A DNA stretch of 64,000 nucleotides from Pseudoduganella plicata. Its GTDB lineage: Bacteria > Pseudomonadota > Gammaproteobacteria > Burkholderiales > Burkholderiaceae_D. Made by a program: the position numbers and the translations under genes. Of the stretch, positions 1 to 64,000 are shown piece after piece; within the stretch, counting starts at the first letter, position 1, and every line of letters begins with the position of its first letter. Location: positions 1,488,001-1,552,000 of the forward strand of contig NZ_CP038026.1 of assembly GCF_004421005.1 (NCBI RefSeq). Direction: 5' to 3'. The notes beneath the pieces are model-generated. The model saw only the letters and a list, made by a program, of their open reading frames with translations, was not told the origin of the DNA and ran no database searches.

Positions 1-1873
1 CGCCGCTCCAGATGGCAACCGCGTTGCGCTGCACGCCGGCGAAACCGGAACGCGACAGGATGAACTGGCGGGTATCGGGCTGATCGCGCTTCAGGTGGTC
101 GTGGAAGCCCTGCGTGTGCGCCAGGCTGTATGTATTGAACGTGACCTCGCCGGGACCGTAGACGGTCGGGCCGATCAGCTTCTTGAAGTCCTCCAGGCGC
201 GAGTTCGACAGCACGTCCGGTTCCGTATTGTCCATCCACCAGGCGTCGATGCCCAGGTCGACCAGTTTCGTCTTCAGCTGGCGATAGTAGATGTCGCGCG
301 CCTTTTCCGTGTACGGGTCGTAGTGGCTGTTCTTGTAGCCGGGTCCGACCCAATCGAGGTCGCCGTTCTCCACGTTCTTGGTCCACATGCCGCCGGCCGC
401 CTGCAGCTCCTTGTAGTTGTCCGTATTGGCGTAGAACTTGCCCCAGATCGAGAACATGATGTGGGCGTTCTGACGGTGCACCTCGTCCACCATGCCTTTC
501 GGGTCGGGAAAACGCTTCTTGTCGAAGTCATGCGAACCCCAGCCGTTTTCCGGCCAGTAGAACCAGTCCTGCACGATATTATCCAGTGGCCAGCCGCGCT
601 GGCGGTACTGCCTGACCGTGTCCAGCAGTTGTTCCTGCGTCTCGTAGCGCTGGCGCGACTGCCAGAAGCCGAACGCCCACTTCGGCATCATCGGCTGTTC
701 GCCCGTCAGCGTGCGGTAGCCGCCGATGACGCTGTCGATGCTGGTGCCGCGGATGACGTAGTAATTGATCGCCTCGGCCACCTCGGACGACAAGGTCAGC
801 GAATGGCGCTCGGGCGCTGGCAGCGGATCGTTGTGGGTAACGGCGATCATGCCGCCTTCGGGTTTCCAGTCCAGGTGGAACCTGACCGGTTTGTCGGCTG
901 TGAAGTCGATGTCGAAGTTGTGGTACCACGGGTTCCAGCCCTGGCGCCAGACATCCAGCACCTTCTTGCCGTCGATCGTCAGGGTGGCGTAGTCGGACGA
1001 GTACAGCTGCATCTTGTGGCGGCCCGGTTTCGACGACGCCAGCGTCCCTTCCCACACCACGCGCACGTTCTTCAGCGCTTTCAGCGGGCCAAGTTCCTTC
1101 GGCCAGAACTCGGCGACGTCCTTCAGGTACTGGTAGCGCAGGTCGTCTTCGCGGCGCGTGAGGGCGAGCTTGTCGCCGATGTAGTAGCGCGCCGTCAGTG
1201 CACCCGGCTTGCCGTCGGCGTCCGTCAGCTGCAGGTCGCGCTTCATCGGGCCATACGGACGGGCGTCGCCGAAGCGCGAAATGCCGTTGTTGTCCCACAG
1301 GACGCCGTAGTTCTTGTCCGAGACGACGAACGGCACGGCGATGTCCATATTGTGCTGCTGCAGGAGCACGTCCTCGCCGTTCAGGTTCATCTGGCCGTTC
1401 TGGTGCTGGCCGGTGCCGTAGAACGCGTCCTTCGTGCCGTGGTTGAAGCCCTGCTTGACCGTGACGAACGCCTTGCCTTCCAGGTTAACGGGTGCGATGC
1501 TCTCGCTGTCCTGCTTCAGGAAGACCGGACCTTTCGGATCGGCGAATTGCACCTGGCCGTCGGCCAACGAAACGGTGGCGACGACGTTCCTCGTCGTCAG
1601 CGCGACCGCGTTGCCCGTCTTCTTGACGTCGAAGCGGCACGCGCATGGCCTGGCGATCGTCATCATCGATGGCGTGAGCTGCTTGCCGGCCTGATCGACC
1701 TTGACGACGTGAACGATATTGTCCGCCATGACCTCCAGGCGGATTTCCTTCGCCGCGCCGCTGTCGGGCGTGATCGCGACGCCGGTGGCGGTCTGCTGGA
1801 ACGTGCCGGCCCACGCCTGGCCGCATGCCATCGCCAGGGTGGCGCATGCCAGGCTGATTGTCTTCATCTGCAT
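1..1873 (-). CDS. GH31 alpha-xylosidase with PA14 insert, partial at window edge
   Basis: Secreted or periplasmic glycoside hydrolase family 31 enzyme, most likely an alpha-xylosidase that removes alpha-1,6-xylose from the non-reducing end of xyloglucan oligosaccharides. The frame is open from an ATG at 1873 to the window start, with a cleavable signal peptide (about 20 residues ending AWA). A PA14-like beta domain sits near residues 235-345, as in the Cellvibrio xyloglucan enzyme Xyl31A. The GH31 nucleophile motif WWMDNTEPD follows, with the Asp near residue 548. The reading stops at the WSG of the acid/base motif, so the catalytic acid Asp and the C-terminal domains lie outside. A GGGGA ribosome site precedes the ATG. 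It follows the GH35 gene by 23 bases and is the last visible gene of the operon. Family assignment is firm; alpha-xylosidase rather than alpha-glucosidase is inferred from the PA14 insert and neighbours. Confidence 0.88.
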   Translation of the reverse strand, partial: MQMKTISLACATLAMACGQAWAGTFQQTATGVAITPDSGAAKEIRLEVMADNIVHVVKVDQAGKQLTPSMMTIARPCACRFDVKKTGNAVALTTRNVVATVSLADGQVQFADPKGPVFLKQDSESIAPVNLEGKAFVTVKQGFNHGTKDAFYGTGQHQNGQMNLNGEDVLLQQHNMDIAVPFVVSDKNYGVLWDNNGISRFGDARPYGPMKRDLQLTDADGKPGALTARYYIGDKLALTRREDDLRYQYLKDVAEFWPKELGPLKALKNVRVVWEGTLASSKPGRHKMQLYSSDYATLTIDGKKVLDVWRQGWNPWYHNFDIDFTADKPVRFHLDWKPEGGMIAVTHNDPLPAPERHSLTLSSEVAEAINYYVIRGTSIDSVIGGYRTLTGEQPMMPKWAFGFWQSRQRYETQEQLLDTVRQYRQRGWPLDNIVQDWFYWPENGWGSHDFDKKRFPDPKGMVDEVHRQNAHIMFSIWGKFYANTDNYKELQAAGGMWTKNVENGDLDWVGPGYKNSHYDPYTEKARDIYYRQLKTKLVDLGIDAWWMDNTEPDVLSNSRLEDFKKLIGPTVYGPGEVTFNTYSLAHTQGFHDHLKRDQPDTRQFILSRSGFAGVQRNAVAIWSG

Positions 1874-1896
1874 TGTCTGTTGTCCCCGTATCGTTA

Positions 1897-3546
1897 TCAA
1901 TATGTACCCAGCCTCACGCGCAGCACCGTCGGTCGCGCCATGAAATTGAGGCCGTAGTCGGTCTGGTCGCCATTCCAGTTGCGTTCCATGGTCCAGCGGC
2001 CCTTGTCGTCGAACTGCCCTTCTTCCACGCGCGCATAGGCCGAAGGCTTGCCGGCATTGCTGCCGGCCCCCTCGAACTTGATGCGGGCATGCTGGCCGAC
2101 GACAACGAACTCGTTGTCACCGATCTGCGCGACGGCCACGCCGCCGTTGGGCGACTCGGTTCCGGCCGGCTTGTCCTGGATATGCTTGAAGTACTGCGCT
2201 TCGCCGAACTGCCACTCGCGGAACGACACGGTGGCCTTCCAGTTGCGCAGCGCGATCGTCTGGGGTGCCCGGTCGTCGCCTTCGGCCACGCCATGCGTGC
2301 GGCCCTCGAACGCCCACTGGGCCCACTGCCGCATCATTGGCCGGAACACGTTGTAGATAGTGCCGAACGGCGCCACCATCGAGCGGTCCGTGGCCTTGGA
2401 ACCGAGCGGGAAGTTGCTGTAGTCGGCGTAATCGATGCCGAACGGCGCAAAGCCGATGCCGCCGCGTCCCAGCACGGCGAACGCATAGCGCGGGTAGGCC
2501 GTCGAGTTGCCTATCTCGGGCACGAACAGCGCGTTGTCGGGACGGTGGAATTTGTCCAGCGTGGCCGCCACCTTGTTCGACGCCGGCTCGTAGATGTCCG
2601 GCCCCGCCACGTCGATATGCGGCGCGGCAGCCTTGTAGATGCCGATGACGTCATACGTCGGGCCGCCGCTGGCGAAGTTCTTCTTCCACGGCGCCAGCGG
2701 CTCGACCGCATCGCGCAGCGCGTTGTTGACAAACATGGGCAGATCGTAGACGGCACGTCCGGCCTTGGCAATTTCCTCGATATAGCTGGCGATCGCATAC
2801 GTATGGAAATACTGTTCGGCATAGTCGCCGTAGACCTGCTGCCAGGTGCCGCTGGCCGCGCCCTTGACGGGCGCCTTCTGCTGCTTCAGCACCGCGGCTG
2901 GCACGGCCTGGGCGAACGCCTTCTGCGCCGTGGGGCTGTAGTCGCGCGCATAGCCGTAGGTGCCGACCTCGTTCTGCACCTGCATCATGATGACGGTATG
3001 TTGCTCGCCGTCAATCTTCTTCAGGTGCGTCATCAGTTCGACGAATGCCTTGCGGTCCGCCTTCAGCGTTTCCGTACCGTGCGGCGAGAGGCAGTAGATC
3101 GGCTTGCCGTCTTTGTCCACCATGCGCGGGAAGCGGCTGTTGTTGAACTTGACCCATTCCGGCACATAGCTCGGCCCCGTGTTCTTCCACGTGCCGAACC
3201 ACAGCAGTACCAGGCGCACATTGCGCTCGCGCGCCTGCTGCACCAGCGTGTCGACGTAGCTGAAGTCGAACCTGCCCTCGACGGGCTCGATCTGCTCCCA
3301 CGCCACGGGTATCTCCAGCGTGTTGGCATTCGCATCGGCCACCGCGGCCCACACCTTCGGCAACGCCGCCACGTAATTGCTGGAGTTGTGCGCCTGCGCG
3401 CCCAGCATCACGTATGGCGCGCCATCCACCATCAGCGCGTGGCGGCCGTCTTTCGTGACGAGCCGCGGCAGTTCCGCGGCCAGCGCCGCGGACCCGCATG
3501 CCGCCGCGACGGCGAGGCAGACAAGTGTTCTCGCAAACGTTTTCAT
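1897..3546 (-). CDS. GH35 beta-galactosidase (DUF5597 type)
   Basis: Predicted exported beta-galactosidase of the bacterial GH35/DUF5597 group (549 residues) that would remove beta-1,2-galactose from xyloglucan side chains. The signal peptide covers residues 1-23 (ending ALAA). The (beta/alpha)8 domain has the acid/base Glu193 in a QNE motif and the likely nucleophile Glu344 in FVPEIG. The C-terminal third is a beta-rich DUF5597-like domain. Its homologue Bgl35A is part of the Cellvibrio xyloglucan locus. It starts 7 bases after the TonB-dependent receptor stop, so the two are almost certainly co-transcribed. Beta-galactosidase activity is known for the family; xyloglucan as substrate is inferred from the neighbours. 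Confidence 0.9.
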   Translation of the reverse strand: MKTFARTLVCLAVAAACGSAALAAELPRLVTKDGRHALMVDGAPYVMLGAQAHNSSNYVAALPKVWAAVADANANTLEIPVAWEQIEPVEGRFDFSYVDTLVQQARERNVRLVLLWFGTWKNTGPSYVPEWVKFNNSRFPRMVDKDGKPIYCLSPHGTETLKADRKAFVELMTHLKKIDGEQHTVIMMQVQNEVGTYGYARDYSPTAQKAFAQAVPAAVLKQQKAPVKGAASGTWQQVYGDYAEQYFHTYAIASYIEEIAKAGRAVYDLPMFVNNALRDAVEPLAPWKKNFASGGPTYDVIGIYKAAAPHIDVAGPDIYEPASNKVAATLDKFHRPDNALFVPEIGNSTAYPRYAFAVLGRGGIGFAPFGIDYADYSNFPLGSKATDRSMVAPFGTIYNVFRPMMRQWAQWAFEGRTHGVAEGDDRAPQTIALRNWKATVSFREWQFGEAQYFKHIQDKPAGTESPNGGVAVAQIGDNEFVVVGQHARIKFEGAGSNAGKPSAYARVEEGQFDDKGRWTMERNWNGDQTDYGLNFMARPTVLRVRLGTY

Positions 3547-3553
3547 AAGCGCC

Positions 3554-6500
3554 TCAGAAAGAGTAGCGTACTTGCGCGGTATAGCGCGGGCCGGAAACGA
3601 ACCATGCGCGGCCCATCATGCCGATCCCCTGCTGCATCAGCTGCTTGGCCTTGGCGTCCGTCAGGTTCTGCGCCTCCACGCCGATCGACGTGCGTTCGTT
3701 GATCTGATACGACAGCGATGCATCGAGCTGCCCGTAGTCGTCCGCCCACAGCGGCAGCGCCCAGCCCACATTGTGCTGGCCGAACGTCGGGCTGGCCGGA
3801 TTGGTATCGGTGCCGTCGCCGCCGCGCGTGCCGTTGACGTTGATGCCCTGCAGATTCTTCGATCGCCAGCTCCACGCGGCGCGCGCCGACCACGGCCCCT
3901 TGTCGTACAGGATTGCCACGTTATACGAGTTGCGCGACAGGTATTGGAGCGGCAGGTTGCCGAAGCCGCGGCCATCCGTGTCGCAGCCGTTCTGGTTCAG
4001 GTTCAGGTTTGCCGCCGTGTTACCGCCCGAGCAGTAGGCCGAGAACGTCGGATTGTACGGCTTCGTGCTGCTGTCCACGAACGTGTAGTTGACCTGCACG
4101 CCCAGGCCGGACAGAGCGCCCGGCAGCTTGTCGAAATACTGCTGGTAGGCGATCTCCACGCCGGTGGCGCGTCCGCGGGCGCCGTTCACAGGCCCCGTCA
4201 CGGTAAAGTTCTGCAACGTGCCGTTGACGTCCGGGATCTGGTAGTCGTATGACTGCTGGACGATGACGTCCTTCAGGCGTTTGTTGAACAGCGCGACGGT
4301 GACGGAGCTGGCGCGGCCGAAGTACCACTCTGCCGTCAGGTCCACCTGCGTGGCCGTCGTGGGACGCAGCAGCGGATTGCCCTTGCCCTCGCCCGTCAGG
4401 GTCATGCTGTTGATGACCGTGTGGCGTTCCGGCAGAAAGTTGGTCAGCTTGATGTCCTGCGTCAGCGTCGCGTAGCCCTGCAGGTCCTTGAAGTCGGGGC
4501 GCGAAATCGCTTTCGACATCGCAAAGCGGAATTGCAGGTCGTCACGCGCCTTCATGCGCAGGTTCAGGCTTGGCAGTACGTTGTGGTACGAGTTGCCATA
4601 GGCCTGGTCCGCCGAGAAGGCCGGGATCGTCGGCACGGCCGGTCCCGACACGGTATGGCCGGGCGGGATGGTAACGGTCGGCGGCGTGAAGACCGTGTAG
4701 CCGCGCGCTTCCATTTCCGTCTTCACGTAGCGCACCCCCACATTGCCGTCCACCGGATACTTCCAGTTGTCGAAGCCGAAGCGCAGCTGGCCGAACATCG
4801 CCTTGGTCTTTTCCGACTGCTCGTTGATGCCGGCCGGATTGCCCCCGAATTTCGCCGGGCTCCACGTGGCGCAGTTCTGCGTCTGGCCGGTGGCAGCGGC
4901 GCGCTCGGCGCAGAGGATATTGTGGAATTCGTGCAGCGCGGCGTACGAGTTGGGGAAGCCGGTCGCCCACGACGTGTCGGGGAACACCAGCGACGGCACG
5001 TTGGCTTTGCCGTTGAAGAAGTTGTTGAACGTCGTCAGGTGCGTGGCGCCGGAGAAGCGCGGATCTGCCAGCCAGGCAAGGTTGTTGATGTTGTTCCCCA
5101 GCTGCCAGGTCTGCGAGATCGGCGACCAGTTATAGTCCGGATTGGACGTCTCGTTGAGCGAGTCGCGTTTGGTGAGGCGCACGCCGAAGCGCAGGTCGCG
5201 CAGCACCGGATGATCGAAGGTGTATTTGGCGTCACCCTTCCATGCCTTCGATACCGCCTCGCTGCGGTCCAGGTGTTCCTGCGTGAACGCCCAGTAGTAG
5301 CTGTTCGGGTTCGCCAGGTAGGCGCGCTGCGCATCGGTGAACATCAGATTCGGCACGTTGCCGGACAGGTCGATCTGCTGCTCGGGCATCTGCAAGCCGG
5401 TCGCCACGGTCGAATCGAGGCCGTGGGTTCTGGCCTTGATGCGCTGCAGGTCGGAAGTAAACGACCAGCGGTCGTTGGCGCGCCACGTCACGTTCCACGA
5501 GATATCCGTGGTGTCGGACTTGCGGTTGGCGATACGGGTGTCGTCGCCGAAGTTGATGCCCGGGTCGACGCGGTCGAACATCGTGCCCGTCACGAACGCG
5601 CCAGTCGGGCTGTAGGTGGCGCCTGGACGGATGCCGATGTTGTACGGGTTCGACGCGGCAAACAGTGCCTGCTCGTCCCACTGCATCTGGTACTTCGACT
5701 TGAAATACGTCAGGTGCGAGCGCAGGTCGGCGTTGGCCTTCCATTGCAGCGCGCCGTACATGCCCTGGCGCTTGCGATCGAAGTTCAGCGTACGCCATTG
5801 CGTGCCTTTCGGCACCCAGACCGTCCTGCCAGGTTCGATGTCGTCACGTGGAAAGTACGGCTCGACCTGGAAGCCGTCCGTGCGGGTGCCGCTTTCCGAG
5901 TAGGCATAATCGAACAGCGCGCCGACTTCGCCGATGCCGGTCTTCCAGCGGTTCGACAGCATCACGGAGCCCGATGGCGACCACTTGCCCTTCCTCAGTT
6001 CCGAGTAAGTGGACTGGGCCGAAATACCCACCTTTGAACCCTTGAAGTCGAACGGCAGCGCCGTGCGCAGGTTGACCAGGCCGCCGATGCCGCCTTCGAT
6101 CTGTTCGGCCGACGGGTTCTTGTAGACGTCCAGCCCGGCCATCAGTTCGGGCGGCACGTCCTCGAAGTTCAGCGAGCGGCCGCCGTTGGCGGAGAACGAG
6201 TCGCGGCCGTTCAGTTCCGAGCGCACCATCGACAGCCCGCGGATGGAGACGCCCGAGCCCTCCACCGAATAGTGTTCCGGGTCGCCGCGGCTCATCGTGC
6301 GGTCGATGGTGACGCCGACGACGCGCTGCAGCACTTCCGTCACGGAGCGGTCCGGCAGCTTGCCGATATCCTCGGCCACGATGGAATCGACGATCTCGTC
6401 GGAGTCCTGCTTGATCTTCTGCGCCGATTCGATCGAGCCGCGCTGGCCCGTGACGACGACGGTGACGGGGGCATCGGCGCCCTGGCCTGCCTGGGTGGTC

Positions 6501-6580
6501 TGGGCGTGGACTGCGTGCGACGACATCAGTGCGATCTGCGCGGCAGCCAGCGCGATCGCATTCAGCTTGAACTGTTTCAA
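3554..6580 (-). CDS. TonB-dependent receptor for (xyloglucan) oligosaccharides
   Basis: Outer-membrane TonB-dependent transporter of 1008 residues, of the long Xanthomonas/Caulobacter carbohydrate type, that would import xyloglucan oligosaccharides. The signal peptide covers residues 1-26 (ending VHA). A TonB-box-like segment (VTVVVTG) and a plug domain follow, then a beta barrel ending in an aromatic residue (VRYSF). The chosen start is a TTG at 6580, because GAGGAG lies five bases upstream and the signal peptide begins there; the frame stays open to an ATG at 6670 but that extension has no ribosome site. It lies between the GH95 and GH35 genes, the same company as the Cellvibrio xyloglucan transporter. 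The 114-base leader carries the element shared with the xylR promoter. The ligand is inferred. Confidence 0.9.
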   Translation of the reverse strand: MKQFKLNAIALAAAQIALMSSHAVHAQTTQAGQGADAPVTVVVTGQRGSIESAQKIKQDSDEIVDSIVAEDIGKLPDRSVTEVLQRVVGVTIDRTMSRGDPEHYSVEGSGVSIRGLSMVRSELNGRDSFSANGGRSLNFEDVPPELMAGLDVYKNPSAEQIEGGIGGLVNLRTALPFDFKGSKVGISAQSTYSELRKGKWSPSGSVMLSNRWKTGIGEVGALFDYAYSESGTRTDGFQVEPYFPRDDIEPGRTVWVPKGTQWRTLNFDRKRQGMYGALQWKANADLRSHLTYFKSKYQMQWDEQALFAASNPYNIGIRPGATYSPTGAFVTGTMFDRVDPGINFGDDTRIANRKSDTTDISWNVTWRANDRWSFTSDLQRIKARTHGLDSTVATGLQMPEQQIDLSGNVPNLMFTDAQRAYLANPNSYYWAFTQEHLDRSEAVSKAWKGDAKYTFDHPVLRDLRFGVRLTKRDSLNETSNPDYNWSPISQTWQLGNNINNLAWLADPRFSGATHLTTFNNFFNGKANVPSLVFPDTSWATGFPNSYAALHEFHNILCAERAAATGQTQNCATWSPAKFGGNPAGINEQSEKTKAMFGQLRFGFDNWKYPVDGNVGVRYVKTEMEARGYTVFTPPTVTIPPGHTVSGPAVPTIPAFSADQAYGNSYHNVLPSLNLRMKARDDLQFRFAMSKAISRPDFKDLQGYATLTQDIKLTNFLPERHTVINSMTLTGEGKGNPLLRPTTATQVDLTAEWYFGRASSVTVALFNKRLKDVIVQQSYDYQIPDVNGTLQNFTVTGPVNGARGRATGVEIAYQQYFDKLPGALSGLGVQVNYTFVDSSTKPYNPTFSAYCSGGNTAANLNLNQNGCDTDGRGFGNLPLQYLSRNSYNVAILYDKGPWSARAAWSWRSKNLQGINVNGTRGGDGTDTNPASPTFGQHNVGWALPLWADDYGQLDASLSYQINERTSIGVEAQNLTDAKAKQLMQQGIGMMGRAWFVSGPRYTAQVRYSF

Positions 6581-6651
6581 AGCGTCTCCTCGTTTTATTC
6601 GGTACGAACTACTGTTGTGCGCAATATTGTGTGTTCGCACGTGGGGTGGGG

Positions 6652-6690
6652 CAATTGCGAAATTCACCAAATCGGCAAACGATATTTCGC
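6652..6690. promoter_or_regulatory. Candidate XylR-type operator upstream of the TonB receptor
   Basis: The 12 bases CAATTGCGAAAT at 6652-6663 recur exactly at 15987-15998 upstream of xylR. In this copy GCGAAAT (6657-6663) is mirrored by ATTTCGC (6684-6690), so the whole looks like two inverted half-sites. It lies 72-111 bases upstream of the receptor start, in the only sizeable gap within the enzyme block. The identity is seen directly; binding by XylR is inferred. Confidence 0.45.
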
Positions 6691-6694
6691 CGCT

Positions 6695-9070
6695 TCATTT
6701 CAACTCCGGCCCCAGGCGGCGTTGCTCGCCGGGCCGCAGGCGCAGCTCCACCGTTCTGCCGCCATGGCGCACCCGCACCGTCGCTGCATCCGTGCCGGCC
6801 ACGCGCCGGATGGCGGCCGACGTCAGCCGGCCGGCCTGCCATGCCATGTCCACCTCGAAGCCGCCGCGTGCCCGCAGACCGCGCACGGCGCCGTCCGGCC
6901 ACGCGGCGGGCAGCGCCGGCAGCAGATCGATGGCGCCGTCGTGTGACTGCAGCAGCATTTCGACAATGGCCGCGGTGGCGCCAAAATTGCCGTCGATCTG
7001 GAATGGCGGATGCGCGTCCAGCATGTTCGGATAGACGCCGCCGGCGTTGTTGTGCTCCGTGCCTTGCGACGCCTGCGTGGCCGCGCGCGCGCCTGGCTTG
7101 GCCAGCAGGCCGCGCAACATCGTGTAGGCGTGGTCGCCGTCGTGCAAACGGGCCCAGAAGGCAGTCTTCCACGCCATCGACCAGCCCGTACCCGCGTCGC
7201 CGCGCGCAGCCAGCGATTTGCGCGCCGCCGCGGCCAGCGCGGGCGTGCGCAGCGGCGTGATCTGCCGGCCCGGGAACACGCCGAACAGGTGGGACACGTG
7301 ACGATGGGTGTCCTTCGGCGTATCCAGCACCGGGTCGCGCTTCTCCTCCAGCCACTCCAGCAATTGCCCCCAGCTGCCCACGCGCGGGCCCGCCAGCCGG
7401 TCGCGCGCCGCCGCGACCTGGCGTGCGAACGCGGCGTCCCCCAGGATGCGGGCCGCCTGCGCCGTGTTGTCGAACACGTCCCACACCAGCTGCTGGTCGT
7501 ACCCGACGCCATCCTCGACGGGGCCATGTTCGGGCGACCAGCCGTTCGGCGCGACCAGCCGGCCGTCCGGCAGCCGTTTCAGGTAGTCCAGCCAGAACTG
7601 ACTGACCTCCTTCATCAGCGGGTATGCCGTCGCTGCCAGGTACGCCCGGTCCTGCGTGAACGCGTAATGCTCCCAGAAGTGCAGCGCGTACCAGGCGTTG
7701 GCCGTCTTGTTCCAGCGAAAGCCCGTGTAGCCGAACGGGTTCGATTCCGTGCGCACCGTCCAGCCGCGCACCGGTTTGCCGTCCGCACGGCGGAACGTTT
7801 CGACCGGCTCCGCTTCCGCCTTCTGGCTGGCGTCGCCCGCGTTGGACGGCGGCGGCCCGTGCTGCGCGCTGTGCGCCACGAGGCGGCGGTAAGCCGGCAC
7901 CATCGCCTGCACGAAGCCCAGCAGCGGCTCGGCCAGTTCCGACAGGTTGGCCGTCTCGGCCGGCCAGTAGTTCATCTGGATATTGATGTTGGTGTGATAG
8001 TCCGCGTTCCACGGCGGCGTCAGGCTGTTGTTCCACAGGCCCTGCAGATTGGCCGGCAACGGCCCGCGCGAGCTGGCGATCAGCAGGTAGCGGCCGAACT
8101 GGAAGAACTGTGCTTCCAGTTCCGGGTCCTGCCCCTCTCGCGTGTACGCTTCCAGACGGCGGTCCGTCGTCAGCGCCCGGCGCTCCGGCGCGGCCGTGCC
8201 CACGTCCAGGACCACGCGCCCGAACAGTGCGGCGTAGTCGCGTTCATGGTCGGCCTGCAGCGCGGACCATGAACGCGCCGCGGCCGCCGTCACCTGGGCC
8301 GTCACGCGCGCCAGCGGATGGGCGCCCTGGAACGCGGCTTTCGGATCGCGGACATAGCTGGTGCCGGCGCCCAGCACCAGGGTGACGCTGTCGCAGTCCT
8401 GGAACCGCACGGTGTCGCCTGCCATCGTCACGCTGCCGCCTTCGTGCAGCACCTGCACCTGACTGGCGTACGTCATGGTGTTGGCCGATGGCGGCAGGTT
8501 TGCCGGCGTCCACTGGTTGCCCCGCTCGGGGGTAAGGACAAAGCCGGCCAGCGAGCCGGTGGCGTAGATGCGGTTGCCGTTGGCGGCGATGTGCGCGCCA
8601 TGCATGTCGGTCAGGCGCACGGTGCCGCTGTGCGCACCCGCCCTGTCGGCGCTCAGGCGCACGACGATGACGTCGGACGGATGGCTGGCCAGCACTTCGC
8701 GGGTGTAGCGCACGCCGGCATGGGTGTAGCTGACGGTGTGCAGCGCCCGCGCCAGATCCAGCGTGCGGCGGTAGTCCGTCGCCTTGTCATGGCCCGGCAG
8801 GTCGACGGTCAGGTCGCCGAACGGCTGGAAGGCGCCCATGGTTTTTTCGTCGCCCGTCCACAGCGTGATGTCGTTGAAGGACAGATGTTCGCGGCCCGGC
8901 TGGCCGAACACCATGGCGCCGATGCGGCCGTTCCCGACCGGCAGCGCCTCGCGCTCCCAGCCCTCGGCCGTTTCGGCGGCGGGCCGGTCGTAGCGCAACG
9001 TCAGGTCGGGCGCCGCCCACGCCTGTCCCGCCGCCAGCACGGCGGCAAACACCAGCCGGCGCGCCGTCAC
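6695..9070 (-). CDS. GH95 alpha-L-fucosidase (or alpha-L-galactosidase)
   Basis: Exported GH95 enzyme (791 residues) expected to release alpha-1,2-L-fucose, or L-galactose, from fucosylated xyloglucan side chains. The GTG start at 9070 is followed by a signal peptide of about 20 residues ending AWA. Conserved GH95 features are visible in order: N-terminal [13 protein letters not shown] and [10 protein letters not shown], the catalytic-region [10 protein letters not shown], the central (alpha/alpha)6 barrel, [14 protein letters not shown], and the late PFQIDGNFG motif with its catalytic-site Asp. The start overlaps the stop of the GH74 gene by four bases (GTGA), so the two are translationally coupled. 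Length is normal for the family. Fucosidase versus galactosidase specificity cannot be told from sequence alone. Confidence 0.9.
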
Positions 9071-12000
9071 GGCGCGCCCACCGGTTCGCCGTAGACGATG
9101 CCGCGGCCAGCGGTACTCATGTAGACGCGGCCGAAGACATTCAGGTCGCCGACGACGAAGCCGCCGTCGCCCGGCCCGCCGTACTGGTGCGCGTCGTCGT
9201 TGATCCTGGCCCAGGTGGCGCCGGCATCGAGCGAGCGGTAGACGCCGCGCTGGCCTTTCACGGTGCCCCAGAGGTAGACGGCGGGGTCCGGCGCGCCCGG
9301 CGCGGCCTTGCCGAAGCCGACGGCGCCGCCATAGCTCACGCCCGGCAGCAGGCGGAACGTCGCGCCACCGTCGACCGAACGAGCCAGACCGCTGTCCTTC
9401 AGCGGCACCCAGACGTCGCCGGTGCGGCCCGGCATGGCGACGACGACGTTCGAGCCGCCGGCCGGCAAGCGCGCGGTGGCCGCGAAGGTCTTGCCTCCAT
9501 CGGCGCTGGCGACGAATGCCCCGTCCTGGTAGGCATAGAAACGCAGCGGATCGGCCGGATCGGCGACGGGGCGCGCCTTGGCGCGCAGCCCCGCTACTTC
9601 CGTCCAGCGTTTGCCGGCATCGGTCGTGCGCCACGTAACGGCGGACCCCGCGGGGCTGTGCAGCAGCACCGCGCCATCGGCCGACAGCGCCAGCTGCCCG
9701 TTCTTGCCCTTGACGACGGGTGCGGCCTGCCAGCTCGCGCCGCCATCGGTACTCATATACACCTGGGCGCCCGCGCGTGCCAGCACGGCTGGCCGGCTGC
9801 CCGCAACCGCCAGGCCGAACGTGGTGCCCATGCGCGGCTGGTGCGTGGGGCTGTACTGCTTCGGGTCGCGGTGGACGAAGCCGTCCACGTCGCCGACCAC
9901 CGAGATCATCGGGCCGCCAGGCACGCTCACCATATTCAGCGGCACCGTCTCCTCCATGCCCTGCACGGCAAAACGCCACGTCGTCGGCGTGGCGTTCAAG
10001 TCGGCGGTATGAAACACGCCATTGCCGGACGTGACCCATGCCGCTCGCCCGTCGAACGGATCGAAGGCGATCGAGCCGGTCCAGTGGATGCCGTGGCCGC
10101 GGATCCAGTCGATGCCGGCCGTGTCTTTCGCAAAGCCGCGTGCAATGACGTCAGTCCAGCTGGCGCCACCGTCCTGCGACAGGTAGATGCGGTCGCCTTT
10201 CGTGCGCTCGGCCGGATCGGCGGCGTTGGACTGGGGCACGAACGTGTTGATCGTCGATACCAGCACGCGGCGCGGATCGTTGCGGTCCACGGAAACACCG
10301 GAAAAAGCCGTGCGCAGGCCGCTTGGCGTAACGTCCGCCCACGCGCGCGCCGCGATGGCGTATTTCCACACGCCGCCCCGATTGACCGGCTCCTTGCCGG
10401 CCTGGTCGGGATGAGGACCGGCGCCGTTGGCGAACGTGACATACAGGTTGCCCTGCCCGTCCAGCGCCGCGCGGTGCGGCATTAGGTCGCGCGGCGCGCC
10501 GGCGACCGGCGCGAAGGAGGCGCCGCCATCGTCGCTGCGGTACAGGTTCGGCCCCACGCTGCCGTAGCGCGAGACGCCGACGTAAAGCCGGCGCTGCGCG
10601 TCCGGCACCACGAAGACGATGCCCGCGCCGTTCGGCGTCGTCGTCACGTCCAGGCCCGTCATGCGCTGCCACGTGGCGCCGGCGTCGCGGCTCTGAAACA
10701 GGCCGTTGGCGCGCGTACCGACGTACAGCACATTGGGGTCGGTCGGATCGACCGCGAGGCGCTCGCCGTTCTGGCGGCCCATGCCGTTGCCGTGCGTCCT
10801 GAACTGGGCCGTCACGTCGGTCACCGCAAAGGTCCTGCCATAGTCGTTCGAGCGCAGGATGGCCGTACGCCCGCCGTTCAGGTATTCGATGCCGGCCAGC
10901 AGATAGACCTTGCCGGCGTTGTTCGGATCCACGGCCAGCGAGTCCACACCCAGCAATCCCGTCCGTTCCTCGCCGACCCAGTCCTGCAGCGCGTGCCAGT
11001 GCGCCGTCTTGCCGTCCCACCGGTAGGCGCCGCCCACGTCCGTGCGGGCGTACGCGACGCCCCGTTCGGACGGACTGGGAATCACCGCCGTGACGAAGCC
11101 GCCGCCGCCGATGGCGACGCTGTTCCACTCGTACCCGGTCAGGAGCTTTTGCAGCACGGGCTCCATCGCTTCAGCCCACAGCGCGTAGCCGCGCGCGTTC
11201 GGGTGCAGCAGGTCCGGCATCACGTCCGTCGGCAGGCCGCCGTTCGCATCGAGGAAGGCGTTCGAGATGTCGTGATAGAACACCTTGTCGTTGTCGGCAA
11301 ACGTCGCCAGGATGGCGTTGACGCCATCATTGATCCGGCGCTGCTTCGAATCCGGCATGGCGTCGCGCGGGAAGATGCCCAGCACGAGGATCTTCGCACG
11401 CGGCAGGCGCCCGCGCAGTTCGTCGACGATCAGTTTCATCGCCGCCGCCGTCGTGCGCGGGTCTTCCTGGCGGTGGCCCGTGTTGTTCGTTCCCGCCATC
11501 AGCACGACGACCTTCGGATCGAGGCCGTCCACTTCGCCATGCCGCAGGCGCCACAGGATGTTTTCCGTGCGGTCGCCGCTGTAGCCCAGGTTCAGCGCGT
11601 TGTAGCGCGCGTAGCGCCGGGCCCACTCGTCCTTGCCCTCCTTCTCCCACCCTTGCGTGATCGAGTCGCCGATGAACACGACTTCGGGGAGCGCGCCGGC
11701 CGCCTTGCGCTCGGCGATTTCCTTCAGTTTCTGCTCGTGGCGCGGCATCCACCAGTCCAGCGACCATGGCTCGTTCAGCGGTGCCGGGGTGACGGACACG
11801 CTGCGATAGTCCGGGCACTGCGCGTTGGGCTTGCCGTGCGCCTTGAAGCGCACGTTCGCCACCGCCACCTCGCCCGAGCCGTTGGCTTCGATGGAGAACG
11901 GCCTGGCGATGGCGGAAAAATCGTCGCCTTCGCGCAGGAAGCAGCGCATGGAAAATTCCAGGTGACGCCAGCCCTTGCCGGCGGCCGCGCGCGATTGCAC

Positions 12001-12462
12001 CACGTACGGCACCTTGCGCTCGCAGTCCTTGCCGCAGCCCAGCTGGAAGTAGATGCCGCCCTTGCTCATCTCGCGCACGTCCAGGTCGAACGCCAGCACG
12101 CCGTCCGGCGCATACGGACCGAGGTCGCGCCTGCCGGCTTCCGCTCCCTCATCGCCTTCGATGCGAAGGCTGGCGTACCAGGTATCTTTGAACTTCAGGA
12201 CGAGTGCGTCGCGCTTGCCCGCCTTGACGGCATCGGCGCGCACGACGGCTTCCGGCTGCTTTGCGTTGGTCGGCACGGTGGCGGAACGGCCCGCCAGCCT
12301 GGCCTGGCCTTCCGAGTGGGCGACGGTGACGTGCCAGCCCGGGGCGGGACGGGCATCGTAGACCTTGAGGTCAGGCGTGGCGGCCTGGGTGTACAGGGTC
12401 GTCGCGGCTGCGACGACGCCTGCCAGCGCGCGCAGGAGCGGCACGGCGATTGATTTCTGCAT
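9067..12462 (-). CDS. Three-domain ExoP-like / SGNH esterase / GH74 endo-xyloglucanase
   Basis: Exported 1131-residue enzyme predicted to cut the xyloglucan backbone and deacylate it. A signal peptide (about 1-28) precedes a beta-sandwich like the C-terminal galactose-binding-like domain of ExoP beta-glucanases (about 31-210). An SGNH/GDSL hydrolase of the PAF-acetylhydrolase-like group follows (about 255-440), with Ser267 in GDSI, the GTNN block near 324 and the Asp417/His420 pair in DLLHPN. A full GH74 double beta-propeller runs from about 444 to the end, opening with IGGGGFV and [12 protein letters not shown] (catalytic-region Asp475) and containing BNR/Asp-box repeats. There is virtually no linker between esterase and GH74. 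The ATG at 12462 was chosen over the 49-codon upstream extension because it has a GAGA ribosome site and begins the signal peptide. Substrate is inferred; the domains are clear. Confidence 0.9.
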
Positions 12463-12571
12463 CGTTGTCTCGGTTGTGTCAGGGGACGGCGGTGGCGGAC
12501 CCGCGGAGTGCGCCACCTCCCTTGCGAACAGGGGTTCAGTGCGTGTCCGAATGCCGGACCGGTCCCGCAGT

Positions 12572-13576
12572 CTATTTGCCTGCCAGCTGGGCGTTCGTGT
12601 AGAAGCCATCCTTGACCAGCACGTCGATATTGTCCCTGGTCAGCGGCGTGGGTTTCAGCAGCAGCGTACTGACCTTCTTGAAACCGTTGTCATATTGCGA
12701 GTTAAAAGAGGGCTTCTCGTTGCGCACCAGCTGCACCGACAGCTTCGCCGCTTCGCTGGCAATAGCCTTCAGCGGTTTGTACACAGTCATCGCCTGCGTG
12801 CCGGCGACCACGCGGCGCACGGCCGCCAGGTCGGCATCCTGGCCCGACACCGGCACCTTGCCGGCCAGCTTCTGCGCACCCAGCGCCTGGATGGCGCCGC
12901 CCGCGGTGGCATCGTTTGACGCGACCACCGCGTCGATCTTGTTGTTGTTCGCCGTCAGCGCGTTTTCCACGATCGCCAGCGCCTCGCTCGGGCTCCAGTC
13001 CTTGACCCATTGCTTGCCGACGATCTTGATGGCGCCCTTGTCCACCAGCGGCTGCAGCACGGCCATCTGTCCCTCGCGCAGGATCTTCGCGTTGTTGTCG
13101 GTTGGCGCGCCGCCCAGCAGGTAGTAATTACCCTTCGGAACCCGATCGACGAGCGCCTTGGCCTGCATCTCGCCCACGGCCTTGTTATCGAACGAGATGT
13201 AGGCATCGAGGTCGGCGTTCAGCGTCAGGCGGTCGTACGAGATCACCTTGATGCCGGCCTTCTTCGCTTCCTTGATCGCATTGCCCAGCACCGTGGCGTT
13301 GTACGGCACGACGACGATGGCGTCCACGCCGCGCGCGATCAGGTTCTCGATTTGCGAGATCTGTTTCTGCTCGTTGCCGTCCGCGGACTGCACGAACACC
13401 TTGGCGCCCAGCTGCGTGGCCGCGGCGACGAAGTAGTCGCGGTCGCGCGCCCAGCGCTCGAGCCGCAGGTCGTCGATCGAGAAGCCGATCTTCGGATTTT
13501 TCGCGTCGGCGCTGGCCTGGCCGGCGGTCAGCAACAGCAGCGATGCGGCGATGGCCGCGCTCAGAACCTTCTTCAT
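12572..13576 (-). CDS. xylF: D-xylose ABC transporter substrate-binding protein
   Basis: Periplasmic xylose-binding protein (334 residues) of the XylF type. The signal peptide covers residues 1-23. The mature part has the type I sugar-binding fold, with IGFSIDDLRLERWARD at the N-terminus, the ISFDNKAVG segment, and VVASNDATAGGA plus VSGQDAD in the second lobe, all typical of XylF. AAGGAG lies eight bases before the ATG. It sits between galM and the esterase-GH74 gene, so it would capture xylose released by the GH31 enzyme. The partner ATPase (xylG) and permease (xylH) are not next to it nor elsewhere in the window, which is unusual for this family. Confidence 0.92.
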   Translation of the reverse strand: MKKVLSAAIAASLLLLTAGQASADAKNPKIGFSIDDLRLERWARDRDYFVAAATQLGAKVFVQSADGNEQKQISQIENLIARGVDAIVVVPYNATVLGNAIKEAKKAGIKVISYDRLTLNADLDAYISFDNKAVGEMQAKALVDRVPKGNYYLLGGAPTDNNAKILREGQMAVLQPLVDKGAIKIVGKQWVKDWSPSEALAIVENALTANNNKIDAVVASNDATAGGAIQALGAQKLAGKVPVSGQDADLAAVRRVVAGTQAMTVYKPLKAIASEAAKLSVQLVRNEKPSFNSQYDNGFKKVSTLLLKPTPLTRDNIDVLVKDGFYTNAQLAGK

Positions 13577-13599
13577 GTTGGTCTCCTTGTGAGTTGTAA

Positions 13600-14649
13600 T
13601 CAGCACTGCAATGACAGCCGGTACACCGTGGTTTGCCGGTACACCTGGCCGGGACGCAGGATCACGGCCGCCGCGTGCTGGCCATTGAGCTGGTCGGGAA
13701 AGGCGCCCGCCTCCAGACAGAATCCGTCGTGCCGGGAATACGGCTGGCGGCTGCGGCCCTGCACGCCCTCCAGGCAGTTCCCGCTGTAGAACTGCAGCCC
13801 CGCTTCCGTGGTCGCCACCTGCAACTGGCGGCCCGACCCCGGGTCGTACACCCGCGCGACGGTACGCAGGGCGCTGGCGTTGCCCATCGCGTCGTCGGAC
13901 AGGCAGTAGCAGTGATCGAAGCCGCCGGCCAGACGGATCTGCGCGTCGGGCCAGCGCAGGCGCGGACCGATGGCGGCCGGCTGGCGGAAGTCGAACGGCG
14001 TGCCGCCCACGCCGGCGCGCCCGACGGGAATGCCGGCCGGGTCGATCTGCAGGTAGTAATCGGCATCGATCTGCAGCATATGGTCGCCCACGTCGCCCGC
14101 GCCGCCGTTCAGGTTGAAGTACGGGTGCGACGTCAGGTTGATCGGGGTAGGCGCGTCCGACGTGGCCTGGTATTCGATCGACAGGCAGCCGTCGTCGTCG
14201 AGCTGGTAGAACACCTGTACTTCGACGTTGCCGGGGAAGCCGCCCTCGCCGTCCGGCGACACATGGCGCAAGGTCAGGCCGCCGTGTGCCATCACGCCGC
14301 GCCAGTGGGCGCAGTGGAAGCCATCGGCACCGCCGTGCAGGTGGTTGCCGCGGTCGTTGACGTCCGCCTGCACCGGGCGCCCGTCGAGCATGAAGCGGCC
14401 GGCGGCGATGCGGTTGGCCCAGCGCCCGATGATGGCGCCGAAATATGAGGGATTGCCGCGGTACTGCGCATCGCTCGGGTAGCCGAGCAGGACGTCGGCC
14501 ATGCGGCCGTAACGGTCCGGGGCCCACCACGACACGAGCGCGGCACCCCGTTCGCTGACGGTGACCCGCATGCCATAGGCGTTGCGCAGCGTGAACAGCT
14601 GGGCATCAACGCATGCCACGGGAAGAGTCGGTGCTGATTTGAAGTTCAT
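13600..14649 (-). CDS. galM: Aldose 1-epimerase (galactose mutarotase)
   Basis: Cytoplasmic mutarotase (349 residues) interconverting alpha and beta anomers of galactose, glucose or xylose. Visible family blocks are the NRI in GRWANRIAAGRF, the NHLHGG catalytic-region motif, LTSHPYFNLNG with its catalytic His, and the late Glu in TTEAGLQFYSGN. The ATG at 14649 gives the expected N-terminus; the frame stays open upstream into xylR but that extension is not family-like. It lies 11 bases after the xylR stop and 23 bases before xylF, so the three probably form one transcript. The role fits galactose and xylose released from xyloglucan. Confidence 0.9.
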   Translation of the reverse strand: MNFKSAPTLPVACVDAQLFTLRNAYGMRVTVSERGAALVSWWAPDRYGRMADVLLGYPSDAQYRGNPSYFGAIIGRWANRIAAGRFMLDGRPVQADVNDRGNHLHGGADGFHCAHWRGVMAHGGLTLRHVSPDGEGGFPGNVEVQVFYQLDDDGCLSIEYQATSDAPTPINLTSHPYFNLNGGAGDVGDHMLQIDADYYLQIDPAGIPVGRAGVGGTPFDFRQPAAIGPRLRWPDAQIRLAGGFDHCYCLSDDAMGNASALRTVARVYDPGSGRQLQVATTEAGLQFYSGNCLEGVQGRSRQPYSRHDGFCLEAGAFPDQLNGQHAAAVILRPGQVYRQTTVYRLSLQC

Positions 14650-14660
14650 GACCTGGGCTT

Positions 14661-15881
14661 TCAGGCGTGTAGATCGGGGATGCCCAGCGTGGGCATCCCC
14701 AGAGCGGGCGCACTGCTGCGCGCGCGTTCCTGGTAGGCGCGCGGCGTACAGCCAAGTTCGCGCTTGAAGACGGAATGCATGTACTGGCTGGACGTGAAGC
14801 CGCACTTGATGGCGACGTCCGTCAGGTTGCAGTCGCCCCGGTCCAGATAGGCGATGGCCGCGTCCAGACGCAGGCGCAGGATCTCGTCATGCACGCTGCA
14901 GCCCAGCTCCTGGCGGAAGTAGCACTCCAGCGTGGAACGCGAGATGCCGACGTAATCGGCCACCTGGTCCGTCTTGATGCCCTGGCACGCGTACTGGCGG
15001 ATGAAATGGCGCGCCCGCATGACATGCGGATGCTTGGCGCGTTCGTGCTTGCTCGACGCCAGCACGTTGATGCCGGCCGGCGGCACGAGAATGCGCGTGT
15101 CGGCCAGCCGCACGCCGTGCAGCATCTGGTCCAGCAAGTGGGCCGCCGTGCGGCCCATCTCCTCGGCGCCCTGGATCACGGAACTCATCGGGATGCGCGT
15201 CAGCATGCGTGCCAGCGGATCGTTGTCGATGCCGATCAGCGCCACCTGTTCCGGCACCTCGATGCCGGCCAGCGCGCAGGCCTGCAGCAGCTGGCGCGCG
15301 CGCGCATCCGTCACGGCGATGATGCCGACCGGCTTCGGCAGGCTGTGCAGCCAGGCGATCTGCTGCTCCACCGCCTCGTTCCACAGCGGCGCGCTGGTGC
15401 ACTGGCCGCGGTAGATTTCCGGCTCCAGCTTGTCGCGGCGCATCAGGCTGCAGAACGCCTTCTCGCGCTCCTGCGCCCAGCGATTTTCCTGCGCTTCGGG
15501 AAGGCTGAACAGGGCCAGGTTACGCAGCCCCGCCTCGATCAGATGTTCATAAGCCAGTTTGATCAGCTTGAAGTTATCCGTCGCCACGTAAGGCACCGCG
15601 GCCGGATAGTCGGCCGGGCTTTCGTACGAGCCGCCGACGGCGACCACAGGCACGCGGCACGATGCCAGCGCGCCGGCGACCGCCGGATTGTCGAAGTCGG
15701 CGATGATGCCGTCGCCCTGCCACTGGTCGATGCCGGACAGGCGGGCGCGGAAATCCTCTTCGAGGAACAGGTCCCAGGCCGTACGCGTGCTGGCGAGGTA
15801 GCCGGCGATTCCCGTGATGACCTCACGATCGAATATTTTATTGGCGTTGAAAAGCAGCGCAATGCGGTGCGTTCTCAGCAT
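14661..15881 (-). CDS. xylR: Xylose-responsive AraC-family activator XylR
   Basis: Transcription factor of 406 residues with the XylR layout: an N-terminal periplasmic-binding-protein-like sensor (about 1-280, opening IALLFNANKIFDREVITGIAGY) joined to a C-terminal AraC/XylS DNA-binding domain (about 290-395, with VADYVGISRSTLECYFRQELG and VAIKCGFTSSQYMHSVFKRELG). E. coli XylR binds D-xylose in the sensor and activates xyl operons. The ATG at 15881 has GGGAG upstream. It heads the minus-strand sugar block, with galM and xylF directly behind, and the element shared with the TonB receptor promoter lies about 110 bases upstream, so it plausibly autoregulates and controls the whole locus. Confidence 0.92.
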   Translation of the reverse strand: MLRTHRIALLFNANKIFDREVITGIAGYLASTRTAWDLFLEEDFRARLSGIDQWQGDGIIADFDNPAVAGALASCRVPVVAVGGSYESPADYPAAVPYVATDNFKLIKLAYEHLIEAGLRNLALFSLPEAQENRWAQEREKAFCSLMRRDKLEPEIYRGQCTSAPLWNEAVEQQIAWLHSLPKPVGIIAVTDARARQLLQACALAGIEVPEQVALIGIDNDPLARMLTRIPMSSVIQGAEEMGRTAAHLLDQMLHGVRLADTRILVPPAGINVLASSKHERAKHPHVMRARHFIRQYACQGIKTDQVADYVGISRSTLECYFRQELGCSVHDEILRLRLDAAIAYLDRGDCNLTDVAIKCGFTSSQYMHSVFKRELGCTPRAYQERARSSAPALGMPTLGIPDLHA

Positions 15882-15986
15882 AGTTGTCTCCCCTCACTCC
15901 GAGTTGCACCATTGTAAAGTTATGTAAGTTTATATTTCGGTGTCGAGCGAGCTGTGTTGCATTTTGCTTACACCAATGCAGCGATT

Positions 15987-15998
15987 CAATTGCGAAAT
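15987..15998. promoter_or_regulatory. Candidate XylR operator in the xylR promoter region
   Basis: CAATTGCGAAAT occurs here, identical to the copy upstream of the TonB receptor (6652-6663). A second partial half-site (ATTGCGATT) follows at about 16010-16019. The site lies in the 270-base divergent region between xylR and the acyl-CoA synthetase gene, about 105 bases from the xylR start. The match is seen; the regulator is inferred. Confidence 0.4.
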
Positions 15999-16151
15999 CC
16001 AACGATGGCGATTGCGATTCTTGCCACCAGGTTACTGTCCAGAATGCGTAAATTCCATTCTGCAAGTCAGTCGGGGTGGCCGCTTGGCCGCGGCCCGCAG
16101 CGATGCTACCCTTGAGCCGCAGAACATTCATATAAATAAGCAGGAGACACC

Positions 16152-17840
16152 ATGCAGTCCCAACTCAGTTACGTTCACGGCGCGCACGACGTGCCATTGA
16201 TCGGCCAGACCATCGGCAAGCACCTGGCGGCCATTGCCGCAGCCCACGGCGACAACGAAGCCCTCGTCGTGCCCCACCAGGGTGTGCGCCTGACCTATCG
16301 TGAATTCGACGCCCGCGTCACCGCGCTGGCCGCGGGCCTGCTGGGCCTCGGCCTGCAGCCGGGCGAGCGCATCGGCATCTGGTCGCAGAACTGCGCGGAA
16401 TGGGTGCTGACGCAGTTCGCCACGGCGCGCGCCGGCCTGGTCCTCGTCAACATCAACCCGGCCTATCGCCGCTCCGAGCTGGAATACGTGCTTGAAAAAG
16501 TCGGGTGCAGCGCACTGATCCTGGCACCCAGCTTCAAGTCGAGCGACTACCTGGCCATCGTGCGCGACGTGGTCCCGGAACTGGCCACAAGCCGCGACGA
16601 CCTCGTACGCTCGGCGCGCCTGCCGGCGCTGCGGCACGTGATCCGGCTGGGCGGCGGGCGCACGGCCGGCATGCGCAACTTCGACAGCCTGCTTGCGCCG
16701 CCCGACACGGCGCAGCTGGAGCGCCTGCGCGCACTGGAAGACGAGCTGCAGTTCGACGACGCCGTCAATATCCAGTTCACGTCCGGCACGACCGGGGCGC
16801 CGAAAGGCGCCACGCTGACGCACCACAATATCCTCAACAACGGGTTTTTCGTCGGCGAGGCGATGCGCCTCACCAGCGCCGACCGGCTGTGCATTCCCGT
16901 GCCGCTGTATCACTGCTTCGGCATGGTGCTGGGGAACCTGGCGTGCGTGACGCACGGCGCGACGATGGTCTTCCCGGGCGAAGGGTTCGACCCGAAAGCC
17001 GTGCTGGAGACGGTGCAGGCCGAGCGCTGCACGGGCCTGCACGGCGTGCCGACGATGTTCATTGCGCTGCTCGACCATCCCGACTTCGCCGGATACGACC
17101 TGTCCACGCTGCGCACGGGGATCATGGCGGGCTCGCCCTGCCCGGCCGAAGTGATGAGCCGCGTGATCGAACGCATGCACATGGGCGAGATCACGATCGC
17201 GTATGGCATGACGGAGACGTCGCCGGTCAGCTTCCAGAGTTCCGTGGACGACCCGGTGCCGCTGCGCGTGACCACGATCGGGCGCGTCCATCCGCATCTG
17301 GAAGTGAAGATCGTCGATGCGTCCGGCCGCATCGTCCCGCGCGGCCAGACGGGCGAGCTGCTGACGCGCGGCTACTCCGTCATGCTGGGCTATTGGGGCG
17401 ACGAGGAAAAGACCCGCGAAGCCATCGATGCCGCCGGCTGGATGCACACGGGCGACCTGGCCGTCATCGACAACGACGGCTTCGCCACCATCGTCGGCCG
17501 CTCGAAAGACATGGTGATCCGCGGCGGCGAAAACATCTACCCGCGCGAGGTGGAGGAATACCTGTACCGCCACCCGAAGGTGCTGGACGTGCAGTGCGTG
17601 GGCGTGCCGGACGAGCGCTATGGCGAGGAGCTGTGCGCCTGCATCGTCGTGCGCCCCGGCGAGACGGTCGACGAAGCGGACATCCGCGCGTTCTGCAGCG
17701 GCCAGATCGCCCACTACAAGATCCCGCGCTACATCCGCTTTGTCGAGGCGTTCCCGATGACCGTCACCGGCAAGATCCAGAAGTATCTGCTGCGCCAGCA
17801 GATCGCGGCGGAGCTGGGGCTGGGCCGGCGCCAGGGCTGA
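16152..17840 (+). CDS. AMP-dependent acyl-CoA synthetase
   Basis: ANL-superfamily ligase (562 residues) that activates a fatty or aromatic acid to its acyl-CoA through an acyl-adenylate. Motifs in order: P-loop [18 protein letters not shown] near residue 215, PLYHCFGM, the YGMTETSP adenylate motif, [16 protein letters not shown], the hinge [16 protein letters not shown], and the catalytic Lys in TGKIQKY near the end. AGGAG sits seven bases before the ATG. It resembles the medium-chain/FadD-like ligases annotated as AMP-binding proteins; the exact substrate cannot be named. It is divergent from xylR and stands alone, so there is no sign it belongs to the xyloglucan block. Confidence 0.88.
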
Positions 17841-17949
17841 CGGCGTCGGGTAAGCTGCCGGCTGCACCAGGCGGCCCGTGACTTCCGGCACACGCGCCCG
17901 GCGCGCCATCCGTCATACAATGCGCGTCCCGCCACTGTCCCTGTACGCC

Positions 17950-19188
17950 ATGACGCCAGCCCTGCCCGCCCGCCGGCCGCTCCAGATCACGCCGTGCTCC
18001 ATCGCTGTCGGCACATGCGCGCTGTTCGCGTTCCTGCACGTCGCCGCGATCCTGGCGGCCGGACCAGGCGAAACGCCGCTGCATAATCCGGTTGGCCTGG
18101 CCGTGCTGGCGGTCTTCATGCCATTGACGACCGGCGCGACGGAGGCGGCGCGCATGCTGCCGCTATTCCAGGCCTATGCCGCTGCGAAGCTGCTGGTCGT
18201 GCTGGCGATGACGGCTGCCGTGGCGGGCACATGCCGGCCGCCGGCCCGGCACCGGCCGCCGCTGCTGGCCGCGCAACTGCTGTGCGTGACGATCCTGGAC
18301 GCGCTGCCGTTCCACCTGCTGCTGGCCGTGCAGCTGGCGATGCTGCTGCCCTGGCGGCGTGGCCTGGCATGGCTGGCGGCGCAGTATCTGCTGGGTATCG
18401 CGATGGACGTGTATCTCGTGCTGGATCTGGCGCAGCGCATGGCGCAGCCGCCGCAGTGGCCGCTGCTGGCCTATCTGTCGGCAGAACGGCTCGTGCTGGC
18501 GGCGGGATTCCTGTTCGGGCACCTGGTGCAGCGCGAGCACCGCATGCGCCATGCCCTCGCCAGCGCGCATGGACAGCTGCTGGCCACGCAGTCGCTGCTG
18601 ACGGAAACGGTGCGCGGAGCCGAACGCCTGCGCATCGCGCGCGACCTGCACGACGTGCTGGGCCATCACCTGACGGCGCTGAACCTGCACCTGGACCTGG
18701 CCGCACGCCAGGCCGGTGCTGCGGCGCCGGCGGCGCTGCAGACGGCGCGCGACGTCAGCGTCGATCTGCTGGCACAGGTGCGCGGCGTCGTCACGCACCA
18801 CCGCCATGACCAGACGATCGACGTGGCCGAAGCGCTGCGCGTGCTGTGCGCAGGCGTGCCGTCGCCTCACCCGGAGCTGCACATCGACGCGGACGCCGCC
18901 CGCCTGCCGGCGCCGGTCGCCCACGCCCTGTTTTGCAGCATCCAGGAAGCCATCACCAACGCGTTGCGCCACGCGCGGGCCAGCCGCCTGACGGTGCACC
19001 TGTCCGTCCGCGGCGGCATGACGGTGGCCCGCGTCGCCGACGACGGCGTCGGCATGGGCGATGCGGCCGAAGGCAACGGCCTGCGCGGCATGCGCGAACG
19101 GCTCACGGACTTGCAAGGAGACGTACGCCTCGAACGCGGCATACGCGGCACAGTGGTGGAGCTGTCGGTGCCCGGGAGCCCGGCATGA
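17950..19188 (+). CDS. Sensor histidine kinase, NarL/DesK type
   Basis: Inner-membrane sensor kinase of a two-component system. The first half has five or six hydrophobic segments. The dimerisation/phosphoacceptor block is of the HisKA_3 kind (RIARDLHDVLGHHLTALNLHLDLA, phosphorylated His in RDLHD). A short HATPase domain follows, with the N-box SIQEAITNALRHARA and the G-box DDGVGMG and GLRGMRERL. The start is uncertain: ATGs at 17950 and 17920 and an earlier start at 17878 are all possible, none with a good ribosome site. It overlaps the response regulator start by four bases (ATGA), so the two are a matched pair. The signal is unknown. Confidence 0.85.
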   Translation: MTPALPARRPLQITPCSIAVGTCALFAFLHVAAILAAGPGETPLHNPVGLAVLAVFMPLTTGATEAARMLPLFQAYAAAKLLVVLAMTAAVAGTCRPPARHRPPLLAAQLLCVTILDALPFHLLLAVQLAMLLPWRRGLAWLAAQYLLGIAMDVYLVLDLAQRMAQPPQWPLLAYLSAERLVLAAGFLFGHLVQREHRMRHALASAHGQLLATQSLLTETVRGAERLRIARDLHDVLGHHLTALNLHLDLAARQAGAAAPAALQTARDVSVDLLAQVRGVVTHHRHDQTIDVAEALRVLCAGVPSPHPELHIDADAARLPAPVAHALFCSIQEAITNALRHARASRLTVHLSVRGGMTVARVADDGVGMGDAAEGNGLRGMRERLTDLQGDVRLERGIRGTVVELSVPGSPA

Positions 19189-19814
19189 TCCGGGTCGCGC
19201 TGGTGGACGACCAGACGCTGGTGCGCAGCGGCATCCGCGGCCTGCTGGACCTGACGGAAGATATCCGCGTCGTGGCCGAAGGCGCGGACGGTCACGAGGC
19301 CGGGCGCCTGCTGGCGACGCACGCCGTGGACGTGCTGCTGCTGGATGCGCGCATGCCGGGATGCGGCGGCATCGAGCTGTTGCGTAACCCGCCGGCGCTG
19401 CTGCCGCCGACGATCGTCCTGACCACGTTCGACGACGACGACGCGCTGTTCGACGCCATGCACGCCGGCGCACGGGGCTTCCTGCTGAAGGACATTTCGC
19501 TGGAGCGGCTGGCCGACGGCATCCGCTCCGTCGCGGCAGGCGGCACGCTGTTCCGCCCTGCGCTGACGGAACGCACCCGCGCCTCGTTCCGCCGCAACGT
19601 CGCCTGCGACAATGCGGGCTATGCCACGCTGACGCCGCGCGAGACGGAGATCCTCGCCCTGATGGCCGGCGGCCTGTCGAACGGCGAGATCGCCGCGCAC
19701 CTGGGATCGAGCGAAGGCACCGTCAAGAACCACGTGTCGAGCATCCTCGCGAAGCTGGGCGTACGCGACCGCGTACGCGCCGTGCTGCGCGGGATCGAGC
19801 TCGAACTGATCTAG
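19185..19814 (+). CDS. LuxR/NarL-family response regulator
   Basis: Partner of the upstream kinase (209 residues). The receiver domain (about 1-120) has the acidic pocket Asp8/Asp9, the phosphoacceptor Asp54 in LLLDARMPG, the switch Thr in VLTTFDDDD and Lys in GFLLKDIS. A GerE/LuxR helix-turn-helix closes the protein (LTPRETEILALMAGGLSNGEIAAHL, then EGTVKNHVSSILAKL). The ATG overlaps the kinase stop. Targets are unknown; the adjacent convergent outer-membrane protein gene ends four bases away and is not obviously a target. Confidence 0.9.
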   Translation: MIRVALVDDQTLVRSGIRGLLDLTEDIRVVAEGADGHEAGRLLATHAVDVLLLDARMPGCGGIELLRNPPALLPPTIVLTTFDDDDALFDAMHAGARGFLLKDISLERLADGIRSVAAGGTLFRPALTERTRASFRRNVACDNAGYATLTPRETEILALMAGGLSNGEIAAHLGSSEGTVKNHVSSILAKLGVRDRVRAVLRGIELELI

Positions 19815-19818
19815 TTGA

Positions 19819-20373
19819 TCAAAAGTCGAAGCGCAGGCCGAGCTGCACCGTCGTGTGCGTGACCTGCGCGTTGCGCGTCTTCACCCTGCCGTAGCCGACG
19901 ACTTCGGCGGTGGCAGCTACGTTGGGCGTGAAGCGGTAGTCCATGCCCAGTGCGGCCATCGGCCGCACCTTGTGCGCCTTCTCGACGCTGCCGCCCGGCT
20001 GTTCGATGCGCAACGTGTTGCGCGCCACGCCCGCCTTGACGTACCAGCCCAGCGTATCGGTAATGGCCCAGCGCTGGCGCGCGGCCACATAGGCGGCGCT
20101 CGACTCGGCAAACGTGGTGCCGGCGGCGGTGGCGTATTCGCTGTCCGTCAGGCGCGCATAGCCCGCCTCCACTGCCCACCTGTCATCGATGCGGTAACCG
20201 CCGTAGCCGACGATCGGCCACTCGCGCTCCGCCGGCGACAGGTCGAGGCCCGTCGCCGGGTCGCGCCAGTGCTGCGTGCCGCGGCTGCCGATGGCGATGC
20301 CGCCGTAAGCCTGGGCAAAGGCTGAAGACACGTGCAGTGCCGCTGCGAGAATGACGAGATGGGAGTATTTCAT
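19819..20373 (-). CDS. Small outer-membrane beta-barrel protein
   Basis: Exported protein of 184 residues with a signal peptide of about 20 residues (ending AFA). The alternating beta pattern (VGYGGYRIDDRWAVEAGYARL, LGWYVKAGVARN, VQLGLRFDF) ends in Phe, typical of small 8-stranded OmpA/OmpX-like barrels. AAGGAC precedes the ATG at 20373. The gene is convergent with the response regulator. Function is not recognisable beyond outer-membrane barrel; possible roles range from adhesion to stress protection. Confidence 0.75.
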   Translation of the reverse strand: MKYSHLVILAAALHVSSAFAQAYGGIAIGSRGTQHWRDPATGLDLSPAEREWPIVGYGGYRIDDRWAVEAGYARLTDSEYATAAGTTFAESSAAYVAARQRWAITDTLGWYVKAGVARNTLRIEQPGGSVEKAHKVRPMAALGMDYRFTPNVAATAEVVGYGRVKTRNAQVTHTTVQLGLRFDF

Positions 20374-20578
20374 GGATGTCCTTTCATGGCGCCCGCAGCC
20401 GGACCATCCGGGCCGCCAGGCTGCGCCAGTGTAGGGACGCGGCAGGCGCTGCACATGTGCCATTCGTCATGGATACCGCCCTGGACCGGCGCAATATCCC
20501 GGCCGTCAACCGTGCGCCCCGCGCCGGGCGACCGCGGGCACACTGCCATTTCAGACCACGTACGAGAAAGGATTCACG

Positions 20579-21579
20579 GTGAACCAGCGCTATCAACCGA
20601 TCACGCGCCTGGGCCTGGGCGGCACCGGGCTGGGCGACATGTACCACACGACGCGGGACGAAGCCGCCAGGGCGACTGTCGATGCGGCGTGGGAGGCGGG
20701 CATCCGCTATTTCGATACGGCGCCTCACTACGGCGCCGGCCTGTCCGAGCACCGCTTCGGCCAGGCCCTGCGCAACCGGCCGCGCGACGAATACACGCTG
20801 TCGACCAAGGTCGGGCGGCTGCTGGCGCCGGCGTGGCCCGGCGAGATCGCCAGCCCGTTCGTCAATGCGCTGCCGTTCCGGCGTGTGATCGACTACACGG
20901 CCGACGGTGTGCGCCGTTCGGTCGAGGACAGCCTGCAGCGCCTCGCACTCGGCCACATCGACATCGCCTATGTACACGACCTGTCACCCGACCAGTTCGG
21001 CAACGAGTTCGAGCATTACTACCGCATCGCGGCCGGCCCCGGTGGCGCGTTCGAAGGCATGGTGCGGCTGCGCAAGGAAGGAATCATCAAGGCCTGGGGC
21101 CTGGGCGTGAATACCGTCGAGCCGTGCCTGCGGGCGCTGCGCCACTCCGACCCGGACATTTTCCTGCTGGCCGGACGCTACACGCTGATGGAAACCACCC
21201 CACTGGCCGAGCTGTTCCCGCTGTGCGCCGAGCGGGGCGCGCACGTGGTCATCGGCGGCCCGTTCAATTCAGGCTTCCTGGCCGGTGGCGATCACTATGA
21301 CTACGCGCCGGCGAAGCCCGGGCAGCACCAGCACCGCGAGCGCCTGCGCCAGGTGTCGGCGCGCCATGGAGTCGACCTGGCGGCGGCAGCGCTGCAGTTC
21401 GGCGCGGCCCATCCCGTGGTGGCAGCAACGATACCCGGGGCCAGCAGCCCGAGCACCTGCGCCGCAACGCCACCCTCATGGCTGTCGCCATCCCGCCGCA
21501 GTTCTGGCAGGCGCTGCGTGACGAAGGGCTTGTGCCGCCGGAGGCGCCGCTGCCGGGCGAGGCGACAGTCCCGGCATGA
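20579..21579 (+). CDS. Aldo/keto reductase (L-fucose / D-threo-aldose dehydrogenase-like), frameshifted
   Basis: NAD(P)-dependent oxidoreductase of the pyridoxal 4-dehydrogenase / D-threo-aldose 1-dehydrogenase group. It starts at a GTG with AAAGGA upstream. Motifs: LGLGGTGLGDMY, GIRYFDTAPHYGAGLSEHRFG with catalytic Asp and Tyr, STKVGRLL with catalytic Lys, DIAYVHD with catalytic His. Around 21437-21446 the frame breaks: the family-like C-terminus PEHLRRNATLMAVAIP continues one frame over to a TGA at 21577-21579. One added base at the GGGG run restores about 333 residues. Such enzymes oxidise L-fucose or L-galactose, the sugars GH95 would release, but the gene is not in that operon, so the link is tentative. 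An assembly error is likelier than a true pseudogene. Confidence 0.75.
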
Positions 21580-21600
21580 ACGCCCGGATGCGCGGCGGCG

Positions 21601-23040
21601 TTATTGCACGTTCAGCGGCACGGGCAGCCGCACGAGAATGAACTCGCCGTCGTCCGGCCGCTTGGGCGAACGGGAACCCGCGCCACCCGGGTAGTTGCTG
21701 TCGTTCACCAGCATCAAGGTGGAACGGTCGACGATGCGTACCGCCTCCACGCACTCCATCGGGAAGGTGAAGATGCCGTCGATCGTGGCGGCGCCGCCCA
21801 GCTTGCGCGGGTCCGCGATCTTCATCAGGTCGACGACTTCTTCCTTGACCAGGTAGCCGTTCGCATCGACCTTGTTCAGGTCGATCCTGTAGACCTTTTT
21901 TACCCGCGCGGCCACGCGGTCCGCGCCTGTCGCCGGGAAGCCGGCACGGGCATCGCCCGCGCCGCGGTCCTTTTCCACCACGAGGAATTCGTGGTCGTTA
22001 ATGGCCGTCATGTCATTGACGCTGAAGATTTCGGGCACGGTGGCGCCGGCCGCGTTGACATAGCTGCCGCTGCCCACGCGGTACGAATAGGCCGTCGGCA
22101 GATAGGCGCCCGTCCTGATGTCGAAGACGTTCAGGATGCGGCGCTGCGGGTCGGTGTCCGTCGTTAGGTCCTTCTCCATCAGCGTGTAGATGCGCGTGCG
22201 GGACGGGTTGATCGTCATGCTTTCGAAACCGCCGGAATTGGGCAGGTTGGCCGTGGCCGTGCCCAGGTTCGGATTGCTGGGCGACTGGACCAGCGGATTG
22301 CTGCCCAGCTTCAAGGTATTCGGCAGCGGGATTTCCCTGGCCAGCACCTTGCCGGTGCGGTCCGTCTTGACCAGGAACGGGCCGAACTCGTCGCCGAACC
22401 AGAGATTGCCGTCGGCATCGACGACCATCGATTCCAGATCCAGGTCGCCGCCCGTCAGCAGGCGTCCCGATTTGATCAGCGGATCGACGGGCTGGGTCGC
22501 GCCGGACTGCGTGGTGCCGGGATAGTTGGTGCCGTCGGCAACGATGGCATACGACAGCTTGCGGTCCGGATCGCGCAGGCGCATGTAGCTGTTGGCGTCA
22601 AAACCGGACAGCGTGTCGCAGGTGGCGAAGTTGGCGGGCGTGACCTTGCCTGACACCCAGTCCGGCTTCATCGCATACACGTGCAGCAGCGCGCTCGGCG
22701 ACGTGGCCTTGCTGCCGAATCCATTGTCCTGCATGACGTAGAAGCAGCCGGCCGCCGGACCGTTGGCCAGCGCCGAGAAGCCCTGCATCGGCTGCTTGTT
22801 CACGAACGGCAGCTGGTAGCCGTAGTTGGCGGTGGCGCTGGTGTAGTCGGCGCCGCTGATGAACTGCCCCGTCGTGGGACCGGCCACGTAGGTGTCGGCC
22901 GGCAGACTGGCGAAGCCGATCAGCGTCGGAACGGAGACGGCTTCGGAGCCTGCGGGGCCATCGCCGCCGCAGCCGGCAAGCGTCATGGCGAAAACGGCGG
23001 CAAGGAGGGTCGACTGTGTGCGGAGGGTAAGCTGTTGCAT
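21601..23040 (-). CDS. Esterase-like phytase-domain lipoprotein
   Basis: Predicted lipoprotein (479 residues) of the 'esterase-like activity of phytase' family. The N-terminus is a lipoprotein signal with Cys in LAGCGG at about residue 24. The remainder reads as a beta-propeller, with family blocks MQGFSALANG, GDLDLESMVVDADGNLWFGDEFGPFL and GGFESMTINPSRTRIYTLMEKDL. The role is poorly defined; members are thought to act on phosphate or carboxyl esters outside the cytoplasm. It is convergent with the aldo/keto reductase and followed by the rbs operon in the same direction, with a 118-base gap. Confidence 0.8.
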   Translation of the reverse strand: MQQLTLRTQSTLLAAVFAMTLAGCGGDGPAGSEAVSVPTLIGFASLPADTYVAGPTTGQFISGADYTSATANYGYQLPFVNKQPMQGFSALANGPAAGCFYVMQDNGFGSKATSPSALLHVYAMKPDWVSGKVTPANFATCDTLSGFDANSYMRLRDPDRKLSYAIVADGTNYPGTTQSGATQPVDPLIKSGRLLTGGDLDLESMVVDADGNLWFGDEFGPFLVKTDRTGKVLAREIPLPNTLKLGSNPLVQSPSNPNLGTATANLPNSGGFESMTINPSRTRIYTLMEKDLTTDTDPQRRILNVFDIRTGAYLPTAYSYRVGSGSYVNAAGATVPEIFSVNDMTAINDHEFLVVEKDRGAGDARAGFPATGADRVAARVKKVYRIDLNKVDANGYLVKEEVVDLMKIADPRKLGGAATIDGIFTFPMECVEAVRIVDRSTLMLVNDSNYPGGAGSRSPKRPDDGEFILVRLPVPLNVQ

Positions 23041-23158
23041 GGTCGCTGTGGGTTGTTCACGGACCGTGCAGTCTAGGGCGCAGGCATGACGGCGTGATGA
23101 CAGCACGAGGTTGCGACCCGTGCCGGGCGCCGGTCTTGCCTCGCAACTCAGGATGGCG

Positions 23159-23550
23159 TCAGAACACCACGCCGGCAAACAGGATGATGTTCGCATATGG
23201 CGTGCATTCGCCCGTGCGCACCACGGCGCGTGCCCCGCGGTCAGGCGCTTGAAATCGGCGTGGGGCACGCTGCCGCGACCGGGCAGGTCCAGCGCGGCGA
23301 TGGCGGCGGCGATGGGCAGGTTGCGGTCGGCCAGCTCGTCGGCCAGCACGTGGCGCTCGACCTGCATTTCCTCCAGCACGGTGGTCAGCGTCTGCATGAA
23401 GCGCGGCACGCCGTGCGTCAGCGCCAGGTCGATCACGGGCACGCCGGGCGGCACGGGCAGGCCGGCGTCGCCGATGACGACCATGTCGCCATGGCCCAGC
23501 GATGCGATCAGCTGCGACAGCGCGATATTGAGGACGGGGCCTTTTTTCAT
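23159..23550 (-). CDS. rbsD: D-ribose pyranase, frameshifted near the 3' end
   Basis: RbsD converts beta-D-ribopyranose to the furanose form for RbsK. The N-terminus (MKKGPVLNIALSQLIASLGHGDMVVIGDAGLPVP) is typical. After FKRLTAG the encoded frame leaves the family, while the next frame gives the expected VVRTGECTPYANIILFAGVVF and a TGA at 23159-23161. One extra C on the plus strand in the run 23233-23236 (GGGG in the gene) restores about 130 residues, the normal length. The lost part contains the active-site Tyr/Asn region, so the protein as read would be inactive. The start overlaps the rbsK stop by four bases. Most likely a sequencing error. Confidence 0.8.
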
Positions 23551-24446
23551 GAGGGTTCCAGTTCGTTCAGGTAGGGGATGGAAGTCTGGGCGCCGTGGCG
23601 CGTGACGCCGATGGCGGCGGCGCGCTGGCCCAGGTCGATGGCGCCGGCCGGATCCGCGCCGGCCGCCAACGCGGCGACAAGGCCGCCGATGAAGGTGTCG
23701 CCCGCAGCCGTCGTGTCGACCGCCTTGACGGCTCGCGCCGGGAAGTCGCGGCTGCCGTCCGCCAGCGCCGCGTGCACGCCCTTCGCGCCCAGCGTGACCA
23801 GTACATTGCGGCAGCCCTTGGCCTGCAGCGCGGCGGCGCTGCCCGCATAATCGTCCGCGTCGGCGTGGGCGCCCAGCAGCATGGCCGCCTCGATCTCGTT
23901 CGGTACCAGATAGTCCACCTGGGCCAGCACGCTTGCCGGCAGGGCGGCCGCGGGCGCGGGATTGAGCACCACCGTTTTGCCCATGCCGTGCGCCATGGCG
24001 ATGGCATGGCGCACCGTGTCGGGCGGCGTTTCCAGTTGCACCACGACGATGGTGGCGCGCGCCATCAGCGGCAGCGCGGCGTCGATATGGGCCGGGGTGA
24101 GCTCGTCGTTGGCGCCGCCGGCGATGACGATGCTGTTCTGGCCGTCCTCGTCGACGAGGATCGACGCGATGCCGGTGGCCACGCCGGGCAACGCGGTGAC
24201 GTGGCTGACGTCGATGCCGTCGGCCACGAGGGCCGCGCGCAAGGTCGTGCCGAAGGCGTCGTCGCCGACGCAGCCGACCATCGCCACCGGCGTGTGGCCA
24301 AGGCGGGCGCAGGCGACTGCCTGGTTGGCGCCCTTGCCGCCGGGGATGGTGCGGAACGCGCCGCCGGTCAGCGTTTCGCCGCGCAATGGCATGCGCGGCA
24401 CGCGCAGCACGAGGTCCATATTGATGCTGCCGATGACGACGATCAT
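23547..24446 (-). CDS. rbsK: Ribokinase
   Basis: PfkB-family kinase (299 residues) phosphorylating D-ribose to ribose 5-phosphate. Visible: N-terminal GSINMDLVLRVPRMPLRGETL, the GGKGANQAVACARLG signature near residue 38, and the C-terminal DTTAAGDTFIGGL with the anion hole and catalytic Asp. Length is normal. It overlaps rbsR upstream (ATGA at 24443-24446) and rbsD downstream, so the three are translationally coupled at the 3' end of the ribose operon. Confidence 0.93.
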   Translation of the reverse strand: MIVVIGSINMDLVLRVPRMPLRGETLTGGAFRTIPGGKGANQAVACARLGHTPVAMVGCVGDDAFGTTLRAALVADGIDVSHVTALPGVATGIASILVDEDGQNSIVIAGGANDELTPAHIDAALPLMARATIVVVQLETPPDTVRHAIAMAHGMGKTVVLNPAPAAALPASVLAQVDYLVPNEIEAAMLLGAHADADDYAGSAAALQAKGCRNVLVTLGAKGVHAALADGSRDFPARAVKAVDTTAAGDTFIGGLVAALAAGADPAGAIDLGQRAAAIGVTRHGAQTSIPYLNELEPS

Positions 24447-25468
24447 GTGATGATTCCTGGTGAAATGTTGGATGGTGCGTGCCGAGCGACGCTGGAGCCG
24501 CGCACATTGAGGACGGGAGCAATGCGGCGCCGCTGCGGCGGACGGTCCGGCGCGGCGATGCGCTCGAGCAGGCAGGCCGCCGTGATATTGCCCAGCGCGC
24601 GCGTGCCCTGCGACACGCTGGTCAAAGGCGGGTGGACGAACTGGGCCAGGTCGATATCGTCGAAGCCGACCACTGCCAGCTCGCCCGGCACCCCGATACC
24701 CAGTTCGGCGGCGGCACGCAGCGCGCCGATCGCCATCATGTCGTTGCAGCAGAACAGCGCGTCGGGACGCTGCGACGCCGGCCGTGCCAGCAGGCGCAGC
24801 GCGGCCGCATAGCCGCCGGCGCTGCTGAAGTCGCCCGTTTCGAACAGCTTCTGGTCGAGTGCCCCGCCCAGCGCCCGGCGCATGCCGGCGATACGCTGCT
24901 CGGACACCTCCAGTTCGCGCGGACCGCCGATGCAGCCGATGCGGCGGCGTCCCAGCGCCAGCAGGTGCTGTCCGGCCAGCTCGCCGCCGGCCAGGTTGTC
25001 GATGCCGACGACATCGTACTCCAGCCCCTCCGGCGCGCGGTCGATAAAGACGGCCGGCACCTGCCGCCGGCGCAGCAGTTCGCCGTCGGTCTCGGCCAGT
25101 GCCGCCATGATGAGGCCGTCGCAACGCTTGGTCAGCAGGACGTTCAGGTAATCGCGCTGCTTGGCCGGATCGTCGTCGGAATTGCACAGGATGACGCTGT
25201 AGCCCGCCGCGTAGCACGTGTCCTCGATGCCGCGCGCGACTTCGGAAAAATACGGGTTGGTGTTGTTGGGGATGATCATGCCGATCGTGCCCGTGGTCTG
25301 GCTGCGCAGCGAGCGCGCCAGCGCACTGGGCACGTAATGCAGCGCGGCTGCCGCGGCCAGCACGCGCTCGCGCGCGGCCGGGCTGACGGGGCGCGTATCG
25401 TTGAGCACGTGCGAGACCGTGGTGTAGGACACCCCGGCCGCCTGCGCCACTTCCTTGATTGTTGCCAT
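24443..25468 (-). CDS. rbsR: LacI-family ribose operon repressor
   Basis: LacI/GalR repressor (341 residues). The helix-turn-helix is at the N-terminus (TIKEVAQAAGVSYTTVSHVLNDTRPVS), followed by the hinge with ALARSLRSQTTGTIGMIIPN, then a periplasmic-binding-protein-like ligand domain. Its place inside the ribose operon indicates ribose as inducer, as with E. coli RbsR. A perfect 14-base palindrome of LacI type at 29156-29169, upstream of rbsB, is its likely operator. It follows rbsC by 18 bases. Confidence 0.92.
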   Translation of the reverse strand: MATIKEVAQAAGVSYTTVSHVLNDTRPVSPAARERVLAAAAALHYVPSALARSLRSQTTGTIGMIIPNNTNPYFSEVARGIEDTCYAAGYSVILCNSDDDPAKQRDYLNVLLTKRCDGLIMAALAETDGELLRRRQVPAVFIDRAPEGLEYDVVGIDNLAGGELAGQHLLALGRRRIGCIGGPRELEVSEQRIAGMRRALGGALDQKLFETGDFSSAGGYAAALRLLARPASQRPDALFCCNDMMAIGALRAAAELGIGVPGELAVVGFDDIDLAQFVHPPLTSVSQGTRALGNITAACLLERIAAPDRPPQRRRIAPVLNVRGSSVARHAPSNISPGIIT

Positions 25469-25486
25469 GCTGTTAACCGTGCGCGG

Positions 25487-26446
25487 TCAGGCGCGCTCGC
25501 CGCGGCGGCGGTAGGTGTCGAGCACCACGGCGGCCACGATCACAAGGCCCGTGACGATGCGCTTCATCGGCTCGCTGACGCCGATCTGCGCCAGCCCGGC
25601 CTCCAGCACGGAAATGATCAGCACGCCGATAAATGTGGCGTAGACGGAGCCGCGCCCGCCCATCAGGCTGGTGCCGCCGATGACGACGGCGGCGATCACC
25701 TGCAACTCCATGCCGACGCCGCCATTCGGATCGGCCGCTTCCAGGCGCGACACCTGGAACAGCGCGCCCAGGCCGGACAGCAGCCCCATCAGCACGAACA
25801 CGAGCACCTTGGCCGGACGTGGATTGATGCCGGACAGGCGTACCGCCTCTTCGTTGGTGCCGATGCCGATCCACTGGCGGCCCAGCACCGTCTTGGTCAG
25901 TACCAGCTGGCCGATGACCGTCACGGCAATGGCCGTCAGGAAGGCCGGCGACATGCCGAGGAAGATCGGCGCGCTGATGCCATCGACGGCGCTGCCGATG
26001 TATTCGGTGCGTGAATCGGTGACCTGGTAGGCGGCACCGCGCGCCATTTCCAGCACGCCCAGCGAGACGATAAACGACGGAATGCGCCAGCCGACCGAGA
26101 TCATGCCGGTGATCATCCCGCACAGCGCGCCCACCAGCAGGCCCAGCAGGCTGCCCAGGTAGACGGGCCAGCCCCAGCGCACCGTCGCCATCGACAGGAA
26201 CGACGCCGCCAGCGCCATCACGGAGCCGACCGACAGGTCGATGCCGCCGACGATCAGGATGAACGTCATGCCGACCGCCATCACGACCAGCGTCGGGATG
26301 TCGTTGGCCAGCGTGCTGAGCGTGGAGAGCGTGAAGAAGTTTTCGCTCAGGTACGAGAACAGGCAGCACATCAGCACCAGCGCGCCGATCAGACCGGCAT
26401 AATTCTTCAGGTCGGCCATGCCGCGTTTCAGATAGGTAGTAGGCAT
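25487..26446 (-). CDS. rbsC: Ribose ABC transporter permease
   Basis: Inner-membrane permease (319 residues) with about eight to ten hydrophobic segments. Family signatures: MTFILIVGGIDLSVGSVMALAA near the N-terminal third and GGTSLMGGRGSVYATFIGVLII near the C-terminus, with the sequence that contacts the ATPase. The ATG at 26446 has GAGGGGA upstream and lies 20 bases after the rbsA stop. A frame-open extension upstream overlaps rbsA and is not family-like. Confidence 0.93.
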   Translation of the reverse strand: MPTTYLKRGMADLKNYAGLIGALVLMCCLFSYLSENFFTLSTLSTLANDIPTLVVMAVGMTFILIVGGIDLSVGSVMALAASFLSMATVRWGWPVYLGSLLGLLVGALCGMITGMISVGWRIPSFIVSLGVLEMARGAAYQVTDSRTEYIGSAVDGISAPIFLGMSPAFLTAIAVTVIGQLVLTKTVLGRQWIGIGTNEEAVRLSGINPRPAKVLVFVLMGLLSGLGALFQVSRLEAADPNGGVGMELQVIAAVVIGGTSLMGGRGSVYATFIGVLIISVLEAGLAQIGVSEPMKRIVTGLVIVAAVVLDTYRRRGERA

Positions 26447-26466
26447 AAATATTTCCCCTCGGCGTA

Positions 26467-28023
26467 TCAGGCCGCGGCTGTGGAGTGATCGGAAGAGGCG
26501 ATGTCCTGCGTCAGGTAGCCGCTGAAGGCGGCTTCCAGCAACGCGTCCTGGCTCCAGGCGCCGCGCTCGAAGGTGTTGGCGATGCGGCCGGCGCTCATCA
26601 CGGCGATGCGGTCGCAGATCAGCATCAGTTCGCGCAGGTCGCTCGAGACGATGATCAGTCCCTTGCCCTGGCGCGCCAGGTCGGCCAGCACGGTGTAGAT
26701 ATCGAACTTGGCGCCGATGTCGATGCCGCGGGTGGGCTCGTCGAACAGCATCACGGGGCAATCGCGGTGCAGCCAGCGGGCGATGACCACTTTCTGCTGG
26801 TTGCCGCCGGACAGTTCGCCAACGGGCTGCTGGCCGTCGCGCGAGCGCACGCCCAGTTTGCGGATGTAGTCGCCGGCCAGCGCATGTTCGGCGCCATGGT
26901 CGATCCAGCCGGCGGTGCTGACGGCGCCCAGCCTGGCCAGCGAGGTATTCACGGCGATCGACTGCCGCAGCAGCAGCCCCTGCCCCTTGCGGTCTTCCGT
27001 CACCATGGCGATGCCGGCCTTGACGGCGGCCTTGGGAGAATCGATGGCGGCCGCGTCGCGCCCCTCGCCGATGAACACATGGCCGGCATCGGCCCGGTCG
27101 GCGCCGAAGATCAGGCGCAGCAGCTCGGTGCGGCCCGACCCGATCAGCCCGGCAATGCCGAGGATCTCGCCGGCACGCAGGTCGAACGACGTCGGCTGCA
27201 CGGCACCGGTACGGCCCAGCCCGCGCACGCGCAGCAGCGGCGCACCCAGCGTGCGCCCCGACAGGTCGATCTCCGCATCGGCGGCGCGGCCCACCATCAG
27301 CCGCACCAGGTCGGTGCTGCTGTAGCCGTCGATCGCGTCATCGCAGACCAGGTCGCCATCGCGCAGCACGGCGATGCGGTCGGCGACGCGCTTCAATTCC
27401 TCCAGACGGTGCGAGATGTAGACGATCGCCACGCCGTTCGCCTTCAGGCGCGCCACCTGTTCGAACAGCAGCTCGACTTCGCGATGGGTCAGCATCGCGG
27501 TCGGCTCGTCGAGAATCAGCAGACGGCATTCGCCGATCAGGTTACGGGCGATCTCGATCATCTGCTGGTGCCCGATGCCCAGTTCGCCGACGGGCTTCCA
27601 CGGGTCGATGTCGGTCAGGCCGACCCTGGCCATCTGGGCACGCGCATCGCGCTCCAGCCGGCCTCGGTCGATCCAGCCGAAGCGGTGCGGCAACTGGTTC
27701 AGATACAGGTTTTCCGCGACGGACAGGGTCGGAATCAGGTTCAGCTCCTGCATCACCATCCGGATGCCAAGCGTTTCCGCTTCGGTTCGCGACGCCGGCC
27801 GGTACGGCTGGCCGTCCAGCAGCATGGCGCCGTCCGTGGCCGGCTCCAGGCCGCAGATGATCTTCGACAGCGTGCTCTTGCCGGCGCCGTTCTCGCCGGT
27901 CAGCGCCAGCACTTCGCCGCCGCGCACGGCCAGCGACACGTTGCGCAGCACCGGCTCGACATAGGTCTTGCCGATGCCGGACAGCGTCAGCAGCGCGGCG
28001 CTCGCATTGGGCTCATGGGTCAT
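26467..28023 (-). CDS. rbsA: Ribose ABC transporter ATP-binding protein
   Basis: Cytoplasmic ATPase (518 residues) with the two fused ABC domains typical of sugar importers of the CUT2 class. The first has Walker A GENGAGKSTLSK and Walker B LLILDEPTAML; the second has the altered Walker A GLIGSGRTELLR, the signature LSGGNQQKVVIARWL and MLFDEPTRGIDIGAK, as normal for this class. The ATG at 28023 is chosen; a TTG five codons upstream (28038) is an alternative. A strong hairpin separates it from rbsB. Confidence 0.93.
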   Translation of the reverse strand: MTHEPNASAALLTLSGIGKTYVEPVLRNVSLAVRGGEVLALTGENGAGKSTLSKIICGLEPATDGAMLLDGQPYRPASRTEAETLGIRMVMQELNLIPTLSVAENLYLNQLPHRFGWIDRGRLERDARAQMARVGLTDIDPWKPVGELGIGHQQMIEIARNLIGECRLLILDEPTAMLTHREVELLFEQVARLKANGVAIVYISHRLEELKRVADRIAVLRDGDLVCDDAIDGYSSTDLVRLMVGRAADAEIDLSGRTLGAPLLRVRGLGRTGAVQPTSFDLRAGEILGIAGLIGSGRTELLRLIFGADRADAGHVFIGEGRDAAAIDSPKAAVKAGIAMVTEDRKGQGLLLRQSIAVNTSLARLGAVSTAGWIDHGAEHALAGDYIRKLGVRSRDGQQPVGELSGGNQQKVVIARWLHRDCPVMLFDEPTRGIDIGAKFDIYTVLADLARQGKGLIIVSSDLRELMLICDRIAVMSAGRIANTFERGAWSQDALLEAAFSGYLTQDIASSDHSTAAA

Positions 28024-28068
28024 ACGGAACTTTCGCAATGGGGCTGGAAGGTATGGGGACGCACCGGC

Positions 28069-28102
28069 GCAGGGTGGACGGCGCGGCGGCCGTCCACCCT
28101 GC
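28069..28102 (-). other. Strong hairpin between rbsB and rbsA
   Basis: A perfect 13-base-pair G+C-rich inverted repeat (28069-28081 with 28090-28102) with an 8-base loop, in the 104-base gap between rbsB and rbsA. There is no T-run after it on the minus strand, so it is not a simple terminator. In many sugar ABC operons such a hairpin protects the 3' end of the binding-protein mRNA and raises its level over the membrane components; that role is inferred here. Confidence 0.7.
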
Positions 28103-28127
28103 CCGGGCGGGCTGCGTATGGACCGCT

Positions 28128-29087
28128 TTATTTGCTGTCTTTGGTGACCAGCGCAACCTTGGTTTCCACCATGCCGCCCAGCGTGGCCTGGGTCTTCTTC
28201 TCGGCCAGCGCCTTCAGCACGGCTTCGATGCCGAACACGGCCTGCTGCGAGCCGAACTGGTCGACGGTCGCCAGCACGCGGCCGTCGGCCAGCATCGGCT
28301 TGATGGCATTGATGTTGTCGTAGCCGATCACTTTCACCTTGCCCAGCTTGCCGGCCGCCTTGATGGCGGAGACGGCGCCGATGGCCATATTGTCGTTACC
28401 GCACAGGAATGCGGTGATATTCGGGTTGGCGTTCAGCATCGCGGCAGCGACGGTGTTGCCCGGCGCAATTTCCCACTGGCCGGACTGCACGCCGACCACC
28501 TTGGCGCCGGCCGCCTTCATGGCGTCCTGGAAGCCCAGGGTGCGCTGCTGCGCGTTGTACGTCGTCGAGACGCCCTCGATGATGCCGACCTGGTCGCCCG
28601 CCTTGATCTGCTTGGCCAGGAAATCGCCGGCAAGCTTGGCGCCCTTGCGGTTGTCGGGACCGACGAACGGCACCGTGATGCCCTTTTCCTTCAGCGCCGC
28701 ATCGTCCAGCTTGTTGTCGATGTTGACGACGATGATGCCGGCGTTGACCGCCTTCTTGAGTACCGGCACCAGTGCCTTCGAATCGGCCGGCGCGATCACC
28801 AGCGCATTCACCTTCGAGACGATCATCTGTTCGACCAGCTTGATCTGGGCCGACGTATCGGTCTCGTCCTTGATGCCGTTGGCCAGCAGGTCGTACTTGG
28901 CGGCGTTGGCTTTCTGGTGGGCCTTTGCGCCGTTTTCCATGGTCAGGAAGAACTCGTTGGCCAACGACTTCATCACCAGCGCGACCTTCGGCTTGGCGGC
29001 GGTCTGCGCCATGGCCGGCACGGCGGGCAGCGCGCACACGAGGGCGGCGGCGGCGATCAGTTTCAGGCGGGTACGGGCGGTGTTCAA
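28128..29087 (-). CDS. rbsB: D-ribose-binding periplasmic protein
   Basis: Periplasmic substrate-binding protein (319 residues) delivering ribose to RbsAC. The start is a TTG at 29087 with a perfect AAGGAG seven bases upstream. The signal peptide runs to about residue 27 (ending AMA). The two-lobed sugar-binding fold shows VALVMKSLANEFFLTMENGA, FVGPDNRKGAKLAGDFL, FLCGNDNMAIGAVSAI and IGYDNINAI. First gene of the rbsBACRKD operon. Confidence 0.93.
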   Translation of the reverse strand: MNTARTRLKLIAAAALVCALPAVPAMAQTAAKPKVALVMKSLANEFFLTMENGAKAHQKANAAKYDLLANGIKDETDTSAQIKLVEQMIVSKVNALVIAPADSKALVPVLKKAVNAGIIVVNIDNKLDDAALKEKGITVPFVGPDNRKGAKLAGDFLAKQIKAGDQVGIIEGVSTTYNAQQRTLGFQDAMKAAGAKVVGVQSGQWEIAPGNTVAAAMLNANPNITAFLCGNDNMAIGAVSAIKAAGKLGKVKVIGYDNINAIKPMLADGRVLATVDQFGSQQAVFGIEAVLKALAEKKTQATLGGMVETKVALVTKDSK

Positions 29088-29155
29088 GGTCGGTCTCCTT
29101 CAAGTGCAAGCACGTCTATGGGGTGCTTATCGGGAATTTATCGGAAAAACAGGCG

Positions 29156-29169
29156 CGCAAACGTTTGCG
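29156..29169. promoter_or_regulatory. Palindromic LacI-type operator for RbsR
   Basis: A perfect 14-base palindrome, CGCAAACGTTTGCG, with the central CG and flanks typical of LacI/GalR-family operators. It lies about 70 bases upstream of the rbsB start, in the 215-base region before the ribose operon, which encodes its own LacI-family repressor. The site is seen; binding by RbsR is inferred from operon context. Confidence 0.75.
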
Positions 29170-29302
29170 GATTGAATAATAGATCACGCCTGGACAATTG
29201 AAAAGGGATTTTCGGTGGAAAACCGCAGGCGCTGCCATACGCGCGGAGAGGCGTCAGGCGGCGTCGAAGATGGACCGCCGCAGGGTAGACAGAGGCGGCG
29301 GA

Positions 29303-30205
29303 TCAATCAGCGTCGATCGTTTGGCAGGCGGCAGACGCTGCGGTCCGCACCGGATTGCCGGCATCCGCACTCCACTCGAACCACCCCCCGTCGTAGACGC
29401 CGATCCGTGGCCAGCCCAGCAGCCAGGCGTAGTAAAAGGCCAGCGACGCGCGCCAGCCTGTGCCGCAATAGAACGCCGTCTCCAGGCCGGCATGAATGCC
29501 CTGCTCGCGCCACATGGCTTCGATGACGGCGGCCGGCAACATGCAACCGGCGGCGTCGTGGTAGTCGCTCATGCTGTTGACGTCGCCGTCGCGCCCCGCC
29601 CTGCCCCAGCGTGCGCCCGGGATGTCGCCGCGTGCGCTGATGTAGCTGTAGCCGGACGTGGCGCCCGTGTGCTCGCTCCACGTGCGGACGCTGGCAAGCA
29701 CGGCGTCATCGCGCGCCAGCAGTCGCCTGGCCTGTGCCATGTCGATCAGGAAGTCCGGGCGGCCAGGGAATGGCGCGCCGAATGCGCTTACAGGGACCGG
29801 CGCCTCGCCGGGACCGGCGGTCACCGGATGACCGTCGGCACACCAGCGCGCAAAGCCGCCGTCGAGCAGGCGCACGTCGGTCACGCCCGCGTACAGCATC
29901 AGGTGGGCCGCGCGGGCCGCGGCCAGCGTGTTGCGGCCGTACAGGATGACGGTGGTGTCGTGCCGGATGCCGAGGCGCAGCAGCACCGCCAGCAGGGCCT
30001 CGTCGGATACCTTGTTGAACAGTGGCGGCGCTTCGAGCTCGCGCGTGTCGAGGTGGATCGCTGTTGGAATATGGGCGGCGAGGTATTGTGCGCGACCGTC
30101 GCATCCTACTTCGATGATGCGCGCGTCCGCCCCCTGCCGCGCCAGACACGCAGGCGCCACCAGCTGGTGCGGCCGGGTCAGGCGCGAAGGCGGGGATGCG
30201 GGCAT
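29303..30205 (-). CDS. sseA: Thiosulfate / 3-mercaptopyruvate sulfurtransferase (two rhodanese domains)
   Basis: Sulfurtransferase of 300 residues that moves sulfane sulfur from thiosulfate or 3-mercaptopyruvate to thiol acceptors or cyanide. Two rhodanese folds: the inactive N-terminal one (about 12-130, with LYGRNTLAAARAAHLML in place of the Cys loop) and the catalytic C-terminal one with Cys247 in YCGTGWRAS. The loop CGTGWR favours mercaptopyruvate or an intermediate specificity; CRKGVT would mark a thiosulfate enzyme. The ATG at 30205 is chosen since the extension upstream runs into the tRNA terminator. The gene lies just downstream of the tRNA cluster. Confidence 0.85.
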   Translation of the reverse strand: MPASPPSRLTRPHQLVAPACLARQGADARIIEVGCDGRAQYLAAHIPTAIHLDTRELEAPPLFNKVSDEALLAVLLRLGIRHDTTVILYGRNTLAAARAAHLMLYAGVTDVRLLDGGFARWCADGHPVTAGPGEAPVPVSAFGAPFPGRPDFLIDMAQARRLLARDDAVLASVRTWSEHTGATSGYSYISARGDIPGARWGRAGRDGDVNSMSDYHDAAGCMLPAAVIEAMWREQGIHAGLETAFYCGTGWRASLAFYYAWLLGWPRIGVYDGGWFEWSADAGNPVRTAASAACQTIDAD

Positions 30206-30234
30206 GCGGCGCTTTCGATAAGGAATCAAAATGC

Positions 30235-30265
30235 AAAAAGGGCAGCCACATCGGCTGCCCTTTTT
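30235..30265. terminator. Bidirectional intrinsic terminator after the tRNA cluster
   Basis: An 8-base-pair stem (GGGCAGCC 30240-30247 with GGCTGCCC 30253-30260), a 5-base loop, five A on the left and five T on the right, so it can end transcripts on both strands. It lies directly after the last tRNA-Gly on the minus strand and upstream of the sulfurtransferase gene. Confidence 0.88.
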
Positions 30266-30271
30266 CAATAC

Positions 30272-30347
30272 TGGAGCGGGAGAAGAGTCTCGAACTCTCG
30301 ACCTCAACCTTGGCAAGGTTGCGCTCTACCAACTGAGCTACTCCCGC
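30272..30347 (-). tRNA. tRNA-Gly (GCC)
   Basis: 76-base cloverleaf with encoded CCA. The acceptor GCGGGAG pairs with CTCCCGC, the D-arm has AGCTCAGTTGGTAGAGC, the anticodon loop reads TTGCCAA (anticodon GCC), and the T-loop is GTTCGAGAC. Identical to the three other copies in this cluster. Last gene of the tRNA transcript, followed by the terminator. Confidence 0.97.
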
Positions 30348-30383
30348 ATGGAGCTTTTACTGCTGCTTTTACTGCGATAACCT

Positions 30384-30457
30384 TGGAGGCGAGGACGGGA
30401 GTCGAACCCGTCTAGACGGCTTTGCAGGCCGCTGCATAACCGCTTTGCTACCTCGCC
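30384..30457 (-). tRNA. tRNA-Cys (GCA)
   Basis: 74-base cloverleaf with encoded CCA. The acceptor GGCGAGG pairs with CCTCGCC; the anticodon loop CTGCAAA gives anticodon GCA; the T-arm has GGGTTCGACTCCC. It lies between the third and fourth tRNA-Gly copies of the cluster in transcription order. Confidence 0.96.
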
Positions 30458-30516
30458 TGAGGAAACTTTTACTACGCAAGCCCCAGCGCGGTTAACCGCT
30501 GCGACCTTCTCAATTC

Positions 30517-30592
30517 TGGAGCGGGAGAAGAGTCTCGAACTCTCGACCTCAACCTTGGCAAGGTTGCGCTCTACCAACTGAGCTACTCCCGC
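30517..30592 (-). tRNA. tRNA-Gly (GCC)
   Basis: Identical in all 76 bases, including CCA, to the copies at 30272, 30633 and 30782. Anticodon GCC. Third tRNA in transcription order. Confidence 0.97.
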
Positions 30593-30632
30593 TTGGAGTG
30601 GTATTACTTTTTTGCTGCCCCGGTCTTTCGAC

Positions 30633-30708
30633 TGGAGCGGGAGAAGAGTCTCGAACTCTCGACCTCAACCTTGGCAAGGTTGCGCTCTACCAACTGAGCT
30701 ACTCCCGC
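30633..30708 (-). tRNA. tRNA-Gly (GCC)
   Basis: Identical 76-base copy with encoded CCA and anticodon GCC. Second tRNA in transcription order. Confidence 0.97.
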
Positions 30709-30781
30709 ATTTCAGGAACCGCATTATCGCAGAATCATCATCAGATGCCCAGCGAATTGTTGACACTTTGCTCGCAAAAAC

Positions 30782-30857
30782 TGGAGCGGGAGAAGAGTCT
30801 CGAACTCTCGACCTCAACCTTGGCAAGGTTGCGCTCTACCAACTGAGCTACTCCCGC
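30782..30857 (-). tRNA. tRNA-Gly (GCC)
   Basis: Identical 76-base copy with encoded CCA and anticodon GCC. First tRNA behind the promoter at 30909-30936. Confidence 0.97.
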
Positions 30858-30908
30858 ATTACTTTCGACTACCGTTTTTTGCTGCGTTGTCATCAACAAC
30901 AGGCCAGC

Positions 30909-30936
30909 ATTATAGAGCATGGAATCGCACTGTCAA
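30909..30936 (-). promoter_or_regulatory. Consensus sigma-70 promoter of the tRNA cluster
   Basis: On the minus strand TTGACA (30936-30931), a 16-base spacer and TATAAT (30914-30909), both hexamers perfect. The predicted transcription start is about 45 bases before the first tRNA-Gly. It lies between the pgsA stop and the tRNA genes, so the cluster has its own strong promoter. Confidence 0.88.
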
Positions 30937-30960
30937 GGGCAACATTGCATTCAGTTCAGC

Positions 30961-31545
30961 TCAGTTCAGCGTCCCCGCCTTTTCCTTGATCAGCGGCCAC
31001 GCCTTCTTCAGGTAGTACAGCATCGACCAGACCGTCAGCACGCTTGCCAGCCACAGCAGCTTCTCGCCCCAGTAGCGCGTGTCGATCGCGCCCAGCACGA
31101 CGTCGTAATACAGCAGCGCGGGAATGGCCGTCATCTGCGCTGCCGTCTTGATCTTGCCGATGGAGTTGACGGCCACGGACTTCGACGCGCCCAGCTGCGC
31201 CATCCATTCGCGCAGCGCGGAAATCGTGATCTCGCGGCCGATGATGATAAAGGCGAGGATGGCATTGCAGCGGTCCAGCTGCACCAGCACGAGCAGCGCA
31301 CCGGCTACCATCAGCTTGTCCGCGACGGGATCGAGGAAGGCGCCGAACGCCGACGTCTGGTTCCAGCGGCGGGCCAGGAAGCCGTCGAACCAGTCCGTTA
31401 TGGCGGCAACAATGAACACGAGGGTGGCCGCCAGGTTGCGGTCCTCCAGCGGGAGCCAGCCGGGCGGGAGATAGAACACACCCACGACCAGGGGAATGAG
31501 CGCGACGCGCAACCAGGTCAGCAGGATCGGGATATTGAAGGGCAT
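30961..31545 (-). CDS. pgsA: CDP-diacylglycerol-glycerol-3-phosphate 3-phosphatidyltransferase
   Basis: Inner-membrane enzyme (194 residues) making phosphatidylglycerol phosphate from CDP-diacylglycerol and glycerol 3-phosphate. The CDP-alcohol phosphotransferase motif is complete (TDWFDGFLARRWNQ, then GAFLDPVADK, near residues 50-77). Four or more hydrophobic segments follow. N-terminus PFNIPILLTWLRVALIPLVV is typical. Located 100 bases after uvrC on the same strand, a common Burkholderiales pairing. Confidence 0.93.
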   Translation of the reverse strand: MPFNIPILLTWLRVALIPLVVGVFYLPPGWLPLEDRNLAATLVFIVAAITDWFDGFLARRWNQTSAFGAFLDPVADKLMVAGALLVLVQLDRCNAILAFIIIGREITISALREWMAQLGASKSVAVNSIGKIKTAAQMTAIPALLYYDVVLGAIDTRYWGEKLLWLASVLTVWSMLYYLKKAWPLIKEKAGTLN

Positions 31546-31645
31546 AGAGGCGGCGGGCTTGTGAAATTTTAATAATGCGCCGCTAGTCTACCCTGTGGCT
31601 GCCCCTAATGCCAGCAAGCACGATTCGTTAGAGCTATTAAAATGC

Positions 31646-33508
31646 TCAGTGCAGCCGCCGGTAGATCTCTTCGGCCAGCTTGCCGGAGATGCCCTCCACC
31701 GACATCAGGTCCTCGACGCTGGCATTGACAACGCCACGCAGCCCGCCAAAACGCGCCAGCAGGCGCTGGCGGCGCTTGGCGCCGATGCCTTCGATCTCTT
31801 CCAGCTGTGACGTCTGGCGCGCCTTGGCCCGCTTGGCGCGCATGCCCGTGATGGCGAAGCGGTGCGCCTCGTCGCGGATCATCGCCACCAGCATCAGCGC
31901 GGCCGATTCCTTGCCCAGCTCCTGCGGCGCGCGGCCATCCACGAAGATCAGCGTCTCCAGGCCCACGCGGCGGCCCTCGCCCTTCGCCACGCCGACGATC
32001 AGGCCGATGTCCAGCCCGAGCTCGACGAACACCTGGCGCGCCATCTCGACCTGCCCCTTGCCGCCGTCGATCAGCACGATGTCCGGCATGACGCCGTCGC
32101 CGTTCGCCACCTTTTCGTAGCGGCGCATCAGCACCTGGCGCATGGCGGCGTAATCGTCGCCAGGCGTGATGTCGTTGATGTTGTAGCGGCGGTACTCGCC
32201 GTTCTGCATCGCGTGGTGGTGGAACACGACGCAGGATGCCTGGGTCGCCTCGCCCATTGTGTGGCTGATGTCGAAGCACTCGACCCGCAACGCGTCCATG
32301 TCCTCGCACTCGATGCCCAGCGCATCGACCAGCGCGCGCGTGCGCGACTGCTGCGAGCCCTGCTCCGACAGCAGGCGGGCCAGCGAGATCTCCGCGCCCT
32401 TCTGCGCCAGCTCCAGCCACTGGCGGCGCTGCCCCTGCGGCTGGAACAGCAGGTTGATGCGGTGGCCGCACTGCTCCTGCAGCGCGATCATCAGCTCCGG
32501 CTGGTCGAATTCGATGTTCAGGATCAGCACGCCGGGGATCGTCTTCTCCGTGTAATGCTGGACGAGGAAGGCGGCCAGCACTTCGACCTCGATGGCCCGC
32601 TCGGCCACGCTCTCCGCATCGGTCACATGGGTCGGGAAGTAGGCGCGGTCGCCCAGGTGGCGGCCACCCCGTACCATTGCCAGGTTGACGCACGCGCGCC
32701 CGCCCTGCACCACCACGGCGATGATGTCGACGTCGGCGTCGCCCGTGGTTTCCATGCTTTGCTGGTGCAGCACCTTCGACAGCGCCTGGATCTGGTTGCG
32801 CACGCCGGCGGCCTGCTCGAACTTCAGGTCCATCGCGAAGCCGTGCATCTTCTGCTCCAGCTCCTCCATGACCTCGTTGGTGCGGCCGCGCAGAAAGCGC
32901 GCGGCGTTGTTCACGTCCGTGCGGTACTCGTCGACGCCGATGGCATCCACGCACGGGGCGCTGCAGCGGCCGATCTGGTTCAGGAGGCACGGACGCGTGC
33001 GGTTCTGATAGACGCTATCCTCGCACGTGCGCAGGCGGAAGACGCGCTGCAGGATCTGCATCGATTCCTTGACGGCCCACGCCGACGGGAACGGACCGAA
33101 ATACTGGTTCTTCTTGTCCACCGCGCCGCGGTAGTACGCCATGCGCGGAAACTCGTCGCCCGTCAACTTCAGGTACGGATACGATTTATCGTCGCGGAAC
33201 AGGATATTGAAGCGCGGCTGCAGCGACTTGATCAGGTTGTTTTCCAGGATCAGCGCTTCGGCCTCGCTGTGCGTGACCGTCGTCTCCAGGCGGGCGATGC
33301 GCTCCACCATCATGGCGATGCGCGGGCTGGAATGGTTCTTCTGGAAGTAGCTGGAGACCCGCTTTTTGAGGTCGCGCGCCTTGCCGACGTAGAGGACCTT
33401 GTCCTCGGCGTCGAAGTAGCGGTACACGCCCGGCAGGTTCGGGAGCTTCGCCACGGTGGCGAGCACCTGCTCGCGTGCCGTGACGGTCGGTTGCATCGGT
33501 TCTGTCAT
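31646..33508 (-). CDS. uvrC: Excinuclease ABC subunit C
   Basis: UvrC (620 residues) makes the dual incision in nucleotide excision repair with UvrAB. N-terminal GIY-YIG nuclease ([27 protein letters not shown]), then the Cys-containing block around residues 160-185, a UVR motif near 210, the C-terminal RNase H-like nuclease domain ([20 protein letters not shown], then [12 protein letters not shown]) and helix-hairpin-helix pairs at the end. The start overlaps the acpS stop by four bases. Confidence 0.95.
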
Positions 33509-33903
33509 TCGCTTTGCCGTTCCACGATCGCGAACGCGACCGCGTAATCCTCTTCATCGCTGACGGAGACCTGGGCCGTCAGCCGGTTCGCTTCCATATA
33601 ATCCCTCAACGCCCCGTCCCAGACAAACGCGGGCTTGCCATTGTCGGCATTGAGCAGCTGGGCCGCCGGCCATGTCATCGGCGCGCGCAGGCCGATGCCC
33701 AGGGCTTTCGACAGCGCCTCCTTGGCCGCGAAGCGCGTCGCCACGTAGCGCACCCCGCGCTGCGGATGCCCCTCGCAACGGGCGCGATACACCTCCATCT
33801 CGCGCGGCCCCAGGATCTTCTGCGCGAAGCGTTCGCCGTGCCGCCCCAGCGCCTGCGCGATGCGGCCGATCTTGCAGATGTCCGTGCCGACGCCGTGGAT
33901 CAT
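33505..33903 (-). CDS. acpS: Holo-[acyl-carrier-protein] synthase
   Basis: 4'-phosphopantetheinyl transferase (132 residues) that activates ACP using coenzyme A. Motifs [12 protein letters not shown] (metal-binding Asp8) and [13 protein letters not shown] (metal-binding Glu) are both present. It overlaps pdxJ upstream and uvrC downstream by ATGA, so the three are translationally coupled. Its substrate acpP is encoded at 46 kb in this window. Confidence 0.94.
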
Positions 33904-34658
33904 CGCGCTCCGAGCCGCGTCGCCACCATGATGGCCTTCATTTCACGCACGGCATTCTCCCAGCCGACGAACACGGCATGGCCGACGATGGCGTGGCCGA
34001 TGTTGAGCTCCGCGATGTCGGGAATCGCCGCGATGGCCTGCACGTTCGTGTAGTGCAGGCCGTGGCCGGCGTTCACCTTCAGCCCGTGCTGCACGCCCCA
34101 GCGCACGCCGCGTTTGACGCGCTCCAGTTCTTCCAGCTGCACGTCGCCTGCGGCATCGGCATAGGCGCCCGTGTGCAGTTCGATGACGGGCGCGCCCACG
34201 TCGGCCGCGGCGGCGATCTGCGCCTCGTCGGCATCGATGAACAGGCTGACGCGAATGCCTTCGCCCTGCAACTGCTTCACCGCCTTCGAGACCTCGGCAT
34301 GGAAGCGCACGACGTCGAGCCCCCCTTCCGTCGTGATCTCCGTGCGCTTCTCCGGCACCAGGCAGACATCGGCCGGGCGGATGCGGCAGGCGAAATCGAT
34401 CATCTCCTGCGTCACGGCCGCTTCCAGGTTCATGCGCGTCATCAGCTGGGGCGCGAGCGCAATCACGTCGGCATCCTTGATGTGGCGGCGGTCTTCGCGC
34501 AGGTGCAGCGTGATGCAGTCCGCGCCGGCCTGCTCGGCCAGCAGCGCGGCGCGGATCGGGTCGGGATAGGCCGTGCCGCGCGCATTGCGCAAGGTGGCGA
34601 CGTGGTCGATGTTGACGCCCAGGTCGATGACGGGGCCGGCGGGATGGAGGAAGCTCAT
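33900..34658 (-). CDS. pdxJ: Pyridoxine 5'-phosphate synthase
   Basis: Enzyme (252 residues) condensing 1-deoxyxylulose 5-phosphate with 3-amino-2-oxopropyl phosphate to pyridoxine 5'-phosphate. N-terminal [16 protein letters not shown] carries the conserved catalytic residues; [29 protein letters not shown] and the C-terminal [25 protein letters not shown] are all typical. The ATG at 34658 fits the family N-terminus. It lies 11 bases after recO and overlaps acpS. Confidence 0.95.
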
Positions 34659-34669
34659 ATTGTTGTTTT

Positions 34670-35749
34670 CTACAGTTGCATGAGGTCGATGAGAATCTGG
34701 CGGGTGTTCAGCGGCGCACCGTTCAGGTGGTGCGCCAGCAGGTAGCGCATCAGCTGCTTGCTCTGGGCCTGCGTGGCGGGGTCCTGGTAATCCTCGCGCT
34801 CCATGTCGAGCAGCGTCTTGCCGGACACGCGTGGCGCCGTGTCGTCCGCCAGCACGGGGCGCGGCCCCCGCTCGGGCTCCACCACGTACTGTACATCGGC
34901 CAGCACTTTCGCGCGCGTCGTCGTGCACCGCGTCAGGTCGGCAGCGACGCCTGTCTCCCTAAGTAAGGCCGTTTCGAATTTGCGCAAGACGATGGGGGGC
35001 GATTCGTTGTGCGCCAGCTGGTTCAGCGTTGCCACGTAATGGTTGAACAGCGCGGGATGGGCATCGTCGCGCGCCAGCAGTTTGACGAGCAGCTCGTTCA
35101 GGTAGAAGCCGCACAGCAGCGCCGTCTTCTCCAGCGGCAGCATGCCGCCGACCCAGTCGGCATCGGTCAGTGTGCGCAGCTCGTTCTTGCCGGTCCATCC
35201 GGCGGACAGCGGCTGGAACGTCTGCAGCACGCCGCGCAACTGCGAGTGCGGCCGCTTGGCGCCCTTGGCGATCAGCGCCACGCGGCCGAAGTCGCGCGTC
35301 ATCAGTTCGACGATGAGGCTGGTTTCCTTGTACGGGTAGCTGTGCAGCACGAAGGCCGGCTGGCCATGCACGCGGGTGCCAACGGTGCGGGGTGGCGGGC
35401 GCTTGCGAATGGCCGGTGGCGGCGCTACGGCCGGGGCCGTGACAACCTCGGGGGCGACTTCGGGGTTTCGGGGAGCATCGCTCCTCGCCAAGGTCGCGGG
35501 CAATGGCATGAATGCCATGCCCTGCCCAGGCACGAAAACTGTCACGGGCTGGGCCGTGACAGCGTAAGGTACCGACTGCTCGCGCACCCCGAGTGCTGAG
35601 CTCGTGCTTACAACAGGGTCAGACCCCGACACGGACACAAGCTCAGTAACGGCCGTTCCTTCTTTAGTCGAGCCCGTGACAGTTTTCGTGCCTGACCCCG
35701 ATGTTGTCACGGACTCGGCAGTGGCGGCCGGTGGGCGGCGTTTCGCCAT
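34670..35749 (-). CDS. recO: DNA repair protein RecO with repeat-derived N-terminal extension
   Basis: RecO (359 residues) works with RecFR to load RecA on gapped DNA. The family core starts near residue 125 ([30 protein letters not shown], an OB fold) and continues through the helical domain to the stop, about the usual 230-240 residues. The first 125 residues are an addition: [10 protein letters not shown], a Ser/Thr/Val-rich stretch (about 19-75) encoded by a DNA segment flanked by a perfect 24-base inverted repeat, then a Pro/Arg-rich linker. The ATG at 35749 lies four bases after the era stop. Translation could also begin inside, for example at Met78 or Met81. Confidence 0.88.
35527..35694. 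repeat. Inverted-repeat element inserted in frame within recO
   Basis: A perfect 24-base inverted repeat (35527-35550 against 35671-35694) brackets 120 bases; the whole is 168 bases, exactly 56 codons. The interior is less G+C-rich than its surroundings and holds a further near-palindrome, GGGTCAGACCCC, at 35616-35627. No transposase is encoded, so it looks like a small non-autonomous (MITE- or REP-like) element. It lies wholly in the non-conserved N-terminal region of RecO and keeps the frame open. Confidence 0.75.
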
Positions 35750-35753
35750 GGGT

Positions 35754-36653
<900 letters not shown>

Positions 36654-36666
36654 GATTGAATCTCGG

Positions 36667-37454
36667 TTATTTGTTGGCGAGCTTGGTTTCCGCCGGGTCG
36701 TTCTGGACCGTGGCGATGCCCGCCAGCTTCAACTGGGCGGCGCGGGGCTTGGTCTTGCGTGGCGTGGCGGCGGGCGCTCGCAGCAGCGCCTGCTCGGCCA
36801 CTTCCAGCGCCAGCTTGGCTGCGGCCTGTTCGCCGGCACGGCGGCTGCCGCCCCGGCCGTAGACCTGGATGCCCAGCTTGGGCACCAGGCATTCGATTTC
36901 GAACTCCTGGCTGTGCGCCGCGCCATGGGTGGCAACGACGTTGTACAGCGGGAGGGAAATTTTTTTGCTTTGCAGGAATTCCTGCAACAAGGTCTTGGCA
37001 TCCTTGCCCAACGTCCGCGGATCGACCGAGTCCAGGATGGGGATGTAGAACGAGCGCACCACCTTGGCCGCCGCATCGAAGCCGGCATCGAGGAAGATCG
37101 CGCCCAGCAGTGCTTCCAGCGTATCGGCCAGGATCGACGGCCGGCGGAACCCCCCGACTTCAGCTCGCCCTCGCCCAGCCGCAGGAACTGCGACAGCTCG
37201 AGCTTCTGGGCGATCTCGAACAGCGACTGTTGCTTGACGAGGTTGGCGCGCAGGCGCGACAAATCGCCTTCGTCGATGGTGTTGTACCGTTCGTACAGGA
37301 TCGATGCCACGGCGCAGTTCAGGATCGAGTCGCCGAGGAATTCCAGGCGTTCGTTATGCAGACTGCTGTGGCTGCGATGCGTCAAGGCCTGCTGGAGCAA
37401 TCCCGCATCCTGGAACGAGTGGCCTAGCCGAGTCTGCAATAACTGTAAATTCAT
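36667..37454 (-). CDS. rnc: Ribonuclease III, frameshifted in this sequence
   Basis: Double-strand-specific RNase that processes rRNA precursors. The N-terminal catalytic domain shows the signature [11 protein letters not shown]; after GEGELKSGG the frame breaks at a run of six C on the plus strand (37150-37155). One more base continues as [27 protein letters not shown], then a double-stranded-RNA-binding domain ([38 protein letters not shown]) to the stop at 36667, about 262 residues. Start ATG at 37454. RNase III is highly conserved and the neighbours are intact, so a missing base in the assembly is the best explanation. Confidence 0.88.
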
Positions 37455-37471
37455 CGTTGAGTTGTTTCCTG

Positions 37472-37858
37472 TCATTCCGCCCGCGCCGCGGGTACGTTCC
37501 TGGCGGTCGAGCCGCTGTATTCCAGCAGCAGGCTGGCCGGGCCGACCAGGTGGATCTTGCGGTCATACGCAAACGATACCTGCTGTTCGCCGTCAATGCG
37601 CTCGACCGTCAGGTCGCGGCCCGCGATGGACGTGATGTAGTTGGCCTCCGCGCTGCGATCGAACGACGCGCGGACTTCCTGTGGCGTGCTGCCCGCCGCT
37701 TTCGCCTTGACGATGGCGCTGGAGACGGCCCGATACTCCGCATATGCCGGCAGGATACGCATCGCCAGCAGGCCGGCGATGCCAAGGACCACCAGCGCCG
37801 CGATCAGTCCCGTCAGCGAGATGCCACGCTGCCTGTTGCGAAGGATCGGCATCGCCAC
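37472..37858 (-). CDS. DUF4845 membrane protein
   Basis: Small protein (128 residues) with one transmembrane segment near residues 12-34 ([22 protein letters not shown]) preceded by basic residues, and a soluble C-terminal part outside. DUF4845 proteins regularly lie between lepB and rnc in beta- and gamma-proteobacteria; their function is unknown. It follows lepB by three bases. Confidence 0.85.
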
Positions 37859-37861
37859 TCC

Positions 37862-38782
37862 TTATTGAATGCCGCCGATGCGGCGCGGGTTCGACAGGTT
37901 CATCCACACTGCGACCGCCTTGCCGACGATATTCTTGTCGGGCACGAAACCCCAGTAGCGGCTGTCCGCGCTGTTGTCGCGGTTGTCGCCCATCATGAAA
38001 TAATTGCCGGCCGGAACCGTGCAGGTAAAGCCTTCGTTCGTGTACGTGCAGGCTTCCTTGTTCGGGAACTCGCGCACGTCGCCCAGGTTCAGCGTGGGCG
38101 CGCGGTCGTCGTTCAGGATGCGGTGCTCGACACCCGTCAGGTTTTCCTTGAACTGCTTCTTGTAGACGAGGCTCTCGTCGTCCAGGTAATCGTCCTGCTG
38201 GGCGTAGCTGACAGGCTTGCCGTTCACGGTCAGTTTCTTGCCTTCGTAGGTGATCTTATCACCAGGCACGCCGACGACGCGCTTGATGTAGTCCTGGCTG
38301 GTGTCCATCGGGTACTTGAACACCATCACGTCGCCCCGTTGCGGGTCGTTGAGCTGGACGATCTTCTGGTTGATGATGGGCAGGCGGATACCGTACGTGA
38401 ACTTGTTCACGAGGATCAGGTCGCCCACCAGCAACGTCGGCACCATCGACGACGACGGAATCTTGAACGGCTCGAACAGGAACGAGCGCAGCACGAAGAC
38501 CAGGGCGATGACGGGGAAGAAGCTGCCCGAGTATTCGATCCAGGTCGGCTGGCGCAGGTGTTCCGCTTCCAGCTTCTCGCGCGCGTTCTGCTGCGTGTCC
38601 AGGCGGATGCCGTCGGCCGTCAGCTTGGCCGTGCGGGCGTCATACTCGGCCAGCGCACGGTCGGCAGCCGCCCGGCGCTGTTTCGACAGCACGAACACGT
38701 CCAGGACCCAGATGATCCCCGTGACGACCATCAGCACGAACAGGATCAGCGCGAAATTGCCCAGGATACTTTGCATCGTCAT
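37862..38782 (-). CDS. lepB: Signal peptidase I
   Basis: Inner-membrane serine protease (306 residues) that cleaves signal peptides of exported proteins. Two hydrophobic segments at the N-terminus (about 5-25 and 82-100). The catalytic Ser lies in [15 protein letters not shown] and the general-base Lys in [14 protein letters not shown]; the C-terminal box [16 protein letters not shown] is intact. The start overlaps the lepA stop by four bases, as in the classic lepA-lepB operon. Confidence 0.95.
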
Positions 38783-40572
38783 TTTTCGTCCACCGTAAGG
38801 ATTGCCAGGAATGCCTCTTGCGGGATCTCGACGGAGCCCACCTGCTTCATGCGCTTCTTGCCGGCCTTCTGCTTCTCCAGCAGCTTCTTCTTACGGGAGA
38901 TGTCGCCGCCATAGCACTTGGCCAGCACGTTCTTGCGCAGCGCCTTGACGTTCTCGCGCGAGATGATATTCGAACCGATCGCGGCCTGGATCGCCACGTC
39001 AAACATCTGGCGCGGGATCAGTTCGCGCATTTTCGCGGCCACGGCACGGCCGCGGTACGGCGCATTGGCGCGGTGCACGATGATGGCCAGCGCGTCGACC
39101 TTTTCGCTGTTGATCAGCATGTCGACCTTGACGACGTCGGCCGCCCGGTATTCCTTGAACTCGTAGTCCATCGACGCATAGCCGCGCGACGTGGATTTGA
39201 GCTTGTCGAAGAAGTCCAGCACGATCTCGGCCATCGGCATTTCATAGATCAGCTTGACCTGGCGGCCGTGGTAGGCCATGTCCATCTGGATGCCGCGCTT
39301 GGCGATACACAGCGTGATGACGGAACCCACGTACTCCTGCGGCATGTACAGGTTGACGGTGACGATCGGCTCGCGCACTTCCGTGATGTGCGACGGGTCC
39401 GGCATGCGCGACGGGTTGTCGACGTTCATGACGGTGCCGTCGCGGCGCTCGACTTCGTACACGACGGTCGGCGCCGTCGTGATCAGGTCCATGTCGAACT
39501 CGCGCTCGAGACGCTCCTGCACGATTTCCATGTGCAACAGGCCCAGGAAGCCGCAGCGGAAGCCGAAGCCCAGCGCCTGCGACACCTCCGGCTCGTACAT
39601 CAGCGCGGCGTCGTTCAGTTTCAGTTTTTCCAGCGAGTCGCGCAGCGCGTCGTACTGGTTCGCCTCCACCGGGAACAGACCGGCGAACACCTGCGGCTGG
39701 ACTTCCTTGAAGCCTGGCAGCGGCGCGTCGGCCGGCTTGACGGCGGACGTGATCGTGTCGCCCACGCGGGCCACTTTCAGTTCCTTGATGCCGGCGATGA
39801 CGAAGCCCACCTGGCCTGCCGACAGCGCCGGCAGCGACACGGAACGGGGCGAGAAGATGCCGATGTCCTCGACCAGCTGCACGGAGTCGGTCGCCATCAG
39901 GCGGATCTTTTCCTTCGGCTTCATGGTGCCGTTCACAACGCGCACCAGCATGACGACGCCCACGTACGGGTCGTACCACGAGTCGATGATCAGCGCCTGC
40001 AGCGGCGCTTCCGGATCGCCCTTCGGCGGTGGCACCTTGGCGATGATCGATTCCAGCACGTCCTCGACGCCGAAGCCGGTCTTGGCCGAGCAATGCACGG
40101 CGTCGCCGGCCTCGATGCCGATGACGTCCTCGATTTCCGAAATCGCGTTCGGCGGATCGGCGTTCGGCAGGTCGATCTTGTTCAGTACGGGCACGACTTC
40201 GACGCCCAGGTCCAGCGCCGTGTAGCAGTTCGCCACGGTCTGCGCTTCCACCCCCTGGGAGGCGTCGACGACCAGCAGGGCGCCCTCGCAGGCGGACAGC
40301 GAGCGGCTCACTTCATACGAGAAGTCGACGTGGCCCGGCGTATCGATCAGGTTCAGGTTGTAGATCTGGCCGTCGCGCGCCTTGTATTTCAGCGCCGCCG
40401 TCTGGGCCTTGATGGTGATGCCGCGCTCGCGTTCCAGATCCATCGAATCGAGCACCTGCGATTCCATCTCGCGGTCCGACAGGCCGCCACAAAGCTGGAT
40501 GATGCGGTCCGCCAGCGTGGACTTGCCGTGGTCGATGTGGGCGATGATGGAAAAATTGCGAATGTTGTTCAT
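38779..40572 (-). CDS. lepA: Elongation factor 4 (ribosomal back-translocase LepA)
   Basis: Ribosome-associated translational GTPase (597 residues). G motifs [32 protein letters not shown] and NKIDLP; then domain II, the EF-G-like domains and the LepA-specific C-terminal domain with [22 protein letters not shown]. Length is normal. Preceded by a terminator and promoter region of 218 bases. Confidence 0.97.
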
Positions 40573-40605
40573 TAAATTAAAAACGTATCAGACGACAGCA
40601 ATACA

Positions 40606-40643
40606 AAAAGCGCTCTGGGGCCGGGGGCCCTGGCGAGCGCTTT
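40606..40643 (-). terminator. Intrinsic terminator before lepA
   Basis: On the minus strand a 9-base-pair stem (AAAGCGCTC with GAGCGCTTT) enclosing a G+C-rich inner stem is followed by CTTTTTGTAT. It lies between the glutaredoxin-like gene and lepA, so it would end the rpoE-rseA-mucD-glutaredoxin transcript. Confidence 0.75.
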
Positions 40644-40790
40644 GAGAAACCTCGAACACCGGTGCGGCGGCTGTGCCGCGCACGCATGGAAACGAAAGCT
40701 AGGAGAACCCTCCGCATTTTACCGGATTTCAGAGGGGAAAGCCCGATTTCTGACGTGCCGGGCACGAAAAAGATGCAACTCTGCAAATAG

Positions 40791-41048
40791 TCAGCCCTGC
40801 AGGACTGCCCTCACCTTCTCTTCGTCGAGGAAGTAATGGCACAGCTCGGGGCCGTCCAGGTCGGCATACAGCACCGGCACCAGCTCGTCGAAGCGCTCGA
40901 CCAGCCGGTCGTCGGCGTCCACGTCGATGACGTCGACCGTGAACGGATGCTCCGGCGTTTGCAGCGCATTGAGGGCATCCAGCATGTCCTGGCAGAGGTG
41001 GCAGTAGGTGCGGGAATACAGCGTGAATCGAAGCGTGGTTCGGTGCAT
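40791..41048 (-). CDS. Glutaredoxin-family thiol protein
   Basis: Small thioredoxin-fold protein (85 residues) with the redox motif CHLC at about residues 16-19 (LYSRTYCHLCQDML) and the cis-Pro region ELVPVLYAD. It belongs to the DUF836/glutaredoxin-like group; a thiol-disulfide role is likely but no partner is known. It follows mucD by 54 bases on the same strand; in beta-proteobacteria this gene is commonly found between mucD and lepA. Confidence 0.85.
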   Translation of the reverse strand: MHRTTLRFTLYSRTYCHLCQDMLDALNALQTPEHPFTVDVIDVDADDRLVERFDELVPVLYADLDGPELCHYFLDEEKVRAVLQG

Positions 41049-41102
41049 CGGTTGAAAGGCGGGCAGGCCGCGGCAACGGCGCCGCGCCCTGCCCTGCCTG
41101 CC

Positions 41103-42593
41103 TCAGCGTGCGCTCGGACGCAGCGCCACGAACTGCGACACGTCGCCGCGGCGCACCAGCACGACCGAAGGCTTCTTCGGATCGAGCTTGGCCACCAGCG
41201 CGGCAAACTGCTTCGCATCGACGATGGCCACGTTGTTCAGCTGCAGCAGCACATCGCCCTGGCGCAGGCCGGCACCGGCCGCCACGCCTTCGGTGGCATC
41301 GACCTTGACGCCGCCGGCAACGCCCAGCTCCTTCTTCTCCGCGGCCGACAGGTCGCTCACCTTGAAGCCCAGCGCGTTGGCGGCGCCTTCCGCTTTCGGC
41401 TTGCTGCGCTCGCCGCCCTTGCCGCCCACGGTGGGCTGGTCGGATTCGCGCTCGGCCACGACGATCGGCAGGTCCACCAGCGAGCCGGTACGCCAGACGG
41501 TGATCGTTGCCTTCGTGTTCGGCGCCGTATTGCCCACCAGGCGGGGCAGGTCGGATGACTTGGCGATTTCGGTGCCGTTGAACTTGACGATGATGTCGCC
41601 CGGCTTCAGCCCTGCCTTCGCGGCCGGCGCGCCCGGCTCGACCTGCGACACCTCGGCGCCGCGCGCACCTTTCAGGCCCAGCGATTCCGCCACTTCACGG
41701 CTGACTTCGCCCACGGAGACGCCGATACGGCCGCGCGTCACCTTGCCGGATTTCTTCAGCTGGTCGGCCACGCGCATGGCCTCGTCGATCGGCACGGCAA
41801 ACGAGATGCCGTTATAGCCGCCCGACAAGGTGGCGATCTGCGAGTTGATGCCGATGACTTCGCCACGCATATTGATCAGCGGGCCGCCCGAGTTGCCCGG
41901 GTTGACGGCCACGTCGCTCTGGATCAGCGGCAGGTATTCGCCCGTGTCGCGCGACTTGGCGGAAATGATGCCGGCCGTAACGGTGTTCTCCAGGTTGAAC
42001 GGCGAGCCGATCGCGATGACCCATTCGCCCACGCGGATCTTGCCCGGGTCGCCCATCGTCAGCGCGGGCAGCTTGCCGCCGTCGATTTTCAGCAGCGCCA
42101 CGTCCGTGCTCACGTCCGAACCCAGCACCTTGGCCTTGAATTCGCGCTTGTCCGTCAGCGTTACATAGACTTCGTCCGCGCCGGCCACCACGTGGGCATT
42201 GGTCAGCACGTAGCCATCGGTGGAAATGATGAAGCCGGAGCCGACCCCGCGCTGCACTTCCTGCTCCTGCGGCACGGGGCGGCGGTTGCCGCGCGGCGCC
42301 TGCTGGCCGCGTGGCACCGGCATCTGGCCGCCGAAGAAGCGGCGGAAGAATTCCTGCATTTCATCCTGGTCCGGACCGTCCTGGTCGCGCATGCGCAGGC
42401 GTTCCGTGGTGCGGATATTGACGACGGCCGGACCGACCTTGTCGACCATGTCGCTGAAGTCCGGCAGGCCGGACACCGCGGATGCGGCCGCCTGGACCGG
42501 TGCCAGGCCGACAGTTGCGGGAGCGAACAGGATACCCGCGCTGACCATCAGCGCCGACAAGGTTTTACTACCAGCAGAGAAATTGGTTTTCAT
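41103..42593 (-). CDS. mucD: Periplasmic serine protease/chaperone MucD (DegP/DegQ type)
   Basis: HtrA-family protease (496 residues) for misfolded envelope proteins. Signal peptide to about residue 35. Trypsin-like domain with the triad His134 (TNAHVV), Asp164 (TDVALLKI) and Ser235 (NPGNSGGPL); two PDZ domains follow (about 300-390 and 405-490). A long loop near 64-110 is Gln/Arg/Pro-rich. The ATG at 42593 begins the signal peptide; a longer open frame upstream is not family-like. It is the effector gene at the end of the sigma-E module. Confidence 0.93.
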   Translation of the reverse strand: MKTNFSAGSKTLSALMVSAGILFAPATVGLAPVQAAASAVSGLPDFSDMVDKVGPAVVNIRTTERLRMRDQDGPDQDEMQEFFRRFFGGQMPVPRGQQAPRGNRRPVPQEQEVQRGVGSGFIISTDGYVLTNAHVVAGADEVYVTLTDKREFKAKVLGSDVSTDVALLKIDGGKLPALTMGDPGKIRVGEWVIAIGSPFNLENTVTAGIISAKSRDTGEYLPLIQSDVAVNPGNSGGPLINMRGEVIGINSQIATLSGGYNGISFAVPIDEAMRVADQLKKSGKVTRGRIGVSVGEVSREVAESLGLKGARGAEVSQVEPGAPAAKAGLKPGDIIVKFNGTEIAKSSDLPRLVGNTAPNTKATITVWRTGSLVDLPIVVAERESDQPTVGGKGGERSKPKAEGAANALGFKVSDLSAAEKKELGVAGGVKVDATEGVAAGAGLRQGDVLLQLNNVAIVDAKQFAALVAKLDPKKPSVVLVRRGDVSQFVALRPSAR

Positions 42594-42901
42594 AAGAATA
42601 GTATGTTTTTTTCGGGTGGGTCGATGCCTGGCAAATCGCGCAGCTTCCACATGGTAAGCGAAATCGAGCGTTGCAGCACACACAAGATGTTGCAGGAAGT
42701 TAGGAATTTCAAGAGGGGAAAACGGCGAATTCACGCGGACGCAACCGGCGGCGTCGATTCCTCGCAGCACCTTGCGAGCTACCTGCGCTGAGGCAAACCG
42801 GATTGTCGGGACAACGGCTGGTGGCGTCGGCATGTTCTGACCGCGACCGGCGTGGCGATGCCGCCAGGCGCCCGGATTGACGCGTGATCCGGTTGCGGCC
42901 G
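42594..42901. other. 308-base gap between rseA and mucD with no gene
   Basis: No reading frame on either strand has a recognisable product or a plausible ribosome site. In related bacteria this position is often occupied by rseB/mucB (about 1 kb), and no remnant of it can be read in any frame. Only the weak promoter candidate at 42684-42713 is visible. Confidence 0.6.
42684..42713 (-). promoter_or_regulatory. Possible heat-shock-type promoter for mucD
   Basis: On the minus strand CTTGAAA (42713-42707), 15 bases, then AACATCTT (42691-42684), resembling the sigma-32 pattern CTTGAAA ... CCCCATNT. It lies about 100 bases upstream of mucD, in the gap after rseA. Only the -35 element matches well, so this is a weak call. 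Confidence 0.3.
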
Positions 42902-43294
42902 TCAGCGCGTCCCGACCGCGGCCGGTGCAGTGGTGTCGCCAGGCGCTCCGGACGGGGAAGGTGGCGACGAGGATGACCGCGCTGCCTGCGGTGGCGGCTG
43001 GGCCTGCAAGGGCGATGACGTGCCGGCCTGTGCCTGCGGGGTCGGTGCGCCGCCGTCCGGCTGCGCGGGGAACGCCTCCTGCGCAAGCCTTGCCGTCAGA
43101 CGCGCGCCAAACGCGCTACTCAGGCCGGCCGCGGCCGCGTCGGCACGCAGCACGTCGCCGATCAGCTGGTAGGTGTGCCACCTGGCGCGCCCGTCCGCAC
43201 CGGCCAGCGCAGCCATGGTCAACTCGACGTCGCAGGCAGGCAGCTCGCCATCGACCATTGCCGAGATGTTCTCCTGCAGTCGCGTCGCGTCCAT
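42902..43294 (-). CDS. rseA: Anti-sigma-E factor RseA-like, without a membrane segment
   Basis: Protein of 130 residues. The first 60 (LQENISAMVDGELPACDVELTMAAL, WHTYQLIGDVLRA) match the RseA N-terminal domain that sequesters sigma-E on the cytoplasmic face. The rest is Pro/Ala/Ser/Gln-rich and ends without the transmembrane helix and periplasmic domain that let DegS and RseP cleave RseA. It directly follows rpoE (58 bases), so the assignment is secure by context. Either the protein is a soluble anti-sigma factor or its 3' end has been lost. Confidence 0.8.
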   Translation of the reverse strand: MDATRLQENISAMVDGELPACDVELTMAALAGADGRARWHTYQLIGDVLRADAAAAGLSSAFGARLTARLAQEAFPAQPDGGAPTPQAQAGTSSPLQAQPPPQAARSSSSPPSPSGAPGDTTAPAAVGTR

Positions 43295-43352
43295 ATTGCC
43301 GCCATTGTAATCGGAAGTTACAAATCAATAACGAAGGTTCAGTGTCGACCGG

Positions 43353-43988
43353 CTACCAGCGCTTGTCAACCGGCACGTCCAGCAGCGGACGCAGCTTTTC
43401 CGCAATGACTTCGCGGGCCCGGAAGATCCGGCTGCGCACGGTGCCGATGGGACAGGACATGATGTCGGAAATCTCCTCGTAGCTCAATCCTTCGATCTCG
43501 CGCAGCAGGATGGCCGTGCGCAGGTCGACGGGCAGCGCATCCATGGCCGCGTTGACTGTTTCGGCAATCTGCCTGGTGGCCAGCATGGACTCGGGCGTGT
43601 TGATATCGCGCAGGGCGTCGTCCTCGGCCAGGGCTTCGGGCGCCCTGGCATCGGCCAGGGTCGACGGCGTGCGGCGGTTTTGCGTGACCAGAGTGTTCTT
43701 CGCCGTGTTGATGCCGATCCTGTACAGCCACGTATAGAACGCGGAGTCGCCGCGGAAATGGCGCAGGGCGCGGAACGCCTTGATGAACGTTTCCTGCACC
43801 ACGTCCTCCGCTTCGGCCGGGTCGTGCACGATGCGCCCCACTAGGCGCAACAACCGGCGCTGATACTTCGACACCAGCAGGTCGAATGCCTGCCGCTCAC
43901 CTGCCTGGACTCGTTCGACCAGCAGCTGATCGCTCTCACGGTCTGTCGTCACCTTCTGCCCTCGGTGGCCTGCAGCGCGGGCGCTCAT
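43353..43988 (-). CDS. rpoE: Extracytoplasmic-stress sigma factor RpoE
   Basis: ECF sigma factor (211 residues). Region 2 shows FDLLVSKYQRRLLRLVGRIVHDPAEAEDVVQETFIKAF and YTWLYRIGINTAKN; region 4 shows LPVDLRTAILLREIEGLSYEEISDIMSCPIGTVRSRIFRAREVI. The ATG at 43988 has AGGAGGGG upstream, while a GTG at 43952 would give the usual family N-terminus; the first is used here. It heads the rpoE-rseA-mucD group and follows the YgfX-like gene by 95 bases. Confidence 0.94.
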   Translation of the reverse strand: MSARAAGHRGQKVTTDRESDQLLVERVQAGERQAFDLLVSKYQRRLLRLVGRIVHDPAEAEDVVQETFIKAFRALRHFRGDSAFYTWLYRIGINTAKNTLVTQNRRTPSTLADARAPEALAEDDALRDINTPESMLATRQIAETVNAAMDALPVDLRTAILLREIEGLSYEEISDIMSCPIGTVRSRIFRAREVIAEKLRPLLDVPVDKRW

Positions 43989-44083
43989 ATTGCTATGAGC
44001 TCCCCTCCTGCAATTGGTTCAGGGGTTGCACGGATTTTTTTTCACGGCATCCGCCGCGCCTGGCACTAACGACGGTGCGCGGC

Positions 44084-44671
44084 TCAGGCCGCAGGCGGCC
44101 CCAGTGCCGCGATGGCCCGCATCGCCAGCGCCACGCGCCGCAATACGTCGGGCGCCACGGTATCAGGCAGCACGGGCAGCCAGAACACCGTGCCGTCGCT
44201 GCTGCGCAGGCGCAGCAGCAACAGCGACGGCCACAACGTGGAGCCGGGCATCAGCCACACCTCCCGTCCCGCATCGACGTCGCCGGCACCGGCCGGGACG
44301 GTCGCCTGCGCCGGCGGATCGGCGTTCGTGCGCAGCGTCGCTTCCGCCGGCGCGCACAATGGCGCTGTCGCCCCTGTTCCTGCCTGCGCTGCTGTCTGCG
44401 CTTCCATTCGCGCGGACATCTGCGCGTTCATCTGGGCTTGTATCTGGTATACCGCGACCCGAATCCCGCCGACACCTGAAATATCAAGCCGCACGCCATT
44501 GACACCGCGACGCCTGCGGCTGGCACTAACAAAGACCGCGGCCACCATGACGCAGCGCGGCACAGGCTGGCGAAAGGCGCCGGCGCCGGCCAGGAGAAGC
44601 ACGCACAGCAGCGCGTGCAGCCAGCGCAACTGGCGCGACGGACGGATCACGGCGGACAAGGCAATGGACAT
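44084..44671 (-). CDS. YgfX-like membrane-associated protein
   Basis: Protein of 195 residues with an N-terminal basic stretch and a hydrophobic segment (VIRPSRQLRWLHALLCVLLLAGAGAF, about 6-32), as in YgfX/CptA-type proteins, and a C-terminal part (GSTLWPSLLLLRLRSSDGTVFWLPVLPDTVAPDVLRRVALAMR) that matches the same family. The middle is low-complexity (Met/Gln/Ala). The ATG at 44671 has GGAGG five bases upstream. In Burkholderiales a gene of this kind usually lies between fabF and rpoE. Function unknown; the family assignment is moderate. Confidence 0.6.
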   Translation of the reverse strand: MSIALSAVIRPSRQLRWLHALLCVLLLAGAGAFRQPVPRCVMVAAVFVSASRRRRGVNGVRLDISGVGGIRVAVYQIQAQMNAQMSARMEAQTAAQAGTGATAPLCAPAEATLRTNADPPAQATVPAGAGDVDAGREVWLMPGSTLWPSLLLLRLRSSDGTVFWLPVLPDTVAPDVLRRVALAMRAIAALGPPAA

Positions 44672-45091
44672 CTGCACCTCCGGTTTCATCCCGCCGCACG
44701 TTGCACGTGCGCACCGGCGACGCTCACCGAAGGCGTACCCGGCGGACATCGGCTGGCCGCCATGCAGCAGTACTTGCGGACGCGCGGTCCGATTACCCGC
44801 GCGGCATCGGGCCAGGCATTCGCGCAGCCACCCGAACGCATATGGGTGCGGATGCGCACGCGCCACGCATGTGAGCGCAACCTGCGACATCGACAATCAA
44901 GGGAATACAAGCGAAGCGCCGGCCAGTTGCCGGGCGGCCGGTCAAAGCGAACGCTTCAAATGACCGACGCAGAAACGACAAGGCGCGACATCTCTGTCGC
45001 GCCCGGTACCGATCTCGCGGCGCTCACTCCCGTAAGACCGGAGTGAGGCGCGAAAAGTTCAGACAAATTACAAGGCGATGTGACTGCCGCC
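44672..45091. other. 420-base gap between fabF and the YgfX-like gene
   Basis: No convincing gene on either strand. Directly after fabF lie two hairpins: one of 8 base pairs near 45025-45050 and a 9-base-pair one at 44982-45003. The remainder probably carries the promoter for the YgfX-like gene and rpoE, but no clear -35/-10 pair can be defended. Confidence 0.6.
44982..45003 (-). terminator. Probable terminator after fabF
   Basis: Perfect 9-base-pair stem (GGCGCGACA with TGTCGCGCC) and a 4-base loop, followed on the minus strand by the moderately T-rich TTGTCGTTTC. It is the second of two hairpins after the fabF stop and would close the fatty-acid-synthesis transcript. Confidence 0.55.
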
Positions 45092-46336
45092 TCAGACCTT
45101 GCCGAACACAAGGCTGCCGTTCGTTCCGCCGAAGCCGAACGAGTTCTTGACGGCATACTGGATGTGCATCGGACGTGCGACATTGGCGCAGAAGTCCAGG
45201 TCGCATGCAGGGTCCTGATTGGACAGGTTGATCGTTGGCGGTGCCACCTGGTGGTGGATCGCCAGCACGGTCAACACGGCTTCCAGGCCGCCCGCGCCAC
45301 CCAGCAGGTGGCCCGTCATCGACTTGGTGGAGCTGACCACCATGTTTTTCGCGTGCTCGCCGAACGTGCGCTTGATGCCCACGACTTCAGCCACGTCGCC
45401 CTGCGGCGTCGAGGTGCCGTGCGCGTTCAGGTACTGCACTTCGTCCGGATTGATGCCGGCGTTCTTCAGCGCGGCAACGGTGGCCTTGCTGCCGCCGCTG
45501 CCATCTTCCAGCGGCGACGTCATGTGATACGCATCAGCGCTCATGCCGAAGCCGTGCAGCTCGGCGTAGATCGTCGCGCCGCGCGCTTTCGCGTGCTCGT
45601 ACTCTTCCAGCACCATGACGCCGGCGCCCTCGCCCAGCACGAAGCCGTCGCGGTCGTTGTCCCATGGACGGGACGCGGCCGCCGGATCGTCGTTGCGCGA
45701 CGACAATGCACGGGCCGTGGCGAAACCGCCCAGGCCCAGTGGCGACACGGTGGCTTCGGCGCCGCCGGCCACCATGGCGTCGGCATCGCCGTACTCGATC
45801 AGGCGGGCCGCCGCGCCGATGCTGTGCAGACCGGTGGTGCAGGCCGTGACGATGGCCAGGTTCGGGCCACGCATGCCGTATTTGATCGAGAGATTACCGG
45901 AGATCATGTTGATGATCGAGGCCGGAACGAAGAACGGGGAGATACGGCGCGGGCCGCGCTTGTCGTAGTCTTCCTTCTGTTGTTCGATCATCGGCAGGCC
46001 GCCGATGCCGGAGCCGATGATGACGCCGATGCGGTCGGCGTTCTCTTCGGTGACGACCAGACCGGAATCCTGGATCGCCTGGATGCCCGCTGCCATGCCG
46101 TAATGGATGAAGGTATCCATATGGCGGGCTTCCTTGGCGTCGAGATATGCTTCGACGTTGAAGTTCTTGACCTCGCCGGCAAAGCGGGTCGAGAACGCGG
46201 TGGCATCAAACTTGGTGATGTTGGCGATACCGGACTTACCCTCGGTAATTGCGCTCCACGTTTCGGCAATCGTATTGCCGACCGGGGACACGCAACCGAG
46301 GCCGGTTACCACCACACGACGGTTTTTGGAACTCAA
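45092..46336 (-). CDS. fabF: 3-oxoacyl-ACP synthase II
   Basis: Condensing enzyme (414 residues) of fatty-acid elongation using acyl-ACP and malonyl-ACP. Catalytic triad: Cys166 in VTACTTGLH, His near 305 in [11 protein letters not shown] and His near 342 in [13 protein letters not shown]. Length and N-terminus ([15 protein letters not shown]) are typical. It lies 37 bases after acpP, at the end of the fab cluster. Confidence 0.96.
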
Positions 46337-46373
46337 GCGATTCTCCTGGAGTCGATCGGGTACAGCGTGCTGC

Positions 46374-46613
46374 TTAGGCCTTGACGTGCGCGGTCGCGTA
46401 GTCGATGGCTTGCTGCACGGTGGTGATCTTTTCAGCCTGTTCGTCAGGGATTTCCATTTCGAACTCGTCTTCCAGTGCCATTACCAGCTCAACGGTGTCG
46501 AGGGAATCGGCGCCCAGGTCATCGACGAAGGACGATTCGTTCTTGATGTCTGCTTCGGCGACGCCCAGTTGTTCGGCGACGATCTTCTTAACGCGTTGTT
46601 CGATATCGGACAT
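46374..46613 (-). CDS. acpP: Acyl carrier protein
   Basis: Acidic 79-residue carrier of growing acyl chains. The phosphopantetheine site is Ser37 in [18 protein letters not shown]. It has its own 228-base upstream region containing a hairpin and an AT-rich stretch ending TGATAAAAT on the minus strand, a likely promoter. Neighbours fabG and fabF use it directly, and acpS at 33.5 kb activates it. Confidence 0.97.
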
Positions 46614-46841
46614 GTTATGGCTCCATTGTGTATGTTACGGAAAGCGCGCATTTTATCAGGTTTGCGCGCTGAAAAACTAATTTCGGCTTCTGAACTCAGC
46701 TTTACCGAAATCACCGGTAAAAGACAGGATCGTGCCGCCAAATGCGCCGCGCGAGCCCATCAATTCTTGCTCAGGATACCGCTTTATTGCAGAGACCTCG
46801 GGACAATACGCCACAGCCTCTGCACGTCGCGGCAACTCCTG

Positions 46842-47588
46842 TTATCCCATGTACATGCCGCCATTCACGTGCAGCGTCGTGCCGGTAATATAGTTCGCCG
46901 CCGGCGAGGCCAGGAAGGCCACCGCCGCGGCGATGTCTTCCGGTTTGCCCAGGCGACCCAGCGGGATCTGCGTCAGCAGCGCGGCGTGCTGGTCTTCCCC
47001 CAGCACCTTCGTCATGTCGGTATCGATAAAGCCCGGTGCGATGCAGTTGACGGTGATGTTGCGGCTGCCGATCTCGCGCGCCAGCGCGCGGCTCATGCCT
47101 TCCACGCCGGCCTTGGCGGCCGCGTAGTTCATCTGGCCCGGGTTGCCCGACGATGCCACCACCGACGTGATGTTGACGATGCGGCCGGCCTTGGCCTTCA
47201 TCATGCCGCGCAGCACGGCGCGCGACAGGCGGCCGACGGCGGACAGGTTGGTCAGGATGACCTTGTCCCATTCCTCGTCCTTCATGCGCATGGCCAGCTG
47301 GTCGGCCGTGATGCCCGCGTTGTTGACGAGAATGCTGACGGCGCCGTATTCCTTGCCGATCTCGTCGATGACGGCGGCGCAGCGCTCCGCGTCCGTGACG
47401 TTCAGCACAATGCCCTTGCCCGCCTCGGCACCGATCTCGGCCAGGTACGCGGAGATCGCCTGCGCACCGGCCTCGGTGGTAGCGGTGCCGACCACGCGCG
47501 CACCCTGGCGCGCCAGTTCCGTGGCAATGGCCTTGCCGATGCCGCGCGACGCGCCCGTGACGAGGGCGACTTGATTGGACAGGTTCAT
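46842..47588 (-). CDS. fabG: 3-oxoacyl-ACP reductase
   Basis: NADPH-dependent short-chain dehydrogenase (248 residues) reducing 3-oxoacyl-ACP. Cofactor motif TGASRGIGKAIA at about 14-25, NNAG near 90, catalytic Ser in NITSVVASSG, and the Tyr-Lys pair in YAAAKAGVEG. Lies between fabD and acpP in the fab operon. Confidence 0.96.
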   Translation of the reverse strand: MNLSNQVALVTGASRGIGKAIATELARQGARVVGTATTEAGAQAISAYLAEIGAEAGKGIVLNVTDAERCAAVIDEIGKEYGAVSILVNNAGITADQLAMRMKDEEWDKVILTNLSAVGRLSRAVLRGMMKAKAGRIVNITSVVASSGNPGQMNYAAAKAGVEGMSRALAREIGSRNITVNCIAPGFIDTDMTKVLGEDQHAALLTQIPLGRLGKPEDIAAAVAFLASPAANYITGTTLHVNGGMYMG

Positions 47589-47676
47589 ATTCTTGTATCC
47601 CTTCTGGGTGGAGTGTTGGACTTCTCCGGCATTGCCGGGGAAGGCGACGCGGACGTTTGCCTGGCTTATCCTGCGC

Positions 47677-48618
47677 TTACTTCAGCGCGGCCAGCACGCG
47701 TTCCAGCGAGGCCTGGTCGACGATCGCATCGCCAACGAGGTTCGCGTCGATCCGCTTGGCCAGGCCCATCAGCACCTTGCCGGGGCCGCATTCGATTACC
47801 TGCGTGATGCCCTGGCCTGCGACCTGCTGCATCGTCTCGACCCAGCGCACGGGGCTGGCGGCCTGGCGCACCAGCGCGTCCTTGATGCTGGCGGGGTCCG
47901 TCAGCACGGCCACGTCGACGTTGTTGATCAGTTCGATCTGCGGCGCGTTGAAATGAATGTTCGCCATGTACTCGCGCAGGCGGTCCGATGCCGGCTTGAG
48001 CAGCGACGAGTGGAACGGCGCGGATACGGGCAGCTTCATGGCGCGCTTGGCACCCTTGGCCTTGGCGATCTCGCAGGCCTTCTCGACGGCGGCGGTGTGA
48101 CCGGCGATCACGACCTGGGCAGGCGCGTTGAAATTGACGGCCTCGACCACCTGGCCCGGCACGGCGGCCAGCGCCTCGGCGCAGGCCGCGCGCACGTCGT
48201 CGTCCGACAGGCCCAGCACGACAGCCATCGTGCCCTCGCCCACCGGCACGGCTTCCTGCATGGCCTGGGCGCGGAAGCGCACCAGCGGCACCGCGTCCTT
48301 GAACGGGATCACGCCGGCGGCGACCAGCGCGGAATATTCACCCAGGCTGTGCCCGGCCACGACGGAGGGCACCGGGCCGCCCGCGGCAATCCACGCGCGG
48401 TAGGTTGCCACGGCCGCCGTCAGCATGGCCGGTTGCGTGTTGGTGGTCAGGTCCAGGTCTTCCTTCGGCCCCTCTGCGATCAGCTTGCCCAGGTCGAACT
48501 GCAGCGCGTCGGACGCTTCGGCCACGGTCTGCTCGACCACCGGGTTGCCGGCAAAGCCCGCCAGCATCGCAACGGCCTGCGAACCCTGGCCGGGGAATAC
48601 AAATGCAAATTTCGTCAT
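47677..48618 (-). CDS. fabD: Malonyl-CoA:ACP transacylase
   Basis: Enzyme (313 residues) transferring malonyl groups from CoA to ACP. N-terminal FVFPGQGSQAVAM, nucleophile Ser91 in GHSLGEYSALVAAG, and the catalytic His in PVSAPFHSSLL. Operon position fabH-fabD-fabG is the standard one. Confidence 0.96.
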   Translation of the reverse strand: MTKFAFVFPGQGSQAVAMLAGFAGNPVVEQTVAEASDALQFDLGKLIAEGPKEDLDLTTNTQPAMLTAAVATYRAWIAAGGPVPSVVAGHSLGEYSALVAAGVIPFKDAVPLVRFRAQAMQEAVPVGEGTMAVVLGLSDDDVRAACAEALAAVPGQVVEAVNFNAPAQVVIAGHTAAVEKACEIAKAKGAKRAMKLPVSAPFHSSLLKPASDRLREYMANIHFNAPQIELINNVDVAVLTDPASIKDALVRQAASPVRWVETMQQVAGQGITQVIECGPGKVLMGLAKRIDANLVGDAIVDQASLERVLAALK

Positions 48619-48746
48619 ATCGTTCTCGTTGTATTGTTGGCACGGGTTTGCGCAGCGCCAGCCTGCCGGCGTCGCCGCCGCGCGCGCACCGCTTGTAGAG
48701 CACTAATTCTAAATCGGCGCGCATTGTACACCGCCGCCGGCGGCCG

Positions 48747-49733
48747 TTACATTCTGGCGAGCACGGCGCCCCACGTAAAGCCGCCGCCCACGCCTTCCAT
48801 CATGACGACGTCGCCCGCCTTGACGCGGCCGTCGCGCACGGCGGCATCGAGCGCCAGCGGAATCGACGCGGCCGACGTGTTGCCATGCTGGTCGACGGTG
48901 ACGACCATCTTTTCCACCGGCAGACCCAGCTTCTTGGCCGTGCCTTTCATGATGCGGATATTGGCCTGGTGCGGAATCAGCCAGTCGATCTGGTCGGACG
49001 TCATGCCGGCCTGCTCCAGCGCCTCGTTGGCCACCTGCTCCAGCACGGTAACGGCCAGCTTGAAGACAGCCTGGCCGTCCATGTACAGGAACGCGCTGCC
49101 GGCGACCGCGCCGCCGGCCACGTTGCCGGGCACGGACAGGATGTCGGAATGGCGGCCGTCCGCATGCAGCTTGCAGGCCAGGATGCCAGGCTCCTGCGCA
49201 GCCGTCATGACGATGGCGCCGGCGCCGTCGCCGAACAGCACGCACGTGGTGCGGTCTTCGAAATTGAGGATGCGGGAGAACACTTCCGTGCCGATCACCA
49301 GCACGTTCTTGTGCATGCCCGACTTGATGAAGCTGTCGGCCGACGCGACGGCGTAGACGAAGCCGCTGCAGACGGCCTGTACGTCGACGGCGGCGCTGGT
49401 GTTGGTCATGCCCAGCTTGCGCTGCACGATGCAGGCCGTGCTGGGGAAGCTGCCGAAGAAATCGGGGGTGGAGCTGGCGACGATGATCAGGTCGATATCG
49501 TCCGGCGCCAGGCCGGCCATCTCCAGCGCGCGCTGGGCCGCGGCCACGCCCAGGTCGGACGACACCTGTTCCGGCGCCGCGTAGTGGCGCGCCTTGATGC
49601 CGCTGCGGGACGAGATCCACTCGTCCGACGTCTCGATACCCTTGGCCGCCAGCTGCGCCGTCAGGTCGTCGTTGGTGACGCGCCGTTCAGGCAGGTAGCT
49701 GCCGGTACCGATTATTTTGCTGTACAAAGTCAT
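48747..49733 (-). CDS. fabH: 3-oxoacyl-ACP synthase III
   Basis: Initiating condensing enzyme (328 residues) joining acetyl-CoA to malonyl-ACP. Catalytic Cys122 in [12 protein letters not shown], His in [10 protein letters not shown] and Asn in [10 protein letters not shown]. It begins six bases after the plsX stop. Confidence 0.96.
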
Positions 49734-49739
49734 GCAGTC

Positions 49740-50795
49740 TCATCCGATATTCGTTGCGTTCGGTTGTGGTTCGCGCGGCATCAGCTCGGCGATCATGTCG
49801 GCCAGCTGCTGTTGCACGTCGTTTTTGGCAGCATCATACGCCCTCCGGATGGCCCACTCGAAAGCTTCGACATCGGCGCTGCCATGGCTCTTGAAGACCA
49901 GTCCGCGCAGGCCCAGCAGGCTGGCGCCGTTGTAGCGGGCGGGGTTGAGGCGTTTGCCGATGCGCTTCAGGGCGCTGCGGGCGATCAGCGCGCCCAGCAT
50001 CGTCAGCGGCGTGCGCTTGAATTCGGCCGTCAGCACCATCTTGAAATAGCGCGCCAGGCCTTCGATGGCCTTGAGCGTGACGTTACCGACAAAGCCGTCG
50101 CAGACGACAACGTCGGTGGTGCCCTTGAAGATATCGTTGCCTTCCACATTGCCGTAAAAGTTCAGCTTGCCGCGCTCATGGTCGTCGCGCAGCAGTTGCG
50201 ACGTGGCCTTCACCACCTCGTTGCCCTTGATGTCCTCCGTGCCCACGTTGAGCAGGCCGATGGTGGGACGGGCGATGCCCTCCATCGCATGCACCAGTAC
50301 GGAACCCATGATGGCGAACTGGTGCAGGTGATGCGGTTCGCAGTCGACGTTGGCGCCCAGGTCCATCACATAGGTGGGGCCATCGTTCTGGTTCGGCATG
50401 ATGGTGCAGATGGCAGGACGGTCGACGCCGGCCATCGTCTTGAGCACGTAGCGTGACACGGCCATCAGCGCACCCGTATTGCCGGCCGAGACGCAGGCGT
50501 GCGCCTTGCCGTCCTTGACCTGCTCGATGGCCACGCGCATCGACGAGTCCTTCTTGCGGCGCAGTGCCACTTCAAGCGGGTCGTCCATCGTCACCTGTTC
50601 GGACGCATGCAGCACGGACAGGCGCGGATGCGCCTCGGCGTGGTGCCGCTTCAGTTCGGCACGCAGCACGTCCTCGAGACCGACAAGCGTCAGCTCGGCA
50701 TCGGTTTCGCGTTTGAGGAAAGAGATTGCGGCAGGAATGGTGACAGACGGGCCGTGGTCTCCGCCCATGCAGTCGATTGAAATTTTGATTGTCAT
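49740..50795 (-). CDS. plsX: Phosphate acyltransferase PlsX
   Basis: Peripheral membrane enzyme (351 residues) making acyl-phosphate from acyl-ACP for phospholipid synthesis. N-terminal [19 protein letters not shown], the central [13 protein letters not shown] and [17 protein letters not shown] are typical. The ATG at 50795 gives the family N-terminus; an ATG nine codons upstream is possible. No strong ribosome site is seen. Confidence 0.94.
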
Positions 50796-51071
50796 TGCGG
50801 GCAAGAAGCAATTCCGGCGCATGCGCCGGAGCCTGCGGTATTCAGTTGCAAGACGTCGTCAATCCTGCCGCGCTTCGCATGCGTGGCCCGCAATCGCCGC
50901 CGTATCGATATACGACCGCATCGCCCGGGCACCGCTGCCGCAGCTCGCGACGGTTGTCCGACATCCTGTTACATGCCGCCGCACCAAGCAGCGGAGGAAA
51001 AGAAAAAGCGGCGCCACGTCAGATACTCTGCGTTGCACCGCTTTTGGTCTTTCGCCAGACTAAAAACGAAA

Positions 51072-51254
51072 TTACTCGTCGTTTTTGGTCTTCAGCACTT
51101 TGCGACCACGATAGAAGCCGTTCGGGCTGATGTGGTGACGCAGGTGGGTTTCGCCCGTGGTTGGCTCGACGGCCAGGTTAGGGGCAACCAGGAAATCGTG
51201 CGAACGGTGCATACCGCGCTTCGAAGGGGATTTTTTATTCTGCTGAACTGCCAT
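51072..51254 (-). CDS. rpmF: Ribosomal protein bL32
   Basis: 60-residue basic protein of the large subunit. N-terminus [22 protein letters not shown] is characteristic, and the end [13 protein letters not shown] matches the family. There are no zinc-binding Cys pairs, so it is the Cys-free form. It lies between yceD and plsX as in most proteobacteria. Confidence 0.97.
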
Positions 51255-51452
51255 GATGACTCCTAATACTTGAACTTAAGTTCTAAAATTTTAACACAAC
51301 CGACCCGCAAATACATGCAAATCGAGTATCCCAGCGGCAATCGCTTGCCGTACCGTGACTGCCTGCTGCTCAACTACAAAATGCCAATACTGCAGCGCGC
51401 TTGGCACGTACTTCACTGCCTGCCGCAACTGCACGGAGGCGGTACTGCAAAA

Positions 51453-51968
51453 CTATGATTTTTTCAGCTCTTTCAGAGCGTCGAATGGCGATTTCTTCTC
51501 GCTTTTCACCGCATCGAGCAGCGCCGTATCGGGGCAGACATCGTGCTTCGGTGCTTGCGGCAAGGCCAGCAGGGCCTCGTCTTCAATCAGGTCCATCAGG
51601 TTCATGGAACGGGTGCCGACGATGACGTCGATCGTTTCGTCGTCGACGATCTCTTCGATCTCGTCGGCGTGGGCATCGCTCTCGCCCAGCATCAGCGTCG
51701 TCGCGGAGTCGATCTCGTACGCGAACGGCTGCAGGCAGCGCTGGCAGACCAGCTGCACGGTACCGGCAACGGCCATGCGCATCTGCGGGTAGCCCTGCTT
51801 GCTCGTGCTGCCGACGGCGCGCCAGGTAATGGCGCCGGACGTATCGGCACAGTCGCGCACCAGGCGCGTCATTTCAGCCACCGGCGTCACGCCTTCACGC
51901 GTGCTGCTGGTCCGACAGAACTCGAAGGCGTCGATCATCACAGCGGCAGGAGCGGCAGGGGCGGTCAT
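51453..51968 (-). CDS. yceD: YceD / DUF177 protein, 23S rRNA accumulation factor
   Basis: Protein of 171 residues of the DUF177 family, linked to 23S rRNA accumulation and regularly found upstream of rpmF. The conserved core VQLVCQRCLQPFAYEID (CxxC near 76-79), an acidic stretch (ADEIEEIVDDETIDVI) and DLIEDEALLALPQAPKH are present. First gene of the rpmF-plsX-fab cluster, divergent from maf. Confidence 0.9.
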   Translation of the reverse strand: MTAPAAPAAVMIDAFEFCRTSSTREGVTPVAEMTRLVRDCADTSGAITWRAVGSTSKQGYPQMRMAVAGTVQLVCQRCLQPFAYEIDSATTLMLGESDAHADEIEEIVDDETIDVIVGTRSMNLMDLIEDEALLALPQAPKHDVCPDTALLDAVKSEKKSPFDALKELKKS

Positions 51969-52199
51969 TGGCTAAAATTTCCCTTGAAAACCTGCGATAA
52001 TAACAGGGTTTTCGGGGCCACGTCAAAGGCTCCGGGCCAATTTCGGGCGATTCCGGGGATAATTCACCGGCCGCATGCTCTGGCGTTGCGAAAGCGCCGC
52101 GGTTACACTGCGACCGCACCGCATCCGGTTGCCGTGCCCACAAAAACACGGCGCACAGAGCATATAACAATTCGTGCCCCGTCGCCAGAAAAACTTTCC

Positions 52200-52805
52200 A
52201 TGAACCCAACGCCTGCGTCCTCCACTCCCCTGATCCTGGCCAGCAGCTCCGCCTACCGGCGCGAACTGCTGGGCCGCCTGCACCTGCCGTTTACCGTGGA
52301 CGTGCCCGATATCGACGAAACGCCCCTGCCCGGCGAAACGCCGGCCGCCACGGCATCGCGGCTGGCCCGCGCCAAGGCCGCGGCCGTGGCCGCGCGCCAT
52401 CCTGGCAGTCTCGTCATCGGCTCCGACCAGGTCGCGACGCTGGACGACGCCCAGATCGGCAAGCCCGGTACCCACGCGGCGGCGCTGGCGCAGTTGCAGA
52501 CGATGCGCGGCCGCGAGGTCGTCTTCCACACGGCGCTGTGCCTGTACGACGGGCGCAATGGCAGCTCGCAACTGGAAGACATCTGGACGATCGTGAAGTT
52601 CCGCGACCTGCCGGATGCCGAACTGGATGCCTACCTGCGCATCGAGCAGCCCTACGACTGCGCCGGCAGCGCCAAGAACGAAGGGCTCGGCATCGCCATC
52701 CTGGAACGCATCGACTCGACCGACCCGACCGCGCTGACGGGCCTGCCGCTGATCGCGCTGACGGGGATGCTGCGCCGGGCCGGCGTCACCTTTTTCAATC
52801 TGTAA
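52200..52805 (+). CDS. maf: Maf-family nucleotide pyrophosphatase
   Basis: House-cleaning nucleotide pyrophosphatase (201 residues) hydrolysing non-canonical or modified NTPs. N-terminal LILASSSAYRRELLGRLHLPF, then VPDIDETPLPGETP and GSDQVATLDD, EQPYDCAGSAKNEGLGI and LTGLPLIALTGML are all family blocks. ATG at 52200. The sequence is closest to the YceF subgroup (prefers m7GTP); that detail is inferred. Confidence 0.92.
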   Translation: MNPTPASSTPLILASSSAYRRELLGRLHLPFTVDVPDIDETPLPGETPAATASRLARAKAAAVAARHPGSLVIGSDQVATLDDAQIGKPGTHAAALAQLQTMRGREVVFHTALCLYDGRNGSSQLEDIWTIVKFRDLPDAELDAYLRIEQPYDCAGSAKNEGLGIAILERIDSTDPTALTGLPLIALTGMLRRAGVTFFNL

Positions 52806-52822
52806 GAAAGAACAACAACAAT

Positions 52823-53548
52823 ATGCCAGGCACGCTTTACCTGATTCCCAACACGCTGGGCGAGACCGTCTCGCTCGATCACGTCATCCCCACCCACGTC
52901 CAGGCCACAACGGCGGGGCTGACGCACTTCGTTGCCGAGAACGCCAAGACGGCGCGGGCGTTCCTGAAACTGATCAATGCCGCGCACCCGCTGGCCGCGC
53001 CGCTGCAGGAGATCGCCATCGCGGAACTGAACGTCAATACAAGGGCGGAAGCGCTGGCCGGGCTGCTGGCGCCGCTGCGTGACGGACACGACGTGGGTCT
53101 GCTGTCCGAAGCGGGCGTGCCGGCCGTGGCCGACCCCGGTGCCGACCTCGTGCGCCTGGCGCACAAGGAAGGCATCCCCGTACGTCCACTGGTGGGGCCG
53201 TCGTCGCTGCTGCTGGCCGTCATGGCAAGCGGCCTGAACGGCCAGAGCTTCGCCTTCAACGGCTACCTGCCCACGGACGCGGCGGCGCGCACCAAGCGCA
53301 TCCGCGAGCTGGAAACACGCTCGCGCCAGGAAAAGCAGACGCAGCTGTTTATCGAGACACCCTACCGCAACGGCCAGATGCTGGAAGCCCTCGTGGCCGC
53401 CTGCCAGCCGGGCACGCTGATCTGCGTGGCGACCGACATCAGCCTGGCAAGCGAAACCATCCACACGCAGACGGCGGCGCAGTGGAAGAGCGCGACCGCG
53501 CCGGATTTCCACAAGAAACCCACGGTGTTCCTGCTGCTGGCACAGTAA
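52823..53548 (+). CDS. SAM-dependent methyltransferase, RsmI-like tetrapyrrole methylase fold
   Basis: Protein of 241 residues. Family blocks are GTLYLIPNTLGET at the N-terminus, HFVAENAKTARAFL, VGLLSEAGVPAVADPGADLVRLAH and PLVGPSSLLLAVMASGLNGQSFAFNGYLP. It resembles the RsmI (16S rRNA C1402 2'-O-methyltransferase) superfamily but is the shorter paralogue usually found beside maf in Burkholderiales; its RNA target is unknown. It follows maf by 17 bases. Confidence 0.85.
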   Translation: MPGTLYLIPNTLGETVSLDHVIPTHVQATTAGLTHFVAENAKTARAFLKLINAAHPLAAPLQEIAIAELNVNTRAEALAGLLAPLRDGHDVGLLSEAGVPAVADPGADLVRLAHKEGIPVRPLVGPSSLLLAVMASGLNGQSFAFNGYLPTDAAARTKRIRELETRSRQEKQTQLFIETPYRNGQMLEALVAACQPGTLICVATDISLASETIHTQTAAQWKSATAPDFHKKPTVFLLLAQ

Positions 53549-53616
53549 GCCAATCACTGCCGAGCCCGTGCCTACGATGGGACGCACCCCGCCAAGGACA
53601 CGGGCCGGCCATGGGC

Positions 53617-54900
53617 TTAGCGCTGCGGCTCTTCGTTGACACCCAGCCGATACTCGTTGACCCACTCGAACGCCGCCAGCTGGCACGCATACAGCTCCTT
53701 TGGCGTCAGCCTGAGCTTGTGCAGCAGCGCCGTCAGCTCCGGCCCGTCCTGGGCGCGTTCGATCATTTCAATCAGCCGCAAGGTGTCGCCATACTGGCCG
53801 CCGCGGTGCAGCAGTGCGTCGCGCACTTCATCGAGCACATTGACGCTGCCGAGGATTTCGGCCATGCCGACGGAAAACAGTGTATCCATCAGCGACATGA
53901 TGCCAACCGTAAAACCGATGTCCGCGCTGATGCGCTCGCTCGGTTGCAGCCTCTCCAGCAGCAGCTCCATTGTCTTGCCGCGCGTGGTGGCCAGTTGCAG
54001 CAGCGGCGTGTCGTACTGCTGGCCTTTCACGTACAGCAGGATCTGCAGCCAGCGCTGCAGTTGCCGGCGGCCCAGCACGATCAGCGCGTGCGCCACCGAG
54101 TTGATGCGAAAGCGCGCGCCGACGGCGGGCGTGTTCACCAGGCGCAGCAGGTTCAGCGTGATCAGCGGGTCGAGCTTGACGCTGCGCTCGATGTCGCGCT
54201 GTTCCGCGTCGCCCGACAGCAGGTCCAGCAGGTGCATGATCGCCAGCTGCGACGGCGCGATCTTCTTGCCGGACAGGATGACGGGACGGGCAAAATAGTA
54301 GCCCTGGAAGTATTCGAACCCCAGCTCCATGCAGTGCTGGAATTCCTCGTGCGTCTCGACCTTTTCGGCCAGCAGCTTCTGGTTGGGGCTCTTCAGCGAG
54401 CGCGTCAGCGTGGCCAGCGTCTCGCGCGACATCTGCTTGATGTCGATCTTGATGACATCCATCAGCGGCTGCAGCTTGCGCAGGCTTTCCGACGAACCGG
54501 CCACGTCGTCCAGCGCGAACTTGAAGCCGGCCTGGCGCAGTTCGGCCAGCCGGGCCAGCACGTCCGGCGTTGCTTCCACCGTCTCCAGCACTTCCAGGAT
54601 GACCTTGTTGTTCGGCAGGAAGCGGATGAAGTCGCTCATCAGCCCTTGCGTGTCGACATTGACATAGGCCAGCTGGTCGCCCACGACCTGCTCCATCCCC
54701 AGCTCGGACGCATGGGCGATGACGGCGGCCGTCGCGGCCATGCCATTCGTGATCTCCGCGCCGTCGCATTCCGCGTTCCGGTACAGCAGCTCGTAGGCGA
54801 CCAGCCGTTGATTGCGGTTGAGGATAGGCTGCCGCGCCAGGAAGAAGTTATTGGCGAACGGCATGGGAACGGTGGACTCCGGGCGTGCTGCCAAGGTCAT
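53617..54900 (-). CDS. EAL-HDOD signalling protein, probably catalytically inactive
   Basis: Cytoplasmic protein (427 residues) with an N-terminal EAL-like domain (about 18-215) and a C-terminal HDOD domain (about 215-410, LLDLLSGDAEQRDIERSVKLDPLITLNLLRLVNTPA). The EAL signature is YELLYR and the DDFG motif is LDDVAG, so several metal ligands of active c-di-GMP phosphodiesterases are changed. Homologues such as Vibrio CdgJ affect motility and biofilm. Monocistronic, convergent with the methyltransferase. Confidence 0.85.
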   Translation of the reverse strand: MTLAARPESTVPMPFANNFFLARQPILNRNQRLVAYELLYRNAECDGAEITNGMAATAAVIAHASELGMEQVVGDQLAYVNVDTQGLMSDFIRFLPNNKVILEVLETVEATPDVLARLAELRQAGFKFALDDVAGSSESLRKLQPLMDVIKIDIKQMSRETLATLTRSLKSPNQKLLAEKVETHEEFQHCMELGFEYFQGYYFARPVILSGKKIAPSQLAIMHLLDLLSGDAEQRDIERSVKLDPLITLNLLRLVNTPAVGARFRINSVAHALIVLGRRQLQRWLQILLYVKGQQYDTPLLQLATTRGKTMELLLERLQPSERISADIGFTVGIMSLMDTLFSVGMAEILGSVNVLDEVRDALLHRGGQYGDTLRLIEMIERAQDGPELTALLHKLRLTPKELYACQLAAFEWVNEYRLGVNEEPQR

Positions 54901-54963
54901 GAGGCTTACCTGCTAAGAAACAATCCTGTAGCGTACCGCGCCGTGGCAATCCTGGCAACGTCT

Positions 54964-56046
54964 TTATGGCTTCTTCCCGCCTGGCGTGCGGCTGCCAGGC
55001 CCGCGGGCAGGCCCGGCTCCGCCGGCCGTCGGTCGGCCGCTGGCCGGGCGCGCCACGGAGGCACGGGCGATCGGCGGACGGCGCCCTGGCAGTCCGAGCG
55101 AGCCGCCGACAGGCGCGGTACGCGGTTCCGTCGTGCGCGCCGCCGGCTTGCGCGGTGTGGCGGCATCGCCACTTTCCAGCGTAAACGCCGCGCCCTTGTC
55201 GCGCCCCAGCACCTGCACCAGATACGGCATGACTTCCTTCAGCACGGGCTCCAGCGTGTAGGGCGGATTCAGAATGAACATGCCGCTGCTGTGCAGGCCG
55301 AAGCCGTCCGGGCCTGGGGTGGACACGGTCAGCGTGACGTTCAGCCAGCTGGCCGCCGGCAGGTTCTTCAGTTTTTCGCCGAAGTTGCGCGCCTCGATGC
55401 GCTGCAGCACGGGATACCAGATGGCGTAGATGCCCGACGGGAAGCGCTTCAGCGCATCGCCCAGCATGTCCGCGACCTTCTTGTAGTCCTGTTTGTCCTC
55501 GTACGGCGGATCGCACAGCACCAGCGCGCGGCGCGACGGCGGCGGCAGCAAGGCGCGCACGCCCAGGAAGCCGTCGGCCTTGTTGACGATGACGCGCTTG
55601 CCGCGCGTCGTGGGACGGTGGCCCTGCGCCGCCTGGTGCGCTTCCAGCTTGCGGAAGTTTTCGTCCAGCAGGCGCACGTCGGCCGGATGCAGCTCGAACA
55701 GCCGGATGCGGTCCATCTCGCGCGCCACCTGCTCGGCGACGTACGGCGAGCCGGGGTAGTAGCGCATCTTGCCGCTGGGGTTCATCGCCTTGACCAGGTT
55801 CACGTATTCCGCCAGCGCGGGCGGCAGGTCGGTGCGCTCCCACAGCGGGCCGATGCCGGTATCGAACTCGGAGTTCTTGGTGGCCTGCGCGCTGTCGAGC
55901 GAATACACGCCGGCACCGGCATGGGTGTCGATATAGCTGTAAGCGACGTCCTTCTGATTCAGGTATTGCAGCAGCTGGATCTGCACGAAGTGCTTGAGGA
56001 CATCGGCGTGATTGCCGGCATGGAAGGCGTGGCGGTAACTGAACAT
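54964..56046 (-). CDS. rlmJ: 23S rRNA (adenine2030-N6)-methyltransferase with extra C-terminal tail
   Basis: RlmJ methylates A2030 of 23S rRNA. N-terminus MFSYRHAFHAGNHADVLKH, the SAM-site YIDTHAGAGVYSL and catalytic ALVLCDPPYEDKQDYKKV are typical. The core ends near residue 285 (LVQVLGRDKGAAFTLESGD). The last 75 residues are a disordered Pro/Arg/Gly/Ala-rich basic tail not usual in the family (about 280 residues). The ATG at 56046 is chosen at the conserved N-terminus. Confidence 0.9.
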   Translation of the reverse strand: MFSYRHAFHAGNHADVLKHFVQIQLLQYLNQKDVAYSYIDTHAGAGVYSLDSAQATKNSEFDTGIGPLWERTDLPPALAEYVNLVKAMNPSGKMRYYPGSPYVAEQVAREMDRIRLFELHPADVRLLDENFRKLEAHQAAQGHRPTTRGKRVIVNKADGFLGVRALLPPPSRRALVLCDPPYEDKQDYKKVADMLGDALKRFPSGIYAIWYPVLQRIEARNFGEKLKNLPAASWLNVTLTVSTPGPDGFGLHSSGMFILNPPYTLEPVLKEVMPYLVQVLGRDKGAAFTLESGDAATPRKPAARTTEPRTAPVGGSLGLPGRRPPIARASVARPASGRPTAGGAGPARGPGSRTPGGKKP

Positions 56047-56122
56047 GGTCTGCTTTTCGGTGATTCGAGGCGCCATTATCCCAGAAACAAGCCCGGGACC
56101 GAAAACGAAGCTGGAGAGCCAT

Positions 56123-56150
56123 AAAAAAGCCGCGGCTTGTGGCCGCGGCT
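56123..56150 (-). terminator. Intrinsic terminator after isocitrate lyase
   Basis: On the minus strand an 8-base-pair stem (AGCCGCGG with CCGCGGCT) is followed by six T. It lies 47 bases after the aceA stop. Confidence 0.88.
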
Positions 56151-56197
56151 CGGGAGGCGGCCGCGATCCGGCCGCCGGTGCATGAACGTTGAATGGC

Positions 56198-57496
<1,299 letters not shown>

Positions 57497-57596
57497 GATG
57501 TTCTCCTGTTTGTAGGCCGAATGTAGACCGAAAAGTTTCAGACGAAATGCGATTCCGTTAGACACATCATAAGCCTCGTTGCGCACTGCAGCACAG

Positions 57597-57610
57597 GTCT
57601 TATATAAGAC
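57597..57610. promoter_or_regulatory. Palindromic operator candidate upstream of aceA
   Basis: A perfect 14-base palindrome, GTCTTATATAAGAC, about 100 bases upstream of aceA in the 331-base gap between aceA and rraA. Palindromes of this TATATA-centred type are known as GntR-family sites before central-carbon genes in beta-proteobacteria; which regulator binds here is unknown. Confidence 0.5.
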
Positions 57611-57762
57611 ATAGGAGCACTTTTTTATCGTTACGCATCAATTACTTGCATCTTACTTTTCATGATACGGCACGAAATTTCTCCTTTTGAAAAAGGTGGA
57701 CAGCGTAAAATTGCGGCGCATTCCAGATAGTGAAACGTCCATCCCGCAGCATGAAATCGGCG

Positions 57763-57795
57763 CAAAAAAAATAATGCCCCACCAGGCGGGGCATT
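57763..57795 (-). terminator. Intrinsic terminator after rraA
   Basis: On the minus strand an 8-base-pair stem (AATGCCCC with GGGGCATT, 57773-57795) followed by A and then eight T. It lies about 30 bases after the rraA stop and would end the MFS-rraA transcript. Confidence 0.88.
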
Positions 57796-57827
57796 GGATT
57801 GCGCAAGCGCAGCAGTTCTCCAGAGCA

Positions 57828-58325
57828 CTACGTCAGACGGCGCTTGCAGACCAGGATACCGTCGGCATCCGCATACACCCAGTCACCCGGGGCCACGGTC
57901 ACGCCGGCAATCTGGACGCGGATGTCGCGCTCGCCCGCCCCGGTGCGGGCGCTGCGCCGCGGCATCGCGGCCAGGGCGCGGATGCCGACATCGCACGCAT
58001 CCAGCTCTTCGGTGTCGCGCACGCAGCCATCGACGACGATGCCGGCCCAGCCATTGTTCTGCGCCAGCAGCGCCAGCTGGCCGCCCACCAGCGCGCGGCG
58101 CAGGCTGCCGCCGCCGTCAATGACGAGCACACGGCCCTCGCCCGGCGTTTCCAGTGTGGCGCGTACGAGGGCGTTGTCCTCGAACACTTTCAGCGTGACG
58201 GCCGCACCGGCGAACCGGACCCGCAGGCCAAAATGACGGAACACGGGCGGCAGCACGGCCAGGCTGCCATCCTCCAGCAGGTCCGGGTGATCGTCGCACA
58301 GGTCCGTTGTCGCAAAAGCGCTCAT
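57828..58325 (-). CDS. rraA: RraA family protein (RNase E inhibitor / HMG aldolase fold)
   Basis: Protein of 165 residues of the RraA family. Conserved blocks [10 protein letters not shown] at the N-terminus, [34 protein letters not shown] and [17 protein letters not shown]. coli RraA inhibits RNase E; many bacterial members instead act as 4-hydroxy-4-methyl-2-oxoglutarate aldolase/oxaloacetate decarboxylase, and the G-X20-R-D-like pattern here allows either. Follows the MFS gene by 33 bases. Confidence 0.88.
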
Positions 58326-58358
58326 GGTCTTCTTTCGATGGTTGGGATGCCGGCGATT

Positions 58359-59588
58359 CTATGCACTTTTCAGCGCCACCGCGCGATTGTTGCCGCCCAC
58401 GCCCATGGCCGTGCCGATCGCCAGCAGCTGGAACAGCGCCACGCCCATGAACAGCCAGCCCGGGTGGCCCGCATCCATTACGGCACCGAACAGCAGCGGT
58501 CCCACCGACAGGCCCGTATCGAGACCGGAATAGACGACGCCGTAGACGCGTCCCGTGGCGCCCTGCGGCGCGGCAGCGCGGATCATCAGGTCGCGCGACG
58601 GACCGGCCACGCCGGAACAGAAGCCGATCAGCGCCATCAGCGGCAGCGCCGTCCAGCCCGGCAGGAACGCCCCGCCCAGGATGACGGCGAGCAGCGCGGC
58701 GACAGCGAACGACAGCGCGATGATGCGGTCGTGGTGCGTCGACCCGGCGCCCAGGAAGCCGCCAACGACCATCCCGCCGGCCGACGCCAGCATGTACGCC
58801 GTGTACGAACTGGTGGCCAGCTGGTGCGTGATGTCGTACAGCTGCACCAGTCCGATGGCGGCAAACGCCTGGATGCCGCCCAGCGCCACGGCTGTCAGGA
58901 AGAAGAACGCAAAGCACATCCAGACGGTAGGCAAGCGCAGGAAGCCGAACGTGCCGCCGCCCTGCCCGCCCGTCGTCGCCGCGACGGCGGGCGGGTTGGC
59001 GTACAAGGCGGCGCGGTTGACGAACAGCACCGCCAGCACCGTGAACGGCAGCACGGCCGCGCAAGCGAGCGCGGTGCGCCAGTCGGCCAGGGCCGCGACG
59101 GTGGTCATGAACACGGGCGCGGCGGCCCAGCCGAGATTGCCGCTGATGCCGTGCACGGAAAAGCCGTGCGCCAGCCTGGCCCGCGATACGCGCTGATTGA
59201 GCAGCGTGTAGTCGGCCGGATGGAAAATGCTGTTGCCGACGCCGGCGATCAGCGCGCCGCCCAGCAGCGCAGGGTAGCTGCCGGCAACGGACAGGATCAG
59301 CGCGGAGACGCCCAGCATCGTGATGCCGAAGAACAGCACGCGCAGCGCGCCGACGCGGTCGACAACGAAGCCGGCCAGTGCCTGACCGATGCCCGAGACG
59401 ACGAAAAACAGCGTCATCAGGAGGCCCAGCTGGGCGTAGCTGAGGCCGAAATCGTCCTTCAGCCACGGGAACAGGGCAGCCAGGATCAGGTGATAGAAGT
59501 GCGAGGTGCCGTGGGCCATGCCGACCAGACCGATGACGCGGGCATCCTGGCGCAGCGTGCCGGCCGGTGTGCCGGGGGAAATGCTCAT
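58359..59588 (-). CDS. MFS transporter
   Basis: Inner-membrane major facilitator protein (409 residues) with about twelve hydrophobic segments. The cytoplasmic loop 2-3 motif appears as GFVVDRVGALRVLF, and the N-terminus GMAHGTSHFYHLILAALFPWLKDDFGLSYAQLGLLMTLF resembles the fosmidomycin-resistance (Fsr)-like group. Substrate unknown. It is divergent from an AraC-type regulator gene 91 bases away, which probably controls it. Confidence 0.85.
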   Translation of the reverse strand: MSISPGTPAGTLRQDARVIGLVGMAHGTSHFYHLILAALFPWLKDDFGLSYAQLGLLMTLFFVVSGIGQALAGFVVDRVGALRVLFFGITMLGVSALILSVAGSYPALLGGALIAGVGNSIFHPADYTLLNQRVSRARLAHGFSVHGISGNLGWAAAPVFMTTVAALADWRTALACAAVLPFTVLAVLFVNRAALYANPPAVAATTGGQGGGTFGFLRLPTVWMCFAFFFLTAVALGGIQAFAAIGLVQLYDITHQLATSSYTAYMLASAGGMVVGGFLGAGSTHHDRIIALSFAVAALLAVILGGAFLPGWTALPLMALIGFCSGVAGPSRDLMIRAAAPQGATGRVYGVVYSGLDTGLSVGPLLFGAVMDAGHPGWLFMGVALFQLLAIGTAMGVGGNNRAVALKSA

Positions 59589-59679
59589 TGACGTTTCCTT
59601 TGCAAAACGCCAGTGTAGTCAAACCTGCCGCGTCTGTTTTAAGATGGCATGACAACTATTGTCGAATTTACGCCAACCC

Positions 59680-60471
59680 ATGACCGTGACGATCGTCCGC
59701 CATACCCGGCCGCTGGCCGACGGCAACACCCCGACCGAGCGCCTGCCGGTGACGATGTGCGCGCGCGACCTCGTCGCCACGCAGAACCTGGCGCCGCACC
59801 GCCATCCGTGGGGCCAGCTGACCTATGCGCTGGACGGTGTGCTGCGCGTGACGGCGGCCGACAGCACGTGGATCGTGCCGCAGTCGCGCGCCATCTGGAT
59901 CGCGCCCGGCGTCGAGCATGCGGTGACGGTGCTGGAGCAGGCCCGCCTGCGCCCGCTGCGCATCCTGGCCGCGCGCAATCCCTTCCCCGGCGCCGATTGC
60001 CGCGTGCTGGAGGTATCCGGGCTGCTGCGCGAACTGCTGGCGGCGCTGGAACAGCTGCCGCCCGGCGCGACGGAAGCGCGGGCCGACCTGGTGGCCAACC
60101 TGATTCTGGACGAGATGAGCCGCTGCGCCACCCGCCCGATCCGCGTGCCGCTGCCGCGCGACAAGCGGCTGGCGGCCCTGTGCGCCGCGCTGATCGACGA
60201 CCCCGCCGCGCCGCACACGCTGGCCCAGTGGGCCGGCCGCGTGGGCGCTTCCGAACGCACGCTGGCGCGGCTGTTCGAACGCGAGCTGGGCATGCGCTTC
60301 GGCCAGTGGCGCCAGCAGGTACGCCTGGCCCATGCCGCGCCTCTGATTGCCCGCGGCATGCCGCTGGGCCATGTCGCCGAGCAGCTGGGCTATGCCAGCC
60401 AGTCGGCGTTTTCGCAGATGTTCAGGAAGACGTTCGGCAGCTCGCCCTCGGCATTCTTTGCCGGCCGGTAA
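59680..60471 (+). CDS. AraC-family regulator with cupin sensor
   Basis: Transcription factor of 263 residues: an N-terminal cupin domain (about 25-110, LAPHRHPWGQLTYALDGVLRV, WIAPGVEHAV) and a C-terminal AraC/XylS domain (about 165-260, LAQWAGRVGASERTLARLFERELGMRFGQWRQQ and VAEQLGYASQSAFSQMFRKTFGSSPSAF). The ATG at 59680 is used; a TTG seven codons upstream is possible. It is divergent from the MFS transporter gene, a common regulator-exporter pair. Confidence 0.88.
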   Translation: MTVTIVRHTRPLADGNTPTERLPVTMCARDLVATQNLAPHRHPWGQLTYALDGVLRVTAADSTWIVPQSRAIWIAPGVEHAVTVLEQARLRPLRILAARNPFPGADCRVLEVSGLLRELLAALEQLPPGATEARADLVANLILDEMSRCATRPIRVPLPRDKRLAALCAALIDDPAAPHTLAQWAGRVGASERTLARLFERELGMRFGQWRQQVRLAHAAPLIARGMPLGHVAEQLGYASQSAFSQMFRKTFGSSPSAFFAGR

Positions 60472-60491
60472 ACGGCCGGGCCCCACGCTCT

Positions 60492-61937
60492 CTACTGCGC
60501 CAGCTCCCAGGCCAGCGCGGCGCGCGCCGCGCCGGGCTCCTCCCCGCTGGCCTGCAGCTTTTCCAGCGCGTAGCTGCGGGTCGTGCGCAGCAGGCGGTAC
60601 TGGACGGTGGCGTGCGCCGGCTCGATGCCGATCAGCGACTTCGCCGTCAGGTTGGCGATCCGCTCGGCCACAGCCGCCGCCGGCAAGTCCGTCCCCTGGC
60701 CGACGGCCACGGCCGCCTCCAGCGTAAAACCGCCGCCGAACACAGCGAGCCGGCGTAACACGGCCTGCTCGCTGTGCGTCAACAGGTCGTAACTCCAGTC
60801 CAGCGTGGCGCGCAGCGTCTGGTGGCGCGGCAGCGCCGTGCGGCGCCCGCGCGTCAGCACGGCAAAGCAGTCCGACAGGCGCAGCGCCAGTTCGTGCACG
60901 CCGAAAAAGGCGGCGCGGCCGGCGGCCAGCTCCAGCGCCAGCGGGATGCCGTCCAGCCGGCGGCAGATGTCGGCCACGGCGGCGGCGTTACCCGCATCGA
61001 TAGCAAAAGCGCCGCCGTCGGCCCCGGCGCGCTCGGCAAACAGCTGTACGGAAGGGTAAGCGGCCAGTTGCGCCGGTACCGGCACGTCGTCGGCCGGCGG
61101 CAGCGCCAGCGGCGCCAGGCGATACACCCATTCGCCTTCGGCCCGCAACGGTTCGCGGCTGGTCGCCAGGATGTGTACCCGCGGCGCTTCCAGCAGGAGG
61201 CGCTCTGCCAGCGCCGCCACCGCGTCCACCAGGTGTTCGCAGCCGTCCAGCACGAGCAGCGCGCGGTGCGGCCGCAGCCAGTGTCCCGGATTCGCGTCGG
61301 CGGCAAGGCCCAGCAGCCTGGCCACCGTTGCCGACAGCTGCGCCGGCGCCATCACGCCGGCCAGGTCGGCGCAATATACGGCGCCATCGAAGACTGCCGC
61401 CACGCGGGCCGCCACCGCCAGCGCGACGACGCTCTTGCCCATGCCGCCGGGGCCGACGATCGTCAGCAGCCGCTGTGCCGGCACCTGCGCGGCCAGTTGC
61501 GCCAGCACGGCATCGCGGCCGGTCAGGCGCTGGAGCGGCAGGGCCGCCGCCAGGTCCGTGAGGGGCTGCGCCACGGCGGGCATGCGCAGCGGCGCGACAA
61601 AGCAGTAGCCGCGCCCTACGACGTTCTCGACATACGGCTGGTCGTCCCCCAGCGCCTTGCGCAGCGCGCCCACGTGCACGCGCAGGTTGCCTTCTTCGAC
61701 CACCGTGTGCGGCCAGACGCGGGCAATCAGCTCGTCCTTGCCGACGACCGCGCCGGCCCTCTCCACCAGCGCCAGCAACAGGTCGAACGCACGGCCGCTG
61801 AGGCGCACTGGCCGGTCCTGCCGGTACAGCGTGCGCGCCTGGGGCACCAGGCGGAACTCACCGAACACGACCTCGGCTCCCGCCGCCGGCATGCCTGTCC
61901 CGCCTCCTGCCGCTGCCTCACCGTCCCTCTGCCGCAT
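60492..61937 (-). CDS. Winged-helix / NB-ARC-type NTPase regulator, shortened
   Basis: Regulator of about 481 residues. The N-terminal OmpR-like winged helix (about 22-118, VRLSGRAFDLLLALVERAGAVVGKDELIARVWP and NLRVHVGALRKAL) precedes a STAND-type ATPase (Walker A VGPGGMGKSVVALA, Walker B ALLVLDGCEHLVDAV, sensor ILATSREPL, GIPLALELAAGRAAF). Relatives are often about 900 residues with a TPR-like C-terminal half; here the protein stops just after the ATPase (SYALEKLQASGEE). The ATG at 61937 is preferred. Divergent from the aldehyde-dehydrogenase-like gene. Confidence 0.82.
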   Translation of the reverse strand: MRQRDGEAAAGGGTGMPAAGAEVVFGEFRLVPQARTLYRQDRPVRLSGRAFDLLLALVERAGAVVGKDELIARVWPHTVVEEGNLRVHVGALRKALGDDQPYVENVVGRGYCFVAPLRMPAVAQPLTDLAAALPLQRLTGRDAVLAQLAAQVPAQRLLTIVGPGGMGKSVVALAVAARVAAVFDGAVYCADLAGVMAPAQLSATVARLLGLAADANPGHWLRPHRALLVLDGCEHLVDAVAALAERLLLEAPRVHILATSREPLRAEGEWVYRLAPLALPPADDVPVPAQLAAYPSVQLFAERAGADGGAFAIDAGNAAAVADICRRLDGIPLALELAAGRAAFFGVHELALRLSDCFAVLTRGRRTALPRHQTLRATLDWSYDLLTHSEQAVLRRLAVFGGGFTLEAAVAVGQGTDLPAAAVAERIANLTAKSLIGIEPAHATVQYRLLRTTRSYALEKLQASGEEPGAARAALAWELAQ

Positions 61938-62048
61938 TGCCTGGTTACCTCGAAAACCATATTGATTTTCCGACCAGCAGATTCTAACGTAACGGCAGCG
62001 GGAATTAACCACTATTTACAGTAGCCGGCTGACTGCCTGAAAGGGGTA

Positions 62049-63170
62049 ATGAACTCTACAACGTGTAACCGGCTCCCGGACGGCGCGGCAGCTCCGCGCG
62101 CGGCTGCCGCTGCCGCGCTGCCGTTCGCCCAGGCCAGCCACGGCCGGCGCGCGGGCCTGATCGATGCCATCGGCGGCGCACTGGATGGGGTGCGCCCGCA
62201 CCTGCCGGGCCTCGTCGCGGCGGATGCGGGCATCGGCACCGACGCGGCCTTGCGCCAGCACGACACCTTGCGCAACTGGCTGCGCATGCTGTCCGACGCC
62301 CTGCGCCGCGCCGAAGTGGCGGCACTGGCCCCATCGGCCGACGCGGTGCGCACCGTGCCCCTCGGCCCCGTCGCGGCCGTGGGCACGCATGCCACGGCTT
62401 ACGGCCTGACAGGTGTGCACGTGATGGCGGCACTTGCCGCCGGCTGCCCCGTGCTCGCCGCCAGCAGCACGGTGGGCCACAGCGGCGTCGTGCTGGCGGG
62501 CCTGGTCGACGGCGCGCTGGCATCGTGCGGCCTGCCGAAGGCTGCGTTTACGCTGGTGCCAGGCAACGCCGCGGCCGCCACCACCCTGCTGGGCCACCAC
62601 GCGCTGCGCGCCGCCATCAGCCGTGACGGCCGCATCCCGGCCAGCGAGCGTGGCCGGCTGCCGCTGCTGGACGAAACGGATGCACGCGAGGCTGCGTTCA
62701 TCTTGCCGGGGGCGCTGAACGGCCGGGCCGAGCACCTCGGCGCGCTGCTGCTGGCACACGGCGGGCCGGGCATGCTGGTGGCTGCCGTGAACGGCAACGG
62801 CTTCGTCGACCTGCGCGAAATTTTGGCCGACGCGGGCCGGTTCGACGAGATCGCCGCCAGCGCCGTCATCGGCCAGCCAGGCCGCGCGCGGTACAACGGG
62901 GCCGGCCTGCTGGTGCGCTGCGCCAACTGCGCCGAGCTGCCGGCGCTGGCCGGCGTGCTCGAACCGGTGTCGTGCGCCAGCCTGCACCTGGCGCCGGCGG
63001 ACGCCGCGCTGGCCGCCGGGCTGCTGCCGGCCGTGGAGCTGATGGCGCGCCACGTGCACATCAACCGCTTCGGCGGGGCGCTGCTGCCTACGCCCGCCGG
63101 CGCCATCGACGCCATCGGCCGCTTCCGGCGCCCGGTGTTCCATCACGCCGCAGGGTGCCACTGGTGCTGA
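62049..63170 (+). CDS. Aldehyde-dehydrogenase-like protein lacking the catalytic Cys
   Basis: Protein of 373 residues with the order of blocks seen in 2,5-dioxovalerate / alpha-ketoglutarate semialdehyde dehydrogenases: AFAQASH-like N-terminus, VPLGPVAAVGTHATAYGLTG, ALAAGCPVLAASSTVGHSGVVLAG, ASCGLPKAAFTLVPGN and ALLLAHGGPGM. True members have about 500 residues and a catalytic Cys in GQFCTNPG; here that place reads HGGPGMLVAAV and the Glu region is also gone. It is either a pseudoenzyme or a decayed gene that has kept an open frame. An AAGGGG lies close before the ATG. Confidence 0.65.
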   Translation: MNSTTCNRLPDGAAAPRAAAAAALPFAQASHGRRAGLIDAIGGALDGVRPHLPGLVAADAGIGTDAALRQHDTLRNWLRMLSDALRRAEVAALAPSADAVRTVPLGPVAAVGTHATAYGLTGVHVMAALAAGCPVLAASSTVGHSGVVLAGLVDGALASCGLPKAAFTLVPGNAAAATTLLGHHALRAAISRDGRIPASERGRLPLLDETDAREAAFILPGALNGRAEHLGALLLAHGGPGMLVAAVNGNGFVDLREILADAGRFDEIAASAVIGQPGRARYNGAGLLVRCANCAELPALAGVLEPVSCASLHLAPADAALAAGLLPAVELMARHVHINRFGGALLPTPAGAIDAIGRFRRPVFHHAAGCHWC

Positions 63171-63284
63171 GCTCCTGTGCTGTCTGCGCCGTTGCTACGT
63201 TTACAACGCTTAACAACGATTTATTCGCAAGCGACGCCACCCACTCACTACAATCATGCCACCCGCTACCACCAAGAGCCGCCG

Positions 63285-63653
63285 ATGACCCAGACCCCGT
63301 CACAGCGCCGCGCCGAAAAGGTCGGTGTCGCCCAGATCCGCATCCGCCAGCAGGCCGCCAGCAGCACGGCGGTGCTGGGTTCCTTCATTGCCGCCGACAA
63401 GCTGCTCAAGGCCTGGGCCAGCGACATGCGCGACTACTTCGAATGCGAATTCGAGATCCGCTACCTCGACGGCAGCCGCCTCTCCGGCCTGTATCCGATG
63501 TGGCAGAAGTCCACCACGCGCCAGTCGCTGGGCGCCTACGTGCGCCGCGTGGTCGAGGAGGTAAACGGCCTGTCCGCCTTCCGCTTCGCCGCCGAGACGG
63601 GGCCCGACCGCTTCCTGGAGCGCTATGAAGTGGAGGACTTCGCGGAAGCCTGA
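63285..63653 (+). CDS. Hypothetical protein, 122 residues
   Basis: Not recognised. Soluble, mixed-charge protein: basic N-terminus (SQRRAEKVGVAQIRIRQQ), then DMRDYFECEFEIRYLDGSRLSGLYPMW, a helix VRRVVEEVNGLSAFRF and an acidic end (RYEVEDFAEA). No signal peptide or membrane segment. The ATG at 63285 is chosen because the open extension upstream is unlike coding sequence. It is followed 66 bases later by a regulator gene in the same direction. Confidence 0.6.
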   Translation: MTQTPSQRRAEKVGVAQIRIRQQAASSTAVLGSFIAADKLLKAWASDMRDYFECEFEIRYLDGSRLSGLYPMWQKSTTRQSLGAYVRRVVEEVNGLSAFRFAAETGPDRFLERYEVEDFAEA

Positions 63654-63719
63654 CGGCCATCTGTCAGATTGCCGTAATAATCGTTTGCTAACATCGGGCC
63701 TCGCCATGACGAGACCTCT

Positions 63720-64000
63720 ATGACACTGCCAGCCAACGAGTGGGCGGATTCCTGCGTCTGTTTCGGCCCGTTCCGCCTGTATCCCCAGCAGCGCGTGCTG
63801 CTCGAACACGGCCAGCCCGTGCGACTGGGCTCGCGCGCCTTCGACATCCTGGCCACGCTGATCGCACACGCGGGCACCACGGTGGCCAAGTCCGACCTGC
63901 TGGCGCGCGTCTGGCCCGACACGGTGGTCGAGGAAGCCAACCTGCGCGTGCACGTGGCCGCGCTGCGCAAGGCTCTGCGCGATGGCGCCGGCCGGCGCTA
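63720..64000 (+). CDS. Winged-helix transcriptional regulator, partial at window end
   Basis: The first 93 residues of a regulator with an OmpR-like DNA-binding domain (VCFGPFRLYPQQRVLLEHGQPVRLGSRAFDIL, LLARVWPDTVVEEANLRVHVAALRKAL). It is a paralogue of the regulator at 60492-61937, with closely matching recognition-helix region, and probably continues into a similar ATPase beyond the window. Confidence 0.82.
   Translation, partial: MTLPANEWADSCVCFGPFRLYPQQRVLLEHGQPVRLGSRAFDILATLIAHAGTTVAKSDLLARVWPDTVVEEANLRVHVAALRKALRDGAGRR

Follow-up and report, generated by a model that had tools for sequence, protein, structure and literature searches.

An SGNH esterase joined to a GH74 propeller in Pseudoduganella plicata, and its probable production by recoding on nine adenines in a sister clade

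Among the described systems closest to the one analysed here, the xyloglucan locus of Cellvibrio is reported to hold GH31, GH35 and GH95 enzymes and a TonB receptor (PMC4285296), while that of Xanthomonas, according to the account of the locus in PMC8245568, adds a GH74 enzyme and a separate CE20 esterase, with deacetylation thought to come after uptake. Bacterial CE20 enzymes are described as SGNH hydrolases with an inserted domain, and eukaryotic CE20 enzymes as lacking that insert (PMC12313940). A gene interrupted by a poly-A run is represented by tssM1 of Citrobacter rodentium, for which short and long products of an A11 run are reported from experiment, both of them needed (PMC4256274).

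Here, we analyse a window of 64,000 nucleotides from Pseudoduganella plicata, in which a first-pass annotation had singled out one gene. We propose, at a probability of roughly 0.75, that this gene encodes a secreted two-activity xyloglucan enzyme, and that the same fusion is made in a sister clade by recoding on a run of nine adenines (A9). The first part of this finding, the fusion itself, holds, and its architecture is moderately novel; the evolutionary setting, with a fusion apparently made by slippage in the sister clade, is more surprising than the architecture. Neither an SGNH-GH74 fusion nor recoding on A9 in a GH74 gene is reported in those parts of the open PMC literature that the search returned; a search of the same literature for GH74 with transcriptional slippage likewise found nothing, and in the recoding review PMC5009743 the terms cellulase, fucosidase, glycosyl hydrolase and xyloglucan do not occur within the first 300,000 characters.

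The fusion gene and its locus

The fusion gene is a single intact open reading frame with an ATG start and a TGA stop (Table 1). It lies in a series of genes transcribed from the minus strand in the order XylR-type regulator, GalM, XylF, fusion, GH95, TonB receptor, GH35 and GH31 which, as judged from its gene content, is a full xyloglucan utilisation locus.

Table 1. Features of the locus, in coordinates of the window
Feature	Coordinates	Strand	Basis
GH31 alpha-xylosidase-type enzyme, running off the window's left end; start codon uncertain	2..1900	-	PF01055; open-ended ORF
GH35 beta-galactosidase	1897..3546	-	NF051902, 507 bits (cut-off 500)
TonB-dependent receptor; start codon uncertain	3554..6670	-	TIGR01782, 650 bits
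GH95 alpha-L-fucosidase-type enzyme; GTG start, 4-base overlap with fusion stop	6695..9070	-	PF22124, E 2.3e-147
Fusion gene, 1131 aa: signal peptide, ExoP-like domain, SGNH hydrolase, GH74	9067..12462	-	ORF, Pfam, alignments
Probable signal peptide, residues 1-27	12382..12462	-	Sequence inspection only
Exop_C (galactose-binding-like beta-sandwich), residues 43-206	11845..12336	-	PF18559, E 1.9e-23; fold match 3f95
SGNH/GDSL hydrolase, residues 225-442 (Ser267, Asn326, Asp417, His420)	11137..11790	-	PF13472, E 1e-34; 3dt6; AF2/Foldseek
GH74 endo-xyloglucanase-type double propeller, residues 443-1128 (Asp475, Asp858)	9079..11136	-	6p2l, E 2.6e-176; alignments
Loop after RWD, residues 484-488, GGC AAG ACG GCG CAC: place of the A9 switch in 15 relatives	10999..11013	-	
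XylF, D-xylose-binding protein	12572..13576	-	TIGR02634, 496 bits
GalM-type aldose 1-epimerase; true start probably near 14649	13600..14805	-	PF01263; NF008277 above cut-off, TIGR02636 below
XylR-type regulator	14661..15881	-	PF22177 (PBP1_XylR) and AraC HTH

The three-part chain that the first-pass annotation had described, an ExoP-like domain followed by an SGNH hydrolase and a GH74 propeller, is borne out by the open reading frame, by Pfam and by alignment to the solved GH74 structure 6p2l. Its relation of the N-terminal domain to ExoP holds both in Pfam, where Exop_C scores 83.4 bits against a gathering score of 26.1, and in Foldseek, where the sandwich of an AF2 model of residues 28–442 (66 rows, pLDDT 95.4, pTM 0.91) matches ExoP domain X (3f95) with a TMt of 0.73-0.77. 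Another Exop_C domain is present elsewhere in the same genome (G000:C1:3256273-3256647, L002), in an 852-codon frame that perhaps encodes an ExoP-like glucosidase.

Within the SGNH domain, which Pfam recognises as Lipase_GDSL_2 at residues 263–428, the Ser-Gly-Asn-His blocks and the Asp-x-x-His signature of the SGNH/GDSL superfamily are all present: the serine, aspartate and histidine named in the first reading lie in GDS (Ser267) and PDLLH (Asp417 and His420) motifs, and Asn326 lies in GTNN. These four residues are invariant across the 66-row alignment (positions 240, 299, 390 and 393). By sequence and by model, the esterase resembles PAF acetylhydrolase and is unlike the CE20 enzyme of Xanthomonas; its SGNH part superposes on PAF acetylhydrolase IB (1wab) with a TMt of 0.91 and an rmsd of 1.9, and 3dt6, of the same kind, is matched in sequence at E 2.1e-31. 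The esterase is not of the Xanthomonas kind, its nearest solved relatives being PAF acetylhydrolases IB. A specific identity with XacXaeA-type CE20 was rejected, as the SGNH domain is continuous from residue 225 to 442, with no interrupting ancillary domain, and the closest folds are those of PAF acetylhydrolases; the absent insert does not by itself exclude the wider CE20 family, since eukaryotic members lack it. None of the 37 chains among the sequence matches to the window protein is named a xyloglucan acetylesterase. Enzymes of the PAF acetylhydrolase type favour acetyl groups. The acetyl removal from xyloglucan that the first reading suggested is plausible as a putative activity of the SGNH unit.

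Residues 444–1124 match NkGH74 (6p2l), and full-length alignment to 6p2l, 6p2m, 7kn8 and 2cn2 puts Asp475 (in RTDVGG) and Asp858 (in VGD) in the aligned places. We take these two residues to be the catalytic pair of this family, whose enzymes consist of two seven-bladed propellers, by mapping D70 and D480 of CtXgh74A through the alignment. An apparent replacement of a catalytic aspartate by serine was rejected, as the alignment places that aspartate at 858. The GH74 part is described here as a putative endo-xyloglucanase. The PAF acetylhydrolase match stops at residue 443 and GH74 matches begin at 443–444, so a linker is essentially absent after the SGNH domain, which ends at about 442, in agreement with the first reading, which had described almost none. 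That reading had also placed the GH95 start over the fusion stop, and a GTG at 9070 does share four bases with it (GTGA). With E-values of this order and 18 full-length, single-frame relatives (54–82% identity), a chance architecture is excluded. The AF2 model of the full-length fusion (12 rows) is poor (pLDDT 68.8, pTM 0.44); domain packing is therefore left uninterpreted and the GH74 blades are judged by sequence.

We propose that a soil-type bacterium would secrete this fusion, that the ExoP-like sandwich and SGNH domain would form a carbohydrate O-acetylesterase unit removing side-chain acetyl groups, and that the directly joined GH74 propeller would cut the glucan backbone, after which the GH95, GH35 and GH31 enzymes would strip fucose, galactose and xylose.

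Distribution of the fusion and of the esterase unit

The fusion protein has some match in 58 of the 74 genomes of the window's genus, and in 22 of these 74 the match passes from SGNH into GH74 without a change of frame. Nineteen of the 22, the window included, give a single match, two more (G041 and G073) give two matches within one open frame, and G008 is broken. The architecture had been called unusual: this stands to a moderate degree as far as novelty goes, but the fusion is not unique to the strain. In G008, the frame of the fusion (L009) breaks near query residues 105 and 1020 (near 1501-1882 and 4239-4266), through lesions or sequencing errors.

Across 392 evenly drawn genomes of the family, the ExoP-SGNH unit is present in 72 (E 1e-60), and no SGNH-GH74 fusion was found outside the genus in this set. 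Outside the genus, four rows have frames of more than 700 codons (G180, G206, G264 and G311); as candidate fusions they were rejected, since the esterase ends within two codons and is unfused (L126, L128-L130). A wider pattern scan of genome contigs (84,980 species by description) returned 332 stretches, 308 of which encode relatives, and the best 80 of these 308 together with the genus loci make up 90 distinct rows, of which 21 are in-frame fusions (counting L009), 15 are genes split on A9 and 54 have ExoP-SGNH alone. Among the named records in this set of the best 80 of 308 and the genus loci, fused or split genes occur in Duganella, Pseudoduganella, Rugamonas and one 'Oxalobacteraceae bacterium'.

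Several relatives show other arrangements. L065 has the esterase and GH74 as adjacent but separate genes, possibly the state before fusion. A close relative of the window's locus, L040 (G024), has kept GH35, GH95, the TonB receptor, XylF, GalM, XylR and ExoP-SGNH, and GH74 was not found in the fetched locus. In Pseudoxanthomonas wuyuanensis (L094:9001-11196), ExoP-SGNH shares a chain with a Pfam 'Putative esterase' domain, and three genus genomes (L121, L122 and L123) carry an ExoP-SGNH-SGNH chain with a domain of this 'Putative esterase' kind, the Pfam assignments coming from L094 and L121. This domain we take to be CE1-like. A separate second SGNH gene follows ExoP-SGNH in L132 (G036) and L134 (G045), and in G036 a GH74 gene lies ~2.7 kb beyond it. 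A Pfam scan of seven L091 open reading frames, in poorly chosen frames, gave no match.

These surroundings bear on what the esterase acts upon. The SGNH domain might act on acetylated xylan, lipids or another ester, in which case the fusion would not deacetylate xyloglucan; we regard this as unlikely, though it deserves weight. The nearest solved structures are PAF acetylhydrolases, and relatives of the unit are fused to a 'Putative esterase' domain or lie outside sugar-enzyme loci. In the fetched flanks of 32 of the 54 loci with ExoP-SGNH alone, no GH35, GH95 or GH74 relative was found at E 1e-20, which weakens the link to xyloglucan; together with a Massilia copy (L076) that adjoins a nucleoside-hydrolase-like gene, these loci suggest that the substrate of the esterase could differ. 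Against this, relatives of these three enzymes accompany the esterase in the window and in the other 22 loci, the fusion to GH74 and the xyloglucan locus both point to xyloglucan, and acetyl is the group that PAF acetylhydrolase-type enzymes prefer. Xyloglucan thus remains our preferred candidate substrate.

A frame switch on nine adenines in related genes

In 15 genomes, 13 of them named Duganella, the fusion gene occupies two overlapping frames, split inside the first GH74 blade. Fourteen are genus genomes in which the alignment to the fusion falls into two abutting pieces that meet at about query residue 485, and Duganella callida is the fifteenth. In all 15 the switch falls on exactly nine As; 14 read GAC GYA AAA AAA AAC, the second codon being GTA or GCA, and in L021 the run starts one base later. 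The first frame (frame 0) is closed in every case by a TGA 21–22 bases past the start of the run, and the GH74 frame (frame 2) stays open and uninterrupted for 630–645 codons. Runs of this length are scarce around these genes: the 15 loci together span 207,451 bases, and the only nine-base A/T runs in them are the fifteen at the switch, with four runs of eight, ten of seven and 39 of six. In the two single-contig genomes among the 15, nine-A/T runs are few, with 40 (G013) and 45 (G064) matches genome-wide, overlapping ones counted. Lysine codons in the split genes are AAG 749 times and AAA 201 times. The window gene has no A run at this place, where it reads as given in Table 1; it is the constitutive form, in which every molecule is a fusion.

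In 15 of 15 split genes, the first frame retains the SGNH motifs together with the first GH74 aspartate, the second frame retains the other aspartate, and by inspection the signal peptide also lies in the first frame. A working secreted GH74 would therefore need a product that crosses the frames. Both frames are under selection: over 105 pairs of split genes, omega has a median of 0.27 in the first frame and 0.18 in the GH74 frame. In ten in-frame relatives this GH74 stretch gives 0.27 (45 pairs), so splitting has not relaxed the constraint on GH74. The 15 relatives accordingly combine a conserved slippery run with selection on both frames, as expected of recoding.

We think it probable that one Duganella gene yields free acetylesterase and esterase-GH74 fusion in a set ratio, by a recoding that has most simply a single origin, in an in-frame fusion of the kind seen in the window, and is found in at least 15 species. 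The nine As in the first GH74 blade would make RNA polymerase, the ribosome or both slip into the GH74 frame; molecules that do not slip would end as free esterase, and those that do would continue into the fusion.

A switch without recoding seems very improbable. Runs of a single base in coding sequence can change length through replication slippage, and three Duganella relatives have no GH74 in the fetched locus, so that A9 might serve phase variation or might simply inactivate the gene by frameshift. A phase-variation switch should give mixed lengths, yet nine As and an identical frame relation are found in 15 of 15; dead frames should decay, but the GH74 frame is never interrupted and has the low omega given above.

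Improbable too, if less so, is a true gene fission with translational coupling, in which the second frame starts at the ATG of a TGATG stop-start overlap and yields a separate GH74 protein. Overlapping stop-start pairs are a known signal for translational coupling. All 15 split genes have this TGATG, and Antonov et al. report translational-coupling clusters in the account given in PMC3711429. However, the methionine of that ATG also occurs in four in-frame relatives (L017, L019, L020 and L035), coupling does not need A9, and a product started there would have neither the first GH74 aspartate nor, by inspection, a signal peptide, although its frame is under purifying selection.

As to how the recoding would take place, we mildly favour slippage during transcription, to which the ribosome may add a share. 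Of the heptamers for a -1 ribosomal slip, A_AAA_AAA occurs in the run in 15 of 15 genes and A_AAA_AAC in 14 of 15, but nine pure As in two registers (given the offset in L021) exceed what a slip heptamer needs. A shift from AAC to AAA is described as less readily tolerated by bacterial ribosomes (PMC4066793), and nine-A/T runs as prone to RNA polymerase slippage in some bacterial genomes (PMC1088944). The slip-site stretch does not rank with the least variable windows at synonymous sites, and a search for strong constraint beyond A9 itself found none. The 66 bases after the run fold more stably than shuffles in the slip genes (median z -2.73, range -0.82 to -3.80), with four of the 15 (L021, L026, L032 and L044) within about one standard deviation of shuffles, compared with a median z of 0.14 at the same place in 21 in-frame genes; these scores ignore the relatedness of the rows, and the fold signal is therefore suggestive. 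A stem of seven pairs downstream of the run is present in all 15 slip genes and could also form in the in-frame L038, and its covariation is weak, with a single compensating double change, in L021.

In a tree of ExoP-SGNH built by a quick method, the 15 slip rows and L045, L055 and L059 form one clade (SH-aLRT 99), nested inside the in-frame Duganella fusions. Recoding therefore most simply arose once, within a fusion, and given this apparent single event the 15 slip genes are not independent. In L045, L055 and L059, all from Duganella, GH74 was not found in the fetched locus and ExoP-SGNH lies just before XylR. A short GH74-like remnant is retained in L045. GH74 would then have been lost two or three times in the slip clade (L045 and L055 may share one loss) with the esterase half retained, as expected if the unslipped product is itself useful.

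Comparison with known systems

Should A9 recoding be confirmed, bacteria would offer a conserved case in which slippage sets how the output of a secreted sugar enzyme divides between its one- and two-activity forms. The in-frame close relatives are natural controls, so that the benefit of a tethered versus a freed esterase is directly testable. Ordinary gene calling would be expected to cut the slip genes in two and to record GH74 as a fragment that lacks both the signal peptide and the first aspartate.

Each half of the fusion has close counterparts. The whole double propeller of NkGH74 (6p2l) aligns to the window's GH74 with both aspartate positions kept; the solved NkGH74 chain has no esterase, whereas the window chain carries an N-terminal esterase unit joined without a linker. 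PAF acetylhydrolase IB alpha subunits (1wab and 3dt6) share the SGNH fold, ~30% identity and the order of motifs, and the window protein differs from them in its fused glycosidase, its ExoP-type sandwich and an N-terminus that resembles a signal peptide. In CE2 carbohydrate esterases, a beta-sandwich likewise precedes the SGNH domain. The whole-chain Foldseek match to 2waa and 2wao is weak, despite this similar layout (TM 0.32-0.42, rmsd 17-19), which argues for a different packing.

At the level of the locus, the Xanthomonas system, as described in PMC8245568, brings together GH74 (XacXeg74), GH31, GH35, GH95, TonB transporters and an acetylesterase (XacXaeA, CE20), as the window does. In the same description the Xanthomonas esterase is a CE20 protein of its own, encoded by a separate gene, a contrast that the first-pass annotation had drawn correctly, whereas the window's esterase is a PAF acetylhydrolase-like SGNH domain within the GH74 chain. 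In contrast to Xanthomonas, a single chain that both deacetylates and cuts would keep both reactions to one side of the outer membrane. For the split genes, tssM1 offers the closest parallel: in the report of PMC4256274, poly-A in an interrupted gene gives short and full-length products, and we propose the same for the split fusion genes. The tssM1 run is an A11 in a secretion-system gene, whereas here an A9 is conserved across 15 species in the gene for a putative secreted sugar enzyme, with recoding predicted.
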